This document shows positions 1 to 64,000 of a stretch of DNA of 64,000 nucleotides, one piece after another (the stretch's first letter is position 1; every line of letters starts with the position of its first letter). The translations under genes and the position numbers were made by a program. Source of the DNA: Candidatus Gastranaerophilales bacterium (lineage in GTDB: Bacteria; Cyanobacteriota; Vampirovibrionia; Gastranaerophilales; Gastranaerophilaceae). The DNA lies in NCBI GenBank assembly GCA_944326515.1, contig CALVEI010000002.1:1-64000 (forward strand), in the 5' to 3' direction. The notes under the pieces are model-generated. The model did no database searches, had not been told where the DNA came from, and saw nothing but the letters and a program-made list of their open reading frames with translations.

Positions 1-182
1 TGCTGTGCGCAATGCCCTACAATAATATAATTTTCTTCGGCTTTGCCTGTATTGTTTACCGCGTCTATTACGTAGCCCAAAAGTTCTTTGTTAAAAATTT
101 TATGCAAAACTTTTGGTGTTTCAGATTTCATTCTTGTGCCTTTACCTGCGGCAAGAATAATTGATTTTATTGGTCTTTCCAT
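1..182 (-). CDS. glmU: GlmU N-terminus (partial): GlcNAc-1-phosphate uridylyltransferase
   Basis: Only the first 60 codons lie in the window; the gene runs off the left edge. The start ATG is at 182, with an AGAGGG ribosome site upstream. Residues 8-20 carry the nucleotidyltransferase signature [13 protein letters not shown] followed by PKVLHK, which binds UTP and Mg2+ in the N-terminal half of GlmU. The family makes UDP-GlcNAc for peptidoglycan and lipopolysaccharide; the full protein normally adds a C-terminal left-handed beta-helix acetyltransferase domain, which cannot be seen here. A single-domain nucleotidyltransferase is the alternative. Confidence 0.85.
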
Positions 183-401
183 ATTCTAAATCCCTCTATG
201 TATCATCATCACTATTTTATATCAAATAATAAAGGTTGTTTATTTTTTAACAAAGCTACTTCTATGTTCATAAATCATTTTTTTAGAGGATTTAGCAAAA
301 AATACACATGTAGTACCCTGTATATATAATTTTGTGCAAATAATATCTTTTTGCATGCAAATATTTAAGACTTGGTAAAAAAATAAATAAAGAGGTAAGG
401 T

Positions 402-848
402 TTGAAAAAATTTCAATTTAGACTTCAGGTCGTACTTGATATTAAAGAAAAATTGCTAGAACAAAAGCTTTTGGAACTGTCAAAAGTTCAACGAAGCTTG
501 CAAGAAGCTATACAAAAACAAAGAACGCTTGAAGGTTATCAAATGGAAATTAACGAAGCATTGATGAACGTATTTCAAAGCGGTAATGATTTGGATTTAA
601 TCGAAGTCCAAAGATACAAAGATTTTATAAACAAGCTTATTGTTGATATTTCTAACCAAAAAGTAGTTATTCAAAACATCAACAAAGTACTTGAACTTAA
701 AAGAAAAGAAGTTAATGAAGTTTTGAAAGAAAAAAAGGTTCTGGAAAAACTAAAAGAAAATCAACAAAAGAAATACTATCAAGCATACGATTATTATCAA
801 TCTAGAGAATTAGATGACATAGCATCTGCAAGGTATGCAAGGGTATAA
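402..848 (+). CDS. fliJ: Flagellar export chaperone FliJ
   Basis: This 148-aa protein is almost wholly charged alpha-helical coiled coil, opening with MKKFQFRLQVVLDIKE, the usual FliJ beginning. FliJ works at the cytoplasmic export gate of the flagellar type III apparatus, linking the ATPase FliI to FlhA and escorting hook and filament chaperones. It starts on TTG behind an AGAGG ribosome site 6 nt away. It is the first gene of a same-strand run with fliK, flgD and flgE, which supports the call because coiled-coil similarity alone is weak evidence. Confidence 0.85.
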   Translation: MKKFQFRLQVVLDIKEKLLEQKLLELSKVQRSLQEAIQKQRTLEGYQMEINEALMNVFQSGNDLDLIEVQRYKDFINKLIVDISNQKVVIQNINKVLELKRKEVNEVLKEKKVLEKLKENQQKKYYQAYDYYQSRELDDIASARYARV

Positions 849-882
849 ATAAAGTCATAAAATATTGGGAAGAGGAATAAGA

Positions 883-2481
883 GTGAACACAGAATTGTCA
901 AATATCATACAAATTTCGGCACCTCAAAAAGTGTCTGATTCTTATTCTTCTAAAAAAGACTACAATACTGATAACAAGGCTTTTTCAGATACATTAGATA
1001 AAGCCCAAAAATCTTATGCTGATAAAACAGAAAATACTATCAACAAAGACCAAAAAGATTATGCACTAAAAACAAAAGACAAAGAAACATCTACCCAGAA
1101 GGATATACCTCAAAAAGAAATCGCAAACGAAGATTCAAATGCACCTGTGCAAAAACAAGAAAATACAGAAAGCACAGAAGAAACTAACATCGTTGACAAT
1201 AATAATATTCAAACCACAACGCAAGAAACAACACAACTTCAAGAAACTGTATTGCCACAGCAATTAACACAAATTACTGAACAAACAGTCGAAAATACGG
1301 AAGAAAATGCTTTGGCAACAGCAACAAAGCAACAAAATAATAATCAGAATTTAATTGCTAACGAACAATTAATTGCAAATATAGACTATGAATCATCTGC
1401 AAATACAGATGGTACGGTTATTGATGAAAAAACTCTAAAAGCAATTTTGGACAAAGCTCAAAAAAACGAAGAAAATGCTGTTTCAAAAAATATTCAAACG
1501 ACTAACAATCCTCTTGATAATTTAAAACAAGATGTTTTAAGTACAACAACCAAAAATATAGAAGCTGTTGATGAAACAACAATAACAAAGGTAATGACAC
1601 CTGCTGATACAGAAGCAGACAAAGCTCCTGTAATTAAGGTTACAGAAGAAGTTGCAGCTAGTGTAAAAGAAAACACTGCAGCAAGTTTAGAAAATAAAGA
1701 CACTACTTCTAAAATCAAAGACAAAGCTGTAGCTCAAATGAGTTCGTTAGAAAATACAAATACAGTCGTAAGCCAATCACAAACAACAGATTCATCTTCA
1801 AATCAAAACGGTAAATCTCTATCACAAAATAACGCACAAGAACAAATTGCCAAAATGGTTGTTGAAGCTAATTCCAACAACGGTCAAACCGCAACTAACA
1901 TAACAAGTGATGTTTTTGTAAATAAACTTGATTCCCAATTAAATATAGCAACAAAAGCGTCTTCTAACCCGCTTAATCAGCTCAACCAAAACAGCATAAT
2001 GGAACAAGTTAACAAACAATTTGAGCAAATACAACAAAGCGGTTCTAATAAAGTTTCAATAATTTTGCAACCAGAAAATCTAGGACGAGTTTCTGTGGAA
2101 ATTATGAACTCAAAAGACGGAATTGTTGCCAAAATGCTTACTGACAATCAGCAAGTAAAAGACTTGTTTGATAAAAATGTAGAAGCACTAAAATCAAACT
2201 TAAGCTCTCAAGGAATCAACGTTAATAACATCAAAGTAGAATGTACACACGAGTCAGCAAACAATGCAATGAACTTTGAAAGAGAACAGTTTAATCAAAC
2301 ATTTGATAACAACCAAAATCACCACAACAATCAAACAAATAAATCAACAACTGCATCTTATAATTCAACAAAAGCAGAGACATCAGATTTTGAAGAAACT
2401 GAAAACACAATATCAAATATAAAACTGACAAATACACAAACAATAATAAAACATAATGGTAAGGTAGACTATAAAGTCTAA
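883..2481 (+). CDS. fliK: Flagellar hook-length control protein FliK
   Basis: The protein has about 532 residues. Most of it is a low-complexity Gln/Asn/Thr/Lys linker, and the globular C-terminal Flg_hook domain sits at roughly residues 385-455, with the conserved stretch LQPENLGRVSVEI. FliK is a secreted molecular ruler: the flexible N-terminal part measures the hook and the C-terminal domain switches the export gate from hook to filament substrates. A longer reading frame opens on TTG at 865, but GTG at 883 has the ribosome site GGAAGAGGA at a proper distance and is preferred. It lies between fliJ and flgD. Confidence 0.88.
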   Translation: MNTELSNIIQISAPQKVSDSYSSKKDYNTDNKAFSDTLDKAQKSYADKTENTINKDQKDYALKTKDKETSTQKDIPQKEIANEDSNAPVQKQENTESTEETNIVDNNNIQTTTQETTQLQETVLPQQLTQITEQTVENTEENALATATKQQNNNQNLIANEQLIANIDYESSANTDGTVIDEKTLKAILDKAQKNEENAVSKNIQTTNNPLDNLKQDVLSTTTKNIEAVDETTITKVMTPADTEADKAPVIKVTEEVAASVKENTAASLENKDTTSKIKDKAVAQMSSLENTNTVVSQSQTTDSSSNQNGKSLSQNNAQEQIAKMVVEANSNNGQTATNITSDVFVNKLDSQLNIATKASSNPLNQLNQNSIMEQVNKQFEQIQQSGSNKVSIILQPENLGRVSVEIMNSKDGIVAKMLTDNQQVKDLFDKNVEALKSNLSSQGINVNNIKVECTHESANNAMNFEREQFNQTFDNNQNHHNNQTNKSTTASYNSTKAETSDFEETENTISNIKLTNTQTIIKHNGKVDYKV

Positions 2482-2498
2482 TTTAAGGGGAAAAGGAA

Positions 2499-3383
2499 AT
2501 GTCATACGCAACAATACAACAAGAATTGGTCACAATGCAGACAAATACTGCAGTTAATCAGTCAAAAAACAAAACACCATCACAAGAACTTGATGGAGAC
2601 GCATTTTTAATGCTTATGCTTGAGCAGTTAAAAAACCAAGACCCGACAAATCCAATGGACAATTCAGAGATGTTAGCACAACAAGCTCAATTCTCACAAC
2701 TCCAAGAAATGCAAGAATTAAACGAAACAATTGCTAATAATAACATGATTCAACAAGCAAATAGCCTTGTTGGCAAAACCGTTCAAGTTGTTGACCCCAA
2801 CAACCCTTACAGACTTATTACCGGATTAGTAACAAGTGCTAACTTTACAGGAGACAGCGCAACCGTTACTGTTAACGGAAAAGAATACCCTCTTGGTTTA
2901 GTTGCTGCAGTAACAGACGGTGCCCCAGCTTCCTCAGCTGACGTAATAGCAAACAAAAAACTTAGTGAACTAAACAATGTATCTTCGTTGACAGAAGGAT
3001 ACATAACTCTTACAACCCAAAAATCAACAAGTTCACAAAAAGAAAACACATATATAAAAATTACAAAAGATATGACTGTAGCCGATTTACAAAAAGAATT
3101 TGAAAAAGCCGGTGTCAAATCAACTATAGAAAACGGGGTATTAACAATTTCTAAAGGCGACTATAACACTATAGCAATTACAAACGGAAAAATAGGAGAC
3201 AGCTCTGTTCCTGCTTCAAACTTTGTAAGCGCATTTCAAATGTTCCAAAACGAAAGCGGCAACTTAGAAACTGCAGTTTTAGATTTCAACAGAAATGGGA
3301 ACAACAATTCAAACGGAGGTTCTGGAAACTCAGGCGGAAGTTCTGAACAAAATGTTTTAGAAAGAATACTAAATAGAGTTTAA
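2499..3383 (+). CDS. flgD: Flagellar hook-capping protein FlgD
   Basis: Residues 28-90 hold the FlgD N-terminal signature, including DAFLMLMLEQLKNQDPTNPM and the Q-rich helix after it. FlgD forms the temporary cap under which FlgE subunits assemble. At 294 aa it is longer than many FlgD proteins. After about residue 150 it carries a segment resembling an insert in the neighbouring FlgE (shared KxLxELNxV, DMTVxxL and SNF landmarks), followed by a Gly/Ser/Asn-rich tail. The ATG lies behind the AAGGGGAAAAGGAA ribosome region, 17 bp after fliK. Confidence 0.9.
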   Translation: MSYATIQQELVTMQTNTAVNQSKNKTPSQELDGDAFLMLMLEQLKNQDPTNPMDNSEMLAQQAQFSQLQEMQELNETIANNNMIQQANSLVGKTVQVVDPNNPYRLITGLVTSANFTGDSATVTVNGKEYPLGLVAAVTDGAPASSADVIANKKLSELNNVSSLTEGYITLTTQKSTSSQKENTYIKITKDMTVADLQKEFEKAGVKSTIENGVLTISKGDYNTIAITNGKIGDSSVPASNFVSAFQMFQNESGNLETAVLDFNRNGNNNSNGGSGNSGGSSEQNVLERILNRV

Positions 3384-3419
3384 AATAAAAAGCTAATTAT
3401 ATAAAAAACGGGAGGATTA

Positions 3420-4802
3420 ATGACACAATCATTTTACACCGCAATAGGCGGTATGAATGCAGGGCAGACTAAAATTTCTGTAGTTGCAGACAACATTGCA
3501 AACATGAACACTATCGGCTTTAAAGCTTCAAAAGTAAATTTTTCTGATGTTTATTACAGAACATCTTCATTCGGTAAAGCACCAACAAGTGCTGGTTCTG
3601 GTGGTATCAACCCTAAACAAATCGGTGTGGGCGTACAAACAGCATCTATTGCGAGAGATTTTTCAGCAGGGACAACTCTATCTACCGGTTTAAATACAGA
3701 TCTTTGCATCAACGGTAGCAGCTTCTTTACCGTAATGTCAGCAACAGACGGTATTTTATTTACAAGAGACGGAAACTTTAATGTTGACTCTAACGGAAAC
3801 CTTGTAACAGCAAACGGAGACAAAGTACTCGGTACAGCCAGTATGCTAGGCACATCTTCAAGTGAAACCCCTATAAAAATTCCAACATATATAACAACAG
3901 TTACATCACCAGCAACAATTGACCAACTTAACACAAAACGTCTTAATGAATTAAACGGTGTTTTAAGCGGTGGAGTAACAGGTGGAGCATTTACAATCAC
4001 ATCAATAGACGATGCGGGAAAAAGAACAAACCATGTAATAAATGTCACTCCTGATATGACCGTTGAAGGTTTAGTTAACGCAGTAACAGCACAAGCTGGC
4101 GGAGCGTACACTGTTGCAGTAAATGATAACGGACAACTTTCTTTCGAGCCTGATGGCGATGCTGTAAACCTTGAATTTACAAACGGTAATTTAGATGATC
4201 CTGATGCAGCAAAATCAAATTTTGCTACAGTTTTAGGTTTTGGTTCCGCTAATGAAGACGGAACTTACACATCCCAAGTTATGCACTACCATCAAACTGT
4301 TGGATCAGGAACATTAAGTGACTTAAATTCTGAAAACTACACTCAATTGACAATTGACGAAAACGGTATTATCGAAGTAACATACGGAAACAACGATAAA
4401 TTGAGTGTAATGCAAGATCCTAACAACCCGGAAAAAATGATATTCCAATACACATTAAACAGCGGTATCGTTATTTACGGTGATGACTTAACAATTAATG
4501 ACGGTCTCGTAGAACCAGCTAACTTACAAATACAACTTGCAAGCTTTGTTAACCCTAACGGTTTGATTGCAGAAGGCAGCAATACTTATTCTGCTGGCCC
4601 AAACAGCGGTATGGCATTGTATGGAAGCATCAGCTCTAACGCTTTTGGTAACGTATCTTCAGGCGTACTTGAAGGCTCAAACGTTGATTTGGCAACAGAA
4701 TTTGCAGAAATGGTAGTTGCACAAAGAGCTATTGAAGCAAACAGCCGTGTATTTGATACAACAAGCCAAATTCTACAAACACTCGGTCAATTAGGCAGAT
4801 AG
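3420..4802 (+). CDS. flgE: Flagellar hook protein FlgE
   Basis: This 460-aa protein has the N-terminal axial-protein motif SFYTAIGGMNAGQ and ANMNTIGFKAS (residues 4-38), and the C-terminal helix with SNVDLATEFAEMVVAQRAIE that closes the hook D0 domain. FlgE polymerises outside the cell into the universal joint between rod and filament. The ribosome site GGGAGGA is 5-6 nt before the ATG. Residues 172-275 resemble the middle segment of FlgD. A strong terminator follows, so this appears to end the fliJ-fliK-flgD-flgE unit. Confidence 0.93.
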   Translation: MTQSFYTAIGGMNAGQTKISVVADNIANMNTIGFKASKVNFSDVYYRTSSFGKAPTSAGSGGINPKQIGVGVQTASIARDFSAGTTLSTGLNTDLCINGSSFFTVMSATDGILFTRDGNFNVDSNGNLVTANGDKVLGTASMLGTSSSETPIKIPTYITTVTSPATIDQLNTKRLNELNGVLSGGVTGGAFTITSIDDAGKRTNHVINVTPDMTVEGLVNAVTAQAGGAYTVAVNDNGQLSFEPDGDAVNLEFTNGNLDDPDAAKSNFATVLGFGSANEDGTYTSQVMHYHQTVGSGTLSDLNSENYTQLTIDENGIIEVTYGNNDKLSVMQDPNNPEKMIFQYTLNSGIVIYGDDLTINDGLVEPANLQIQLASFVNPNGLIAEGSNTYSAGPNSGMALYGSISSNAFGNVSSGVLEGSNVDLATEFAEMVVAQRAIEANSRVFDTTSQILQTLGQLGR

Positions 4803-4838
4803 TAATCTAACAACTCCAAAATATATAATTAGCAATTG

Positions 4839-4868
4839 AAAACCCGAAATCAAATGATTTCGGGTTTT
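4839..4868. terminator. Bidirectional terminator between flgE and prs
   Basis: A perfect 13-bp inverted repeat (AAAACCCGAAATC with GATTTCGGGTTTT) closes a 4-nt loop. The A and T runs at its ends let it work on both strands, which suits its place between two convergent genes. Confidence 0.9.
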
Positions 4869-4900
4869 ATACTCTCTTCTCTTAATGCTTTTTTGCCATT

Positions 4901-5911
4901 TTAATATGACTTGTATTCTTTTTCAAATCCAAATAAAGAACTTACAGACTCGTTATCATGGATTCTTGAAATTGCCTCACCCAAAATAGGTGCAATACTC
5001 AACTGTGTAAATTTAGAAGAAACTGGTCTGTCTAAAGGTATTGAGTTAGTTATAATAACTTCTTCAACAGGAGCATCTTCTAATCTTTGTATAGCCGGAC
5101 CTGACAATATACCGTGAGCAGCACACACATAAACTTTTTCAGCTCCTTCTCTAATAAGAAGTTTAGAAGCTTCGCATATAGTACCGGCTGTGTCAATCAT
5201 ATCGTCAACCAATACACAAATCTTGCCTTTAACATCACCAATAATATGGTCTGCAATAGCTTCATTATGTTTATCACGTCTTTTGTCAACAATAGCTAAC
5301 GGACAATCCAACTGTTTAGCAAAAACTCTTGTTCTTTGCACACCACCAGTATCAGGGCTGACTGCAACAAGTTTATCGTGAGGGATATTTAAGTTTTTAA
5401 TATACTCTGTCAAAACAGGTGTTGCATAAATATGGTCAACCAAGATATTAAAGAAACCTTGAATTTGACCTGTATGTAAATCCATTGCCAAAATTCTGTT
5501 AGCACCTGCTGTTGTTAAAAGATCTGCTACAAGTTTTGCAGTAATAGCTTCTCTTCCTGAAGTTTTTCTGTCCTGTCTTGCATAACCGTAATATGGAATT
5601 ACAGCAGTAATTGATTTTGCACTTGCTCTTTTAAAAGCATCAATCATAATCAGCAGTTCCATTAAATTTTCATTTACTGGATTTGATAAAGGTTGAACAA
5701 TGAAAACATCATCTCCACGGATACTTTGTTGAACTTGAACGTAAATTTCACCATCAGCAAAATTTTTAATAATCATCGGACCAACGCTGGTTCCTAAGTA
5801 ACTCGCTAATTCCTCTGCAAGCTCCTTATGTGCGCGACCTGAAAACAACTTTATATCGTGTGTCGGATTGATAATTCTTTCGCGCTGTGGAAATTCCATA
5901 GTCAATTCCAT
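4901..5911 (-). CDS. prs: Ribose-phosphate pyrophosphokinase (PRPP synthetase)
   Basis: The 336-aa enzyme makes PRPP from ribose 5-phosphate and ATP, the precursor of purines, pyrimidines, histidine and NAD. Visible landmarks are the PYYGYARQDRK ATP-binding flexible loop near residue 110, the DLHTGQIQGFF metal-binding region, and the PRPP-binding loop VLVDDMIDTAGT near residue 240. Length fits the class I family (about 315 aa) with a short N-terminal extension. The ATG at 5911 follows an AAGGAAGG ribosome site; a second in-frame ATG lies four codons later. It converges on flgE and appears to be transcribed alone. Confidence 0.96.
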   Translation of the reverse strand: MELTMEFPQRERIINPTHDIKLFSGRAHKELAEELASYLGTSVGPMIIKNFADGEIYVQVQQSIRGDDVFIVQPLSNPVNENLMELLIMIDAFKRASAKSITAVIPYYGYARQDRKTSGREAITAKLVADLLTTAGANRILAMDLHTGQIQGFFNILVDHIYATPVLTEYIKNLNIPHDKLVAVSPDTGGVQRTRVFAKQLDCPLAIVDKRRDKHNEAIADHIIGDVKGKICVLVDDMIDTAGTICEASKLLIREGAEKVYVCAAHGILSGPAIQRLEDAPVEEVIITNSIPLDRPVSSKFTQLSIAPILGEAISRIHDNESVSSLFGFEKEYKSY

Positions 5912-6093
5912 TTTTCATTCCTTCCTTTGTTGCAAGACTATACAAATTATATCAGCAAATCATTAGATTTTATACATGTTTTTTTATTTCTTTTAGTATT
6001 AATTTTCAAACCTCCTGAATATTTTTTTTGTTATCTTGCATACGCGTGATTTTTCAATTGCAATAAATTGTTACAAATGTAATTTTCACACAA

Positions 6094-9000
6094 ATGACAA
6101 GAATATTAAGTAATGTAAAAAAGCACACTAAAAAACCCTCAATTCCTCAAGAATATGATTATGATGCCGATGATATAAACAAGTCAAAAAGGGAAAAGGA
6201 TAGGTTAGTAATGCCACAAGGCTTTAGCGAACTTGTTAAAGTATACATAGAAAATTTAAATTTATCTCAAGAAACAAAAAAACAACTTTTGGAATCCAAC
6301 CCAAAAACTCTTGAAGATGTTTCAATGTGGTTAAAAAATACTCAAAAAAGCCAACAAAAAGATAAAAAAAGTTCATTTAATCCTTTTTCAGCAAATACAA
6401 AACTAAAACTAACAGAAGAAATTAAACTTTTTTCAAATAATAAAACCATTAATACTAATTTATGTTTCAACAAAGATTTACTAGTCAATACAGATGATGC
6501 AAGCTGGGGATTAAGTATCGATAAATCACAATCAGACTCTGTCACTTATTACAGTAACAATACCCCAGTTCAAGGACAAAGGACATATTCTACAGAAAAA
6601 GTAAAAAAAACAAATTATTCTCAAACTGAGAGCACTGATACAAAAAATAACACAACATCATCAACAACAAATAACGACTCAACAACAAGAACCCCAGAAC
6701 AACAAGTGCAAGATAACGCTATTGCAAGTATTCGTGAGAATGTAAATACATCTATCGAAACCGTTATTAAACAGATGGAAGAACAAGGAATCATTAGTTC
6801 TGCTTATAATTCCTTAAAAGAATATTTTGACGCCCAAATGGGGCTTAGTAGTGTTTGTCGCGTTATATATACCGAAAAAACAACAGCTGATTTGCTGCAA
6901 AAAGCTCAGGACAAAGAACTGACAAAAGAAGAGTACTGGAAAACAAAAATATCAACAGCAATAGAAATGATGGCAGGTAATAGGGAACTTACAGCCGAAG
7001 AAAGAGCTTGTCTAGAAGAAAGACTGAGTGAATTCACACCTGAAGAATTAAATGCATTAATTGATAAAATAAAATACGCTAACAACGAAGAGTATGAAAA
7101 ACTTAATTCAAATCTTGATAAGTACATAGAAGAAGGAAGAAATCTCCTCAGCAGAAATCGTTCCGATTCAAACTCAACTGAAATCAACACAAACCCAAAT
7201 TCAATAAAATCTCTTATGAAAACTGCTGATGCAAAAGAGCTAATGACATTTGAAGAAGTTTGGAAAGCAGAAAGAGGAGTAGATTTCGATCCTCAAGCGA
7301 TAGAAGAATACGAAGAAGCAGCCGCACAATACGCAATGGTTTCTATTGTTTCAAATAAAGCTGAAAACATCCACAACATACTAAAAGATTCAATGACATT
7401 AGTCAAAGGCAATAATCAAAACGGTGTCGACCAAAAGACAAGAGAAACCGGTGAAAAACAATTAGAGACCCAACTTATCACAGCATTAAAAACTTTATAT
7501 GGAGATGATGAAGTAAAAATAAATGAAGAACTTCAAAAATTCTCAAACAACACAATTTCTTACAAAGATGGTCAAATTGTTTACAATGAATTCAGCAAAA
7601 ATAACAAAGGTTATTATCTTTTAGATGCCGCACAAAAATTACTAGATAAGGTCGACGAAAATGTCCAAAAAATCAAAGGACCTTATGCTATCGAATACTA
7701 CGCAGAAAATATGGCTTCTGCATATGAACGTGCGTATGGAAGAAAAAATGCAACACAACTAGCTAGAGCGTTTGTTAACGACCAAGAAGAAATTGTAGGG
7801 AAAGTCCGTTCAGGTGTTGAATACGTTGGAGCAGGCGTAATGGTTGCAGGTATGTTTTTCTGCCCACCTGCTGCTCTTGCTGGAGCATTGACAGCATCAT
7901 TTGGTGGAATCGGAGTAGAAGCGCTTAACGAATCAACACGGAAAGAAGGAATGACAGAAGAAGCCAAGAAAAAAATTACAGAAGAATTGATGACAAATGC
8001 AGCATTGTTTGCAGTTGGTGGGGCAGCAAGCAAAATGGGAACAGCAACTAAAGCCGCCTTATTAGCAGAAAAATGTCCTACACTTATGGCATGTATCGCT
8101 GATATTGGAGTAGATGCGACTATCAGTTTGCTTGGCGATTTAGCTCTTACTGGTGAAATAGACATCGAAGCTGAAGGCATATCACAATTAATATCAGTAA
8201 TCGCTGGTCATGTCAGAGCAGCCAAATTTGGTAAAAACAGCCCTTCTCGACAAGATTTATATCCTAGCAACAACCCCGCCTTTAACAAGGCTTTAGAAAA
8301 TTTAAAAAGAACTGACCCACAACTTTACAAAGATTTTCAACTGCTCAGGAGCAAAAATTTACTGCCTGAAAATTTTGGAAGTATTATACTTAACCCTTCA
8401 AATTCAACTCTAAATCCAAATTTAAAAAAAGAAATAACTCTACTTGCAGATTGTATAAGAAAGGGTATTGACCCTAAAGACGCTTTTGTCCCAAAAAGAA
8501 AAAGCCTTGAAGAAGCAGCAAAACTGCATAAAACAGGTGAAGTTTTTTCACTTGAAGGAACAAATGATGTCTATATTATGGACGAATCTGGCCCAATTAA
8601 ACTCGACATGGACAGAGATATGTATTTTTCATTATTTCCACCACTTAAAACATACTGCACATCTCAAGGAGCAATGGGAGACTGTTATTTTGTAAGCACA
8701 ATATTAGACGGAGCAATGAATAATCCTATAGCAAAAGTTCAACTTTTAAAAATGTTCCACCAAAAAGGGAACGATATCATCATTGATTTTAAGGAATATT
8801 CTCCTATTGATAATAAATACCGGCCTTCAGATTATTACGACAATTGTCCATCGCAAATAGTATTTAAAGATGCAAAAAAACGTATGTCCGTAACAGCTAA
8901 CGAGGGTGCGGAAAGTGCACTAGGATTGCAACTTATTGAAGAAGCATACGGATATAAACTCGCTGCCATGGAAATAGCAGACTGCCTTAATGACTTAAAT

Positions 9001-10182
9001 ATACCTGCAGATAAACAAAAACAAATATATGAAGAACTTCAAAAAGTTTTTGCAGATGATTCATATAAACCATCTAAAGAATTTATTGAAATTCTAGAAA
9101 AAGCGTTTGATGGAGAAGTGGATTTTATAGGTTCTAAAACATATAAAGATGAATCAGGTCGAATTAAAAGTCTTAAAACAAAAATTCTTATTGCTCTAAA
9201 CGGCATAGATGCCTTAAGACAAAAATCTATAGGTAATGGTGGTCAAAATGAAATGGCGTTAAAAAACTTTTTCGGATTAGATGACGATGCAACACAAAAA
9301 TTTTCAACATCATATGTAGAAGAAGCCCATTTCATCGAGTTTTTACAAAACTGTCAAAACAACCCTAACATAATACTTACTGCCGGTTCATTACCAAGTG
9401 AATCCAACAGCAAAAAAATAATAGAACAACTATCAGTTCTATTTGGTCTAGGTGACAGGGGCAAACATCTCATTAGCTCACAACACGCTTATAGAATACA
9501 TTCTTTTGATTGTGAGAAAAAAACAATATCTATCGTTAATCCGTGGAATACAGCACATATCATTACTATATCTTTTGAAGAGTTCAAAAAATATTTTTCA
9601 TACCTATATGCCACAGATATATCAAAAACAACAGATAAAAAAATCAGTCAACAACTAGTTCAAAAAATACAAGAACTAGGTATTAATACCAAATCCGCAA
9701 ATGGACGAAATTACACAAATGAAGAACTTATTGATAAGTACCTTGAAAAGCTTAAGAATGAAAAAAATATTGAACCACCATCTGTACGTGCTTTATGCGG
9801 TGATGATGAACTCCTTCAAGATATTTATGATAACAAAGCTGTTGTCGCTTTACATAATAAGATTGTTGAAAAATACGGAAACGCCAGAGCAGAAAGTATT
9901 ATACGAGCTTTGTGTCAAATAAATGACCAAATATATGATAAAGAATTCCTTGATAAACTTGTAAAAAATTTAGAAGCACTACTCGAAAATCCTGACATAG
10001 AATTTGAGGTTGCATATAAAATAGCAACAACTATACACTCAAATTATTCATTTGTAATTGAAAAAGCACCTGAGATTTTGTTAAAACTCAAAGAAAAGGG
10101 ATACAGCTCAGATGTAGCAATAAAAATTGTACAAAGCATAACCCCAGAAAACTTTGAAGATATGAAAAAATTCTGGGAATAA
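6094..10182 (+). CDS. Giant protein with a calpain-like (C2 family) cysteine protease domain
   Basis: This 1362-aa protein contains a recognisable calpain catalytic core. Residues 858-866 read QGAMGDCYF, with the nucleophile Cys864 and the oxyanion Gln858; His1131 lies in SSQHAYRI; Asn1149 lies in IVNPWN. These match the Cys-His-Asn triad order of calpains. Residues 150-205 are Ser/Thr/Asn-rich and disordered. Residues about 570-690 hold Gly/Ala-rich hydrophobic stretches that could insert in a membrane. The C-terminal 200 residues are charged helices without a family I know. There is no classical signal peptide and no clear ribosome site. The Cys-to-His gap (267 residues) is much longer than in animal calpains. 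Substrate and location are unknown. Confidence 0.75.
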   Translation: MTRILSNVKKHTKKPSIPQEYDYDADDINKSKREKDRLVMPQGFSELVKVYIENLNLSQETKKQLLESNPKTLEDVSMWLKNTQKSQQKDKKSSFNPFSANTKLKLTEEIKLFSNNKTINTNLCFNKDLLVNTDDASWGLSIDKSQSDSVTYYSNNTPVQGQRTYSTEKVKKTNYSQTESTDTKNNTTSSTTNNDSTTRTPEQQVQDNAIASIRENVNTSIETVIKQMEEQGIISSAYNSLKEYFDAQMGLSSVCRVIYTEKTTADLLQKAQDKELTKEEYWKTKISTAIEMMAGNRELTAEERACLEERLSEFTPEELNALIDKIKYANNEEYEKLNSNLDKYIEEGRNLLSRNRSDSNSTEINTNPNSIKSLMKTADAKELMTFEEVWKAERGVDFDPQAIEEYEEAAAQYAMVSIVSNKAENIHNILKDSMTLVKGNNQNGVDQKTRETGEKQLETQLITALKTLYGDDEVKINEELQKFSNNTISYKDGQIVYNEFSKNNKGYYLLDAAQKLLDKVDENVQKIKGPYAIEYYAENMASAYERAYGRKNATQLARAFVNDQEEIVGKVRSGVEYVGAGVMVAGMFFCPPAALAGALTASFGGIGVEALNESTRKEGMTEEAKKKITEELMTNAALFAVGGAASKMGTATKAALLAEKCPTLMACIADIGVDATISLLGDLALTGEIDIEAEGISQLISVIAGHVRAAKFGKNSPSRQDLYPSNNPAFNKALENLKRTDPQLYKDFQLLRSKNLLPENFGSIILNPSNSTLNPNLKKEITLLADCIRKGIDPKDAFVPKRKSLEEAAKLHKTGEVFSLEGTNDVYIMDESGPIKLDMDRDMYFSLFPPLKTYCTSQGAMGDCYFVSTILDGAMNNPIAKVQLLKMFHQKGNDIIIDFKEYSPIDNKYRPSDYYDNCPSQIVFKDAKKRMSVTANEGAESALGLQLIEEAYGYKLAAMEIADCLNDLNIPADKQKQIYEELQKVFADDSYKPSKEFIEILEKAFDGEVDFIGSKTYKDESGRIKSLKTKILIALNGIDALRQKSIGNGGQNEMALKNFFGLDDDATQKFSTSYVEEAHFIEFLQNCQNNPNIILTAGSLPSESNSKKIIEQLSVLFGLGDRGKHLISSQHAYRIHSFDCEKKTISIVNPWNTAHIITISFEEFKKYFSYLYATDISKTTDKKISQQLVQKIQELGINTKSANGRNYTNEELIDKYLEKLKNEKNIEPPSVRALCGDDELLQDIYDNKAVVALHNKIVEKYGNARAESIIRALCQINDQIYDKEFLDKLVKNLEALLENPDIEFEVAYKIATTIHSNYSFVIEKAPEILLKLKEKGYSSDVAIKIVQSITPENFEDMKKFWE

Positions 10183-10291
10183 TTCTTCACATTCGTTTAT
10201 GATTTTATGCTAAAAATTTACATTAAAAACTGTCTGTTATATCATTTTCGTATAAGGTTACAAGCATTAATAACAGAAAAACAGGTATAAA

Positions 10292-12079
10292 ATGGACAGT
10301 TCAAAATTAAGAAATATAGCGATAATTGCGCACGTTGACCACGGCAAAACAACGCTCGTGGATTGTATGCTAAAACAGTGCGGTGTATTTAGACAAAACG
10401 AAGTAGTTCAAGAAAGAATCCTTGACAGCAACGATCTTGAAAGAGAAAGAGGCATCACAATTCTTGCAAAGAACGTTTCTGTTCACTACAAAGGTTACAA
10501 AATCAATATCGTTGATACCCCAGGCCACGCAGACTTCGGTGGAGAAGTTGAACGTGTTTTAGGTATGGTTGACGGTGCATTACTTATTGTTGACGCTGCT
10601 GAAGGGCCTATGCCTCAAACAAGATTTGTATTACAAAAAGCTCTTGAACTTGGCATAAGAGTAATTGTCGTTATTAACAAAATCGACAAACCAGCAGCCG
10701 ACCCAGACGAAGCATTAAACAAAGTATTTGACTTGTTTACAGAACTAACAGATGACGAATACTTAATTGACTTCCCTGTAATATACTCAAGCAGCTTAAA
10801 CGGCTACGCAAAAAAAGAATTGGAAGACGAATCAACAGACATTATTCCATTGCTTGATTCTATCGTAGAAAACATAAAATCACCTGTTGCTGACGAATCT
10901 AAAGATTTGCAATTCCACGTAACTACACTTGATTACAACGAGTATGTTGGCAGAATTGCAATAGGTAGAATCGTAAACGGTTCTGTTAAATCACAAGAAC
11001 AAGTAAGTCACATACATACAGACGGAACAATAACAAGAGGAAAAATTGTTAAGTTGTTCGGTTTCGAAGATTTAGGACGTGTTGAAATAAAAGAAGCTTC
11101 AGCTGGTGACATCGTAGGTATAGCAGGTTTTCCCGACATTCAAATAGGTGAAACTATTGCTTGTCTTGAAAATCCTCAAGCTTTACCGCTTATCAAAATT
11201 GACGAACCGACATTGCAAATGAACTTTTCTGTAAATAACAGCCCATTTGCCGGTCAGGAAGGTAAATTCGTAACATCAAGACAGTTGAGAAAAAGATTGT
11301 ATCAAGAACTTGAAAAGAACGTATCTTTAAGAGTTGAAGATACTGACTCTACAGACGTATTCAAAGTTTCAGGAAGAGGCGAGCTCCACTTGAGTATTCT
11401 TATAGAAACTATGCGTCGTGAAGGATACGAGTTCCAAGTTTCTAAACCTGAAGTTATCTACAAAACAATAAATGAAGAAACTTACGAACCATACGAAGAC
11501 TTGTTGATCGATGTTCCTGAAGAAGCAGCAGGCAGCTGTATCGAAAAGCTTGCGGGCAGAAAAGGAGAAATGCTTGAAATGCAAGCAGTTGGTACTCGTT
11601 CAAAAATGAGATTCTTAATCCCTTCAAGAGGGTTAATCGGCTTCAGAGGCGAATTCATCAGAATGACTCGCGGTGAAGGTATCATGAACCATACATTTGC
11701 AGAATACAAACCTTACGCAGGCGATATTAACAGACAAAGAATGGGTTCACTTATCGCCCACGAAGATGGAGAAGCTGTTCCATACGCATTGGCTCAGTTT
11801 GAAGACAGAGGCGTATTCTTCATCGTTCCCAAAACAAGAGTTTACAGAGGAATGATAGTCGGTGAATGTAACCGTTCTCAAGACATACCTGTAAACGTTT
11901 GCAAAACTAAAAAGCTTACAAACATGAGAACAGCAACAGCTGATGTTATGGTTACATTGCAAGCACCAAGATTGTTGTCATTGGAAGAATGTCTTGAATA
12001 TATCTCTGATGATGAACTTGTTGAAGTAACACCAGAAAACATCAGAATGAGAAAATACGACCTTGTAAAATTGAGATAA
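10292..12079 (+). CDS. typA: Translational GTPase TypA/BipA
   Basis: The 595-aa protein has the translation-factor G domain at its N-terminus: [10 protein letters not shown] (P-loop), the switch region with [21 protein letters not shown] (G3) and NKIDKPAAD (G4). EF-G-like domains follow, and the BipA-specific C-terminal region ends with [11 protein letters not shown]. TypA binds 70S ribosomes near the EF-G site and helps 50S assembly and stress or low-temperature growth. An AGG ribosome site precedes the ATG and a strong terminator follows, so it is probably monocistronic. Confidence 0.96.
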
Positions 12080-12100
12080 ATTAAAAAATAAACAATAAAT

Positions 12101-12132
12101 AAAAAGCCGTTTCTTTTTCGAAACGGCTTTTT
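12101..12132. terminator. Terminator between typA and wecB
   Basis: A 13-bp perfect stem (AAAAAGCCGTTTC with GAAACGGCTTTTT) with a 6-nt loop separates convergent typA and wecB. Flanking A and T runs make it usable from both sides. Confidence 0.92.
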
Positions 12133-12154
12133 TATATCAATTTTTCAAATCAAA

Positions 12155-13270
12155 TTATTTAAGAAAATTCTTTTTAATAATATCAACAATCCTTTGACTA
12201 GCAAGACCGTCGCCATAAGGGTTAACAGACTCTGACATTTTTTTGTATTCCTCAGGATTGTCTAAAAGATTTTGGATTTCTTCAACTATCTTTTTAGTAT
12301 CAGTACCAACAAGCTTAACAGTTCCGTACTCAACTGCTTCAGGTCTTTCTGTTGTAGTTCTCAGAACAAGAACAGGCTTACCTAAAGAAGGAGCTTCTTC
12401 CTGAACACCGCCAGAATCTGTCATAATAATATGAGACTCTTTCATCAAAGTTGAAAATGGAGCATACTCCATAGGGTCTATCAAGTGTATTCTTTCTTTG
12501 CCTTCCAAAAGTTCACGAACAGGCTTTTGTACATTAGGATTCAAATGCACTGGATAAACGACCTGAATATCTTTATTTTTTTCAACAAGTTCAAGAACAG
12601 CTTTACAGATATTTCTTATAGGCTCACCAAAATTTTCTCTTCTGTGAGAAGTTAACAATATTGTTTTAAGCTCAGGGTTAAGACCTATATAGCTTAAATC
12701 AGCTTTGTTATTCTCAACGGTATGCAACAGCGCATCAATAACAGTATTACCTGTTTTATAAATATGTTCTTGTGGAATAGCTGATTTTATAAGGTTTTGC
12801 ACGCTTGTATCAGTCGGCGCAAAGTGATAAGAACAAACTGCATCCGCAAAAACTCTGTTTATTTCTTCAGGAAAAGGATAATGTTTATCAAAAGTTCTTA
12901 ACCCAGCTTCCACATGCCCGACTGGAATTCTTGCATAAAAAGCACTCAATGCAGCAGCCATTGATGTTGTTGTATCACCGTGTACAAGAACAATATCAGG
13001 TCTGCATTCTTCAAAAACTGTTTTCATAAGCATAAGAACTTCTGCAGTGATTGTCCACAAATCTTGATTAGGCTTCATAATATTAAGGTCATAATCAGGA
13101 ATAATATTGAACAGCTTTAGCACCTGATCCAACATTTGACGATGTTGAGCAGTAACACAAACTATGCTTTTAAAAACATCGGGTTGTTTTTCCAGCTCTT
13201 TTACAAGAGGAGCCATTTTTATAGCCTCAGGGCGTGTACCAAATACTGTTAAAACTCTGATTTTTGACAT
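12155..13270 (-). CDS. wecB: UDP-N-acetylglucosamine 2-epimerase (non-hydrolysing)
   Basis: The 371-aa enzyme interconverts UDP-GlcNAc and UDP-ManNAc for surface polysaccharide synthesis. Family landmarks are FGTRPEAIKM at the N-terminus, TAQHRQMLDQV, HGDTTTSMAAA, GHVEAGLRT, TSHRRENFG and TDSGGVQEEAPSLGKP, with the GT-B fold expected throughout. The ATG at 13270 has an AAGGAT ribosome site. The upstream neighbours on this strand are a hypothetical membrane protein and gph-yihY-nrnA. Together with GlmU (left edge) and NanE-NanK (48958-50571) it points to active ManNAc metabolism. Confidence 0.95.
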   Translation of the reverse strand: MSKIRVLTVFGTRPEAIKMAPLVKELEKQPDVFKSIVCVTAQHRQMLDQVLKLFNIIPDYDLNIMKPNQDLWTITAEVLMLMKTVFEECRPDIVLVHGDTTTSMAAALSAFYARIPVGHVEAGLRTFDKHYPFPEEINRVFADAVCSYHFAPTDTSVQNLIKSAIPQEHIYKTGNTVIDALLHTVENNKADLSYIGLNPELKTILLTSHRRENFGEPIRNICKAVLELVEKNKDIQVVYPVHLNPNVQKPVRELLEGKERIHLIDPMEYAPFSTLMKESHIIMTDSGGVQEEAPSLGKPVLVLRTTTERPEAVEYGTVKLVGTDTKKIVEEIQNLLDNPEEYKKMSESVNPYGDGLASQRIVDIIKKNFLK

Positions 13271-13279
13271 AAATAAATA

Positions 13280-13309
13280 TCCTTAGCCGTAATAACTAAG
13301 GACATTATA
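13280..13309 (-). promoter_or_regulatory. Possible wecB promoter region with an inverted repeat
   Basis: On the minus strand a TATAAT -10 box (13309-13304) is followed at once by a 7-bp inverted repeat, TCCTTAG/CTAAGGA (13280-13302, loop 9). The downstream arm contains the AAGGA that serves as the wecB ribosome site. It could be an operator, or a hairpin that hides the ribosome site if transcription starts upstream. Confidence 0.4.
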
Positions 13310-13320
13310 TTGCAAACTTA

Positions 13321-14313
13321 TTATTTTGTAATCGTTTTTTCAGCGGGTAAAGTATTGGCTAACCTTATTGCTTTTTTGTCTTTTTGATTTTGGAACCAAT
13401 CTTTGACCTTGACACCACTATATACAGCAGCACCTGTAATCAATAAGGAAAGTGTATTCTTAACAGCATTCACACCCTCATTCACAGTAACCCAGGAATA
13501 AATTTCCTTATTAGCATATTTTTTTGCCATTCTAACTGACCAAACAGAAGTCTGAAGTTGCCCCAACAACATAGGCAACGCAACAAGCATAGAAAGCTTG
13601 CCAGCATTTTGCCTAATAAAGTTTGTAAATTTGTCCTTTTTAGAAAGCTGCTCACCTTGAGAAGCTGTTTTATTTCTACTGCACACACCTATAATAGCAA
13701 TAGGCAAAGTCAAAAATCTTACACCTTTAAAAAAAGGAGCTTGTTGCACATACGCTTGAGGGAAAAATTTTGAAGCTTCAGCTACTGCACTAAACGCATC
13801 AACTCCTGCAAATTTATTAGGCAACAAAAGTACCTTGGGCTTGTGCAAATACATAGCTGACGCATTTAAAGCACTATCAAAATATGTTGTATAAATAGCA
13901 AGTTGAGACAATATAGGCTGATTATATTTTACAGCAAGTTTGTTTAAAAATTTACTTATAGGGTTGAAGCCTGATTTTAATGCTTCAAAAATTTCTTGTT
14001 TCTGGGTCAGAGATTCTTCTTGTCCATATTTTAAAACTTTTATGCCTTTGCGAACCAATTTTTGAGAAGCTAATTCATCAACAATATTTGCAATTTTTGC
14101 CTGATTTTCTTTGCCCAAATCCTCTCTAATATTTGTTTTACCTTTAGCTACAAAATAATCTATAGGCTTTTTAAGTTCTGATGAAACAATACCTGCGGTT
14201 AAATAGCCGACAAAGCCACCACCAATAGAATTTTTGGTCTTAACATTAGGATTGTTATCATTTGCAACTGTCTTAGGTAATGAAACAGATGCTGCCATTT
14301 GCTGTAAAATCAT
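13321..14313 (-). CDS. Hypothetical lysine-rich membrane-associated protein (330 aa)
   Basis: I do not recognise this 330-aa protein. It has Gly-rich and hydrophobic stretches around residues 30-45, 190-215, 240-262 and 280-300, and a basic C-terminal tail, so several short membrane segments are likely. It has no signal peptide. The start ATG has an AGAGGGA ribosome site. It sits 50 bp upstream of wecB and 70 bp downstream of gph on the same strand, so it may be part of a long transcript. Its style (Lys-rich, short hydrophobic helices, no known domain) resembles the proteins at 21078, 33808, 39207 and 39798. Confidence 0.75.
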   Translation of the reverse strand: MILQQMAASVSLPKTVANDNNPNVKTKNSIGGGFVGYLTAGIVSSELKKPIDYFVAKGKTNIREDLGKENQAKIANIVDELASQKLVRKGIKVLKYGQEESLTQKQEIFEALKSGFNPISKFLNKLAVKYNQPILSQLAIYTTYFDSALNASAMYLHKPKVLLLPNKFAGVDAFSAVAEASKFFPQAYVQQAPFFKGVRFLTLPIAIIGVCSRNKTASQGEQLSKKDKFTNFIRQNAGKLSMLVALPMLLGQLQTSVWSVRMAKKYANKEIYSWVTVNEGVNAVKNTLSLLITGAAVYSGVKVKDWFQNQKDKKAIRLANTLPAEKTITK

Positions 14314-14383
14314 ATTCTTTCCCTCTTCTTATTTGCAATAAGAACCAAACACAAACTTTTTTGCTGTTTTTAATAAATTATTT

Positions 14384-15058
14384 TTACAATTTGTCAAAAA
14401 ATTCTTTAATATATTTTTCAAGCTCTTGAACACTGTCAGCAATCTTTTCTGCACCGTGAGAAACAAGAAACTCTCTGTCTTTATACCCCCAGCTTACACT
14501 TATACAAGGGATATTTGCATTCTTTGCGGTTTCTAAATCAACTTCGGAATCACCAACATAAACACAAAGTCCCTCGCAACCGAGCTGTTTTATCACAGCA
14601 AATACACTATCTGGCGCAGGTTTTTTACGCACACCAGAACTTTCTCCCACTGCTATTTTTATTTTATCCCCAAAATATTTTGCACAGAGTTCCTTTACAG
14701 CTGTATCATACTTGTTCGAAACAACAGCACATTTTATACCTCGTTTTTGCAAGTCATCAAGCAAATCCAACACACCGTCATAAGGGCGTGTTTTTTCATA
14801 CATGGTTTTAGAATAATGCTCTTTAAAAAGATTGAAACAACTTTCAAAATTTGGGTTCGCCAATCCATCAGGAATCGCCCTTTCAATCAACTTTTGTACG
14901 CCATTACCTACAAAACTTCTTATTTCCATTAATGAGCGTTCTGCGTAACCAAAATGTTTAAGCGCAAAATTTGTACTTTCATGCAAATTTTCTAACGTAT
15001 AAAGTAATGTACCGTCCAAATCAAAAATAACAGACTTTGAACAATCACGCTCTATCAT
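14384..15058 (-). CDS. gph: HAD-family phosphatase, phosphoglycolate phosphatase-like
   Basis: This 224-aa protein has all four HAD motifs: IFDLDGTLL (nucleophile Asp13 and acid Asp15), VVSNKY, the Lys in RKKPAPDSV, and VGDSEVDLETAKNA. A helical cap of subclass C1 lies between motifs I and II. The family hydrolyses small phosphomonoesters such as 2-phosphoglycolate, a product of DNA 3'-end repair; pyrophosphatase or sugar-phosphatase activity is also possible. Its ATG lies just beyond the yihY stop codon, so the two are probably cotranscribed. Confidence 0.85.
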   Translation of the reverse strand: MIERDCSKSVIFDLDGTLLYTLENLHESTNFALKHFGYAERSLMEIRSFVGNGVQKLIERAIPDGLANPNFESCFNLFKEHYSKTMYEKTRPYDGVLDLLDDLQKRGIKCAVVSNKYDTAVKELCAKYFGDKIKIAVGESSGVRKKPAPDSVFAVIKQLGCEGLCVYVGDSEVDLETAKNANIPCISVSWGYKDREFLVSHGAEKIADSVQELEKYIKEFFDKL

Positions 15059-15059
15059 T

Positions 15060-15920
15060 TTATTTATGTCCTTTTTCAGTCAATTTACGATAAGCTTGAG
15101 AATTAATTTCTCCACCGACAAGAAGCATCAAAGACGAATAATAAAGCCATACCATAAGCATTACAAAAGCACCGATTGACCCGTAAACCCTGTTATAAGT
15201 ATGCAAGTTATTGATGTACACAGAAAAACACCAAGAACCAAACATCCAGCAAAAGCAGAAAAACAAAGTTCCCGGTAACGCAGCCTTACTTTTTAACTTG
15301 TCAGACCCCTGCCAAGCAGGAAGCAAAAAGTAATTTAAATATGCGGTAAGATATAACGCAAGAAAAGCAACAAACCATCGACCAATCATAAATAACGTAA
15401 TAAACAAAGATGAAAGGTTGATAAAGTTCAAAGCAAACTGCAAAAACACTTTACCGAAAAGTATCATATTTACAATCAAAAACATAAAAAAGATATTAAC
15501 AAAAACCATAAGTATAGATATTGTTCTTGTAACAAGTAAGTTTCTATGCTCATCTATACCCAAGGCTCTATTCATACCTTTTATGATACAAAAAATTGCA
15601 TTTGAAGATAAAAACACAGTTATAACAAAACCGAATACAGCAACAATCCCACCGTGTTGAAAAATCAATACTTCATTTAAAACTTCTTTGATTAAATTGA
15701 CAGAATCTGTTGGAGCTACACTGTCTAGAAAGTGTATAATCGGCATAAATTGGGATTTTTTGCCAAGTAGTGTAAAAAAAGACATCATAAACAGCATAAA
15801 AGGGAATATTCCTATAGCAAACCAAAATCCCATCTCTGCTGCCATCCCCATAAAATCGTCAATGATAATACGGTTAATTAAATTTTTAAGATAGTTAAAT
15901 GCCTTTTCACCAAAGCTCAT
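15060..15920 (-). CDS. YihY/BrkB-family inner-membrane protein
   Basis: This membrane protein of about 286 aa has roughly six hydrophobic segments and the family motif GSIGAFVMLMVWLYYSSLML near its end, followed by GGEINSQA. The family was once called ribonuclease BN, but that activity belongs to another protein; its true role is unknown. A longer frame begins on TTG at 15971 inside nrnA. I chose ATG 15920, four nucleotides past the nrnA stop, because it begins at the usual MSFGEKAFNYL segment. It lies between nrnA and gph. Confidence 0.85.
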   Translation of the reverse strand: MSFGEKAFNYLKNLINRIIIDDFMGMAAEMGFWFAIGIFPFMLFMMSFFTLLGKKSQFMPIIHFLDSVAPTDSVNLIKEVLNEVLIFQHGGIVAVFGFVITVFLSSNAIFCIIKGMNRALGIDEHRNLLVTRTISILMVFVNIFFMFLIVNMILFGKVFLQFALNFINLSSLFITLFMIGRWFVAFLALYLTAYLNYFLLPAWQGSDKLKSKAALPGTLFFCFCWMFGSWCFSVYINNLHTYNRVYGSIGAFVMLMVWLYYSSLMLLVGGEINSQAYRKLTEKGHK

Positions 15921-15924
15921 TTTA

Positions 15925-16896
15925 TTAACCCAGTGCTTTCCTAATCTCTTCCAAAATCTTGTCTTTTGCAATTTTGAGAGGTTTTCTTATCGTACAACCT
16001 GCAGCAAAAGTGTGACCGCCGCCGTTAAAAACCTGCGCAACCTTGCTAACATCTATTGTCTTACTTCTAAGACTTACTTTAGTTGTGTTTTCATCAACTT
16101 CTTTTGCAACATAAGAAACCTCTGTTGTTCCGATTCTTCTTAATTCCTCAACAAGGCCTTCCGTATAATCATTTGAGGCGTGAAATTTTTCCATATCCTT
16201 GTTAGAGATACAAACTCCAGCAATTCTATTATTATCGGTGAAGTCAGCATTTATCATACAATGTGCGTGCAAAAGAACCATATTGCGAGGTTTTGACTCA
16301 TAACAAAAACGAGCTATCTTAGCAGGTTCCGCACCAAGCTTGATAAGTTCTGCCGATTTTAAAAGAGTATCCGCATCAGTATTGTCGTACCTAAAACCGC
16401 CTGTATCAGTCAGCAACGCTGCATATAAACCCCACGCTGTTTTTTTATCAATATTTAGATCAAGTGCTTTAAATATATCAAACAACACTTCACCGCAGGA
16501 ACAAGCATCTCCACGCACAAAATTAACAGTACCATAATTGTTATTGGTTTTGTGGTGGTCAATATTCATCTTTGTTTCAGTACGTTCATACAAGGGCAAA
16601 GAATCACCCATTCTATCTTTAGCCGCTATATCCACAGCTATTGCAAGATCATACAATTCATCTTTAACCTGCTCAGGCTTTTTAGCTTCGTCTAAGAATG
16701 GTATGAATTTATAAATTTCAGGAATAATACCGTTATAGACCATATCTACAGAATCTTTGGTATGGTCAAAATTGTTTAATATAACCTGATACAGCGCACT
16801 CATTGAACCCAGTGTATCTCCGTCAGGGTTAACGTGCGAGATAATAACTATTCTTTTTGCAGCTTGTATCGTGTCTTTAAATGATTTGAAATCCAT
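15925..16896 (-). CDS. nrnA: DHH-family phosphoesterase, NrnA-like oligoribonuclease/pAp phosphatase
   Basis: The protein has 323 aa from ATG 16896. Motifs of the DHH domain are SHVNPDGDTLGS, the Asp in AVDIAAKDRMG, NIDHHKTN and DTGGFRYDN. The C-terminal DHHA1 domain has the glycine-rich GGGHTFAAGC that binds nucleotide. NrnA degrades short RNA oligomers and dephosphorylates pAp to AMP with Mn2+. The frame extends 23 codons upstream, but that part overlaps the divergent exchanger gene, and a TATAAT box sits 6 nt before ATG 16896, so the mRNA is probably leaderless. Confidence 0.9.
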   Translation of the reverse strand: MDFKSFKDTIQAAKRIVIISHVNPDGDTLGSMSALYQVILNNFDHTKDSVDMVYNGIIPEIYKFIPFLDEAKKPEQVKDELYDLAIAVDIAAKDRMGDSLPLYERTETKMNIDHHKTNNNYGTVNFVRGDACSCGEVLFDIFKALDLNIDKKTAWGLYAALLTDTGGFRYDNTDADTLLKSAELIKLGAEPAKIARFCYESKPRNMVLLHAHCMINADFTDNNRIAGVCISNKDMEKFHASNDYTEGLVEELRRIGTTEVSYVAKEVDENTTKVSLRSKTIDVSKVAQVFNGGGHTFAAGCTIRKPLKIAKDKILEEIRKALG

Positions 16897-16902
16897 AAGA
16901 CT

Positions 16903-16908
16903 ATTATA
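16903..16908 (-). promoter_or_regulatory. -10 box for leaderless nrnA transcript
   Basis: A perfect TATAAT lies 6 nt upstream of the nrnA ATG, so transcription would begin at or next to the start codon. No ribosome site is present. Confidence 0.55.
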
Positions 16909-16943
16909 ATATAAAACTGGTAAATATAAATAGGACAAAAGAT

Positions 16944-17972
16944 ATGGAAGCAATAATTCACGCAATACTTACAATTTTAAACCTGTTTTTAATAGTAGGC
17001 TGCTGTGTAGTATTCACTAACGCAGTAGAACACATGGGTAAACTTTACAAACTAAACGAAGGGGCAGTTGGCAGTATCCTTGCAGCAGTTGGCACAGCGT
17101 TACCAGAAACAATTGTTCCTCTTGTTGCAATTTTAGGTGCATACCTTGCACATATAGATGTAAATGTAGGCAAAGAAATCGGTATTGGTGCAATTCTTGG
17201 CGCACCGTTTTTGCTTTCAACACTTGCAATGTTTGTGACAGGTTTGGCTGTTCTGATTTTTTGGAAGCTTAAAAAACGTGAACACGCAATGAATGCTCAT
17301 TATGAGGTAATGTTCAGAGATTTAAAATTCTTCTTTATAAGCTACACAATTGCTATTGCTGCAGGTTTCATTCCGTTCAAATGGGGGAAAGTATTTTGTG
17401 CTGTTGCTCTTTTTGCTTATTATTTACTTTACATTTTCAGAACACTTAACTGTGCTCATTGTGAAGGAATGGAAGGCGAAGAACTTGATGAATTACTTTT
17501 TACAAGATTTCTCAAAAAATATAACAAACTCGTTGTTTGGTTACAAATTATTGTTTCAATAGCTGCATTAATTGTATTTGCACATATGTTTGTCGGACAA
17601 ATCCAATTCTTTGCAAAACTTTTCAGTATTAATCCTCTTGTTTTAAGCTTGATACTAGCACCTATTGCTACAGAGCTCCCTGAAAAATTCAACAGTGTTT
17701 TGTGGGTAAGTCAAAGCAAAGATACTCTTGCACTTGGTAACATCACAGGAGCAATGGTTTTTCAAAGCTGTATTCCAACAGCAATTGGCATACTTTTAAC
17801 ACCTTGGGTATTTGGTATGGAATCAGTGATAAACATAATTCTTGTTTATCTATCAACAATAATACTTTTTATAAATCTGTATAGAGACAAAGCTTTCAGC
17901 CCGCACATACTAATTACTTGCGGCGCATTTTACGTAATATATTTAATCTACATTTTTTGGAAAGTAATTTAA
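16944..17972 (+). CDS. CaCA-family (Na+/Ca2+ exchanger-like) membrane antiporter
   Basis: The 342-aa protein has about ten hydrophobic helices and the two inverted alpha-repeats of the cation/Ca2+ exchanger superfamily: GSILAAVGTALPETIVPL near residue 35 and LAPIATELPEKFNSV near residue 235. The Pro-Glu pairs in these motifs line the ion site. The middle holds a charged cytoplasmic loop (about 165-190). It probably exports Ca2+ or another cation in exchange for Na+ or H+ at the inner membrane; the exact ion is not readable. The ATG has an AGGA ribosome site, and the gene diverges from nrnA across a 47-bp gap. Confidence 0.85.
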   Translation: MEAIIHAILTILNLFLIVGCCVVFTNAVEHMGKLYKLNEGAVGSILAAVGTALPETIVPLVAILGAYLAHIDVNVGKEIGIGAILGAPFLLSTLAMFVTGLAVLIFWKLKKREHAMNAHYEVMFRDLKFFFISYTIAIAAGFIPFKWGKVFCAVALFAYYLLYIFRTLNCAHCEGMEGEELDELLFTRFLKKYNKLVVWLQIIVSIAALIVFAHMFVGQIQFFAKLFSINPLVLSLILAPIATELPEKFNSVLWVSQSKDTLALGNITGAMVFQSCIPTAIGILLTPWVFGMESVINIILVYLSTIILFINLYRDKAFSPHILITCGAFYVIYLIYIFWKVI

Positions 17973-18694
17973 TGTAAGATAACTTTCCCCTGTACTTCTT
18001 TTCTCGCACCAAACGAGCTTTGAAGACTATGTAAAAGTTCTGCAGACGTATTTGCGCTGTAGAACTTTCCGTTTGTAACGAGTGCTGTACATTTTAATTG
18101 GTTATTAGCTTCAGTATCATAGATATTAAAAGCTATGACATCAATAAATATATCCTGACGAGTTTTTGTAAGCTCCATTACATAATCACAAGGACTTTCG
18201 TCACAATTTTCTCCACCGTCAGAAAGAAGAATTATTCTTTTCTTGCCTGTAACACCTGCAAAATCAGAATTAACAGCTTGTTTTAAAGAATATGTAATAG
18301 GCGTCCATCCTGTTGGCTTGAGGTTAAAAAGTGCGCTTTGTATTGCAGGACCACTGTTTTTTGTCATAGGAACAATTAAAGAACTTGCTTTGCAAGCTGC
18401 ATTAGGCAAGACAAAACCGCCTTTATGTCCATAGACTCTAAGCCCAACTCTTTTTTCTTCAGGCAATTTAGGTATAATTTCTTGCATGGTATCTAAAACC
18501 ATATTGATTTTACTTGTACCATGAAGCTTTTCACTCATGCTGTTTGAAAAATCAACAATAAAAAGAACAAATTCTTCAGCATTGTCTTTTTGTGCAGAAG
18601 CCTCGTATGGAGCAGATTTTACACCTACACTCTTTACAAAAAGCAAAAAAAGTACTATAAATATAACAAGTAGTTTACTGGATGTATTAATCAT
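17969..18694 (-). CDS. Secreted or membrane-anchored von Willebrand factor A protein
   Basis: This protein of about 241 aa begins with a hydrophobic signal or anchor (about residues 6-23) and then a VWA domain. The MIDAS metal motif is DFSNS in VLFIVDFSNSMSEKL, and LLSDGGENCDE supplies the last metal-site region. VWA domains bind a protein partner through Mg2+. A GTG nine bases upstream (18703) is an alternative start. Several cysteines suggest disulfides outside the cytoplasm. Its 3' end overlaps the convergent exchanger gene by a few bases. The partner is unknown. Confidence 0.8.
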   Translation of the reverse strand: MINTSSKLLVIFIVLFLLFVKSVGVKSAPYEASAQKDNAEEFVLFIVDFSNSMSEKLHGTSKINMVLDTMQEIIPKLPEEKRVGLRVYGHKGGFVLPNAACKASSLIVPMTKNSGPAIQSALFNLKPTGWTPITYSLKQAVNSDFAGVTGKKRIILLSDGGENCDESPCDYVMELTKTRQDIFIDVIAFNIYDTEANNQLKCTALVTNGKFYSANTSAELLHSLQSSFGARKEVQGKVILH

Positions 18695-18721
18695 AAGTGT
18701 CACATATCGGAGTTAATTGTT

Positions 18722-19249
18722 ATGTGTGCAGCAGCGCAAGCCCCTGCAAAAAGTTTTGCAAATTTACTTAGCACAAGTAAAAGTATCAAAAAATTTAAAA
18801 AGAAAATACCCCCCGTTGAGGCTATAACCCAAATTGCCGAAGCGGGTAAGAATCATCTCCCCGCAGAATTCATAAACATGGTAGAATTCATTGTTATTTA
18901 TGATGAAAAATTAAAAACACGTATGGAACAAGCTTCAGAAAGTATGTTTCAAAGGCTTTATGGCAAATCCGATAACGATATAGATAAAGCTAAACTCAAT
19001 GCTTACAATCATTACGTAAAATTTTTCATCAAAGCACCAGTTGTTTTTGCAATAACACAAAAAGCACCTTTTTCCGTAAATATAAATGATATGGTAAAAG
19101 CAATGCAAACAAGTGCAAAAGTTCACGGCCTTGAGGTTCTCGAACTTATGCCACAATTGAGTGCACACAAAGAATTTGCAGAGGTGTTGGGGTTAAAAAA
19201 ACCAGCCCAAGTATTAACAGTTTTAGCTTCTGGATACACGGAACAATAA
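18722..19249 (+). CDS. Small nitroreductase-like protein
   Basis: This 175-aa protein follows the plan of FMN nitroreductases. It opens with SKSIKKFKKKIPPVEAI, in place of the usual RRSIRKF with P and V. It continues with ITQIAEAGKNHLPAEF, then FIVIYDEK, and ends with GLEVLELMPQL, AEVLGLKKPAQVLTVLASG, like the family's closing GxPxxxxxxxLxxGY. It is shorter than most members, and some FMN contacts (the Arg-Ser-x-Arg pair) are changed to Lys, so catalysis is uncertain. The CGGAG ribosome site is 8 nt before the ATG. Confidence 0.6.
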   Translation: MCAAAQAPAKSFANLLSTSKSIKKFKKKIPPVEAITQIAEAGKNHLPAEFINMVEFIVIYDEKLKTRMEQASESMFQRLYGKSDNDIDKAKLNAYNHYVKFFIKAPVVFAITQKAPFSVNINDMVKAMQTSAKVHGLEVLELMPQLSAHKEFAEVLGLKKPAQVLTVLASGYTEQ

Positions 19250-19253
19250 TTTT

Positions 19254-20864
19254 TTAGTCTTCACTCTTTGGCAATAACGTACAACCATTGTTGGGACTGT
19301 ATTCACATACGCAATTTTTGCCATTATTCTTAGCGTTATACAAAGCAACGTCAGCCAACTCAATAAGAGTCTGCTCATCAAGAGCACAAGACGGATACTC
19401 ACTCATACCTATACTAACAGTAGGACATATGCAAATATCATCTTTGACATTGATTTTAATCTTGCTGATATTTTTTCGTATTCTTTCTGCAATAATTTGA
19501 GCATCTTTGATGTTAGTTTCAGGCAAAATAACAGTGAACTCTTCACCACCATATCTTGATGCAATATCAATCTTTCGAACTGTTTGTTGTATGCAATTTG
19601 CAATTTCTCTTAAAACCTGATCTCCTACAGGGTGACCATAGGTATCGTTAACTTGTTTAAAGTTATCAATATCCATCATCAACAGCGTCATTTCATGGTT
19701 ATATCTTGAAGAACGTTTAATTTCGTTTTCTAAAAGAGTATAGAAATGTCTGTAAATATAAAGTTTTGTTAGACCATCTTTTGTTGCTAACTCATACAAT
19801 TTAGCGTTATCAATAGCAATAGCAGCCTGATTAGCAAGTGCCTCGATAAACTCTAAATCTTGTTTATTAAACAATTTGCCGTTTAACTTGTTAGTAATAT
19901 TTATTACCCCAATAGGTTCCCCCTTAGATATAAGAGGAACACAAAGCAATGAATTAACATTCAACTCATGCCCGTTGTCTATAAATCTCGGGTCATTTTG
20001 ACCAAGGTTAGAAATTATCGATTTCTTTTCAACAAAAACCGTACCAGCAATACCTTCACCAACTTTTATTTTTGAACATTCAACAAGCCCGTTATTGATT
20101 TCAGTCTCAAGGTTTTTGTCAGCAAGACCATAAACAACTTTTGTTTGCAAAACATTCTCTGCAAAATTGTAAAGCATCAAAGAGCCTTTTTCTGCATCAA
20201 TAGTTTCAAGAGCCTTGTTTAAAATAACCCTTAACAAACGTTTCAAATCGTCAATAAAGTTAACCGCCTGAGAAATATTGTACAATATAGAAATGTTGTG
20301 CAATGACTTTTGCAATCTTTTCAAGTCATTTTCTTGATCCCTACGTTTAATATATTTTATGAGGATAGGGCCTACATAATTAAATATCTTTGTTAAATAT
20401 CTTAAATCTTCTTGAGAATATTCATATTTGCCGTCTTTAAGACCAAGAGAACAGATAAAATATGGAGTATTATCCTTTTGAAAAAGTTTAAAATAACAGC
20501 TATTTAAGTTACCTAAATCGTATTTTTCCCAAAAAGAACGATATATAGGTTTACCTGACGAATCAGCTACCTTTATGAACTCATTTTTATTTAAAACTTC
20601 CCAAAATCCTTCATCATCATTTTCAAATTGAAAATATTCTTGTGTATCATTGTTGCTATTTGCAACCATGTAATAAACTCTTTCATGATTTATAAAGAAT
20701 CTTACATCAGAAATATTCAAGCCCTGAGTAATAAAATCCGTAACTTTTTCTATCAAATCTTCTATAGAATCAGCCTGTGTTGCGATAATACTGAGTTCAA
20801 ACAGACTGTTTAAATCATAAAAGTTTTTTTGCAGAGTAGTAATTTTATCTGAAAGATTTTCCAT
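19254..20864 (-). CDS. GAF-GGDEF diguanylate cyclase
   Basis: The 536-aa protein has an N-terminal sensory region (1-170, possibly a degenerate GAF), a short coiled coil, a GAF domain (about 200-360, with NVNSLLCVPLISKGEPIGVI) and a GGDEF domain (about 370-530). The active-site motif is intact (SRYGGEEF), and an RxxD product-inhibition site (RKID) lies five residues before it. It should make cyclic di-GMP under allosteric feedback. No membrane segment is visible, so it is cytoplasmic. With flagellar genes in the same window, motility control is a likely output. Its start has a -10 box but no ribosome site. Confidence 0.93.
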   Translation of the reverse strand: MENLSDKITTLQKNFYDLNSLFELSIIATQADSIEDLIEKVTDFITQGLNISDVRFFINHERVYYMVANSNNDTQEYFQFENDDEGFWEVLNKNEFIKVADSSGKPIYRSFWEKYDLGNLNSCYFKLFQKDNTPYFICSLGLKDGKYEYSQEDLRYLTKIFNYVGPILIKYIKRRDQENDLKRLQKSLHNISILYNISQAVNFIDDLKRLLRVILNKALETIDAEKGSLMLYNFAENVLQTKVVYGLADKNLETEINNGLVECSKIKVGEGIAGTVFVEKKSIISNLGQNDPRFIDNGHELNVNSLLCVPLISKGEPIGVINITNKLNGKLFNKQDLEFIEALANQAAIAIDNAKLYELATKDGLTKLYIYRHFYTLLENEIKRSSRYNHEMTLLMMDIDNFKQVNDTYGHPVGDQVLREIANCIQQTVRKIDIASRYGGEEFTVILPETNIKDAQIIAERIRKNISKIKINVKDDICICPTVSIGMSEYPSCALDEQTLIELADVALYNAKNNGKNCVCEYSPNNGCTLLPKSED

Positions 20865-20871
20865 AACAATT

Positions 20872-20877
20872 ATTTTA
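20872..20877 (-). promoter_or_regulatory. -10 box for leaderless diguanylate cyclase transcript
   Basis: TAAAAT on the minus strand ends 7 nt before the ATG at 20864, with no purine-rich ribosome site between them. This matches the leaderless pattern seen at nrnA, recF and holA. Confidence 0.45.
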
Positions 20878-21077
20878 TTAGAATTTTAAGAATAATTCAA
20901 TCAATTCATAGTACGTTTTTTTATGTAAATTTTTTATAAAAAAATATTTTTAGGTGGCAAAAAAATTTTTTCAGAAGTTATTTACTTAGCGTAGTCTTTA
21001 AACTATGATAAAATTCCCGAAACATAATAAATAAATTTGTCGGAATTAGATAGAATGGACATTAGAAGGGTATAAAA

Positions 21078-22382
21078 TTGACAGAATTCAGCACCACATA
21101 TTCAGTGATAATGCCAAAGGTAAAACTGACACCTATTAAACAAAAAACAAAAAAAGAGGAAATCAAGGAACTTATTCAAAACCCTGATGACCCACTAGCG
21201 AAATATCCTTTAAGAGCATTTGGATACTCAAACGAAGTTGGGGCAGCAGTTTCAGCAATGCCGGTTTGGGGAAAAGCAGCAGAAGCAGCTTTATGGGTAC
21301 CTGCATTAATGTACTTGGGTGCTGATATTTATGACAAATACAGACGAGGCAAAGAAGGCGACTACTCAAAAGCTTCAGCATCGGCAGCAGTTCAACAGGC
21401 TACCTTCCAAGCACTGGCAAGTGTAATATTACCTACTGCAGCAGTTAAAATGGGGCAGAATATTGCAGGTTACACAACCAAATTTGACGGTTCCGGACTA
21501 ACTGCTACAGCAAAAGAAGAAATGTATGACCGCTTATTAAACGAGTTTGACAATTACAATTTTGCAAAAGGAGATATTCAGGAAGCGGACGGAAATATAA
21601 TCAAAGGCTTTGATCGTGTTAAAAAGAGAATAATAGATGAAAAATTAATTCCTGAATTAAAAACAACAAGAACAGACCTTGAAACAGAAAGCTGGTTTGC
21701 AAAAGTTGTAAGATTTTTCGGTCACTCAAACAGACCTATATCTTCTGCAAAAGCTAACGAAGCCGACGTTATAAGCTTTATGGAAAAACAAGCAAAGAAA
21801 ATCTTTGATAAACAAACAATCTTTGAAACTTCTACAAGAGAACAAATCGAAGAAATGGACAACCCTGAGCTTATAAAGCTATACGATAAAGCTTCAAAAA
21901 ATGCAGAAAAAAGAGCTCAAAAACTTATTCAATCTTCTCCTGACTATATAATGAAAAAGATTCTCAACTCAGGAGAAGCTGAACACAAAGATTTAATCCA
22001 TGATATCGCTAAAACGTACGACACTGTGGAAAAAAGAAGACTGCTTGTAAGACAAGCCGATCAATCAGCAAACGTAATACAACAAATGATGCAAAACCCT
22101 GCACATAAAGCAACTATTGAAAAACTGGCAAAACGTCTTGAAATCTCAAGAACAGCTTTAAGAGGCTACATAAAAGGAAAAAGTATGAAACTCGGATTGT
22201 TAAAAACTACAGGCGGTTTCATCGCATTGGGACTACTTGCTGTACCTATTGACCACTTTGTACACAAATATATTATTCAAAAATTTGTAGAACCGGGTCT
22301 TGAAGGAGTAGAATCATTGAAAGAAAAATTATCCTTCAAAGCACAAAATGAACCGGTTGCTGGTCCTAAACTAAACAGATAG
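21078..22382 (+). CDS. Hypothetical protein, 434 aa, helical with terminal membrane segment
   Basis: I cannot assign a family. It starts on TTG with an AGAAGGG ribosome site 7 nt upstream. Residues 50-130 are Ala-rich and hydrophobic (about 65-90 and 100-130), the middle (150-340) is charged helix and probably coiled coil, and residues 370-395 form a good membrane segment (TTGGFIALGLLAVPIDHFV). It has no signal peptide. Its Lys-rich, alanine-helical style resembles the proteins at 13321, 33808, 39207 and 39798. It appears to be a stand-alone gene. Confidence 0.75.
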   Translation: MTEFSTTYSVIMPKVKLTPIKQKTKKEEIKELIQNPDDPLAKYPLRAFGYSNEVGAAVSAMPVWGKAAEAALWVPALMYLGADIYDKYRRGKEGDYSKASASAAVQQATFQALASVILPTAAVKMGQNIAGYTTKFDGSGLTATAKEEMYDRLLNEFDNYNFAKGDIQEADGNIIKGFDRVKKRIIDEKLIPELKTTRTDLETESWFAKVVRFFGHSNRPISSAKANEADVISFMEKQAKKIFDKQTIFETSTREQIEEMDNPELIKLYDKASKNAEKRAQKLIQSSPDYIMKKILNSGEAEHKDLIHDIAKTYDTVEKRRLLVRQADQSANVIQQMMQNPAHKATIEKLAKRLEISRTALRGYIKGKSMKLGLLKTTGGFIALGLLAVPIDHFVHKYIIQKFVEPGLEGVESLKEKLSFKAQNEPVAGPKLNR

Positions 22383-22466
22383 AATAACTCTCCTATGCTA
22401 GCCTAATTATGGCATAGTTTGTTTTCAAATTTTAAATAAAATTTAAGAAAACAAATAGGAGATGTT

Positions 22467-23279
22467 ATGATACAAAAAAAAATAAAAAATTTTATCACGG
22501 TAGCACTGACTTTATCATTCAGTGCTACTGTTTGTATTGCAGCAATCAATGGAAACGTTGAAAAAAACGGTGTATCAGGAGATTACAATCAGGTAATTGA
22601 TTCTAAAACCCAAGCCCCCATAAGATCTGCTGACGTATCCCTTCCATCCAAAGGTTACAGAACAAAAACAGATACCGAAGGCCGATTTTCTCTCGGTGCA
22701 AAAATAGATGCACCGACAATTATGTCTGTACAAAAAGAAGGCTACAAACCTTTTTCACTAACAATTGACAGCCAATCAGCAGGGAAACCTTTAGTTATAG
22801 GTATCGAAAAAACCACTCCACACGACATAATAATAGACAAAGATATGTATCATATCGGAGACGACAACTATTCGGAAAGTTCCGCTAATGCAGCTGATTT
22901 CAGAATAAAAGCAATCGGACCTTTTTATACAAAAAATTTTAATATAAAATCACTCCCGCAAGAAGGAGATATGTACCTTGTAATAGGCTCCGTAATAGGC
23001 ATAGACACAAAAATGGCTAGAGATATGGGACAATCAAGAGTAACAACATCTTATGCTACTGCCCCGCAAATATATTTTAACGGGAACATGATTGCAGAAT
23101 TAAACCTAAACGGAGATAACCAACAAATAAAAGTCCCAAGAAGTATAATCAGACAAGGACAAAATCAACTAACAATAAAAGCAGGTAAAAACCTATTTCA
23201 AACAGCTTATGTTGATTACGATGATATAGAAATCATAAACTTATTTATAGAATCAAAATCTAAAATAGCTTCAGACTAA
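22467..23279 (+). CDS. Exported protein with carboxypeptidase-regulatory-like domain
   Basis: The 270-aa protein begins with a signal peptide (about residues 1-26, ending ATVCIA). Residues 40-105 look like a CarboxypepD_reg/TonB-N beta-sandwich, with QAPIRSADVSLPSKGYRTKTD and TEGRFSLGA. The rest is beta-rich with TTSYATAPQIYFNGNMIAEL and a possible carbohydrate or adhesion fold. It should act in the periplasm or at the surface. An AGGAG ribosome site precedes the ATG and a terminator follows, so it is probably monocistronic. The function is not known. Confidence 0.75.
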   Translation: MIQKKIKNFITVALTLSFSATVCIAAINGNVEKNGVSGDYNQVIDSKTQAPIRSADVSLPSKGYRTKTDTEGRFSLGAKIDAPTIMSVQKEGYKPFSLTIDSQSAGKPLVIGIEKTTPHDIIIDKDMYHIGDDNYSESSANAADFRIKAIGPFYTKNFNIKSLPQEGDMYLVIGSVIGIDTKMARDMGQSRVTTSYATAPQIYFNGNMIAELNLNGDNQQIKVPRSIIRQGQNQLTIKAGKNLFQTAYVDYDDIEIINLFIESKSKIASD

Positions 23280-23280
23280 A

Positions 23281-23302
23281 AAAGAGGGCCAAGGCCCTCT
23301 TT
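23281..23302. terminator. Bidirectional terminator between the exported protein gene and apt
   Basis: AAAGAGGGCC and GGCCCTCTTT form a 10-bp perfect inverted repeat around AA, between two convergent genes. Confidence 0.85.
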
Positions 23303-23321
23303 AATATACAATTTAAATTAA

Positions 23322-23849
23322 TTATTCACCTTCAAACTGAACCATTGAAACAACATCAATATCTTTAAGTTTTTCACGTCCGCCAAGGTCAGAAAGTTCA
23401 ATAATAAATGCAGCTCCAACCACATCAGCACCTACTTTTTTGAGCAGTTTTACAGCAGCATCAACAGTACCGCCTGTTGCCAACAAGTCATCAACAACAA
23501 GGACTTTTTTACCTGCTTCTACGGCATCTGCGTGCATTTCAATTTTATCAGTACCATACTCAAGTTCATACTCTTGAGAAATAGTATCAGCAGGAAGTTT
23601 ACCGGGTTTTCTTATAACAACAAAACCTGCACCCAATTTGTATGCAAGTGCCGCACCAAAAATAAAACCTCTTGATTCGATACCCGCTACATAATCAATT
23701 CTTTTATCTTTATAAACTTCTGTAAGATAATCAATCATATAACGCATTGCTTGAGGATCTTTTACCGCAGTTGTAATATCACGGAAAATAATTCCTTTTT
23801 TAGGGAAGTCAACGATTGCTCTAATCTTAGATTGAACATATTCTTGCAT
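23322..23849 (-). CDS. apt: Adenine phosphoribosyltransferase
   Basis: The 175-aa enzyme converts adenine and PRPP to AMP. The PRPP-binding loop VLVVDDLLATGGTVDAA (about residue 120), the GIESRGFIFGAALAY region and the FRDITT loop identify Apt rather than other PRTases. Length is typical. It lies 43 bp downstream of metY and may share its transcript; linking adenine salvage with the methionine/SAM cycle would make sense because that cycle releases adenine, but this is inference. Confidence 0.96.
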   Translation of the reverse strand: MQEYVQSKIRAIVDFPKKGIIFRDITTAVKDPQAMRYMIDYLTEVYKDKRIDYVAGIESRGFIFGAALAYKLGAGFVVIRKPGKLPADTISQEYELEYGTDKIEMHADAVEAGKKVLVVDDLLATGGTVDAAVKLLKKVGADVVGAAFIIELSDLGGREKLKDIDVVSMVQFEGE

Positions 23850-23892
23850 TTCTTTTTAATCCTTCTTTTTCATAAATTGTGACATATCAAGT

Positions 23893-25155
23893 TTAGGGCA
23901 AAGCCTGTTCGATATCTTCAATTATATCATCAACATCCTCAAGACCAACAGACAAACGCATAAAGTCATCAGAAATTCCGCAAGCCTTTAACTGCTCGTC
24001 ATTCAGCTGTCTGTGTGTGGTCAAACAAGGATAAGTGATTATTGAACGAGAATCACCAATGTTTGTAGCATGGATTAAAAGTTTTACGTTTTCAATAAAT
24101 TTTACACCGGCCTCTTTTCCGCCTTTTATACCAAAGCTGATAATAGAAGATGCGCCTTTGGGCATATATTTTTTTACAAGCGGATAATATTCATTATCTT
24201 CCAGCCCGGGATAATTTACCCAAGCAATTTTAGGATGGTTTTTAAGATGTTTTGCAACCTTAAGTGCAGTATCACTCAACCTTTGCATTCTAAGGTGCAA
24301 AGTTTCTAAGCCCAACAATGTTAAATAAGAGTTAAACGGACTTATACAAGATCCAAAATCTCTTAAAAGCTGACCTCTCGCTTTTACAATAAATGCAGAT
24401 TTCCCAAAAGCTTCCGTATAACTCAAGCCGTGATAACTCGGATCAGGATCTACAAGTTCGGGAAATTTGCCCGAAGCTTTCCAATCAAAATTACCAGAAT
24501 CTACGATCATACCCCCCATAGAATTGCCATGGCCTGAAATATATTTTGTTAAAGAATGAACAATTATATCAGCACCCCACTCTATCGGTCGGCAAAGATA
24601 AGGAGATGGCACCGTATTATCAACAATCAAAGGAATGTTATGAGAATGAGCAACTTTTGCTGCTGACTCAATATCTGCAACATTAAGTTTTGGATTACCT
24701 ACCATCTCAATAAACACACATTTTGTTTTTTCCGTAATTGCTTTTTCAAAATCTTCAGCAGTTTCGCCATCTACAAAAATCGTGTTAATGCCAAGTTTAC
24801 GTAACGTTGAGTTTAAAAGATTAAACGTTCCACCATACAATGTTGAAGAAGCAACAACATCGTCACCGGCTTTCGCAATATTCAAAACTGCAATCATAGA
24901 AGCAGCTTGCCCTGAAGAAACAGCAAGCGCACCAACCCCGCCTTCTAAAGCAGCAACTCTTTCTTCAAGAACCTGAGTTGTAGGGTTTGAAATCCTTGTA
25001 TAAATATCACCTGATGTTTTTAAATCAAACAAATCAGCAGCATACTGAACATTATCAAAATCAAAAGCGGTAGTCTGATATATAGGAACAGGAATACAAT
25101 GTCTGTTGTCTTTAGCCTTGTGCGCACCTTGTACAGCTATACTATCAAATTTCAT
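23893..25155 (-). CDS. metY: O-acetylhomoserine sulfhydrylase-type PLP enzyme
   Basis: The 420-aa protein belongs to the Cys/Met metabolism PLP family. It shows SGQAASMIAVLNIA, ASSTLYGGTFNLLNSTL, the Asp in IVDNTVPSP and the PLP lysine in HSLTKYISGHGNSMGG. The extended substrate loop with PSYHGL and the length of about 420 aa fit O-acetylhomoserine aminocarboxypropyltransferase, which makes homocysteine from sulfide. Cystathionine gamma-synthase or methionine gamma-lyase is a less likely reading. It begins one base after the tic20-like stop codon and is followed by apt. Confidence 0.9.
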   Translation of the reverse strand: MKFDSIAVQGAHKAKDNRHCIPVPIYQTTAFDFDNVQYAADLFDLKTSGDIYTRISNPTTQVLEERVAALEGGVGALAVSSGQAASMIAVLNIAKAGDDVVASSTLYGGTFNLLNSTLRKLGINTIFVDGETAEDFEKAITEKTKCVFIEMVGNPKLNVADIESAAKVAHSHNIPLIVDNTVPSPYLCRPIEWGADIIVHSLTKYISGHGNSMGGMIVDSGNFDWKASGKFPELVDPDPSYHGLSYTEAFGKSAFIVKARGQLLRDFGSCISPFNSYLTLLGLETLHLRMQRLSDTALKVAKHLKNHPKIAWVNYPGLEDNEYYPLVKKYMPKGASSIISFGIKGGKEAGVKFIENVKLLIHATNIGDSRSIITYPCLTTHRQLNDEQLKACGISDDFMRLSVGLEDVDDIIEDIEQALP

Positions 25156-25156
25156 A

Positions 25157-25576
25157 CTACAATTGACCTCTCAAATTTTCTTTAATAATATCAGACACCC
25201 AAGGCACGTAACTGTCTTTGCCGGCAAGAGCACTGATAATAAGATAAAGTACAAAAAAAGTATAAATCAAAGTAATAACAGAAAAACCTAACAACAAAGG
25301 TGTATTTAAGAAAAATGTAATCATACCAAGAATATTTTTAACTATAGGAATATAGCTCAAAATATTCATTGCATAGCCAAGACCAGTAAGTATAAGCCAC
25401 AAAGCGAAAGCTATAAATATTGATTGAAAAATATGATATTTTAAAAACGGTTTCATATCTTTTTTCATAAGATAAGCAATTATTATAAAAGCAAGCCCGA
25501 CAAGCGGTAATGCATAAGTAACCGCAGCAATTAATTTTTCAAACAATGATGGTGATGAATATCTTCCGTAAGCCAA
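25157..25576 (-). CDS. Tic20-family membrane protein
   Basis: This 139-aa protein has four hydrophobic helices and the Tic20 layout: LPLVGLAFIIIAYLM, then KPFLKYHIFQSIFIAFALWL, and a final helix before SALAGKDSYVPWVSDIIKENL. The F/Y-H-x-x-Q-S and the closing P-x-(V/I)-S-D are family landmarks. Tic20 is a chloroplast import component, and its bacterial relatives are found largely in cyanobacteria, where their function is not settled. It starts on TTG with a GGGAGA ribosome site. It is the best lineage marker in the window. Confidence 0.75.
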   Translation of the reverse strand: MAYGRYSSPSLFEKLIAAVTYALPLVGLAFIIIAYLMKKDMKPFLKYHIFQSIFIAFALWLILTGLGYAMNILSYIPIVKNILGMITFFLNTPLLLGFSVITLIYTFFVLYLIISALAGKDSYVPWVSDIIKENLRGQL

Positions 25577-25611
25577 TTTTATCTCCCGAAGTCATAATGA
25601 ACTATGCTTTT

Positions 25612-26679
25612 TTAAGCAATAGCATTTTCTTCTTTTCTTTTAATGTATTCTTGCAAAATTTCGATATAAACAAGTTTATTTTCTATAGACTTGTCATTGT
25701 ATTGCAAAGCTTTTCTATATGTATAAATAGCATTTTCCAAATCGCCTAACATAAAGTATGTGTTGCCGATAAATGAATATATTTTTGCATCTTGAGGACA
25801 AATTGCAGAAGCTTTTTTGTAGTATTCAATAGCTTCTTCAAACATTTTTCTGTCAACATAAATATTCCCCAATAAAATGTATGCATTAGGCATATTTGGA
25901 GCAACAGAAACAGCCTCTTTGTATTTGCTGATAGCCATATCAATTCTGTTTGCATCAGAATAAGCAATAGCATGACAAACATAAACCTGATAAGCCTTAT
26001 CGTCAACTTGATAGCATTTTTCAAAATATTTATCAGCACTTTCAAAATCTTTTAATGAAGCATAGCAATTAGCTATACAAATCATTGCTTTTAGATTCGT
26101 TGGTTCAAGCTCAACAGAATGCTTTAAAGATTTTATTGCTTCTTTATACATATGCATAGACATCTGGGCACTTGCCTTATTAATATAAGTCTCTGCATCC
26201 TTGTCATCAGCCTTAATAGCCTTGTCATAATAAACAATAGCTGTTAAATAATCTTTTCTGTCTTGAAACAGCAAGCCTATTGCGTTAAACAATGCTGCAT
26301 TCTTAGGTTCAAGTTTTAAAGCTTTTTCATAATTTCTCATAGCTTGGTCAAACTGCCCGAGTTCAGCATAAGCATTACCAAGATTCATATACACAGAAAA
26401 GCTTTTTGATTCAATTTCTGCAGCTCTTGAATAGTAATCAATAGATTTATTGATATTTTTATAGAAAAAATGCAAACTACCAGCATTAACCAACGCTTGA
26501 AAATTTATCGGGTTAATTTTCAATAATGACTCATATACCCCAAGTGCGTTTTGGTAATCTGCCTCCGCAATGTATATTTTACCAAGCTCTACGTAATTAC
26601 TCTCCTCAGAAGGATTTTGCGCAATCTTTTCGATTAAATCGTCTTTTATATCTTTTGTTTTGTTATTACCTATATCCAT
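25612..26679 (-). CDS. Tetratricopeptide-repeat protein
   Basis: About 355 aa, made almost entirely of nine or ten 34-residue TPR units with the usual W/L-G-Y-A-F-P spacing, for example AYAELGQFDQAMRNYEKALK and repeated IYVDRKMFEEAIEYYKKA. No signal peptide or catalytic domain is present, so it is a cytoplasmic scaffold for protein contacts. The frame opens nine codons earlier on TTG, but ATG 26679 is preferred because a TAGAAT -10 box sits 7 nt before it. It ends 35 bp before the tic20-like gene. Confidence 0.9.
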   Translation of the reverse strand: MDIGNNKTKDIKDDLIEKIAQNPSEESNYVELGKIYIAEADYQNALGVYESLLKINPINFQALVNAGSLHFFYKNINKSIDYYSRAAEIESKSFSVYMNLGNAYAELGQFDQAMRNYEKALKLEPKNAALFNAIGLLFQDRKDYLTAIVYYDKAIKADDKDAETYINKASAQMSMHMYKEAIKSLKHSVELEPTNLKAMICIANCYASLKDFESADKYFEKCYQVDDKAYQVYVCHAIAYSDANRIDMAISKYKEAVSVAPNMPNAYILLGNIYVDRKMFEEAIEYYKKASAICPQDAKIYSFIGNTYFMLGDLENAIYTYRKALQYNDKSIENKLVYIEILQEYIKRKEENAIA

Positions 26680-26686
26680 AGAAGAT

Positions 26687-26692
26687 ATTCTA
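26687..26692 (-). promoter_or_regulatory. -10 box for leaderless TPR-protein transcript
   Basis: TAGAAT on the minus strand lies 7 nt before ATG 26679, with a TTCACT-like -35 about 16 nt further upstream. No ribosome site is seen. Confidence 0.45.
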
Positions 26693-26748
26693 CTACAATT
26701 TAACAAAAAGTGAAATCAGAATTGTAGTCATAGCCACCCAAAATTAAA

Positions 26749-26770
26749 AAAGAGGGTGTTGTCCCTCTTT
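26749..26770. terminator. Terminator after the 52-aa protein gene
   Basis: AAAGAGGG and CCCTCTTT form an 8-bp stem with a 6-nt loop. On the minus strand it is followed by six T, so it best serves the small gene at 26798-26956. Confidence 0.85.
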
Positions 26771-26797
26771 GATAATATTCAGATGTAATCAATCAGC

Positions 26798-26956
26798 CTA
26801 TACTAAGCCTAACATTTTTTTGTACCAGCTGAATGTTTCAAGTTCAAGTCCGTTAAATGTTGTTTTCAAACATTGTCTTTTTAAATAACATTCGAATTCA
26901 TCATTAAATTTGGATTTAACCTTTTTTTCTTCCTTTGATGCAGTTTTTGTGGACAT
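26798..26956 (-). CDS. Small hypothetical protein, 52 aa
   Basis: This short gene begins MSTKTASKEEKKVKSKF and ends FSWYKKMLGLV. It has a near-perfect ribosome site (AAGGAGG, 7 nt before the ATG) and its own terminator 27 bp after the stop, which is the main reason to accept it. The first third is Lys/Glu-rich and probably flexible; the rest is amphipathic with two Cys (about residues 23 and 29). No known family, signal peptide or membrane segment. It could be a small regulator or an accessory subunit. Confidence 0.7.
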   Translation of the reverse strand: MSTKTASKEEKKVKSKFNDEFECYLKRQCLKTTFNGLELETFSWYKKMLGLV

Positions 26957-27174
26957 TTTGGGCCTCCTTTTTTGGATTTTTTAAAAATTAATAAACACAC
27001 AATATATAAAATTAAACCTAGACCTATTGAAACTAATTATAGCACACTATGCCCATGTTTGTCAGCACATTTACTATAAATGTAAAAGTTGTAAAGGTAA
27101 ATTTTTGCTAAAAATCAAGCGAATTTTAACTTTTGTATCTTTACACAACTTAACATATAGTGTGTTTAGGACAA

Positions 27175-27879
27175 TTATTGTAAGACGGCTCTTGCTATTT
27201 CACCGGGTGGATGCAGTCGGTCACCGGAAGGCAAATCTCCGTATTTTTGTTTCATTCTTGCAATAAGCTGTTTTTTGTCAGGATCAGGGTCAAAAAACAG
27301 TTTTGCATATATACTGACTCCGTCTTCAACAATAGGTGCAGTAGAATTGGAAAAGACTTTTCCGTACTTCTTAATAAAAGCACGATGTGCTACTGCGTTC
27401 ATCCCCAAGAAGTTTAACTCCTCCTGGATAGAACTTTGACCATCTTTATCTTTAGCATGTCCCGCCTCGTGCAATATAGCCTCACCTATCGCCAACATTA
27501 CAGCAAAATCATTTGTTTTTTGATAACGTTTATTTATCATAATGGCATTTTGATCAAAGCTGTATTGAGCGTGGACATCACGTTCAAACGGCTTTGCAAA
27601 ATAAAGACGAATATTTTCTTTTTTTATAAAATCCACGCACTCTTTGCCAGATTTAAAAGGAAGCCTGATTCCCATATTTTCTACATACCTAATATCTTCC
27701 GGCGCAAAAGTTAACTCATTAATTTCAGAAAGAGCTGTCGCAATGACACTGCTGCGTACCCAAGGCAAATCCCTCTGAAAGTCTATCTCTTTAGGCTTAG
27801 AAGTTTTGTTATTAGGTACCCATTTACAATTATTCATGTATGAATACATATTAGAATATATTGGAGAAACAGGTGTCAT
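27175..27879 (-). CDS. HEAGH zinc metalloprotease paired with the tetra-wHTH regulator
   Basis: The 234-aa protein has a zinc-protease helix AILHEAGHAKD: His137 and His141 as ligands and Glu138 as the base. Downstream QEELNFLGMNAV offers Glu153 or Glu154 as a third ligand and recalls the ExxANxFA motif of IrrE/ImmA proteases. No signal peptide is present, so it should act in the cytoplasm. It begins 7 bp after the stop of the GntR-type regulator, implying one transcript. By analogy with ImmA and IrrE it may cleave that regulator; this is inference. Overall similarity to ImmA/IrrE outside the motif was not evident by eye. Confidence 0.7.
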   Translation of the reverse strand: MTPVSPIYSNMYSYMNNCKWVPNNKTSKPKEIDFQRDLPWVRSSVIATALSEINELTFAPEDIRYVENMGIRLPFKSGKECVDFIKKENIRLYFAKPFERDVHAQYSFDQNAIMINKRYQKTNDFAVMLAIGEAILHEAGHAKDKDGQSSIQEELNFLGMNAVAHRAFIKKYGKVFSNSTAPIVEDGVSIYAKLFFDPDPDKKQLIARMKQKYGDLPSGDRLHPPGEIARAVLQ

Positions 27880-27886
27880 ATCTCAA

Positions 27887-29110
27887 TTAATTTTCGTTAT
27901 CATAGGTAATTGTATAATTAGGGCTAACAGCCAACCATCTGAATGCAGCCTCACCGTCTATTTCAGGCATATCTGTAACAAACGTACCGCCATATCTGCC
28001 GCGAGAAAAGTTAACTATCCCTTGTTTTGCCAAATTCTGCAGTGATTTTCTTATCGTATTTGAAGAAACATCAAAACGCTTTGACAATTCTTCCATAGAA
28101 GGTAGTTTGTCTCCTATTTCATAGTTGTCACTTATAAAGCTTTTGATAGTATTTTCTATTTTTTGATAACTGTAAAAAGCAGCTTCTGTGGCTGAAGCAA
28201 AAATAGATGTTTCATTAAGCGGCTGCAAAACATTTTCTGTAGAATTTATATCTGGTATTTTTATTACTGTAGTACCGTATCGGCCTCTTCTTGCTAGTAA
28301 ATAGCCTTCATCAATAAGGGTTTTCATCGCATCGTGAACGGTTTTTATACTAACCTTAAGAATATCAGACAGTTCTTGATGCGCAGGCAGCCTATCGCCT
28401 ATTTTAAAGTTATTCCTTATGTAATCCTTTAGTTCATCTTCTACTTTATCAACAAGAGTGTCAGCACTAATGACTTCTCCTTGGGTTTTCATAATTTCCA
28501 GTTCTTCGTCTGTAAAATCAGGAACCTTTTTTAAAATCCAGTTAGATTCGTTTGAGCGAAAAGCCTTTGGTTCAATAATCCCTTGTGAATAAAGATAATC
28601 TAAAGCAAGTCTAATCGTATTTGTAGAATTGCCTATTGCTGCAGCAAGCGACCTTGCAGAAGGCAAAGAATCATTAACATTGATATTGTTATCAACCAAA
28701 TATTTTTTTATCTCTGTAATAACCTTTTCTCTTTTTGAAAAAGCTTTTTTAATGATAGGGTTTGTAGAATTAGAATCCCTGATAATTGTGCCTATTCTTT
28801 GTTTAGACTCTAAAAATCCGGCATCTTCTACACTTCTTATTGCGTTTTGAACAGTTCCGACACTAACTCCTAAATAATATGCAATATCTTGTTTTTTAGG
28901 CAAAAGAGTGTTAGCTTGTATACCGCCTTTTTTAATACCTGATGTAATCCAATCAGTAAGCCATTTTTTTATTATCGAATCTTTAGATTCAAAAGAATTC
29001 TTAAAATCAGGAATTTCTTTAGGCAATTGAGAAATTTCTATTCTTTTAAGCTCTGATTTCTCAAGTTTTTCAAAACCTACTGTCTTATTAGTTGCAGATT
29101 TATCTGCCAT
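27887..29110 (-). CDS. GntR-type regulator with four tandem winged-helix domains
   Basis: This 407-aa protein contains four GntR-like winged helix-turn-helix units at about residues 44-112, 126-195, 219-288 and 314-384. Each shows LPxxxxLAxxLxVSxxTVxxAxxxLxxxG; units 1, 3 and 4 also have the wing with RxGT or RYGT/RYGGT. The usual C-terminal ligand domain of GntR proteins (FCD, UTRA or aminotransferase) is missing. It should bind DNA, perhaps several half-sites at once, as a monomer. It is divergent from the LysM gene across a 221-bp AT-rich gap and cotranscribed with a metalloprotease. Confidence 0.85.
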   Translation of the reverse strand: MADKSATNKTVGFEKLEKSELKRIEISQLPKEIPDFKNSFESKDSIIKKWLTDWITSGIKKGGIQANTLLPKKQDIAYYLGVSVGTVQNAIRSVEDAGFLESKQRIGTIIRDSNSTNPIIKKAFSKREKVITEIKKYLVDNNINVNDSLPSARSLAAAIGNSTNTIRLALDYLYSQGIIEPKAFRSNESNWILKKVPDFTDEELEIMKTQGEVISADTLVDKVEDELKDYIRNNFKIGDRLPAHQELSDILKVSIKTVHDAMKTLIDEGYLLARRGRYGTTVIKIPDINSTENVLQPLNETSIFASATEAAFYSYQKIENTIKSFISDNYEIGDKLPSMEELSKRFDVSSNTIRKSLQNLAKQGIVNFSRGRYGGTFVTDMPEIDGEAAFRWLAVSPNYTITYDNEN

Positions 29111-29331
29111 TTTGACCTCCTAAATTTGCATTTTGCCTAAACACAAGAGTTTTCACACATTAATAATCAATTTATTATACCATATTACTAAAAAAACAAC
29201 ATATTTTTTTTTGTTATTTTATGCAGAATTGTAAACAAATTTTTAACAAAACAAAAATCGTGGGCAATTTTTTAAAATAAAAAGTTTTTACATGAACAAG
29301 AGGAATTATTATTTTTTTTGAGGAGAAACAC

Positions 29332-29919
29332 ATGGCACACGGAATTAGCGGAGAAACAATTACAATTCAATCTGGTCAAACACTAAGCCAAATTGCAGAA
29401 CAATATGGCGTAACAGTAGCAGATATTCAAAAGGCAAATAATCTTAAAGGAACAAATATTATGGCAGGAAAAAATCTTATAATCCCTGCCCCTGAACCAA
29501 AATTTGATAACGGATACACAAATTCAAAACTTGACGAAATGACATTTACAAAAAAAGAACGAGAAGAAAACGCAGAGTATTCTCAAGAAAAAATTGCAAT
29601 TGCTAATGCAACAAACAAAAAATTAAAAGACCAAGTCGCAAATCTAACAGTAAATAAAAAATCAGGCTACGTTCAAATTAACGTAAAAAAAGATGTAACA
29701 GCGGAAGAACTGAAAAAATTATATGAAATCCCTGACGGGGTATTAAAATATTACAATGACCTCACTTACGAATGGAAAGACACAGGTGATGAAGCAGGTC
29801 ATCAATACAAAGATTGGGGTAACCCAACTTTCCATAAAGGGGAATCAGTTATCGTTCCACCAAGCAGTTTTGAACACCAAGGTTGGTTAAAAGAAACTTG
29901 GAACGCATTAACAAGATAA
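29332..29919 (+). CDS. LysM-domain protein
   Basis: The 195-aa protein has one LysM domain at about residues 7-52 (ETITIQSGQTLSQIAEQYGV then NNLKGTNIMAGKNLIIP), which binds peptidoglycan or related N-acetyl sugars. The rest, about 140 residues, has a charged helix and a Trp/Tyr-rich C-terminal part with no family I recognise. No signal peptide is visible, so export, if any, is by another route. The ribosome site GAGGAG is 7 nt upstream. A structured segment follows the stop. Confidence 0.85.
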   Translation: MAHGISGETITIQSGQTLSQIAEQYGVTVADIQKANNLKGTNIMAGKNLIIPAPEPKFDNGYTNSKLDEMTFTKKEREENAEYSQEKIAIANATNKKLKDQVANLTVNKKSGYVQINVKKDVTAEELKKLYEIPDGVLKYYNDLTYEWKDTGDEAGHQYKDWGNPTFHKGESVIVPPSSFEHQGWLKETWNALTR

Positions 29920-29936
29920 CAAAAACAATTAACAAG

Positions 29937-30028
29937 CTGAAAATGCATATTTTCAGATAACTAAAACCGAAAAACGGGGCGAAGCAGAATTGGCTGCAAA
30001 GGGAACTTTCCCTATCGCCCTAACGGTT
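29937..30028 (+). ncRNA. Candidate structured RNA after the LysM gene
   Basis: A hairpin (CTGAAAAT/ATTTTCAG, 29937-29956) is followed by a nested fold: AACCG/CGGTT (29965-29969 with 30024-30028), GGGCGA/TCGCCC (29977-29982 with 30015-30020), and inside these two hairpins GCAG/CTGC and GGGA/TCCC, forming a three-way junction. A terminator follows at once. No + strand gene lies directly downstream, so a riboswitch is unlikely; a small RNA or a 3' UTR element is more likely. I cannot match it to a known RNA family. Confidence 0.45.
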
Positions 30029-30037
30029 AAATAGCAA

Positions 30038-30064
30038 AAAGCCGGTATAAAACCGACTTTTTTT
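30038..30064. terminator. Terminator between the candidate RNA and the 30077 gene
   Basis: AAAGCCGGT and ACCGACTTT form a 9-bp stem (one C-A mismatch on + strand RNA, a G-U on minus strand RNA), with T-rich flank on the + side. Confidence 0.7.
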
Positions 30065-30076
30065 AATAGTTATTTA

Positions 30077-30424
30077 TTATCCTTCATCTGATGGTGGCTG
30101 ATACCACTGCAAAACGTCAGGATAAATACAATTATCATTCAGACGCCGTCCTGCAAAGAAAATTGCCTCAAGCTCAGATTTTTGCTTACCTTCAAGGTTT
30201 TCAAAATACTGGTCTTGCCTTATAAGAACAGCAATTTCTCTTTCAGCCTCAAGATTGTCGTCAGACACCTGCGACTCTAAGTATTCTATTCTTTCTTTTA
30301 TCTCACGCCGAGCAGACTTAATTGCGTCCATCACTTCGTCAGCGTTATTTAATGTTTTTTTGACTTGGTTTTCTACTAATTTCAACATAAAATGACCTAA
30401 ATTATCTGGATACGGTACGCTCAT
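30077..30424 (-). CDS. Hypothetical helical protein (about 115 aa)
   Basis: I do not recognise this protein. It is mainly charged helix, likely coiled coil in the middle (KSARREIKERIEYLESQV), and ends with a Trp/Tyr/Pro-rich segment (VLQWYQPPSDEG). The frame is open further upstream, but ATG 30424 follows a TATAAT box and a GGTGG ribosome-like site, so it is preferred; ATG 30388 is the alternative and would give 103 aa. It is divergent from rpsP. Confidence 0.6.
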   Translation of the reverse strand: MSVPYPDNLGHFMLKLVENQVKKTLNNADEVMDAIKSARREIKERIEYLESQVSDDNLEAEREIAVLIRQDQYFENLEGKQKSELEAIFFAGRRLNDNCIYPDVLQWYQPPSDEG

Positions 30425-30595
30425 ACTAATGCTATCCCACCACCTTATTATACTACATGAATCACATATATATAAAGTGTTTAAAAAGACTTTAATTTCA
30501 AAAAACAACAATATTGTTACATTACTTAAACTTACCATTGAAAACATCCTCTTTGCTTGATTCTAAAATATGCTTGTGTTTTGATTAATTATAGA

Positions 30596-30668
30596 AAAAC
30601 GCCCCAAAGGGATTAATCCTCTTGAAAAAAGGTCTTATGGCTGAAAGACCGCCCGATGAGAGCGTTTT
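30596..30668 (+). promoter_or_regulatory. Candidate structured leader of rpsP
   Basis: A 7-bp closing stem AAAACGC/GCGTTTT (30596-30602 with 30662-30668) encloses two hairpins, the palindrome GGATTAATCC (30610-30619) and GGTCTT/AAGACC (30631-30650), giving a three-way junction 37 bp before the rpsP ATG. Ribosomal protein operons often have such autoregulatory leaders. I see no match to a named family. Confidence 0.5.
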
Positions 30669-30704
30669 AGAACAAAAAACAAAACAACAGGAGAAAAAGC
30701 CAAA

Positions 30705-31088
30705 ATGGTTAAAATCAGATTAAAAAGACTCGGATATAAAAAGAACCCTACTTTCAGAATCGTTGTTATCAACGACTTACAAAAAAGAGAAGGTAGACCA
30801 ATCTGCGAATTGGGTCACTACAATCCTAAAACAAAAGAAATGAAACTTGATAAAGCTACTGCTTTAGAATGGATTGCTAAAGGTGCAAAACCGACTGAAA
30901 CAGTTCAATATTTAATCAAAAACTGCAACGAAGACGGTACTTTGAACTATCAACCAAAAACAGAAAAGAAACTTTCTAAAAAAGCATTAGCTAAATTGGA
31001 AGCTGAAAAAGAAGCTCAAGCTGCAGCAGCTGCTGCGGCTGCAGAAGCTGAAGCTGCCCCAGCTGAAGAAGCATCTGCAGAAGCTTAG
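30705..31088 (+). CDS. rpsP: 30S ribosomal protein S16
   Basis: The first 85 residues are a normal S16: VKIRLKRLGYKKNPTFRIVV, then GRPICELGHYNPKT and the turn around TETVQYLIKN. The 127-aa length exceeds the usual 80-90 because of a C-terminal tail rich in Ala, Glu and Lys that is probably unstructured. S16 binds 16S rRNA early in 30S assembly. The ribosome site AGGAG precedes the ATG; a leader structure lies upstream and a terminator downstream. Confidence 0.97.
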   Translation: MVKIRLKRLGYKKNPTFRIVVINDLQKREGRPICELGHYNPKTKEMKLDKATALEWIAKGAKPTETVQYLIKNCNEDGTLNYQPKTEKKLSKKALAKLEAEKEAQAAAAAAAAEAEAAPAEEASAEA

Positions 31089-31124
31089 TTAAAAGTTTAA
31101 CAGGGGAAAAGAACACTTATTAAG

Positions 31125-31150
31125 CCGCTTTGATACTCAAGGCGGTTTTT
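31125..31150 (+). terminator. Terminator after rpsP
   Basis: CCGCTTTGA and TCAAGGCGG form a stem with a TAC loop (one T-G pair), followed by five T. Confidence 0.88.
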
Positions 31151-31175
31151 CTTATCTAAAAGAGTTTATACATGT

Positions 31176-31181
31176 TACAAT
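31176..31181 (+). promoter_or_regulatory. -10 box for leaderless holA transcript
   Basis: TACAAT lies 6 nt before the holA ATG, and no ribosome site is present. The rpsP terminator is about 25 bp upstream, so a new promoter is expected here. Confidence 0.45.
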
Positions 31182-31187
31182 AAATCT

Positions 31188-32159
31188 ATGCTGTATTTTT
31201 ATCACGGACAAGAAGATTATTTGATGGAAACAGAGCTTCATAAGCTCAAAGACAAACTAGTGGACAAATCTTTTCTTTCCACAAACTACCGTATATATGA
31301 CAACCCAAAATTTACAGAACTGATGGATGTACTAAGAACACCATCCCTTATGTTTGGCAGTATTTTAGCTGTCATTAATTGCGAAAAATACTTTTTCGAT
31401 ACAAAAGGCAAAATCAGTTTTGACGATAAAGAAATCAAGCAAATTGAAGAAACAATCCAAATCATACCTGATACACTAAACATTGTTTTTGTCTGCAAAA
31501 TAGAAAGAGAAAGTACAAAAAAAATCGACACAAGAAGAAAGCTGTATAAAATTCTCACTAAATATGCAACTGTTACAGAATTTCCTGAATGGAAGCCATA
31601 CAGCAAGGAGCTTCCTTCTTGGATACAAAAACAAGCAAAACAAAAAGACCTGATTATGGCATCAGATGTCACTCAATTTTTGATAGAAAGACTCGGCACT
31701 AATTTGCGTATAATAAATGCCGAACTAGACAAACTCAAACTGGCAATTTATCCTACTAAAGCCGTAAAAAAAGAAGATATTCAAAATGTTTGCACTTCAA
31801 CAGAAGATATATTTGTTTTGACAGATTACATACTAAAAGGCGACAAAGATAAGGCCTTATTGGAATTTCAAAAACTTTGCACAAACAAACATTACTTAGA
31901 AATACTTGCTGTTTTACAAACAAATTTTGCAAAACTTGCAAGCATAAAAGTTGACTCTGTGGATAAAAGCCCGTTTGAGATTGCATCAAAAAACCACCTA
32001 CCCGAATTCATAGTGAAAAAGCAGCTTGAAAAATTAAAAAAAGTTCCTATGGACAGACTTATACAAATAAGAAAAAACCTACTTGAAGCAGAATACAGAG
32101 TAAAAACAGGAGAAATGTCATTTTATGAACTACCTGTTGAACTTGCATTACTAAACTAG
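31188..32159 (+). CDS. holA: DNA polymerase III subunit delta
   Basis: The 323-aa protein has the delta-subunit layout: an N-terminal AAA+-like domain without a P-loop, opening MLYFYHGQEDYLMETEL, the LNIVFVCKIERESTKK segment, the central region (SDVTQFLIERLGTNLRIINAELDKL) and a C-terminal collar domain (KTGEMSFYELPVELALL). Delta opens the beta sliding clamp in the clamp loader. Primary sequence is poorly conserved in this family; the neighbouring holB supports the call. It is followed after 7 bp by holB. Confidence 0.88.
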   Translation: MLYFYHGQEDYLMETELHKLKDKLVDKSFLSTNYRIYDNPKFTELMDVLRTPSLMFGSILAVINCEKYFFDTKGKISFDDKEIKQIEETIQIIPDTLNIVFVCKIERESTKKIDTRRKLYKILTKYATVTEFPEWKPYSKELPSWIQKQAKQKDLIMASDVTQFLIERLGTNLRIINAELDKLKLAIYPTKAVKKEDIQNVCTSTEDIFVLTDYILKGDKDKALLEFQKLCTNKHYLEILAVLQTNFAKLASIKVDSVDKSPFEIASKNHLPEFIVKKQLEKLKKVPMDRLIQIRKNLLEAEYRVKTGEMSFYELPVELALLN

Positions 32160-32166
32160 AGGATTT

Positions 32167-33111
32167 ATGTTCCACCCGATTTTTAAAAGAAAATTTGAAT
32201 ATTTTACAAACTACTTTGAATCTGCGCTAAAAAACCAAAACCGCAGCTTCGCACAATCGCTTGTGCTTTACGGACAGGACATAGTTTCTCAATATTACCT
32301 TGCAATGGAAATAGCAAGACAACTAAACTGTCAAAAAGACGGTGTTTACAACTGTGATTGTATAAACTGCAATTGGATACGAAACAACCAACATCCTGCT
32401 GTACTTACCATAACAAAAAACGACAACAAACCGTCTGATGATACATCAAGCAAAGTAATATCCATAAAACAAACCCTTATGGTAAACAACAGCTTGATTA
32501 ACTCATCTGATTACTATAGAGTATTTATTTTCTGTGATTCAGAACTTACTGAACCTACAGAAATCCAACAAAGACATTTGGATGAATTTGCTGATTTAAA
32601 ATTTAAATTTCCTCAAGAAATTTGGCAACCAAAACCCTTAACAAGAGATGTTTTAATTGAAGCTTCTGCAAACTCAATGCTCAAATCAATAGAAGAACCG
32701 CCTGAAAAAACGCTGTTTCTGTTTTTAACTTCAGACAAAGAAGATATTATTGAAACAATTATTTCTCGTTCTCAGTGTTTTTATGTGCCTTCATATAACG
32801 CACAAAGCTACGACATAGAATTTTTAACCTCCGTAATGGCAGATTATCCAAATATAAAAAAAGTTAATGTAATAAATACAGTAGATAACCTCGAAACAGC
32901 AATAAACGAAAAAGGCTACAGCTCAGAGTATGCTCTTGATTGTTTAGAATATTATTTTGCACAGATGATTAAATCTAATCTAAACAACAAAATACTTATT
33001 CAAAAAATAAAAAAAGATATACTAAAAGTTCAACACGCAAAAAAACAAATAGAAGCTTATATCAGACCCCGACTGATTTTTGAGGATTTATTCTTTTCGT
33101 TCTTAATATAA
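32167..33111 (+). CDS. holB: DNA polymerase III subunit delta' (clamp loader)
   Basis: The 314-aa protein resembles the delta' stator: SLVLYGQDIVSQYYLAMEIA in place of a working P-loop, a zinc-binding cluster NCDCINCNWI followed by NNQHPAVLTI, and the segment SMLKSIEEPPEKTLFLFLTS then IISRSQC, matching the LLKxLEEPP and SRC-like region of delta'. It holds the clamp loader ring with DnaX and delta. The ribosome site GAGG lies just before the ATG, and the gene is coupled to holA. Confidence 0.88.
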   Translation: MFHPIFKRKFEYFTNYFESALKNQNRSFAQSLVLYGQDIVSQYYLAMEIARQLNCQKDGVYNCDCINCNWIRNNQHPAVLTITKNDNKPSDDTSSKVISIKQTLMVNNSLINSSDYYRVFIFCDSELTEPTEIQQRHLDEFADLKFKFPQEIWQPKPLTRDVLIEASANSMLKSIEEPPEKTLFLFLTSDKEDIIETIISRSQCFYVPSYNAQSYDIEFLTSVMADYPNIKKVNVINTVDNLETAINEKGYSSEYALDCLEYYFAQMIKSNLNNKILIQKIKKDILKVQHAKKQIEAYIRPRLIFEDLFFSFLI

Positions 33112-33438
33112 TTTATTAAGTTTTGTTACAGATATATACTTTTTATAACATTAATATGGCAATTTGCCTTCTTTTTCCGAAATCTAGATTTCGTGAAAAA
33201 TGGCGTCACGCCAACATTTCCTATCTTATTATTAAGAAATATTAAGAAAATAACAGTGACACACTATAAAAAAGGCAATTATTTTCTTTGTAAATACTTT
33301 ATATATATACGAGAGATATAAAGAGAACAGAGAAAACAAACACAGGATAAAACAAAAACCACATCGGTTAAACACCACATAAACACTTTAGAGATATTAG
33401 AGAAACAAAAGATTTAAAACTTACTACTTACTTAATTT

Positions 33439-33475
33439 ACTTCACACTTCACACTTCACACTTCACACACTTCAC
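33439..33475 (+). repeat. ACTTCAC heptamer tandem repeat
   Basis: Four perfect direct copies of the 7-mer ACTTCAC are followed by AC and a fifth copy. It lies in a 696-bp gene-free stretch after holB. Confidence 0.85.
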
Positions 33476-33519
33476 AAAATCCACACAATGACGAGGAATG
33501 CAAAAGAAATTTTCATTCC

Positions 33520-33553
33520 AACGGTTTAATCAACTTTGATTAAGCCGTTTTTT
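33520..33553 (+). terminator. Strong intergenic terminator
   Basis: AACGGTTTAATC and GATTAAGCCGTT form a 12-bp stem (one T-G pair) with a 6-nt loop and a long T run. No gene ends near it: holB stops 409 bp upstream. It therefore suggests a non-coding transcript from the 33120-33510 region. Confidence 0.85.
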
Positions 33554-33567
33554 TTATTCTGTTTGAC

Positions 33568-33742
33568 AAAAATTCGTGATAAGAAGAACTCTGCCGAGCA
33601 AAAACTAACTAAATGTTGGTTTTGCGAGCGGAAGACATGAACGAATTTTTGGAATGACGTCTTGAAAAGGTGGGCCGTTGCGGCTAGAAGAATCTAGGCT
33701 GCAACCACGACACGAGATTAAATTTTAATCACTTAATCTCGT
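33568..33742 (+). ncRNA. Candidate structured RNA in the holB-33808 gap
   Basis: An outer 10-bp inverted repeat (AAAAATTCGT at 33568-33577 with ACGAATTTTT at 33641-33650) encloses a hairpin built on GCAAAA/TTTTGC. It is followed by a GTTGC/GCAAC stem with an inner CTAGA/TCTAG (33677-33705) and by a 10-bp stem ACGAGATTAA/TTAATCTCGT (33712-33742). The region has no reading frame, and its GC-richer stems stand out from the AT-rich surroundings. I cannot name the family, and strand is uncertain. Confidence 0.4.
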
Positions 33743-33762
33743 ATTTATAAAATAATAAAATA

Positions 33763-33799
33763 AAAACGGATTGTTAAAATAAATTTAACAATCCGTTTT
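33763..33799. terminator. Terminator after the 33808 gene
   Basis: A 16-bp perfect inverted repeat (AAAACGGATTGTTAAA with TTTAACAATCCGTTTT), loop ATAAA, lies 8 bp past the stop of the minus-strand gene. It can also stop transcription from the left. Confidence 0.92.
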
Positions 33800-33807
33800 A
33801 AAATTGG

Positions 33808-34356
33808 TTATACCATATTTTTTTCCATCTTAGCTCTGTCTGTATACTTTTGATCGATTTGACCTGATTTATAAATACCGTTCAAAATAGCTAAACCAAT
33901 TGCAGCTACAAAAGCGACTTTACCACCCTTAGGCAACTTATTGAAAGCATTTTTTGCCATTTTTACATATGGAGTCAATAAAGAGCTTACTTTTTTAGCT
34001 ATAGGTTTGAACTTACCTTGCATTTTAGAAATAAATTTGGCAGCATCTTTAAACAGTGTTGTTTCTTTAATTTTTGTACCAAGTCCCTTAAGATAAGATG
34101 TGGCTTTTTGACCTACTTTTGAATCTACTGCCATTTGAGCAACATCTTTTGTCCCATTATACAATTTTGAAAATTGATCTTTATGTTTTACCGCATAATC
34201 AGTAACAACAACAGTAGCACCAACGGTTGCTCCTGTTGCAATAGCATTCCAAGCTTGTGAACCTGCACAATTTACTCTGTTACCAAACGAACCTTTATCA
34301 CTTGAAACAAGAGGTGCTATTGTTGTCAATGTGGGAGAACCTAAAAATACTGTCAT
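33808..34356 (-). CDS. Hypothetical membrane-associated protein (182 aa)
   Basis: I do not recognise it. Residues about 38-52 (ATGATVGATVVVTDY) and 145-162 (KVAFVAAIGLAILNGIY) are hydrophobic; the middle is Lys-rich helix. There is no clear signal peptide. The ATG follows a purine-rich AGGAAGG ribosome site, and a perfect terminator follows the stop, so it is a single-gene unit. It shares its general style with the other unknown membrane proteins of this window. Confidence 0.75.
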   Translation of the reverse strand: MTVFLGSPTLTTIAPLVSSDKGSFGNRVNCAGSQAWNAIATGATVGATVVVTDYAVKHKDQFSKLYNGTKDVAQMAVDSKVGQKATSYLKGLGTKIKETTLFKDAAKFISKMQGKFKPIAKKVSSLLTPYVKMAKNAFNKLPKGGKVAFVAAIGLAILNGIYKSGQIDQKYTDRAKMEKNMV

Positions 34357-34775
34357 AATTTACCAACCTTCCTTAAAAAAAAATAACCTTGCACTAAATT
34401 TTCCAAAATCACTTACTCTTTTATAAAGTTTTTATTTTTTTCAAAATTGCCTAAAACAGCACAAAAATTTGTATACAAAAACAAAACAGCTCTAAATAAG
34501 CATCTTCGGCACTTAACAAAACTCAACATTCAAAAGTATCAAATACAGAATTGAAGAAAACAGTTAGGCAAACTATCTTGTTACAATTTCAATTAATCAA
34601 ATATGAACCATGCCTGTTGACATTGTTCAACATGATTGCTTTAAAAAAAATGTCAATGCCTGATAATTGTAAACTTTGCAACATTTTCTTGCATAAAAAA
34701 GCACACGTCATGGGCTATTTGTAATACAATAAATATTAAGTAGTATTATTTAGTAGATTTGGGGAGAAACAAAAC
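34357..34775. other. Intergenic region upstream of nrdJ
   Basis: This 419-bp AT-rich gap between divergent genes has no reading frame. It holds a 12-bp palindrome TTTGTATACAAA near 34470, TTGACATT near 34618 with its complement AATGTCAA about 25 bp on, and TTGTAATACAAT about 50 bp before the nrdJ start. These may be operator sites. No B12 riboswitch was recognised, and nothing matching the NrdR box was found by eye. Confidence 0.5.
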
Positions 34776-36800
34776 GTGAGTCAATTAACCGATTGTACGG
34801 AAGAAAAACTTAACTTATCCAAAAATGCCATCAAAGTTTTGGAAAAAAGATATTTAAAAAGAGATGCTCAAGGCAATCCTACAGAAAGACCTGAAGATTT
34901 GTTCTTGAGAGTTGCTTCTACACTTGCAGAAGCTGATAAAAAGTTCGGCGCAACTCAAGAAGATGTTGCAAAGACAACAAAAGAATTTTATAACTTCATT
35001 ACAAAACGCTACTTTATGCCAAACTCACCTACATTGATGAACGCAGGTAGAGAATTGGGTCAATTGGCTGCTTGTTTTGTACTTCCTGTAGAAGATTCAT
35101 TGGAAGGTATTTTTGAAACAGTTAAAAACACTGCTTTAATACACAAATCAGGTGGTGGTACTGGTTTTTCATTCTCAAGATTAAGACCTAAAAATGACGT
35201 TGTACGTTCAACAATGGGCGTTTCTTCAGGCCCTGTAAGCTTTATGGAAGTATTCAACGCTGCAACTGAAGCCGTTAAACAAGGTGGAACAAGACGTGGC
35301 GCAAACATGGGTATCTTAAGAATTGACCACCCTGATATCTTAGATTTCATTAACTGTAAATCAGACAACTTTAAATTAAACAACTTCAATATTTCTGTTG
35401 CTGTTACAGACAAATTTATGGAAGCTTTAAAAGCAGGTACAGATTACGAATTAATTCACCCAAGAACTAAACAACCTGTTGGTAAATTAAATGCAAAAGC
35501 TGTATTTGATTTAATTGTAGAAGGTGCTTGGAAAAATGGTGAACCTGGTATCATCTTTATCGATCACATGAACTACGACAACCCAACTCCATTAATCGGT
35601 GAAATCGAATCAACAAACCCTTGCGGAGAAGTTCCTTTGCTTCCTTACGAAGCTTGCAACCTTGGTTCTATCAACCTAGGTTTAATGCTTAAAGGTGAAA
35701 AAGGCAACTACAGTGTTGACTGGGATAAATTGGCCGAAACAACTCAAACAGCTATCCACTTCTTGGATAACGTAATTGCTATCAACAATTATCCGCTTCC
35801 TCAAATTGCTGAAATGGTACAAAACAACCGTAAAATCGGTCTTGGTGTAATGGGTTGGGCTGATATGCTTATGAAAATGGGCATTGCATACAACTCAGAA
35901 GAAGGTACTAAACTTGCTTCTCAAGTTATGGAATTTATCGATTATCAATCAAAAGTTAAATCAATCGAACTCTCAAAAGAAAGAGGAAGATTCGGTAACT
36001 TTAAAGGAAGCGTTTATGACGGCGTATTTAAAGACGGAAAACCTTTCTTAACTTATAAATACCAAGGCAAATCAGCAGGCATCATCACTGATGAAATGTG
36101 GGCTGATTTGGATGCTCAAATTGCAAAATTCGGTATCAGAAACGCAACTACAACTTGTATTGCTCCAACTGGTACAATCTCAATGATTGCAAACGCATCA
36201 GGCGGTGTTGAACCTTTATTCGGACTTGTATTCATCCGCGACGTAATGGATGGAACAATCATGATGGAAGTTAACCCGATTTTTGAAGAATACGCAAAAT
36301 CTCACGGCTTCTATTCAGAAGAATTGATGAAAAAGATTTCAATCGACGGAACAGCTGCTCACTGTGACGAAGTTCCTGCAGAAGCTAAGAAAATCTTTGT
36401 TGCTGCTCACGACGTATCACCTTACTGGCACGTAAAAATGCAAGCTGCATTCCAACTTCACACAGATAATGCTGTTTCTAAAACAGTTAACTTTGAAGAA
36501 AATGCAACAAGACAAGATGTTGCAGATTCTTACTTGTTAGCTTATGAAAACAACTTGAAAGGTATCACAGTTTATCGTAACAACTCAAGACAATTCCAAC
36601 CTATGAACCTTGAGAAAAAAGACGATAAAAAAATGCCTGAAATTAAAGCAATTGACGAACCTAAAGCAGAAACAAAAATAGAGCTTCCTGAAGCTCAACA
36701 CGAAGGCGAAGAACATAAATGCCCTGAATGCGGTACTGTTCTAGGTTACGGAGAAGGATGCTTTATCTGCCTTAACTGCGGATACTCAGGTTGTTCATAA
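34776..36800 (+). CDS. nrdJ: Adenosylcobalamin-dependent (class II) ribonucleotide reductase
   Basis: The 674-aa enzyme reduces ribonucleotides to deoxyribonucleotides without oxygen, using B12. It shows the class II set: FMPNSPTLMNAGR with LAACFVLPV, HKSGGGTGFSFSRLRP, the radical and substrate cysteines in ESTNPCGEVPLLPYEACNLG, and CIAPTGTISMIANASGG. The C-terminus ends in a zinc ribbon with CPECG and CLNCGYSGC, which carries the cysteines that re-reduce the active site. It starts on GTG with a GGGGAGA ribosome site. A terminator follows, so it is a single gene. Confidence 0.96.
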   Translation: MSQLTDCTEEKLNLSKNAIKVLEKRYLKRDAQGNPTERPEDLFLRVASTLAEADKKFGATQEDVAKTTKEFYNFITKRYFMPNSPTLMNAGRELGQLAACFVLPVEDSLEGIFETVKNTALIHKSGGGTGFSFSRLRPKNDVVRSTMGVSSGPVSFMEVFNAATEAVKQGGTRRGANMGILRIDHPDILDFINCKSDNFKLNNFNISVAVTDKFMEALKAGTDYELIHPRTKQPVGKLNAKAVFDLIVEGAWKNGEPGIIFIDHMNYDNPTPLIGEIESTNPCGEVPLLPYEACNLGSINLGLMLKGEKGNYSVDWDKLAETTQTAIHFLDNVIAINNYPLPQIAEMVQNNRKIGLGVMGWADMLMKMGIAYNSEEGTKLASQVMEFIDYQSKVKSIELSKERGRFGNFKGSVYDGVFKDGKPFLTYKYQGKSAGIITDEMWADLDAQIAKFGIRNATTTCIAPTGTISMIANASGGVEPLFGLVFIRDVMDGTIMMEVNPIFEEYAKSHGFYSEELMKKISIDGTAAHCDEVPAEAKKIFVAAHDVSPYWHVKMQAAFQLHTDNAVSKTVNFEENATRQDVADSYLLAYENNLKGITVYRNNSRQFQPMNLEKKDDKKMPEIKAIDEPKAETKIELPEAQHEGEEHKCPECGTVLGYGEGCFICLNCGYSGCS

Positions 36801-36819
36801 AAATATACTCAAATTAATA

Positions 36820-36851
36820 AAAAAGGCCCTTAAATATTAAGGGTCTTTTTT
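36820..36851 (+). terminator. Terminator after nrdJ
   Basis: AAAAAGGCCCTTAA and TTAAGGGTCTTTTT pair over 14 bp (one G-T) with an ATA loop and a T run. Confidence 0.9.
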
Positions 36852-36852
36852 A

Positions 36853-37363
36853 TGTTGAATGCATTATTAAAAACTAACACTGCTTACGTTGTAAGCAGTA
36901 GGGGGTTCGGGGCGAAGCCCTGATGAAACTATTGTTAGAGATTTTTAACGAAGGAATGAAAATTTACCGTACCGAAATTGATAGTTCATGAGTGGACGGA
37001 AATTTTCGTTTCTGAGTTTTAAAATCTCTTTTGGTATAGCGTGTTTTTCTTTTTTGGTTCATTTTTTCTTTTTACTTCGCAAACAAAAAGAAAAAATGAA
37101 CATATAGAAAAAAATTTATTAACAAAAGGCAAGTATCTAAAAAATCATTAGTTTATTTTTTGTTCATTGCTTTCTCTTTGAGACTATAAAAAAGAAAGAA
37201 ACAGAGCACACACTCAAGAGCGTTAATGTGCCTACGACTCGAGCAAGAAAAAAGAACGCTAATAGCAATTGTATCTAAGATGTACATAAAAACATTAACA
37301 ATATATTGTATCCAACATTCTTTAATACAACGATAAATTCAATAAGCTACTCAAACAAACAAC
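36853..37363. other. Gene-free spacer with large hairpins between nrdJ and tgt
   Basis: No credible gene is seen. The spacer holds a 9-bp hairpin ACTGCTTAC/GTAAGCAGT (36879-36899), a GC-rich stretch with GGGGCGAAGCCC, a long imperfect hairpin of 93 nt bounded by AGAGATTTT (36937-36945) and AAAATCTCT (37021-37029), and the palindromic repeat described separately. A MITE-like element or a non-coding RNA would fit. Confidence 0.55.
37040..37106. repeat. AT-rich palindromic dispersed repeat, copy 1
   Basis: A 17-bp perfect inverted repeat (37057-37073 with 37085-37101; 11-nt loop containing CTTCGC) is flanked by TATAGCGTG. Two relatives lie at 62997-63066 and 63895-63967 in the opposite orientation, sharing the CTTTTTTGCG-type loop edge and the GCTATGT or ATAGCG flank. 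Confidence 0.7.
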
Positions 37364-38485
37364 TTATTTACTAAAAAGCTTTTTCATTCTTTCATTATAA
37401 AATTCTTCATATCTGTCTTCCAATATAGCCTTACGGGCTTCTTTAACAAGATCTATAAGGAATTGGATATTGTGAATACTCAATAATATAGCAGCAGTTG
37501 CTTCACCAGCTCGATAAAGATGTCTTATGTATGCCTTTGTATGATTGCGGCAGGCATAACAATTACAGTTGAAATCAAGAGGACTTGCATCTCTTTCAAA
37601 CTCTTTATTTTTGATAATTTTTCTTCCTTCTGATGTAAAGAAAGAACCGTGACGAGCATTTCTAGTCGGCAGCACACAATCAAACATGTCCACACCGCGC
37701 AAAATTCCGTCTAACAAATCTTCAGGAGTTCCAACACCCATAAGATATCTTGGTTTTTCACGAGGTAATAAAGGTGCAGTTAAACCTACAAAATGGTTTT
37801 TCACATCGGCAGGTTCACCAACACTTACACCGCCTATTGCGTAGCCAACCGCGTCAAATGTAGAAATTACACGAGCACTTTCTTTTCTTAAATCATCATA
37901 AAAAGCCCCCTGAACAATAGGGAAAAGTGCCTGATCATCACGAGTGTGTGCTTTAAAACATCTTTCAAGCCAGCGATGAGTACGTTCCATAGCGAGCTTG
38001 GCTTCTTCGTATGTACAAGGATATGGCGCACATTCATCAAAAGCCATTGCAATATCAGCACCCAAATCTTGTTGAATTTCCATAGATATTTCAGGGTTAA
38101 TAAAATATTCAGAACCTGTTTTGGCATCTTTGAACCTTACACCGTCTTCTGAGATATTGCGCAAATCAGCAAGACTAAACACCTGAAACCCGCCAGAGTC
38201 TGTCAAAATCGGTTTATCCCAGTTCATCCACTTATGCAACCCGCCGAACTCTTTGATTAATTTATTTCCGGGTCTTAAAGAAAGGTGATAAGAATTGCCC
38301 AAAATAATTTGAGCACCGGTATCTTTAAGATGGTCATTTGTCATCATTTTAACAGCAGAATTTGTCCCCACCGGCATAAAGATAGGTGTTTCAATATCGC
38401 CATGAGGTGTATGCAAAAGACCGGCTCTTGCTCCGGTCTTTTTATCTTCATTTAATAATTCATAGCTGAAAAAATCGCTTTTCAT
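37364..38485 (-). CDS. tgt: Queuine/preQ1 tRNA-guanine transglycosylase
   Basis: From ATG 38485 the enzyme has 373 aa, the normal Tgt length. It exchanges guanine 34 for preQ1 in tRNAs with GUN anticodons. Motifs are IETPIFMPVGT, LTDSGGFQVFSL (substrate Asp), GGVSVGEP, and the zinc site with CNCYACRNH. A longer frame exists upstream, but it overlaps ndk; ATG 38485 overlaps the ndk stop as TAATG, a translational-coupling arrangement. It is transcribed after ndk. Confidence 0.96.
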   Translation of the reverse strand: MKSDFFSYELLNEDKKTGARAGLLHTPHGDIETPIFMPVGTNSAVKMMTNDHLKDTGAQIILGNSYHLSLRPGNKLIKEFGGLHKWMNWDKPILTDSGGFQVFSLADLRNISEDGVRFKDAKTGSEYFINPEISMEIQQDLGADIAMAFDECAPYPCTYEEAKLAMERTHRWLERCFKAHTRDDQALFPIVQGAFYDDLRKESARVISTFDAVGYAIGGVSVGEPADVKNHFVGLTAPLLPREKPRYLMGVGTPEDLLDGILRGVDMFDCVLPTRNARHGSFFTSEGRKIIKNKEFERDASPLDFNCNCYACRNHTKAYIRHLYRAGEATAAILLSIHNIQFLIDLVKEARKAILEDRYEEFYNERMKKLFSK

Positions 38486-38943
38486 TATTTCATATCTTCC
38501 CAAACATAATCCATCATAGATTTCCAATCTCTGCAAAGTTCTTCAGGCTTAAAGTAGATATTAATTTCTCTTTCAGCACTTTCACAGCAATCAGAACCAT
38601 GGATTGTGTTACATTCTTTTGTTTGTGCAAAATCAGCTCTAATTGTACCAACTTGAGCATCGTTAGGTACTGTAGAACCCATCATATGGCGCATACCTTC
38701 AATAACATTTTTGCCTTCAACAACCATAGCAACAATCGGACCTGAAGTAATATAATTGATTAATTCAGGATAAAAAGGTTTGCCTTTGTGTTCTTCGTAG
38801 TGTTTTTCTGCAATTTCCAAAGTTGGTTGAAGCATTTTTAAACCAACGATTTTGTAACCTTTGTGTTCAATTCTTCTGATAATGTTTCCTATCAAGCCTC
38901 TTTTTACTCCGTCAGGTTTGATTGCTACAAATGTTCTGTCCAT
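38485..38943 (-). CDS. ndk: Nucleoside diphosphate kinase
   Basis: The 152-aa enzyme balances NTP and dNTP pools through a phospho-histidine. The opening DRTFVAIKPDGVKRGLIG, the middle GPIVAMVVEG and the active-site NTIHGSDCCESAEREI with its catalytic His are all present. Length is typical. The ATG has an AGGAC ribosome site, and the gene is coupled to tgt by TAATG. Confidence 0.97.
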   Translation of the reverse strand: MDRTFVAIKPDGVKRGLIGNIIRRIEHKGYKIVGLKMLQPTLEIAEKHYEEHKGKPFYPELINYITSGPIVAMVVEGKNVIEGMRHMMGSTVPNDAQVGTIRADFAQTKECNTIHGSDCCESAEREINIYFKPEELCRDWKSMMDYVWEDMK

Positions 38944-39206
38944 TAATGTCCTCCAGTATTCTAAAAACGCTTTAGAAATAAGTTAAAGCGGGCTTTAACA
39001 AATGCGTTCAAGTCTATTGAAGCATAAACACTAAGTTTTAACAAGTTTTAAGCAACATAGTTTTTTTATTTAAAAATTTTTATATTTATGAAAAAATGTT
39101 AAGAACAAAGTTGCCAACTAGCATATTTTTTTATGTTCTGACTTCATGTAACTGAAAAGCGGAATGAATTTATAGAAATTTATACATAGGAAAGTCGTAA
39201 AATATA

Positions 39207-39797
39207 ATGGGAGCAGGAAACTTAAACCCAATACTCAAAAAAATAGCAAAAGCTGCATACAATCTTGGGGATCATAACGATCCTTTAAATGCAGTGTTGG
39301 CGATAGCAATTTTTAAGGGCATAAACCGTCCGTTATTTACAATGATGGACAAAGAATCAGACCCAAAAACAAAACGCTACGCAGCATTTAGAGAAGGGTT
39401 AACGGAAGTTGTTGCTGCTTCAACTTATATCATCACAAACAAAACCTTGGTTAAACCTATTTCTAAATACTTAGAAAAGAAAACGGGAGGTTCTTTAGGA
39501 AAAATCACTCACGGTATAGAATTTTTAGGTGTATGTTTAAGTGCAGTATTTTTAATTCCACTGGCTTGCAACCTTTTGCTTAACCCTATTATGAAGGGGG
39601 TTTCTAAACTTACACATAAAAAAGAACAAGAAACTAAAGGTTTAGACATAAAAGAAAACGTTGTACCGACACTTTCAAAACCTATCGTTCAACATTTACC
39701 TGCAACCAATGTTCCCAAAGGACCAAACAGTCTTGTTGTTGTATTACAGAATAAATACGCCGCAAATAACGGCGGAAATATGAAAGTGGGGGCGTAG
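39207..39797 (+). CDS. Hypothetical membrane protein, paralogue A
   Basis: This 196-aa protein has no known family. It has hydrophobic stretches at about residues 26-40, 66-85 and 105-130 and a flexible C-terminal tail. The segment INRPLFTMMDKESDPKTKRYAAFRE and the ending of its last helix (LLNPIMKGV) match those of the next gene (GRPAFTLADTHVDKETRKYSAFKE type and LHPIMKAL), so the two are paralogues. The AGGAAAG ribosome site is about 12 nt before the ATG. The downstream gene starts immediately after the stop. Confidence 0.8.
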   Translation: MGAGNLNPILKKIAKAAYNLGDHNDPLNAVLAIAIFKGINRPLFTMMDKESDPKTKRYAAFREGLTEVVAASTYIITNKTLVKPISKYLEKKTGGSLGKITHGIEFLGVCLSAVFLIPLACNLLLNPIMKGVSKLTHKKEQETKGLDIKENVVPTLSKPIVQHLPATNVPKGPNSLVVVLQNKYAANNGGNMKVGA

Positions 39798-40550
39798 ATG
39801 ATTACCAACACTTTTGTACATTTAATATCTAAAAACGGTTTTCAAAACCTTATCCAAAACACAACAGCTCAAGTTTCTATAGAAACAGGTTTGAAAGCTG
39901 TGGGCCGTCCTGCATTTACACTTGCAGATACTCACGTTGATAAAGAAACAAGAAAATACTCTGCATTTAAAGAACTTTTATACCAACTTTTATGCCTTGG
40001 TATTTATCTTGCAGTTATCCCTGTAACATTCAAAAAAGGTGGTTTTGCAGTATTCAAAAAACTTTGCAACAAAGTAAGCCAACACCCTGAATTTCTTAAA
40101 TCCATTACAAAAACAGACAAACTTCAGGGGATAGAAAAATGCTCAATAGATATATTTAAAAACGAAAAAGCTCTTGTTGCTATTCATAAAATGAGCCACC
40201 TTAGCGCAGCAAAAAGACAAGACAAAGCTAACGACTTGGCACAAAAACTTTTAAAAACTATTGAAGAAAATACAAATTGGGAACTGGTAAAAAAAGAATA
40301 CGGGAGTAAAGAAAAATTTATGGAAAATATGCTTAACAAAGAAAGAGAAAGCAGATTTTTCAGACAATTCTTTATCGGTAAAGGCGGAATCGAAATGAGT
40401 TCTATAGTCGGCTCTGTAGTAGGTTTAACAATCCTTGCTCCTGAATTAAGCCATTTAATTTTGCACCCGATTATGAAAGCTCTCAACTTGGAAGCATCTC
40501 ATAAAGCAAATTCTGAAACAAAACCTCAAAAGATTAATAAACAAGCTTAA
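39798..40550 (+). CDS. Hypothetical membrane protein, paralogue B
   Basis: A 250-aa relative of the preceding protein, with an extra charged helical insert (about residues 90-190). Membrane stretches are near residues 60-77 and 205-235 (IVGSVVGLTILAPELSHLIL). Its ATG directly follows the stop of paralogue A, so translation is likely coupled. The lptB gene begins 43 bp later on the same strand, so these proteins may be cotranscribed with the Lpt genes. Function unknown. Confidence 0.8.
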   Translation: MITNTFVHLISKNGFQNLIQNTTAQVSIETGLKAVGRPAFTLADTHVDKETRKYSAFKELLYQLLCLGIYLAVIPVTFKKGGFAVFKKLCNKVSQHPEFLKSITKTDKLQGIEKCSIDIFKNEKALVAIHKMSHLSAAKRQDKANDLAQKLLKTIEENTNWELVKKEYGSKEKFMENMLNKERESRFFRQFFIGKGGIEMSSIVGSVVGLTILAPELSHLILHPIMKALNLEASHKANSETKPQKINKQA

Positions 40551-40593
40551 GTTTTTGTGGTATCCTTTTTTAATATAAAGGTGGAATTTGACT

Positions 40594-41319
40594 ATGAAAA
40601 TTACGGCAAAAAATCTTGTAAAAATATACGGGGACAGAACTGTTGTTAACGACATCAGCTTTGAAGTTAACAAAGGCGAAGTTGTTGGGCTTTTAGGTCC
40701 AAACGGTGCAGGTAAAACAACTACATTTTATATGGTTGTAGGCCTAGTAAAAGCCAACGGTGGTAAAGTATTCCTTGGCGACAAAGATTTAACAAATGTA
40801 CCAATGAATATAAGAGCAAAAGAAGGTATCGGATACCTTCCCCAAGAAGCATCTATTTTTAGAAAATTGTCTGTTGAAGACAATATAAAACTTGTTCTTC
40901 AAATGAACGACAAACTTAACGAAGAAGAGAAAAAACAAAAGCTTGAAGATTTGCTTGACGAATTTGGTATGAAAGCAAAAAGAAAATTCTCAGCAATATC
41001 ACTTTCCGGTGGGGAAAGACGAAGGGTTGAACTTGCAAGAGCACTCGCAGCAAGCCCGGAGTTTATTCTTCTTGATGAACCATTTACAGGTATTGACCCT
41101 ATCGCAATAGGAGAAATTAAAGACAACATCAGAAAACTTTCTGAAGAAAAGGGCTTGGGTGTACTAATCACCGACCACAACCCTAAAGCTACACTATCTA
41201 TCACAGATAGAGCATACGTTATTTTTGACGGAAAAATAAAAATCCAAGGTCGAAGTGTAGAAGTAGCAAATGATCCTGTTGCTAAAGAATTTTACTTAGG
41301 AAAGGACTTCACTCTGTAA
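40594..41319 (+). CDS. lptB: LPS export ABC transporter ATPase LptB
   Basis: The 241-aa ATPase has Walker A GPNGAGKTT, the Q-loop LPQEASIF, signature LSGGERRRVELARAL, Walker B FILLDEPFTGIDP and switch His in ITDHN. The sequence around the Q-loop (GIGYLPQEASIFRKLSVEDN) is characteristic of LptB. It powers extraction of lipopolysaccharide from the inner membrane. A TTG two codons earlier is in frame, but ATG 40594 with the AAAGGTGGA site is better. It overlaps the permease gene as TAATG. Confidence 0.94.
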   Translation: MKITAKNLVKIYGDRTVVNDISFEVNKGEVVGLLGPNGAGKTTTFYMVVGLVKANGGKVFLGDKDLTNVPMNIRAKEGIGYLPQEASIFRKLSVEDNIKLVLQMNDKLNEEEKKQKLEDLLDEFGMKAKRKFSAISLSGGERRRVELARALAASPEFILLDEPFTGIDPIAIGEIKDNIRKLSEEKGLGVLITDHNPKATLSITDRAYVIFDGKIKIQGRSVEVANDPVAKEFYLGKDFTL

Positions 41320-42443
41320 TGAAAATGCCTAAAATATCCTTACCTTTTAAAATTTTTGACGGATATATTACAAAGCAGGTATTTGCAGCTACATTAGTTT
41401 GTATTTTTCTTTTTGTAGTTGTATGGATTGCGCCTGAAACACTTTTGAAAGTTATCAAAAGAACCATGGCCGGTATTTACACTCCTATGGTAGGGATTCA
41501 ACTTTTGATTTACGAAATCCCTAAAATTGTAGGTAAAGCGCTACCTGTAGGATTACTTTTGGGAACTCTTTTTACTTTTGACAAATTGAGCAAAGACTCT
41601 GAGCTTACAGTATTAAGAGGTATTGGCCTTACATTTTGGAGAATAGTTTATCCAATAATCATTTTGAGTATTTTTATCTCGGTATTGTGTTTTTCTTTAT
41701 ACAACACGCTAATACCTTATAGCGAAAAAAGAATTAACGACCTAAAAGGTGAATCATACGAAACTCACTTTGTTTATACAGTTAAGGCTAAAAACGACCA
41801 GTTAGAAAAAATTATTGTAGTACCAAGATACTACAACGACATGATAAGCAAACCGCTTATTCTAAACTTTGACGCATCACAATACAAAGACACAAGCGTC
41901 TTAAGTAGTATTATGCAAACAGATTACGCCGTTTATAAAAAAGGTCAGTGGAAAGTCTATAACGTAAAAAAATATGAGCTTACCCAAGACGGTGTATTTA
42001 AAAGCATAAGTAATGTTGATAGTGAAGAAGTTCTGTCTGGCTACAGAGCCGATAAAGCTTTTAAGATAATGTCTTATTCAACTAAAAAGGAAAGAGCATT
42101 AGATAACTCAGAAGTTACTGAATACATAAAAATGCTTAAAGATGAAAATCTTAAAGATGAATACAGATTTATGCTTAACAAATATCTTCAAAGATATTTC
42201 CATTCTCTTATCTGTATATTGTTTGCCATTTTAGGATGTTTGCTTGGTTTTTCTAAACCGAGAGAACAAAAACTAGTCAACTTTGTAATAGGCATAGGTA
42301 TAGTTTTTGGATATTATATTACTCTGCCGTTCTTTGATATGTGTGCAGAAAAAGGGATACTAAGCCCGTTTATAACATCATCAATACAACCTATTGCCAT
42401 TTTGATAGCAATATTTATCTTTAAGAAAATCAAAGATTTATAA
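41319..42443 (+). CDS. LptF/LptG-family LPS export permease
   Basis: The 374-aa protein has the YjgP/YjgQ plan: three N-terminal membrane helices, a periplasmic beta domain (about residues 130-270) and three C-terminal helices. The opening ILPFKIFDGYITKQVF-like region and LPVGLLLGTLFTFDKLSKDSE match the family motif. It forms the membrane part of the LptB2FG exporter. Only one permease gene is adjacent, so it may pair with a second copy elsewhere or form a homodimer. Confidence 0.9.
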   Translation: MKMPKISLPFKIFDGYITKQVFAATLVCIFLFVVVWIAPETLLKVIKRTMAGIYTPMVGIQLLIYEIPKIVGKALPVGLLLGTLFTFDKLSKDSELTVLRGIGLTFWRIVYPIIILSIFISVLCFSLYNTLIPYSEKRINDLKGESYETHFVYTVKAKNDQLEKIIVVPRYYNDMISKPLILNFDASQYKDTSVLSSIMQTDYAVYKKGQWKVYNVKKYELTQDGVFKSISNVDSEEVLSGYRADKAFKIMSYSTKKERALDNSEVTEYIKMLKDENLKDEYRFMLNKYLQRYFHSLICILFAILGCLLGFSKPREQKLVNFVIGIGIVFGYYITLPFFDMCAEKGILSPFITSSIQPIAILIAIFIFKKIKDL

Positions 42444-42466
42444 TAAAATCTTTCGGAGGATTTTAA

Positions 42467-43318
42467 ATGAAAAAAACAATATCTTTATTATGTCTGCTTT
42501 GCAGTGCAATAGTTTTTTCAACAGGTGCCTGCCCTCCGATAAATAACAACACTTGTAAAACGATTCCTCCCATTGAAATAAAAAACAACAATGGGCTTTA
42601 TATAATAAAAATACCTAAAGAAAGAAACTCAAACATTCGTCCGTATGTTTCAAAATTGCTGACATATAACAAAACTGTTTTTGAATTAACAAACGCAGAA
42701 CTCGTCGTCAATGCAGGATATTTTGACCCAAATAATCAAAAAACATCCTCATACGTAATTATTGATAAAAAAGTTGTTCTTGACCCAACAACAAACAAAA
42801 GTCTTATGAACAACCAAGCAATAAAGCCGTACTTAAATACAGTCTTAAACAGAACAGAATTTAGAGTGCTCGACTGTAACGGCGAAACTAAATACGACAT
42901 AACAGCACACAATACAAAACCACCTTTCAGATGTGAAATAAAACACTCCATTCAAGCAGGCCCTATGATTTACCCTGACTTGAGATTATCAAGAGAATAC
43001 TTTGTCGCAAAAGACGAAAATGGCAACGTCACAAGAGACTCTATAACAGCACTCAAAAAATGTGCAAGAACGGCAATAGGTATAAAAGACGGAGACATAT
43101 ATATCATCATCGCAAACATATACCACAAAGTAACACTGCCTGAGTTATACAGAATTTGCGAAGATTTAAAACTGGATAAAGCGATGAACTTCGATGGCGG
43201 CGGCTCTACCTCGTTAAATTATAAAGGGACAGGCAATCCTAATTTTAAAAATCTCGAAATTACGTCGGATAAAAATAAAAACGCAAGAAAATTAAAATCT
43301 TTCCTTGTTATAGATTAA
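42467..43318 (+). CDS. Exported phosphodiester glycosidase (NAGPA family)
   Basis: This 283-aa protein begins with a signal peptide (about 1-21, ending FSTGAC; the Cys gives a weak lipobox). The body matches the NAGPA/DUF2233 domain: ELVVNAGYFDPNNQKTSS, QAGPMIYPDLRLS, CARTAIGIKDGDIYIII and MNFDGGGSTSLNYKG. The family removes sugars linked through phosphodiesters, probably on cell-wall or capsule material. The GGAGG ribosome site precedes the ATG, 23 bp after the Lpt permease gene, so it may share that operon and act in the envelope. Confidence 0.88.
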   Translation: MKKTISLLCLLCSAIVFSTGACPPINNNTCKTIPPIEIKNNNGLYIIKIPKERNSNIRPYVSKLLTYNKTVFELTNAELVVNAGYFDPNNQKTSSYVIIDKKVVLDPTTNKSLMNNQAIKPYLNTVLNRTEFRVLDCNGETKYDITAHNTKPPFRCEIKHSIQAGPMIYPDLRLSREYFVAKDENGNVTRDSITALKKCARTAIGIKDGDIYIIIANIYHKVTLPELYRICEDLKLDKAMNFDGGGSTSLNYKGTGNPNFKNLEITSDKNKNARKLKSFLVID

Positions 43319-43357
43319 CTTTTTTAGTTTTTCCATAAATCTAAAAACATTAGATGT

Positions 43358-43363
43358 TATAAT
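43358..43363 (+). promoter_or_regulatory. -10 box for leaderless recF transcript
   Basis: TATAAT lies 7 nt before the recF ATG with no ribosome site between. Confidence 0.55.
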
Positions 43364-43370
43364 AAAGTCT

Positions 43371-44510
43371 ATGTTCATCAAATCAATAGAACTCAAAAAT
43401 TACAGAAATTACAAAGACCTTAAGCTAGAATTTTCAAAAGAAAAAATCCTTTTGATAGGCAAAAATGCTCAAGGCAAAACAAACTTGCTTGAATCTTTGT
43501 ATTATCTCTCTTGTTTAAACACTCCAAGGGCAAAAAACGACAGCGAACTAATCTGCTGGGATGAACAAATAACAAAACTAAAAGCAGTTATTCAAAAAGA
43601 TGATATAGAAAAAGAACTGGAAATTTTAATAAACCCACCTAAAAGAAAAGAACTCAAAGTAAACGGAATAAAAAAAGGGAAATCTGCAGAATTTTGCATA
43701 AATCTCTCTGTTGTGGCTTTTTCTGTAAACGATTTGTTGCTGTTAAGAGGCGTCCCTGACGATAGAAGAAGCTGGCTTGATATGGCAATAAGCCAAATTT
43801 ATCCTGCATACCCAGACAGACTTGCAAAATATAACAAAATACGCATCCAAAAAAACAACCACCTTAAAGAAATAAAAGGAAATATAAACGCTGATACATC
43901 TTTGCTTGAAGTGTTTAATACACAAATGTCTGTATCAGGCAGCAATATTATATTTTTAAGATTAAAATTCTTGAAAGAATTACAAAAAATCGCAATGGAA
44001 AAGCATTTGCAAATTGCTCCAAATGAGATATTAACAACATTCTACAACTCAACAGTATTAGGTGACGTTGTTTTTTCAACAGAAGACATAACACCTGTAG
44101 AAGAAATTGCACAAGTTTTTGAAAAGAGATTAAAAGAAAAACAACTGGAAGAAATAATCAGAGCCCAAGCCCTTGTAGGCCCGCACAGAGATGATGTTTC
44201 CTTCTTTATTAACGGAGCAGAAGCAAAAAAATTCGCATCTCAAGGACAGCAAAGAACAGTTGTATTGAGTTTAAAACTTGCAGAACTTGAACTTATTAAA
44301 GAAAAAATCAACGATACACCGGTATTGCTACTAGATGATGTCCTTGCAGAACTCGATGACATAAGACAAAACTATCTTCTAAATGCAATAGGAGAAAACA
44401 CCCAAACAATAATAACCTCTGTCGATACACTTCACTTTGACGAGGAATATCTTAAAGATGTTGAGATATTTAAAATAACAGAAGGCAAATTAGCTTCTTA
44501 CATAGGATAA
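43371..44510 (+). CDS. recF: DNA replication and repair protein RecF
   Basis: The 379-aa SMC-like ATPase opens MFIKSIELKNYRNY and has Walker A IGKNAQGKTNLLES, the signature FASQGQQRTVVLSLKLAE and Walker B PVLLLDDVLAELD. The VGPHRDDV motif is also diagnostic. RecF loads RecA at gaps through RecOR. It is not next to dnaN or gyrB here, unlike in many bacteria. Its end overlaps the convergent coiled-coil gene by 13 bp. Confidence 0.96.
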   Translation: MFIKSIELKNYRNYKDLKLEFSKEKILLIGKNAQGKTNLLESLYYLSCLNTPRAKNDSELICWDEQITKLKAVIQKDDIEKELEILINPPKRKELKVNGIKKGKSAEFCINLSVVAFSVNDLLLLRGVPDDRRSWLDMAISQIYPAYPDRLAKYNKIRIQKNNHLKEIKGNINADTSLLEVFNTQMSVSGSNIIFLRLKFLKELQKIAMEKHLQIAPNEILTTFYNSTVLGDVVFSTEDITPVEEIAQVFEKRLKEKQLEEIIRAQALVGPHRDDVSFFINGAEAKKFASQGQQRTVVLSLKLAELELIKEKINDTPVLLLDDVLAELDDIRQNYLLNAIGENTQTIITSVDTLHFDEEYLKDVEIFKITEGKLASYIG

Positions 44511-45091
44511 TTTGCTGCGGTATAATCTTGTTGTTGAGCAGCTTGAGCCTGTTCTGCGTTTGCAGATGAACCTTCTTTTAATTTTTCTAAGTATAACTGA
44601 TCGTTTTTAACTATAGTTTGAAGCTGGACCAAACTACTTGATATATTTTCTAATATACGTTCAGCATAATTTTCTGCACCTTCTTTAATTCTGTGTGCTT
44701 CATCTTCTGCTTGAATTTTAATTCTCTTAGCTTCATCAATAGTATTATTTCTCAACTCTTGGCACTCAGAAAGAACTTGTTCTTTGATTCTTTCAGCTTC
44801 TCTTTGAACCTGGCTCAAAAGTTCTGATTCGCTCAAGATTTTTTCAGCTTCAGTTCTAGCTTCAGCAATAACTCTTTCTGCTCTTTGTTGAGCTTCTATT
44901 TGTATTTCTTCACGTCTTCTTAAAATAGACTCTGCTTCTTTTATATCTTCAGGAATAGAAGCATCAATTCTATCTAAAATCGCTTCCATTTCTGAACTTT
45001 TAACCATGACAAAACCCGGTAGTAAATGGAACCCGTTATCTAATATTGAATTGGCTCTGCCTAAGAGTTCTTTAATTCTAAGTTGTGTCAT
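44498..45091 (-). CDS. Coiled-coil protein next to coaD
   Basis: The 197-aa protein has an N-terminal domain (1-55, LGRANSILDNGFHLLPG and SSEMEAILDRIDASIP) and a long coiled coil (about 55-175, EAQQRAERVIAEARTEAEKI). Similar proteins are often annotated as DivIVA-like or ATP synthase b-like, but there is no membrane anchor, and no F-ATPase genes lie nearby. It starts 18 bp after the coaD stop and probably shares that transcript. Function unknown; a role in cell shape or division is inference. Confidence 0.8.
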   Translation of the reverse strand: MTQLRIKELLGRANSILDNGFHLLPGFVMVKSSEMEAILDRIDASIPEDIKEAESILRRREEIQIEAQQRAERVIAEARTEAEKILSESELLSQVQREAERIKEQVLSECQELRNNTIDEAKRIKIQAEDEAHRIKEGAENYAERILENISSSLVQLQTIVKNDQLYLEKLKEGSSANAEQAQAAQQQDYTAANYPM

Positions 45092-45109
45092 ATCTAATTT
45101 TACCTTTCG

Positions 45110-45589
45110 TTATATATTATTAAAATATTTTACCACACTTTCGGGAACAAATTTAGAAATATCCCCGCCATATTTTGCAATTTCTTTTACAGTGCTTGAG
45201 GAAATGAAATTGTATTTTGGTTTTGTAATTAAAAAGACTGTTGTAATATTCGGAGCAAGCGAATTGTTAGTCTGTGACAGCTGCATCTCATACTCAAAAT
45301 CGGAAACAGCTCTCAACCCTCTGATTAAAATATCTGAACCGACTTGTTTTGCATATTCGATAGTCAGACCATCAAAGCTATCCACCTCGACATTATCCAA
45401 CTGCATTTCTTTTAAAGCATCTTTTATAAGAGCAACCCTATCTTCTGTAGGTAAAAAGCCCTTTTTAGCATCATTTTTTAATACAGCAATTATTACTCTG
45501 TCAAACATTTTGGAAGCTTTTGAAAGCACATCCAAGTGCCCTTTAGTAATGGGGTCAAAACTTCCAGGATAAATTGCTGTTTTTTTCAT
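45110..45589 (-). CDS. coaD: Phosphopantetheine adenylyltransferase
   Basis: The 159-aa enzyme makes dephospho-CoA from 4'-phosphopantetheine and ATP. The nucleotidyltransferase motif YPGSFDPITKGHLDVL with TxxH-type His and the closing ISSSTVKEIAKYGGDI are both clear, as is RGLRAVSDFEYE. Length is typical. The coiled-coil gene follows on the same strand. Confidence 0.97.
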   Translation of the reverse strand: MKKTAIYPGSFDPITKGHLDVLSKASKMFDRVIIAVLKNDAKKGFLPTEDRVALIKDALKEMQLDNVEVDSFDGLTIEYAKQVGSDILIRGLRAVSDFEYEMQLSQTNNSLAPNITTVFLITKPKYNFISSSTVKEIAKYGGDISKFVPESVVKYFNNI

Positions 45590-45748
45590 TTTTGGGTTTC
45601 CGTCTAATATGGATATCTGATAAGTATAATTATATTATCTCAATATTAAAATATTGCGATTTTATATAGAATTGTTTATTATTGTTACAAATCAACAAAA
45701 TGTTTTTGTTATAATATTCTTGAGTGCAGATATACAGAGGGTAGAGGT

Positions 45749-47098
45749 TTGATAGAGAGAGTCGTTTTATCTATACTAATTGCGTCTTTATGGTTGTTCC
45801 TTTTTATATTCCAAAACTTTATGTCTACGTTTTGGGCAATCATATTTCTGTGTATTTTTATGGTTTCATACGCAATTTATATGCAAATTGCAACAAAGCA
45901 CCAAAAAAGAAAACACAGAAAACAACCTGAAGAACTTAACTGGAACTACAAACCCTTAGTCACTGTAATGATACCTGCACATAACGAACAAGATGTTATT
46001 GAAAAAACAGTCGAAAACATCTTGGAGATGACATACGAAAAATTTGAAGTTATTGTTATAGACGACAGAAGCGAAGATAATACGGCAGAAAAACTAAAAG
46101 AACTCGAACAAAAATACGAAAAAGTTACTGCACTGATTAGAGACAAAAATGCATTCCCCGGTAAATCAGCCGTATTAAACGAAGCAATGGAAATAGCAAA
46201 AGGCGAAGCAATACTCGTTTTTGATGCTGACGCAAGAGTAAAACCTGATTTTCTAACAAGACTCGTCCCTCATCTTGAAAAAGATTGCGTCGGTGCAGTA
46301 CAAGCAAGAAAAGTCATCATAAACAGAGAAGAAAACTTCCTCACTCGTTGCCAAGACAACGAATATGCACTTGATACCCATTTCCAAGTAGGTAGAGACA
46401 GCATAAAAGGTGCCGTTGAACTTCGCGGTAACGGAGAACTCTTAAAAAGAGAAGCTCTTGAAGACATCAACGGTTGGAACAATTACACAATCACAGACGA
46501 CCTTGATATGTCGACAAGACTTCACATAAAAGGCTGGGACGTACGTTTTTGTGCAGATGTTTGTGTGTATGAAGAAGCTGTTGTAAAATTCATCCCTCTT
46601 TTAAAACAAAGAAGACGCTGGGTAGAAGGCAGCATAAGAAGATACTTGGAACACTTTTGGGGTGTGCTTTTCTCAAAAGATATGTCTTTGCGTGTTAGTA
46701 TCGATATGATTGCATACATTACAGAATTTATTCTACCGTTTTGGATGATATCAGAAATATGCTTCCAAGCTTTCAAATACGTAAAAGATTCACCAAACTG
46801 CGTATCATCATCGCTTTTGGTATCAGTTATGGTATGCGCATTCTTTACTATGGGGTTGTTATACAGTGTAAAAAAATACAACCACCTTTCAAGATGGCAA
46901 AGTATAGTACAAGCAATACAAACAGGCATATTCCTATGCTGTGTTTGGTTCCCTGTAGTTGTATTTATTGTATTTAAAATAATTTTCTTCAAAAAAACGA
47001 TGGACTGGGGTAAAACAACTCACGGCGTGACAAAAATCGACGAAGATAATGTCCTTTCTGAGACAAAACAAGATAAAATGACAGAATCTGCTGTATAA
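45749..47098 (+). CDS. Processive family 2 glycosyltransferase
   Basis: The 449-aa membrane enzyme has two N-terminal helices, a GT2 domain and three C-terminal helices. Motifs are VTVMIPAHNEQDVIEKT, VIDDRSEDNT, VFDADARVKPD (DxD), the acceptor Asp in ITDDLDMSTRL and the QRRRWVEG motif of processive synthases. It resembles poly-GlcNAc, hyaluronan or cellulose synthase-type enzymes, so it probably extrudes a beta-linked polysaccharide; the sugar is not readable. It starts on TTG with an AGAGGG ribosome site and is followed by rlmD. Confidence 0.88.
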   Translation: MIERVVLSILIASLWLFLFIFQNFMSTFWAIIFLCIFMVSYAIYMQIATKHQKRKHRKQPEELNWNYKPLVTVMIPAHNEQDVIEKTVENILEMTYEKFEVIVIDDRSEDNTAEKLKELEQKYEKVTALIRDKNAFPGKSAVLNEAMEIAKGEAILVFDADARVKPDFLTRLVPHLEKDCVGAVQARKVIINREENFLTRCQDNEYALDTHFQVGRDSIKGAVELRGNGELLKREALEDINGWNNYTITDDLDMSTRLHIKGWDVRFCADVCVYEEAVVKFIPLLKQRRRWVEGSIRRYLEHFWGVLFSKDMSLRVSIDMIAYITEFILPFWMISEICFQAFKYVKDSPNCVSSSLLVSVMVCAFFTMGLLYSVKKYNHLSRWQSIVQAIQTGIFLCCVWFPVVVFIVFKIIFFKKTMDWGKTTHGVTKIDEDNVLSETKQDKMTESAV

Positions 47099-47113
47099 AT
47101 AAACGGACTTATT

Positions 47114-48487
47114 ATGGAAAAGATTTTAAAAGGCGGAGACATCATCGAAATAACACCAGAAAAGCTTGTGTATGAAGGTGATGCTATAGCAAAAATTGAC
47201 GGATACCCCATATTTGTAGAAGGAGGTTGTCCTCAAGATAAGTTAAAAGTAAAAATAACAAAAGCCAATAAAAGCTATGCCAATGCAACTATAGAAGAAA
47301 TCATTGAACCGTCCCCTCACAGAGTCAAACCGTTTTGCCCTATGCACAACGTATGCGGAGGATGTGGCTGGCAACATATTGATTACGATTTTCAGCTTGA
47401 ACAAAAAAGAAATATCGTAAAAGAAACAATAAAAAAATTCACAGGCGAAGACATAGAAATAAAAGAAGTTATACCTTCTCCAAAAACAAAAGCTTTTCGA
47501 TCAAAAATTCAATACCCAGTTTCACAAACAAAAGTATCAAAACGACTTCTTGTCGGGTATTACAAAAAAGGTTCTCATGAACTTGTAAATATAAAGTTTT
47601 GCCCGATTCAACCTAAAATCATTGACAAAATAACAGAGTTCATACGACAAAACACTCAAGAATTAGGAATCTCTGGCTATAACGAAAAACTCCACAAAGG
47701 TGATTTAAAACACATTGTCTATCGATACAGCCAATCAGAAAACGAACTTATTGTAATCTTTGTCGTAAATGCGACAAAATTACACGACAAATTTAAAAAA
47801 CTTTCCAAAAAACTGATGGATGAATTTGCCCACATAAAAGGTTGTCTTGTTAACTACAACCCTAATAAAACCAATCTTATTTTAAGCAACGATACAAGAA
47901 AAATCCTCGGCGAAAACCACATTACAGAAAAAATAGACGACAAAATCTATCAAATTTCAGCAAACAGCTTCTTTCAGGTAAATATAGATTCTGCTAAAAA
48001 TATTTTTAACACTGTCAAAGATATTATTAAAAACAACTATAAAAACCCGCGTATTCTTGATGCATACTCTGGAGTGTCCAGCTTTGGAATATGGCTCAGC
48101 GATATAGCAAAAGAAGTAGTTTCTGTTGAAGAAGCACCGAGCGCAACTAAAGACGCAGCAAAAAATGTTGAACTAAATAACATAAAAAACCTTACTGCTT
48201 TAAACGGTGATGCAAAAAATATTTTCAAAGAACTCATTGCTCAAGGTGAAAAATTTGACGTTACTGTACTTGACCCGCCACGTAAAGGGTGCGAACAAGA
48301 ATCACTAGACATTGCTATAAAACTGACAGAAAAAACAATTATTTATGTTTCCTGCAACCCTTCCACGTTGGCAAGAGACTTAAAATACTTGCACCAAAAC
48401 GGTTTTAGAACCAAATATATTCAACCTGTCGATATGTTCTGTCACTCATATCATATTGAATCCATCGCTTGGTTAGAGAAAGAATAA
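47114..48487 (+). CDS. rlmD: 23S rRNA (uracil-5-)-methyltransferase RlmD-like
   Basis: The 457-aa protein has a TRAM domain (about 1-65), the iron-sulfur cysteines in FCPMHNVCGGCGWQHI and FCPIQP, an SAM fold with LDAYSGVSSFGIWLS, and the uracil methyltransferase motifs LDPPRKGCEQE and VSCNPSTLARDLKYL (catalytic Cys). It methylates a uridine of 23S rRNA (U1939 in E. coli) or a tRNA uridine; the exact target cannot be read. It lies 15 bp after the glycosyltransferase gene. Confidence 0.9.
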   Translation: MEKILKGGDIIEITPEKLVYEGDAIAKIDGYPIFVEGGCPQDKLKVKITKANKSYANATIEEIIEPSPHRVKPFCPMHNVCGGCGWQHIDYDFQLEQKRNIVKETIKKFTGEDIEIKEVIPSPKTKAFRSKIQYPVSQTKVSKRLLVGYYKKGSHELVNIKFCPIQPKIIDKITEFIRQNTQELGISGYNEKLHKGDLKHIVYRYSQSENELIVIFVVNATKLHDKFKKLSKKLMDEFAHIKGCLVNYNPNKTNLILSNDTRKILGENHITEKIDDKIYQISANSFFQVNIDSAKNIFNTVKDIIKNNYKNPRILDAYSGVSSFGIWLSDIAKEVVSVEEAPSATKDAAKNVELNNIKNLTALNGDAKNIFKELIAQGEKFDVTVLDPPRKGCEQESLDIAIKLTEKTIIYVSCNPSTLARDLKYLHQNGFRTKYIQPVDMFCHSYHIESIAWLEKE

Positions 48488-48616
48488 ATAAAACATTTAA
48501 ACACCGAAAGGTCTGCACATCAAAGGCGAGTGCAGACCCAAACTTTTGTTTTGCAAAACAATTTAAATACTTGTGTAATTTTGTGTTTAATCCGTTAAAA
48601 ACAAAACCTTCGTAGA

Positions 48617-48793
48617 TTAAAACATTTCAAGCCCTGTATATTGAGTTCTGGCTACGTTAGCAGTGCTTTCCATTGCCATTTTCAAAAATTTTTCTACAGT
48701 AGCACGAACTTTTTTTACATCGTTTTGCAGCTCTTCATGTCTTTCTTCTTCAGCTTTTTTCAATGCGTTTTTAAATTTTTCAAAACCTGCCAT
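48617..48793 (-). CDS. Small hypothetical helical protein, 58 aa
   Basis: This short gene begins MAGFEKFKNALKKAEEERHE and ends ARTQYTGLEMF. It has an AAGGGAG ribosome site before the ATG. The protein is mostly charged amphipathic helix, with no signal peptide or membrane segment. It sits alone in a 470-bp gap between rlmD and nanE, on the opposite strand to both. Codon use and the ribosome site support it; I know of no family. Confidence 0.65.
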   Translation of the reverse strand: MAGFEKFKNALKKAEEERHEELQNDVKKVRATVEKFLKMAMESTANVARTQYTGLEMF

Positions 48794-48919
48794 TTTGCTA
48801 TACTCCCTTTTTAGATAACTTACTTACAATATACTTATCGGTTTTTTTAAATCAAACCTTTAGAGATAAAGAATAGTATATTAACAAATGTTTACATAAT
48901 ATTTCATAAACGCAAAAGT

Positions 48920-48949
48920 TTGCACATACCCTAAATAATGATTTATAAT
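48920..48949 (+). promoter_or_regulatory. Promoter for leaderless nanE transcript
   Basis: TTGCAC (48920-48925) and TATAAT (48944-48949), 18 nt apart, form a good sigma70-type promoter. The -10 box ends 8 nt before the nanE ATG, and no ribosome site is seen. Confidence 0.6.
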
Positions 48950-48957
48950 AATCCATT

Positions 48958-49647
48958 ATGGATATAATTTCGCAAATAAAACATAAAGTAATAGTATCAG
49001 TTCAGGCAATGCCATCAGAACCCTTGTATAAAGAAGAATGTATGGCAGCAATGATGCAATCCGTTGTAAAAGGCGGTGCGGCTGCACTTAGAGTAGCAGG
49101 CGTAAGAGATGTAATTAACGCAAAAAAGCTTTTTAAAATACCCGTAATAGGTATAACAAAACCTGAGGTTATCCCTCCAAACTGGCGAGAGATTGTTTAT
49201 ATAACACCTACAATCAAAGATGCAAAAGACTTGATTCAAGCAGGGGCCGATGTCATTGCTTTTGACGGAACATCACGACCAAGAGGCGAAAACAACCTTA
49301 CTCAACTCATAAGATTCATAAAAATAAATAAAAAGCTTGCAATGGCAGATGTTGCAACACTTCAAGAAGGCGTTGCTGCAAGAATTTTGGGTGCTGACAT
49401 AGTTTCTACAACACTTTCAGGCTATACGTTGGAATCTCCTGAAACCTCTAATCAACCTGATTTCAAACTTTTAAAAGACTTAGTAGAGGCAGTCGATTGT
49501 CCTGTTATCCTTGAAGGAAGAATCTGGACGCCAGAACAAGTTGACAAAGCATTTGAACTCGGTGCTCACGCTGTCGTTATAGGTTCGGCAATCACAAGAC
49601 CTCAACTTATCACAAAGAGATTTGTTAACAGAGAGAAGGCACAATAG
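48958..49647 (+). CDS. nanE: N-acetylmannosamine-6-phosphate 2-epimerase
   Basis: The 229-aa TIM-barrel enzyme converts ManNAc-6-P to GlcNAc-6-P. Family features are VSVQAMPSEPLY, GGAAALRVAGVRD, PVIGITKPE, the metal or phosphate loops VIAFDGTSRPR and MADVATLQEG, and EGRIWTPEQVDKAFELGAHAVVIG. It is directly followed by the ROK kinase gene (stop and ATG adjacent), the usual NanE-NanK order in sialic acid or ManNAc catabolism. No lyase NanA or transporter is in this window. Confidence 0.93.
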   Translation: MDIISQIKHKVIVSVQAMPSEPLYKEECMAAMMQSVVKGGAAALRVAGVRDVINAKKLFKIPVIGITKPEVIPPNWREIVYITPTIKDAKDLIQAGADVIAFDGTSRPRGENNLTQLIRFIKINKKLAMADVATLQEGVAARILGADIVSTTLSGYTLESPETSNQPDFKLLKDLVEAVDCPVILEGRIWTPEQVDKAFELGAHAVVIGSAITRPQLITKRFVNREKAQ

Positions 49648-50571
49648 ATGAAAAAAGCACTGGGGATTGATATAGGTGGAACAAAAATCCTTTACGGAAT
49701 CGTAAACGAAAAAGGAGAAATTCTCTCTGAACTAAAAAAAACTCCAACACCTAAAACAGCTGACGAAATCTATTCAACACTAAAAAAAATTATTGAAGAA
49801 AATTACAATGACATTGACGCCGTTGGGCTTTCTTCTGCCGGAGCAGTCAATCTTGAAAATACAAGAGTTTTAAGCTCAACCCCAAACCTGCCTGACGGGT
49901 ACAATCAAATAGATTTTTCTACACTTTCTGATAAAAAAATCTATGTAGAAAATGATGCCAACTGCGCTTGTGCTGCAGAATATCAAAACGGAGCAGGCAA
50001 AGGGTTTCGAACAGTGCTTATGATAACAATAGGCACAGGTATTGGCGGAGGAATGATTTCAGAAGGCAAACTTTTTAGAGGTTCAACAGGCAACGCTCTT
50101 GAAGTAGGCAGTTTAAAGATTTTTGCAGACAAAAGACAAAAATGCACTTGCGGAAGATACGACTGCTGGGAGTCTTACGCCTCCGGAACAGGCTTAAAAA
50201 ACTGTGCAAAAACAGGAGCACAAACTTATCCCGAATTTAAAACAAGTATCTACAAAGACAAATTGCCTCAAGATATTACAACTTATGACATTACGGACGG
50301 CGTTGAAAAAAATGATGACTTCTGTGTAAAAGTATTTAACCAATGGATAGATTATATGTTTGTAGGGCTTGTTTCGCTAACTGATATTTTTAACCCCGAT
50401 TGTATAGTTATATCAGGTGGAATGTGCTCTTTTATCGATGTAGAAGATTTAGAAAAAAGAATAAACGAAGAATCCGTTGTTTCAAATACAAAAGTAAAAA
50501 CAGCACTTACAGGCAACAACGCAGGAATGATTGGCGCAGGTGTGCTCGCACTTTCGGCAAGCAGCAGATAA
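49648..50571 (+). CDS. nanK: ROK-family sugar kinase, probable N-acetylmannosamine kinase
   Basis: The 307-aa protein has the ROK signature: LGIDIGGTKILYGIV (ATP), NDANCACAAEYQNGAGKG, GTGIGGGMISEGKLFRG and the zinc site CTCGRYDCWESYASG. ROK kinases phosphorylate glucose, ManNAc or similar sugars. Its place right behind nanE, with a GAGAAGG ribosome site inside the nanE end, argues for ManNAc; glucokinase is the alternative. Confidence 0.85.
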   Translation: MKKALGIDIGGTKILYGIVNEKGEILSELKKTPTPKTADEIYSTLKKIIEENYNDIDAVGLSSAGAVNLENTRVLSSTPNLPDGYNQIDFSTLSDKKIYVENDANCACAAEYQNGAGKGFRTVLMITIGTGIGGGMISEGKLFRGSTGNALEVGSLKIFADKRQKCTCGRYDCWESYASGTGLKNCAKTGAQTYPEFKTSIYKDKLPQDITTYDITDGVEKNDDFCVKVFNQWIDYMFVGLVSLTDIFNPDCIVISGGMCSFIDVEDLEKRINEESVVSNTKVKTALTGNNAGMIGAGVLALSASSR

Positions 50572-50598
50572 ATTTATTTGATTAGTAAATCCTAACTA

Positions 50599-50624
50599 CA
50601 TACTTTTGTCGGTAAAAAAGTATG
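50599..50624. repeat. Short palindromic repeat, TACTTTTGTCGGTA type, copy 1
   Basis: CATACTTTT and AAAAGTATG form a 9-bp hairpin around GTCGGTAA. The same core with a perfect GTACTTTTG/CAAAAGTAC stem recurs at 63844-63867. Confidence 0.65.
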
Positions 50625-50661
50625 TAAAAAAGTATTTTTCGTAGCCTTATAAAAAAAACAA

Positions 50662-50696
50662 GAAAAAAAGCCCGAAGATTTTTAAAACCCTCGGGC
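50662..50696 (-). terminator. Terminator of the 50770 flagellin gene
   Basis: On the minus strand GCCCGA (50696-50691) pairs with TCGGGC (50675-50670), with a long inner loop that may pair further, followed by seven T. It lies 73 bp past the flagellin stop. Confidence 0.8.
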
Positions 50697-50769
50697 AAGT
50701 TGCCATCACCTATTATAGTAAATTTGTCTATTAATTTTATGATGTCATTAAACAATATTATCCCTGACG

Positions 50770-51618
50770 CTATTGGATTAAGCTCAATGCGATTGAAGGT
50801 AATCCGTTTGCTTGAACCAAAAGTGAAGAAGATGTTTGTTGAAGAATTTGATACTTAGTAAAGTTTGCAGCTTCTTCAGCAATATCTGCGTCCATAATGG
50901 TTGAATGAGCAGCAGTCAAGTTTTCAATAGTAGTTGTCAATGAGTCAGTAGCAGCATCAAGTCTGTTGCCTGTAGAACCGATTGCAGCTTTTGTTGTGTT
51001 AATTTTTGTAATAGCAGCATCTATTGAATCTAGATAACCAGCAGCGTCATCTGGTGCATCAAGTTGAGTAGTCAACTCAATATTTAAACCAGTAGCACCT
51101 GTACTGGCTGTTTCAAATAAAGCACCTTCAATGGTAATACTATTAGTAGCTTCAGCAGCATTAGCACCAACTTGCAAACGTACACCTGCATTTAAGCTTC
51201 CGTCTAACAACTTCATACCGTTAAAGTTAGAAGCAGCTGCTACACGGTCAATTTCGTCCAAACGTGCCTGAACTTCACTTTTAATAGCATCAATAGAGTT
51301 TTTATCATAAATACCGTTTGATGCTTGAACTGTCAAATCTCTGATACGAGCAAGGTTGTCGTGGATAACGTCTAAGTCACCTTCAGCAATGCTCAACATG
51401 TTAGCAGCTGTAGAGATGTTGCTTTTTGCAACTTTTGAACCTCTAACTTGAACGTCCAAGTTAGTTGCAATGAATGTGTTAGCAGCGTCATCTTTAGCAC
51501 TGTTGATTTTGTAACCTGTTGACATTCTTTCTAACGCTTTGTTCATGCTATTTGTTGCGTTAGTAAGGTTTCTTTGTGTCTTTAAAGCAGACATGTTTGT
51601 GTTAACAATAATTGGCAT
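50770..51618 (-). CDS. Flagellin (282 aa)
   Basis: The protein has the conserved flagellin ends: PIIVNTNMSALKTQRNL with MSTGYKINSAKDDAA at the N-terminus, and ENLTAAHSTIMDADIAEEA with LVQANGLPSIALSLI at the C-terminus. These D0/D1 helices pack in the filament core. The short middle (about residues 150-210) means small or absent outer D2/D3 domains. It is secreted by the flagellar export system. The ribosome site AAAGGAG precedes the ATG. It resembles the flagellin at 52308 but has its own unit. Confidence 0.95.
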   Translation of the reverse strand: MPIIVNTNMSALKTQRNLTNATNSMNKALERMSTGYKINSAKDDAANTFIATNLDVQVRGSKVAKSNISTAANMLSIAEGDLDVIHDNLARIRDLTVQASNGIYDKNSIDAIKSEVQARLDEIDRVAAASNFNGMKLLDGSLNAGVRLQVGANAAEATNSITIEGALFETASTGATGLNIELTTQLDAPDDAAGYLDSIDAAITKINTTKAAIGSTGNRLDAATDSLTTTIENLTAAHSTIMDADIAEEAANFTKYQILQQTSSSLLVQANGLPSIALSLIQ

Positions 51619-51663
51619 TTTGATCTCCTTTCGCCAAACTGCTCACGTCCTTGCAAGCAGCTT

Positions 51664-51814
51664 TGTTTAGACTGTAATAACGTAAATTTTTAATATTTCT
51701 ATTCGTGAATTCGAATGGGGATAGAATTCACAATGTATTCGTATGTATTTTCCTGTGTTTAGACTTAATTAGACTGTATTTCTCAACGAAAAATCATCTA
51801 CCTGTTTAGACTGT
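51664..51814 (-). promoter_or_regulatory. Direct repeats ACAGTCTAAACA upstream of flagellin
   Basis: On the minus strand ACAGTCTAAACA occurs perfectly at 51675-51664 and 51814-51803, and as TAAGTCTAAACA at 51767-51756, with ACAGTCTAATT touching it at 51777-51767. A perfect inverted repeat GTGAATTC/GAATTCAC (51705-51731) lies between. These look like regulator sites in a long flagellin upstream region. No clear sigma28 promoter was found by eye. Confidence 0.55.
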
Positions 51815-51945
51815 GAACTGTTACACCTTGTCCACACTCATATAATATCGTCCCGTGGGGTAAAACTTAATTCTTAAAAAGTTAGAAAAAACCCAAACTA
51901 AAGTATGGTTTTTAATAAATAAGAAAATAGCCACAAAATACCTCT

Positions 51946-52225
51946 CGTCATTCTGAGGGAGTGCAACGACCGAAGAATTGCCAAAACTATTTGTTACACA
52001 AATTCGTCATTCTGAGCGTTAGCGTACCCTCACGGGTATCCTGATATGTACGGCTCGTAAACTCGCCTACATCTCAAGCAAGAATCGCACAATCTTTTGG
52101 TACCACGCCAAGCTTTTATATTTCTATACAGCACGCAGAAACTGCGTTTCTGACTTAGCTTCCCTCTATTCAAAACGTGACATTTAGTCACCTTTTGAAC
52201 AGAGTTCTTGGCTAAAGCCTCAACA
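51946..52225. repeat. Dispersed intergenic repeats between the two flagellin genes
   Basis: 51946-51978 carries a 33-nt sequence starting CGTCATTCTGAGGGAGTGC whose complement recurs at 63546-63578. 52115-52225 is a copy (opposite strand) of the 110-bp element found twice at 63232-63473. It contains an 18-bp hairpin with one mismatch (52164-52181 with 52187-52204) and a smaller ACGCA/TGCGT hairpin. The whole 51815-52307 stretch appears non-coding. Confidence 0.8.
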
Positions 52226-52307
52226 TTACAACATTCAAGCCCAACAAAGCTAGGCTCAGGCAAGTAACACTAAAAAATATTTTCGCTCAAATCAAACAAA
52301 CAGCAAA

Positions 52308-53177
52308 TTAGATACCGCTTATCATACTTAAAATAGCGTTCTTTTGAATATTATTCGCTTGTGTAATCATAGCTATAGAAGTTTGAATAAGAAGCTGCTG
52401 TTTTACAACATTAGCTGTTTCTTCAGCAATATCCGCATCCATTATTGTTGAATATGCACTGGTTAAATTTTCTGTTTTAACATTAATTGAATCAACGACA
52501 GAATCGAGTCTTGAGCTATATGCCCCTGCAGAAGCAATACGACCAACAACATCCTTTGATGCTGTATCTATTACATCTATAAACTGAGCAGCACTACTAG
52601 CGTTAGCGAGTGCATCATCCAAACTCGAAAACTTACTGGAACCACCTATCAAATTGATACCTTCAGAATCAGCTTTTTCAAAAACACCACTTATAGTTAT
52701 GGAGTTTGTAGCTGCATCAGCATCAGCACCAACTTGTAATTTCAAATCTTTTGCAGTTCCATCCAACAATTTCAAACCGTTAAAACTTGAACCGCCTGCA
52801 ATCCTATCTATTTCATCTATACGTTGTTGAATTTCAGCTTTAATTGCTGCTTTTTCTTTTTCGCCATAAACAGAATTTGAATACTGAACGGTCAAATCTC
52901 TAATTCTGCCTAACTGGTCGTTTATCGAAGTTAAATCACCTGATGCAATATTCAAAGCATTACCTGCAATTTGGGTATTTTGTTTAGCTACGTTCAACCC
53001 TCTTATCTGAGAGTTAATATTAGTTGCAATATAGTAACCTGCAGCGTCATCCTTTGCACTGTTAATTTTATACCCTGTTGAAAGTCTTTTTAAACTGTTA
53101 TTAAGACTGTTAATGGCTTTGTTCATAGAATTTTGAGCAGACAACACACCCAAATTGGTATTAATGACGATAGACAT
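52308..53177 (-). CDS. Flagellin (289 aa)
   Basis: The second flagellin opens SIVINTNLGVLSAQNSMNKA, with LKRLSTGYKINSAKDDAAGY, and ends with YSTIMDADIAEETANVVK and ITQANNIQKNAILSMI. Like its neighbour it has a short variable middle (about 155-205). The two have clearly similar ends but differ in the middle, so they are probably distinct filament subunits rather than a recent duplicate. The ribosome site AAGGG lies upstream of the ATG. Confidence 0.95.
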   Translation of the reverse strand: MSIVINTNLGVLSAQNSMNKAINSLNNSLKRLSTGYKINSAKDDAAGYYIATNINSQIRGLNVAKQNTQIAGNALNIASGDLTSINDQLGRIRDLTVQYSNSVYGEKEKAAIKAEIQQRIDEIDRIAGGSSFNGLKLLDGTAKDLKLQVGADADAATNSITISGVFEKADSEGINLIGGSSKFSSLDDALANASSAAQFIDVIDTASKDVVGRIASAGAYSSRLDSVVDSINVKTENLTSAYSTIMDADIAEETANVVKQQLLIQTSIAMITQANNIQKNAILSMISGI

Positions 53178-53481
53178 AATTACATAACCCTTTTTTAGAC
53201 AGAAATAATAGGAAATAGACGACAGCGAAAATCCTTATACTAAAGTTTGATAGCGAGGACAACCTGTTTGGCAAGATAAAAACCTTTTGCCTACAACTTT
53301 AGTATAGTTATATTTTTATTCTTCTTAAACCCTAATTACCGAGAACTTTTACAAAACTACATATATTTTTTATATACTCAAGTCATCAAACTGGCGTTTG
53401 AATTGCTCAAATTAACTTGTGTATGTGTCATTCACGTGATAAAATCGAGTTACATTGTGAAGAATATAGAGGTAATAACTA
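53178..53481. promoter_or_regulatory. Flagellin/adk divergent region with a 12-bp inverted repeat
   Basis: The 304-bp gap holds a perfect inverted repeat TATACTAAAGTT (53236-53247) and AACTTTAGTATA (53295-53306). TAAAGTTT on either arm resembles a sigma28 -35 element, but no GCCGATAA -10 was found at the right spacing. The two arms could be paired binding sites or a stem. The rest shows no reading frame. The adk ATG at 53482 follows a GAGG site. Confidence 0.5.
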
Positions 53482-54138
53482 ATGAAAAAAGAATTGATTT
53501 TTATGGGACCTCCTGCAAGCGGAAAAGGTACACAAACAAAAAAACTTTCTGCTGAAACAGGTTTTGTTCACGTTGACACAGGCTCTTTGCTTAGAGAAGC
53601 TATGGCAAACGGAACAGAAGCAGGCAAAATAGCTAAAGATTACGTAGAAAAAGGCGCTCTTGTTCCTGTTGAGGTTGTAGCCCAAATAATCAAAGATAGA
53701 TTGTCTCAAGACGATGTTCAAGAAGGTTTTATCCTTGATGGTTTTCCAAGAAGCACTGAACAAGCAAATATGCTTGATGATATGTTGAAAGAAATCGATG
53801 CAGACAAAGAAGTTACAACAAAAGTTATCTACTTCGACGTTCCTATCGAAAACCTTATGGAAAGAATCATCTACAGACGTTCTTGCCCTAAATGTGGTGC
53901 TATATACAATTTAAAAACTATGCCTATCAAACAAGAAGGTATTTGTGACTCTTGTGGTGCGGAACTCGTTCAAAGAAAAGACGATACTGAAGAAATCGCT
54001 AAAAACAGATTTGACACTTATTTTAAACAAACAGCTCCGTTAATCGATTTTTACGCTAAAAGAGGCAACCTTGTAAAAATTGACGCAACAGGTTCTGTTG
54101 ATGAAATTTACGCTAAATTGAAAGAAGTTATTGAATAA
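53482..54138 (+). CDS. adk: Adenylate kinase
   Basis: The 218-aa enzyme interconverts AMP, ADP and ATP. P-loop GPPASGKGTQTKKL, AMP site with FVHVDTGSLLREA, DGFPRSTEQA and a long lid with a four-cysteine zinc site (CPKCG and CDSCG) are present; zinc-lid forms are common in Gram-positive bacteria and several other phyla. It is followed by map, a classic pairing seen in ribosomal-protein clusters, though secY and the ribosomal genes are not here. Confidence 0.97.
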   Translation: MKKELIFMGPPASGKGTQTKKLSAETGFVHVDTGSLLREAMANGTEAGKIAKDYVEKGALVPVEVVAQIIKDRLSQDDVQEGFILDGFPRSTEQANMLDDMLKEIDADKEVTTKVIYFDVPIENLMERIIYRRSCPKCGAIYNLKTMPIKQEGICDSCGAELVQRKDDTEEIAKNRFDTYFKQTAPLIDFYAKRGNLVKIDATGSVDEIYAKLKEVIE

Positions 54139-54157
54139 ACTTCTTTAGGAAGAAAAC

Positions 54158-54910
54158 ATGTCAGTACACAAAAAATCAAGAGAAGAACTCAAACTGATGA
54201 GAGAAGCAGGCAACATCGTTGCACTTGTTCATCAGGAGATGAAAAAAATCATAGAACCCGGCATCAGCACAATGGAGCTTGATGACGCAGCTATGAGAAT
54301 AATTAAAGCAAACAAAGCAATCCCGACATTTTTAGGATACCACGGTTTCCCTGCATCAATTTGTGCATCTGTAAACAGCCAAGTTGTTCACGGGATCCCA
54401 AGCGAAAAATGCATCTTAAAAGAAGGCGACATAGTATCTATAGATGTTGGTGCAACATACAGAGGGCTTGTCGGTGACGGAGCTTGGACCTACCCTGTAG
54501 GTAATATCTCTGACGATTGCAAAATGCTTTTAGAAACAACTGAAAGAGCTTTAATGGCGGCAATTTCCGTAATGAAAGACAATGTTTTGCTAGACGATGT
54601 ATCAGGCGCAGTTGAAGACGTTGCTAACGAAAAAGGTCTTGGCATTGTTCGTCAATACGGTGGTCACGGCGTTGGCAGACAAATGCATGAAGAACCATTT
54701 GTTTTCAACTACAGAGTCGGCAACAAGTTTGTTATCAAAGACGGTATGACTATTGCCATTGAGCCTATGCTTAACTTAGGCGGTGACGATGTTCATACGT
54801 TAGAAGACGAATGGACTGTTGTTACAAATGACGGAAAACCTTCTGCTCACTTTGAACACACTATTCACGTTACTAGCGACGGAGCAGAAATTTTAACTAA
54901 GCTTATGTAA
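54158..54910 (+). CDS. map: Type I methionine aminopeptidase
   Basis: The 250-aa enzyme removes the starter Met from new proteins. The five metal ligands can be seen in DVGATYRGLVGDGAWTYP, GGHGVGRQMHEEP, IAIEPMLN and EDEWTVVT, with the substrate His in NSQVVHGIPSEK. It lacks the N-terminal zinc-finger extension of some relatives. It lies 19 bp after adk, with the AGGAAG ribosome site, and a terminator follows. Confidence 0.97.
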   Translation: MSVHKKSREELKLMREAGNIVALVHQEMKKIIEPGISTMELDDAAMRIIKANKAIPTFLGYHGFPASICASVNSQVVHGIPSEKCILKEGDIVSIDVGATYRGLVGDGAWTYPVGNISDDCKMLLETTERALMAAISVMKDNVLLDDVSGAVEDVANEKGLGIVRQYGGHGVGRQMHEEPFVFNYRVGNKFVIKDGMTIAIEPMLNLGGDDVHTLEDEWTVVTNDGKPSAHFEHTIHVTSDGAEILTKLM

Positions 54911-54929
54911 AAAAAGCTCTATAAACAAA

Positions 54930-54958
54930 AAAAAGGAACCTCAAAAAGGTTCCTTTTT
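54930..54958. terminator. Bidirectional terminator between map and pabA
   Basis: AAAAAGGAACCT and AGGTTCCTTTTT form a 12-bp perfect stem with a CAAAA loop between convergent genes. Confidence 0.9.
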
Positions 54959-55522
54959 TATTTTTATAAAATTATTCAAAAGCTCATGCCCGTACTCAGT
55001 CAGAATAGCTTCGGGGTGGAATTGAACGCCATAGACTTCATAGTTTTTGTGTTTTAGAGCCATTAAGATATTATCCTTTGTTTTGGCAAGCGGAGTCAGA
55101 CATTCAGGCAAATCAATCGCTTTTAGTGAATGATATCTTGTAACGCTATATTTATCAGGAAGATCTTTGAAAAGTTTTGATTTTGCAATAATTTCTATCT
55201 CAGAAATTTTACCGTGAAAAGGAGTAGGGTCTTTGATTATTTTAGCCCCAAAATGTTTTGCTATCAGTTGATGCCCAAGACAAATGCCAAGAATCTTTTT
55301 TGTTTTATAAAATTCTTCAATAACATCTTCGCAAATACCGCACCAGCCTTTTTCACAAGGATTACCTGGGCCGGGGGAAATTATTACATATTCAAAACCA
55401 AGTTTTTTTAGTTCATCAATTGTTATTTCGTCGTTTTTAAAGACCTTAGGATTAACGCCAAGCTCTTGTAAATACTGAACGATGTTGTATGTAAAAGAGT
55501 CATAATTGTCGATAAGAATCAT
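54941..55522 (-). CDS. pabA: Glutamine amidotransferase PabA/TrpG-type
   Basis: The 193-aa class I glutaminase opens MILIDNYDSFTYNIVQYL and has the oxyanion strand SPGPGNP, the nucleophile elbow LGICLGHQ and the His-Glu pair in VQFHPEA. It supplies ammonia to chorismate-using enzymes for 4-amino-4-deoxychorismate (folate) or anthranilate (tryptophan). Directly upstream lies a 60-codon fragment resembling the start of PabB, which favours the folate role. The ribosome site GAGGTGA precedes the ATG. The terminator overlaps its 3' end. Confidence 0.9.
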   Translation of the reverse strand: MILIDNYDSFTYNIVQYLQELGVNPKVFKNDEITIDELKKLGFEYVIISPGPGNPCEKGWCGICEDVIEEFYKTKKILGICLGHQLIAKHFGAKIIKDPTPFHGKISEIEIIAKSKLFKDLPDKYSVTRYHSLKAIDLPECLTPLAKTKDNILMALKHKNYEVYGVQFHPEAILTEYGHELLNNFIKIKKEPF

Positions 55523-55531
55523 AATGTCACC

Positions 55532-55714
55532 TCAACTATTCCTCTTACAGAGTTTATGCAAAATATCTTTTGCTTCATACCTGACGTACCCAAGCAAATA
55601 ATAGTTTTTTGAAAGTTCCTCGACCCTATTTAGTGCAGTCTTAAAGTCTTCATTATCAAAGGCTTTAATAACTTCCAAAGGTTTTTTAAAACACATGTTT
55701 GAATAGATGTTCAT
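55532..55714 (-). pseudogene. pabB: Truncated pabB (aminodeoxychorismate synthase component I) fragment
   Basis: This 60-codon frame resembles the beginning of PabB proteins: NEDFKTALNRVEEL followed by YYLLGYVRYEAKDI, like the conserved LxGYxxYEA segment. The rest of the enzyme (several hundred residues, including the chorismate-binding domain) is missing: the frame stops and pabA begins 10 bp later. A TAAAAT box sits 6 nt before its ATG. It may be a decayed gene whose promoter still drives pabA, or a short leader protein. Assignment rests on a short match. Confidence 0.45.
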
Positions 55715-55730
55715 TTGACTATTTTACCGC

Positions 55731-55769
55731 AAAAAAAAGCCCCGTTGGAGACAAAAAAAGAAACGGGGC
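55731..55769 (-). terminator. Terminator of the phage-like tail/lysis unit
   Basis: On the minus strand GCCCCGTT (55769-55762) pairs with AACGGGGC (55746-55739), followed by eight T. It lies 55 bp past the endolysin stop. Confidence 0.88.
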
Positions 55770-55823
55770 AATATATAAGGGTAGTTTTTATACAAATTTT
55801 TGATATTGATGGAAAAAGCCAAT

Positions 55824-56279
55824 TTAAAGTTTTTCAATCTCAATTTTTAGTGCAGCAAGCCTATTAAGCCAACCTTGAAGAAATATTTTTTGGTTTCCGT
55901 ATTTAGCAAACTCTTTGTATTTTGCTTCTCTTGCAAAGATAAATTTTTCAGGGTACTTATATTGGGCAGCTTCCAAAAACTCTTTTACTCTGCCTAAACC
56001 CATATTGACAGCTGTGTCAAAAGCCAATAACGCAAATTTTGGGGACATTTTGTCGCAATTTGCTTTGAGCCAGTAGTTTTTGTAGTATATTTTTTCGACC
56101 TCATCTTTTGAGATAAATTTAACGTCTTTTGCGGGTAGTTTTTGAGCTTTAAGCCAGTTGTTGTAAGTATTTTGTGTAATTCCATAATTTGTTGCTCCGC
56201 CTTTATCGTCTTTGTTATTTACATAACCGCCCTCCCATTTGAGAACAAATCGAAGAGCGGTTTTAAAAAGATTATTCAT
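55824..56279 (-). CDS. Endolysin, glycoside hydrolase 108 family
   Basis: About 151 aa from ATG 56279. The N-terminus carries the catalytic motif KWEGGYVNNKDDKGGATNYG followed by ITQNTY, with Glu as acid and the GGxTNxGIT loop of GH108 muramidases. The C-terminal half (DTAVNMGLGRVKEFLEAA) matches the family's peptidoglycan-binding helix region. It cuts the glycan strands of the wall at lysis. A TTG five codons upstream is in frame, but ATG 56279 has a GAGGAA site. It is the last gene of the phage-like unit. Confidence 0.9.
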   Translation of the reverse strand: MNNLFKTALRFVLKWEGGYVNNKDDKGGATNYGITQNTYNNWLKAQKLPAKDVKFISKDEVEKIYYKNYWLKANCDKMSPKFALLAFDTAVNMGLGRVKEFLEAAQYKYPEKFIFAREAKYKEFAKYGNQKIFLQGWLNRLAALKIEIEKL

Positions 56280-56290
56280 AATTTCCTCAA

Positions 56291-56557
56291 TCAATTATTT
56301 GTACTGCCGTGCCATTGGACAATACTTATCAAAAGTGTTTTGACATCGTTGACGTTTTTATCAATTCTGTCTATACGATTTTCTAAGCTTGTATTGTTAT
56401 CCCTATGGGTCTTTTCAGAAACATAATGTTCTGCAATGTATTCAACAAGTTCGGATTTAAGTTCAGATATTTGAGCGGGAGTAACAAAAATTTTGTATTG
56501 AAGAAAAAACATAATAACCACTATGACAATCGGAGCATACTCTATAAACGTATTCAT
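56291..56557 (-). CDS. Phage-like small membrane protein (holin or spanin-type)
   Basis: 88 aa from ATG 56557, with AAGGAG ribosome site. It begins with one membrane helix (about 7-27, APIVIVVIMFFLQYKIFV) and continues as a coiled coil with NRIDRIDKNVNDVKTLL. One anchor plus a periplasmic or cytoplasmic coil suits an i-spanin or holin-associated protein. It lies 11 bp before the endolysin start. The reading frame upstream of ATG 56557 is not needed. Confidence 0.6.
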   Translation of the reverse strand: MNTFIEYAPIVIVVIMFFLQYKIFVTPAQISELKSELVEYIAEHYVSEKTHRDNNTSLENRIDRIDKNVNDVKTLLISIVQWHGSTNN

Positions 56558-56567
56558 AAAAACTCCT

Positions 56568-56807
56568 TTAATTATGTTTTTTAAAATCTTGTACAAGATG
56601 AGCAAATCTGAGCCTATGAGCAAAAGTCATCTCAGATTTGTATTTTTCTGCAATATCGATAATTTTTTCAGCAATATCAGTAGCTTTTTTGTAGTCTTTT
56701 TTATCCTCTATAACATCTGTTTGAACTAGATTCTCTACCTGAGCAGTTTTAAATTCAAACAATTTAGACAACATATTACTTATTGCCGTAATCAAAGCGG
56801 AGTACAT
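56568..56807 (-). CDS. Phage-like hypothetical protein (79 aa)
   Basis: A short helical protein between the two membrane lysis genes. It opens MYSALITAISNMLSKLFEF and continues with charged helices (KATDIAEKIIDIAEKYKSEM). Its ATG overlaps the stop of the preceding holin-like gene as TAATG, showing translational coupling in the lysis cassette. No family recognised. Confidence 0.65.
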   Translation of the reverse strand: MYSALITAISNMLSKLFEFKTAQVENLVQTDVIEDKKDYKKATDIAEKIIDIAEKYKSEMTFAHRLRFAHLVQDFKKHN

Positions 56808-57013
56808 TATGCCTCCGCCTTTTTTGATTCTTCACTTTTATGCTCGTCAATACAAACATTAATCAAACCGATAATACCAAGCGCACAAGCTATTATTGCA
56901 TCAGCAAGCTCAGGTTTTAACACGACACCAAATGCTGCAAGCACAGAAAATAAGCCTTTATAAGTACTGGCTTGATTCAAGTATTTTAAAATAGTTTCTA
57001 CAATATTATTCAT
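56807..57013 (-). CDS. Phage holin-like protein (68 aa)
   Basis: From ATG 57013 with a GAGGAA ribosome site. The core YKGLFSVLAAFGVVLKPELA then DAIIACALGIIGLINVCID matches small phage holins with two membrane helices, and the tail KSEESKKAEA is charged as usual. A start at 57031 is possible but less well placed. It should make the inner-membrane pore that releases the endolysin. Confidence 0.75.
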   Translation of the reverse strand: MNNIVETILKYLNQASTYKGLFSVLAAFGVVLKPELADAIIACALGIIGLINVCIDEHKSEESKKAEA

Positions 57014-57040
57014 AAAATTCCTCGCTTTCATTATTGTTTG

Positions 57041-57580
57041 CTACAAAGACAGACATTTAGCAAAATCAATAGAAACAAGATTAAGCTCCTCTATTGTTTT
57101 TGCATTTTGCACCTGTTCAAGCAGAGTTGCTGTTTCAAACTCGATATTTGAAACAACTTGAGTAGCCACAGCACACATTTGAACAAATTCTTCATAAGAA
57201 AAATTCACAGGTTGATAATCATAATCAAGCCAAATAATTGTAGTCTCTGGCTGAGCAATAGCAAGTTGAGCAGACAATCTTATCTGAGCTCTGTCATCAC
57301 AGTCAAAATGTATTTCATTAAAATAAAAACCCGCTTTAAATGCGAATTCTTTTTGTTCATTAATTTGTTTTATACATTCTTGCTTTGCCTCCTCTAATAA
57401 TTCATCTTGAATATCTTTTACAAAAACAAATTCATCATTTCTGTATAAAATCTCATCTTCTGTTTGCAAAATTATTTCTTCTGCTAAATCCGGCATAAAA
57501 GCCAGTGTATTTTTTATTTTTGTAATATCTGTATCACAAAGCTGAATTTTCCCGTTTTTTTCAATGTAGTAATAGATCAT
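57041..57580 (-). CDS. Phage tail-fibre-associated protein (DUF4376-like)
   Basis: The 179-aa protein has an N-terminal part of about 75 residues, a helix (EEAKQECIKQINEQKEFAF) and a C-terminal region with FNEIHFDCDDRAQIRLSAQL then IIWLDYDYQPVNFSYEEFVQ. That layout is like the DUF4376 domain found in phage tail-fibre accessory proteins. Its start overlaps the tail-fibre stop as ATGA. It probably aids fibre assembly. Confidence 0.65.
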   Translation of the reverse strand: MIYYYIEKNGKIQLCDTDITKIKNTLAFMPDLAEEIILQTEDEILYRNDEFVFVKDIQDELLEEAKQECIKQINEQKEFAFKAGFYFNEIHFDCDDRAQIRLSAQLAIAQPETTIIWLDYDYQPVNFSYEEFVQMCAVATQVVSNIEFETATLLEQVQNAKTIEELNLVSIDFAKCLSL

Positions 57581-59718
57581 TGTATTGCTCCTTGTGCGTA
57601 TATGAATCTGAAATAAGCAGTATAGGCATCCCCGCTATAAATAACAGCAACTGTTTCTCCCTTTTTAACAGGACGCAAACAAGAACAATGTTGACTTATA
57701 GCTTGTCCAGAAAATGAAGCCGTTTCTCCTGATATAGCATCAGTTGCATTACAAAAACCAACATATTGAAACGGTTGTAAAGAAGCTCTATCTATGTAAA
57801 ACCAACCATCTGCTATTGCTGTATATTGAGCATAATTTCCACCTAATGAAAGATTAATATAATTTTTGCTCGGCATAGCCATATTAGCAATAAATGCTGT
57901 ATCAAATAAGTTCATAGCTCTATATGGCATTGATGTTTTAAAATCTGTAATTTTACCTGAAGCATTTGTTTTATACCAAATTATATTAAAACCTTTTACA
58001 CACTCATAAGGATTTCCATTATTTGATATAAACCACTTGTTTTCATTGATAACATAAATCCTGTAATATTTATCAACATTCGGAGCAGGTAAATCCGTTG
58101 AATTTGGAACATAGAATGTAACCCTGTCACTATATTGAGATATGTAATTATTGGTTTTATTCACAATATAAGCACTAAACTCATCTTGGTATCCCCCTGT
58201 GAATTCTGAAATAGAAGTATGTTCTGTTTTATATTCAATACTACACAAACTCCCGTCAGCATTTAAACCGTTAGGAATTAGCCCCTTTACATTTTTGTTA
58301 ACCCATATTGTTTTATAAATGTATCCGCCAGTGTTAAATATGTTCAAAACCGCAGTATACCCCACGTTAGTAACAGCTTTTAACAAACAAATCGGCAAAC
58401 TGTTATTCTGCGTCCAACTTGCTCCATTATCAGTAGTAACCTTAACAATGTTATTAGTTGTGTCATAGTATATACAGCAATTGTTTTGAATAGATGTCGG
58501 GGCAGATTTTCCAGAGTGAGTAAATATCTCATTAAAATAATTCATTACCCCATTTTCATCTATATACAAAAACTGTGATTCTGTTGAAACTGTAGATTTT
58601 ATAGTCTTGTCTGTATCATATTGCACATAATAAAAAAGTTTAGAACCATCCCAAGAAATATCAACAATTTTACCACCGTTTAAATCTTCACCGACTTCAT
58701 ATTCCGGCTCCGATACACCGTAAGGAACAAGTACCACAGATCCTGCTTTTAAAATAAAAGAATTATTTTCTAAACTATACTTTATTAAATCAGGAGTTTG
58801 TAATACACAATTTGATATCTGAGTTTGCTTGAGAGCATTTGATGCATTATTTATGGCAATAACGCCTTCATCTTTTGCATTTTCTAGAGTTTCAAGACCT
58901 TCTTTAGCCGAATTTTGAAGTTGGTTTGAAGAATCTTCCAAAAACTTTTGAGCATCAATTAAAATTTGGTTTACATCTGTAGTTATATTGCCTACTTTGT
59001 AATACAAAAGCTTTGTTCCTGCTTGAGGTTGAACGGTTGAAGATCTACCATAAACAGATGAACATTGTGCAGCATTGATTCCCAAACCTGCAGGCCTCTC
59101 CTTAGCACCACCATCACCTCTTTGCTCAGCAGAACCTGTCCCGGTTGTATAAAATGCACCTGAAACAGAATCATTCCACAAAGTTGTTCCAGCATTAAAC
59201 CTTGACCAAACAGTACCATATATGTTAGGCAAACCTGCTTCTTTAAACTGGTTTATTAAATTGTCATCTGTACTAAACTGCATAAACCAACTATTACGTG
59301 GCAAATAAAACTGCTGATTTGTCTTATCAAGTATGTAAAATTCTGCTATTCCCGTTTGAGCAAACAACTTATCAATAGCATCTTTTTGTGCTATATCAGC
59401 AACATAATGACCATTCAAAGCCTGAACACAATTTATACCTCTATAACTAACTGTTGCACCTTCGTCAAACTCTTGTATAATTTGGTTTACCGCGTCAGGA
59501 TAAGTCATTGTAACAAGTCCACCTTGAAGCATCCACCCCACAGCTTCAACCCCAACAAGTTTTCTGTCAGTTATTTTTATATCAAACAGCTTAAAACCGT
59601 CACCTTTGTCCTGATTGTACTTTAAATGCATCAAGCATTCATTCAAAACATCAGTATTACATGGAGAAACCCCAGACACAGTGGGGTTATCAGTCCAAGT
59701 ATATGATTGGTTGTCCAT
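57577..59718 (-). CDS. Phage tail fibre or receptor-binding protein
   Basis: The 713-aa protein is rich in Gly, Asn, Tyr and Thr, with beta-structured segments and a helical section near residues 262-305. The N-terminal 170 residues (SYTWTDNPTVSGVSPCNTDVL, then WFMQFSTDD) resemble the region that attaches fibres to a tail, and the C-terminal part ends in a beta-rich adhesion-type domain. It lies between the baseplate-hub-like protein and the accessory gene. No catalytic domain seen. The target receptor cannot be read. Confidence 0.75.
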   Translation of the reverse strand: MDNQSYTWTDNPTVSGVSPCNTDVLNECLMHLKYNQDKGDGFKLFDIKITDRKLVGVEAVGWMLQGGLVTMTYPDAVNQIIQEFDEGATVSYRGINCVQALNGHYVADIAQKDAIDKLFAQTGIAEFYILDKTNQQFYLPRNSWFMQFSTDDNLINQFKEAGLPNIYGTVWSRFNAGTTLWNDSVSGAFYTTGTGSAEQRGDGGAKERPAGLGINAAQCSSVYGRSSTVQPQAGTKLLYYKVGNITTDVNQILIDAQKFLEDSSNQLQNSAKEGLETLENAKDEGVIAINNASNALKQTQISNCVLQTPDLIKYSLENNSFILKAGSVVLVPYGVSEPEYEVGEDLNGGKIVDISWDGSKLFYYVQYDTDKTIKSTVSTESQFLYIDENGVMNYFNEIFTHSGKSAPTSIQNNCCIYYDTTNNIVKVTTDNGASWTQNNSLPICLLKAVTNVGYTAVLNIFNTGGYIYKTIWVNKNVKGLIPNGLNADGSLCSIEYKTEHTSISEFTGGYQDEFSAYIVNKTNNYISQYSDRVTFYVPNSTDLPAPNVDKYYRIYVINENKWFISNNGNPYECVKGFNIIWYKTNASGKITDFKTSMPYRAMNLFDTAFIANMAMPSKNYINLSLGGNYAQYTAIADGWFYIDRASLQPFQYVGFCNATDAISGETASFSGQAISQHCSCLRPVKKGETVAVIYSGDAYTAYFRFIYAQGAIQ

Positions 59719-59730
59719 TTTTCCTCCTTT

Positions 59731-62169
59731 TTAATATCCTTTTGCTCGCAAGCTTAATTTACAAGTTGTAAGTTCACCTGCATTTGTATAAGCCTTTAAA
59801 ATTGCATAAGTATTTGTTTTTTCAGTAACAACAACATACGCATCATTGTTATCATTAACTGTTGCAACAATTGACGGTGGTCGTATAAATGAATAATCTA
59901 TACGCAAACCGTTATTGTCTGTTATTTCAAGTTCCAAATCCAAATCTTTATCAGGTACATCAACAGCAACGTTAAGAGTAGTTAAAACAGTTTGAACATT
60001 GTTATAAGCCTTTAATGTAACCCTAAATTTGCAATATCTAAAAGTATATTTGCCTGTGTTAACTATTTTCCAATCTGAAAAATTTTCTCCATCATCAGAC
60101 AAAGCCCATTCAACAAGGACAGTGCTTTGTTCATCAGCAGACATATACTGAATATCAAAAGCCACAATACACTCAAGAACAGCGCCTATATCATAGACTT
60201 GGCTTAAATATATACCTTCAGAACCTGTAGAAGCACCCCATATACCTGCTTGTTGATAATACCCCGAAGAACTGTACCAAAAATCCTCAGTATTAAGCCA
60301 TTTTATATCTTGTTCAACAAGTTTTATCGTATCTCTATAGACTCTTAAGTTTTCATCTAATGTGCCTGAGATATTTTCAAGTACATTAATTTTCACAATC
60401 TCGTTAACACTAGGTACAGAATCAATACTAATAACATCAAGAGTCGGATTTTTAGAATAGTTGTAACCGTTAAAAGCCTTTATCCAAAACTTAAAAACTC
60501 CGTTTGTAGGTATTTCTATTGTAAACTTGCTTTCTGTTATCTTAGATTGAATCAGTGCAGAATTTTCCCAAGAATCACCCATTCTGATTTCATAAGTATC
60601 AGACTTGTTTTGGTTTGGCTGCCATACAAAGTTGAACAAATTATTAGATTGAACAACATTAAAGTTTTGTACATCATCGGGATATTTTGCAGGGTCAGCC
60701 AAATTGCTTACCAAAACTCTCGGCTCTTTACTGCCAAGCTCATCACTGTATAACCTTTCATCATAAGTTCTCCAGTTAACAGTAAAAACTCCAGCCCCAT
60801 TATCAGTAACACTTGTTACTTTGACCTTGTAGCTTTTTAGCCCCATTAAAATAGAGTCAAAAGATATTACATCCCCAACCTCAAGGTCATAGCCCTTATA
60901 GTCTGTTTGAAAACTTCCAAAATAAGGCTGTAACCTTTTTGAGTTGACATAATACCAAGCAAGCCTTGAAGCTTGATTAAAACTTGTACAACTTAAAATA
61001 TCCACACTATGTTCAATTGGAACCCCATCACGATATTCAGGGATTTCTGCTGTAGCTTCTACCTTTTGCCACTCGTGTTTTGGAGAAACAAATGTACATT
61101 TTAAAATATCATAATGTTCTTCCTTTGGTATTGTTTCAAAAGTTTCAGAGCCCTTTATAATATCATCTTCTTTAAAAATTTTACTCAATGGCTCGGGTTT
61201 ATCTATTTTAAACTGCAATTTTCCGTTTTTAACAAACAAACCGCCTCTACAAGAACGATAAATTTCATCAAGTAATGTTCTTGCAGAAGTTTGAGCATCA
61301 AATATCATATTGAAAGTAAAACGAGGATTTTCCTCAAAATTTCCGGTTTCATGACCATTACTATCAAGTATTGGTGTTTTTACAATCTCATCACAAAATG
61401 CTGCCGACTCAATAAAGCTATCAAGGTCAAACATTTCTTTGACTATAGCGTCATCAATATTACCGTATTCGTTAATACCAAGCCCTAAACCGTTATAACA
61501 GGTTAAAAAGTCAAATAATATCCAAGCAGGGTTTTCAGAGTATTTTATCTCATACTCATAAGGGTTTTTATAAACTCTTATCTTTCTTCCTTTAACCACA
61601 GCAGTAAGGTTATAGTTCATATCAACCTTTTGAGTACGAGGTACTGTTATCGCCAAATATGCAATATTTTTTAAAGAACCAACTTTTTCAGCTCTTTCTT
61701 CATGATTGTTTCCACCAACAATAGGGTCAACAGTTTGTGAGTTTGTGCCGTAGTATCTGTTTACTGTAATACCGGAAATTTCTTCAATAGGAATATCATT
61801 AAGCTTTATTTCTGAATAGCTTGAAATCTCACCTTCAGAAAAAGCAACAATTCTTTTTATTGTCTTTTGGTAATTTTCATCCTGCCAAATACGGTTGCCT
61901 GCCACCTTTACAGTCCCATAAAGCAAGGGCACCGGTAAATTTTGGTCAGTTTGAGTTTGTAACAGTCCACCATAAGTCGAAGACTGTGAACCAAAATCAG
62001 GCTTTTTATTTGCTGTAATAATGGATAAAGCCATCCCACCATATATCAATGTTGCACCAACCCAACCTGCAATAGTTAAAGTTGTTGCTAAAGTTCCCAC
62101 AACAGAAAAGCCCAATGTTGTAAATGCAGTTGTTAACGCAGCTGTGATAGCCGCTGCCGTAAAAATCAT
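59731..62169 (-). CDS. Phage tail-tip/hub protein J-like
   Basis: The 812-aa protein starts with hydrophobic Ala/Thr/Gly-rich helices (1-60). It continues with LPVPLLYGTVKVAGNRIWQD and KTIKRIVAFSEGEISSYSEI, the typical region of long-tail host-specificity or baseplate hub proteins, and its C-terminal half has fibronectin-III-like beta segments. Such proteins form the tail tip that touches the cell. Its ATG overlaps the stop of the NlpC/P60-like gene, so these genes are coupled. Confidence 0.82.
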   Translation of the reverse strand: MIFTAAAITAALTTAFTTLGFSVVGTLATTLTIAGWVGATLIYGGMALSIITANKKPDFGSQSSTYGGLLQTQTDQNLPVPLLYGTVKVAGNRIWQDENYQKTIKRIVAFSEGEISSYSEIKLNDIPIEEISGITVNRYYGTNSQTVDPIVGGNNHEERAEKVGSLKNIAYLAITVPRTQKVDMNYNLTAVVKGRKIRVYKNPYEYEIKYSENPAWILFDFLTCYNGLGLGINEYGNIDDAIVKEMFDLDSFIESAAFCDEIVKTPILDSNGHETGNFEENPRFTFNMIFDAQTSARTLLDEIYRSCRGGLFVKNGKLQFKIDKPEPLSKIFKEDDIIKGSETFETIPKEEHYDILKCTFVSPKHEWQKVEATAEIPEYRDGVPIEHSVDILSCTSFNQASRLAWYYVNSKRLQPYFGSFQTDYKGYDLEVGDVISFDSILMGLKSYKVKVTSVTDNGAGVFTVNWRTYDERLYSDELGSKEPRVLVSNLADPAKYPDDVQNFNVVQSNNLFNFVWQPNQNKSDTYEIRMGDSWENSALIQSKITESKFTIEIPTNGVFKFWIKAFNGYNYSKNPTLDVISIDSVPSVNEIVKINVLENISGTLDENLRVYRDTIKLVEQDIKWLNTEDFWYSSSGYYQQAGIWGASTGSEGIYLSQVYDIGAVLECIVAFDIQYMSADEQSTVLVEWALSDDGENFSDWKIVNTGKYTFRYCKFRVTLKAYNNVQTVLTTLNVAVDVPDKDLDLELEITDNNGLRIDYSFIRPPSIVATVNDNNDAYVVVTEKTNTYAILKAYTNAGELTTCKLSLRAKGY

Positions 62170-62540
62170 ATAAGCACCCTATAAGATTGATAATTTCTAA
62201 ACATTTTCAATCTCCCTATTTCTAATGTATGACCTTTAAAAACGTGTATAATTTTTCCAAATTCTAAATAAACCGCGACATGTAATTCATCTTTAAACTT
62301 TGTGGCAATAATATCACCTGCTTTAAGATGTTCTGAAGATATTTCTACACAATGTTTTTTTATTTTTTCTATCCCATAACTATAATTTTGGTCGTCATCA
62401 GTTGACCTAAGTTTATATTTTGGTTTATCAGGATACAAAAATTGAACAGGATAAAAACACCCCTGATAGGTTCCATCTTCGTTAAACATTTGATATGGTC
62501 TGCCTACCTGTTTTAGAAGTTCTTCGATTTTCTCTTTCAT
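62166..62540 (-). CDS. NlpC/P60-like tail assembly peptidase
   Basis: 124 aa from ATG 62540 with a GGAGG ribosome site 6 nt away. The C-terminal half has HLKAGDIIATKFKDELHVAV followed by YLEFGKIIHVFKG, the NlpC/P60 pattern around the catalytic His. A Cys in YQGCFYPVQFLY may be the nucleophile, though the usual DCSG motif is altered. In lambda, protein K plays this role just before tail tip proteins. A start at 62561 is possible but lacks a good site. Confidence 0.7.
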   Translation of the reverse strand: MKEKIEELLKQVGRPYQMFNEDGTYQGCFYPVQFLYPDKPKYKLRSTDDDQNYSYGIEKIKKHCVEISSEHLKAGDIIATKFKDELHVAVYLEFGKIIHVFKGHTLEIGRLKMFRNYQSYRVLI

Positions 62541-62562
62541 AAAACCTCCGTTTTTCTGCATA

Positions 62563-62599
62563 CAAAAACAACACTCTTTTTAGTAGAGTGTTGTTTTTG
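62563..62599. terminator. Terminator-like hairpin upstream of the phage unit
   Basis: A 15-bp perfect inverted repeat (CAAAAACAACACTCT with AGAGTGTTGTTTTTG) with a 7-nt loop lies just upstream of the first phage gene. Nothing reads into it from the right within the window, so it may insulate the unit or end it from the left. Confidence 0.75.
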
Positions 62600-62996
62600 T
62601 ATTTCTATCACAAAACACAAGAATACTTGTTTTTTGTAAATTGTGCTTGCAACCTTTTGCAAACAGTTTACTTATTCTTTATAACATATTTTTTGTACCC
62701 ATTCGGGTACAATTTTGTAATATTTTTCAAAACAACACCGACAAAGCTAAGAATTCTGTTCAAAACAGACTCACCACAGCATAGCTGTAATTGCAGTTTC
62801 GCTGCGCATTACATACACTGCTCAAAGTGATACGGCTAACTCAGTTTTTAACGATAGCCCGCCAAGATATGGAAATTCTACCAAAAATTAGTGCATAGGC
62901 CTGCGGCCCTAAACAATTACCGATGGACTTGTCGTCTACAGATTAGATATTTCATTGTCATAGCCCATCAAGATATTGAAGCCTCATAAAATTGAT

Positions 62997-63066
62997 AGAT
63001 ACTTTTCTTTCTTTTTTGCAATGAAAAGAAAGAAAAGTATCGCAAAAGAAAGAAACGTGCTATGTA
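62997..63066. repeat. AT-rich palindromic dispersed repeat, copy 2
   Basis: An 18-bp perfect inverted repeat (62998-63015 with 63024-63041; loop TTGCAATG) is followed by GCTATGT. It is nearly identical to 63895-63967 and related to 37040-37106. Confidence 0.8.
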
Positions 63067-63231
63067 AAAAGAAACAGTAATATGTTTTATCGGTAATTTT
63101 TCAGTGACATGCTACTGTAAAAATCACCTCAAAACATAACTGTTTCTAGTCAAGGTTACAATGGCAAAGCCATATTACTGCTAACGCAGTGTAAATTATG
63201 GTCGGATTAGTAATCCGACCTACCAATCTGT

Positions 63232-63473
63232 CGTCATGTTGAGGCGAGAGCCAAAAACTCTGTTCAAAAGGTGACTAAATGTCACGTTTTGAATAGAGGG
63301 AAGCTAAGTCAGAAACGCAGTTTTTGCGTGCTGTATAGAGATATAAAATAACAACCTCGTCATGTTGAGCCTTTGGCAAGAACTCTGTTCAAAAGGTGAC
63401 TAAATGTCACGTTTTGAATAGAGGGAAGCTAAGTCAAAAACGAAGTTTTTGCGTGCTGTATAGAGATGTAAAG
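63232..63473 (+). repeat. Two tandem copies of a 110-bp hairpin element
   Basis: Copy B (63232-63349) and copy C (63358-63473) repeat with a 126-bp period. Each carries an 18-bp stem with one mismatch and a TAAAT loop (63258-63298 and 63383-63423) and a downstream ACGCA/TGCGT-type hairpin. A third copy is at 52115-52225 on the other strand. Confidence 0.85.
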
Positions 63474-63545
63474 GAATAATCTCGTCATGTTGAGGCGAAG
63501 CTGAAACATCTCACGAGTTTTGAGTATTACTTTTAAACTTATGAG

Positions 63546-63578
63546 ATTCTTCGGTCGTTGTACTCCCTCAGAATGACG
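63546..63578 (-). repeat. CGTCATTCTGAGGGAGT repeat, copy 2
   Basis: A 33-nt sequence matching, in the opposite orientation, 51946-51978 with about one change. Similar intergenic sequences are widespread in bacteria. Confidence 0.75.
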
Positions 63579-63843
63579 ATTTGAGGAAACGACTGTGCCG
63601 CTAAACATATAACAATATCATAGCTCACCAAGATATGGAAACCATATAAAAAATAAAATTCGACCGTTGTGAAATGAATTACAGAAAGTTATTTAAACAA
63701 CATCAAACGAGGTACTGTTTGAGGCACGGGGAATTATTTGTAACATATCCGTTTTTGTACTTTAGTTATTTTTACGTGCCGAGTTGCCGAGTCGGGTTTA
63801 AATTACTTTCTGTATGAATGTAACATCAGGTCGAGAGCTTTTG

Positions 63844-63867
63844 GTACTTTTGTCGGTACAAAAGTAC
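63844..63867. repeat. Short palindromic repeat, TACTTTTGTCGGTA type, copy 2
   Basis: GTACTTTTG and CAAAAGTAC form a 9-bp perfect hairpin around TCGGTA, related to 50599-50624. Confidence 0.65.
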
Positions 63868-63894
63868 ATAAAAATAAAAAAATAATCTCTTTTC

Positions 63895-63967
63895 TCAGAT
63901 ACTTTTCTTTCTTTTTTGCGACGAAAAGAAAGAAAAGTACCACAAAAGAAAGAAACTCGCTATGTCA
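63895..63967. repeat. AT-rich palindromic dispersed repeat, copy 3
   Basis: An inverted repeat with one mismatch (63898-63915 with 63924-63941; loop TTGCGACG), followed by GCTATGT, nearly identical to copy 2. Confidence 0.8.
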
Positions 63968-64000
63968 AAACAGACTCTAAAGTATTTATCTTCAAAATTT

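Follow-up and report, generated by a model that had tools for sequence, protein, structure and literature searches.

A zincin-like protein encoded between a four-winged-helix regulator and a 52-residue protein in Gastranaerophilales

Three consecutive genes of a Candidatus Gastranaerophilales bacterium encode a regulator with four tandem GntR-type winged helices (REG), a zincin-like protein (PROT) and a protein of 52 residues (SMALL). As judged from sequence comparison, PROT appears to be a member of a zincin family that is specific to the order and includes proteins fused to TPR-like repeats. The leading specific mechanism, put forward tentatively, is that PROT acts on SMALL or on a partner of SMALL. 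About as likely is that PROT is a neighbour with no functional link to either gene.

An earlier note on this DNA had interpreted REG and PROT as a repressor-protease switch, in which PROT cleaves REG on a signal and a divergent LysM gene may be a target. That interpretation is partly supported as a whole; the cleavage of REG and the LysM target are weakly supported. Adjacency in a single genome over-suggested a repressor-protease pair.

The locus and its transcription signals

The window is the whole stretch of 64,000 nucleotides that was analysed. REG (27887..29110, minus strand) has 407 residues and PROT (27175..27879, minus strand) has 234. Inspection of the open reading frames confirms both genes as first described, on the same strand and separated by 7 bp. 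A third co-directional gene, SMALL, is located at 26798..26956 (minus strand) and encodes the protein MSTKTASKEEKKVKSKFNDEFECYLKRQCLKTTFNGLELETFSWYKKMLGLV. It was missing from the earlier account because it is short and falls under the usual size cut-off for open reading frames. The gene model of the locus is corrected here by its addition. In the closest relatives of this bacterium, PROT is 99% identical.

REG and PROT probably share one transcript from one promoter. For REG, the promoter's -10 hexamer, TATAAT, was read from the sequence at 29174..29179 (minus strand), and the -10 is conserved across genera. The same promoter contains a conserved element, AACAAAAAAAAATATGTTGTTTTTTTA (29189..29215, minus strand), which is a candidate autoregulatory operator and has a single match in the genome even when up to 3 mismatches are allowed. 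Because this element is both conserved and unique in the genome, it suggests that REG regulates its own expression.

SMALL would be transcribed from a strong promoter of its own, just downstream of PROT. This promoter (27036..27065, minus strand) has the form CTGACA-18-TATAAT with an extended -10; it has 11 of 12 matches and is the best in the region. A conserved element, AGCAAAAATTTACCTTTACA, lies 5' of it (27090..27109, minus strand) and has its sole exact match in the genome here. An intrinsic terminator with an 8-bp stem and a T tract follows SMALL at 26749..26770 (minus strand). In upstream sets that include near relatives, such that percentages count related genomes repeatedly, TG.TATAAT is found in 88% of SMALL upstream regions versus 10% of background, CAAAAATTTAC in 58% of SMALL upstream regions versus 0/604 background regions, and TG[TA]TGTTTTTTTA in REG promoters at 44% versus 1%. 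A longer form of the last pattern occurs once in this genome.

An operator shared by REG and SMALL is rejected, as their conserved elements differ. Searches of this genome with either pattern reveal no regulon. A motif F-[KRGQNHS]-[GA] is present near the N terminus (residues ~6-31) of some proteins of the examined loci; it occurs in 31 of 454 clusters, compared with 12-21 for equally large windows further along, a modest enrichment only.

PROT and the zincins

The HEAGH sequence at residues 137-141 of PROT is intact. Ten residues are invariant in 41 relatives with identities down to 33%: H137, E138, H141, D144, D146, S150, E154, N161, Y191 and H223. Since the catalytic residues never vary among these relatives, the HExxH motif is not a chance occurrence. 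The zinc-protease motif first proposed, His137, Glu138 and His141, is thereby upheld. Two glutamates had been offered as third ligand; Glu154 is invariant, and Glu153 is merely nearly so.

The AlphaFold model of PROT is confident (pLDDT 88, pTM 0.83) and shows a zincin layout. Strands are followed by helices at 125-144 and 151-172; residues 1-29 have a pLDDT below 50 and a variable sequence. In this predicted structure the HExxH motif lies on a helix beside a beta sheet, with E154 as the downstream ligand candidate, which would make PROT a zincin in the broad sense. PROT is probably a cytoplasmic and active zinc metallopeptidase. Action outside the cell, by an exported or injected peptidase, seems very unlikely, even though weak Pfam matches of single members point to metallopeptidases that are toxins or effectors. 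The PROT N termini have no signal peptide recognisable by eye, the gene is closely spaced to that of a regulator, and toxin or secretion genes are not recognised among its neighbours.

Libraries of known families offer little for PROT: it has no Pfam or NCBIfam match at E<=1, chance-level matches among the PHROGs, no match among the defence-system models of PADLOC, and no relative among solved structures by profile. Structural comparison with the PDB by Foldseek gives nothing under E 0.001. The best match there is IrrE, which is weak (E 0.032), followed by minigluzincins such as jannalysin and selecase (E 0.05). With VIA-align, every match falls under the stated noise level of Z 8: ChlB (8s5f) comes first by its alphaKG-HExxH domain (Z 7.9, 155 residues), followed by deuterolysin (6.7), SjiH, Wss1 and selecase, and IrrE reaches Z 4.8. 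Absence of a structure from these lists of fold matches does not speak against a relation to it. The minigluzincins selecase, jannalysin and abylysin have a small HExxH domain like that of PROT (Foldseek E 0.05, Z 5-5.6), but the overlap is partial and there is no sequence match.

HEXXH proteins can also be alpha-ketoglutarate-dependent oxygenases with a zincin-like fold (PMC12636437). PROT might accordingly be read as an oxygenase that modifies SMALL and not as a peptidase, given that the ChlB domain is its top structural alignment, that SjiH is third, and that a small protein is encoded alongside it. The chance of this is very slight. The ChlB score is itself under the noise level, and no match is found at E<=1 in NCBIfam, which may lack a model of the alphaKG-HExxH family IPR026337. 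SMALL is near-universal and near-invariant in its C-terminal part, unlike a peptide precursor. Gastranaerophilales are regarded as anaerobic, which also counts against an oxygenase.

The order also has zincins of ~345 residues fused to TPR-like repeats, with which hhalign aligns PROT over 134 columns (prob 97.6). The M78 proteins of the order, by comparison, share a core of 50 columns with PROT (prob 90), and because of this difference PROT is grouped with the order-specific zincins. The TPR-fused proteins have the core HExxHxKDxDxxTSxxEE in common with PROT. They differ from it in their N-terminal repeats and in being encoded at other loci of PROT-bearing genomes, in several genera. An example from the present genome is a relative of ~345 residues with this core, encoded at 4547-5578 of locus L174 (contig C11).

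Comparison with IrrE-DdrO and ImmA-ImmR

DdrO, a repressor of the XRE family, is a cleavage substrate of IrrE, and pairs of COG2856 and XRE genes occur widely, in many cases on mobile elements (PMC8072749). Such a system (IrrE/PprI-DdrO; MEROPS M78, COG2856) resembles REG and PROT in combining an HExxH metallopeptidase with a DNA-binding regulator, and the core strand and HExxH helix of IrrE resemble those of PROT. In ImmA-ImmR of ICEBs1, the regulator and the HExxH protein are adjacent, as are REG and PROT in some genomes.

The families are nevertheless different. PROT of the window has no match to the M78 profile PF06114 at E<=1, and 2 of the 41 relatives match it, the best at E 0.044. In the M78 proteins of the order, the third ligand follows the last HExxH histidine by 26 residues (H50 to E76) in the context EKQANxFA. 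In PROT the distance from H141 to E154 is 13 residues, the context is QEELNxLxxNA, and A-N-x-F-A is absent. Membership of M78 is rejected on the profile and on the spacing and context of the third ligand. The parallel with IrrE and ImmA (COG2856) does not extend to PROT as a family member, as neither the profile nor the E-x-x-A-N-x-F-A context is found. Of 117 genomes of the order, 29 have genuine M78 proteins of the ImmA/IrrE type that exceed the cut-off, and the present genome has none.

The regulators differ as well, since REG consists of four GntR winged helices and has no XRE-type DNA-binding domain. An unsystematic look at the neighbourhood of REG and PROT revealed no mobile-element genes, a difference from ImmA-ImmR. 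In addition, the pair is not generally conserved. REG and PROT thus lack four features of the IrrE-DdrO group (M78 profile, ligand context, XRE domain and conserved pair), but could still function in the manner of IrrE and DdrO.

REG is matched by the Pfam model PF00392 (GntR) in four stretches, with E 7e-45 and 151 bits, and by this winged helix it belongs to the GntR family. The units comprise residues ~45-118, 123-198, 220-288 and 312-384. They are weakly alike, with 27 of 68 positions identical between repeats 3 and 4, and the pairwise comparison of repeats agrees with Pfam on the four winged helices originally described. Most of the span 45-384 is occupied by these units; no effector-binding or oligomerisation domain is found C-terminally among the Pfam matches listed, and matches in NCBIfam and in PADLOC are restricted to the winged-helix parts. 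GntR-family regulators such as HutC, FadR and MocR share the PF00392 unit with REG, but REG has it in four tandem copies and without a recognised effector-binding domain. No description of a four-winged-helix GntR protein was found in the open-access literature.

Distribution, gene order and possible targets of PROT

A survey of 192 genomes of the order Gastranaerophilales finds REG in 186 and the highly conserved SMALL in 188. Outside the order, the genomes sampled have isolated winged-helix matches to REG only. In a phylum sample, SMALL is confined to this order, and 5 genomes of the same class from outside the order give no match. REG can be described as an order-specific core regulator, which probably controls its own promoter. 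No family model was found for SMALL, which has no match in Pfam, NCBIfam, PHROGs or PADLOC and chance-level profile matches to solved structures; its structural model is poor (pLDDT 58).

The surroundings of SMALL follow a few patterns. In many genera (loci L221-L228 and others), it is divergent from a very stable gene set, in which an exported TPR protein of ~670 aa is encoded along with products of 306 and 136 aa. In several genera (L091, L101, L107, L117, L235, L239), two genes are found 3' of SMALL, both assigned to families by eye: one is nitroreductase-like, and the other encodes an exported protein with the look of a von Willebrand A domain protein.

PROT is much less widespread, with 46 of the 192 genomes containing it and 44 of these as strong matches. 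Gene calls in the comparison genomes are mechanical picks of open reading frames, and the genomes are drafts in which contig ends may conceal neighbours (for instance, in G002). The counts that follow cover retrieved loci and listed places and may be slight undercounts, since some weak REG and SMALL coordinates are missing: PROT lies ~90-400 bp upstream of SMALL on the same strand in 30 of the 44 strong-match genomes, it is adjacent to REG in 18, and it adjoins one or both in 33. PROT and SMALL are neighbours in genera g1, g8, g12, g13, g16, g18 and g27, as well as in families f2 and f4. For REG and PROT, adjacency extends to four genera: g1, the genus of the present bacterium, with all 12 sampled genomes, g16, g23, and also g27, in which the two are divergent. 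The co-occurrence of the pair implied by the repressor-protease reading holds in these genera; in the other 26 genomes the adjacency was not found, and REG mostly occurs without PROT. The LysM gene is rejected as a conserved target, being retained beside REG in two relatives only; a third relative gives a weak match.

Several arrangements lack PROT at the corresponding place. In g8 and g12, PROT sits between the c5 gene and SMALL, and the same c3-c1-c5-SMALL locus is found without it in g2, g4, g5, g6, g7, g10 and g11. In g20 and g25, REG immediately precedes SMALL, and PROT is absent from the gap. No remnant of PROT was found in the gap between REG and SMALL of genome G138, nor in several other loci without PROT. 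PROT was not found adjoining SMALL in g22, g23, f6 and f7, and it was found beside neither SMALL nor REG in g22 (L081, L100, L103, L110) and in f6 and f7 (L083, L084, L098, L108, L115). On the REG tree, the arrangements require 11 changes, versus a mean of 32 when shuffled. They cluster by clade and are therefore mostly a matter of inheritance and not of scatter. Most simply read, the association of PROT with SMALL is old, SMALL being the earliest partner of PROT that can be traced, PROT was often lost, and REG lay beside both in part of the order.

Among specific mechanisms, action on SMALL or its partners is favoured, since the association of PROT with SMALL is wider than that with REG. PROT would process or turn over SMALL, or some protein bound to SMALL. 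Most lineages would have lost this optional layer, and in some, REG, acting on its own promoter, would have come to the locus and co-express PROT there. Against action on SMALL counts that PROT was not found beside it in g22, g23, f6 and f7.

Two observations weaken this mechanism and any specific action on REG alike. First, no column of SMALL distinguishes genomes with PROT from genomes without it, so SMALL bears no sign of having adapted to PROT. Second, the four-repeat layout of REG is unchanged where PROT is absent. The first also fits a peptidase, housekeeping or regulatory, whose target is unrelated and whose neighbours reflect inherited synteny only, and this reading stands level with action on SMALL. 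PROT is patchy, its neighbours vary by genus, it is cleanly absent from a fixed locus, and its TPR-fused relatives reside elsewhere in PROT-bearing genomes. The neighbourhood of PROT and SMALL may have been inherited without a functional link. Against this stands the recurrent adjacency of SMALL or REG to PROT, with the PROT-SMALL arrangement extending to f2 and f4.

Cleavage of REG by PROT on a signal, releasing the targets of REG, would make PROT an anti-repressor protease analogous to ImmA-ImmR and IrrE-DdrO, acting on a new DNA-binding fold. The 7-bp gap suggests a single operon, the pair persists in g1, g16 and g23 and divergently in g27, PROT bears a remote likeness to the IrrE fold and the M78 core, and the genome-unique element of the REG promoter fits autoregulation. 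This is unlikely all the same: about three quarters of the genomes have REG without PROT and with the same layout, for most PROT genes no adjacent REG was found, the M78 signature is missing from PROT, and REG has no recognised C-terminal dimerisation domain such as that cleaved in DdrO. It is similarly improbable that REG, SMALL and an optional, order-specific PROT form a joint control module, unrelated to the ImmA/IrrE-XRE systems, in which PROT inactivates SMALL or REG.

If PROT does act on SMALL or REG, the locus would represent a proteolytic switch that originated outside the ImmA/IrrE family. REG and SMALL, near-universal in the order and not found outside it in the sampled genomes, are candidates for the core biology of these uncultured gut relatives of cyanobacteria.
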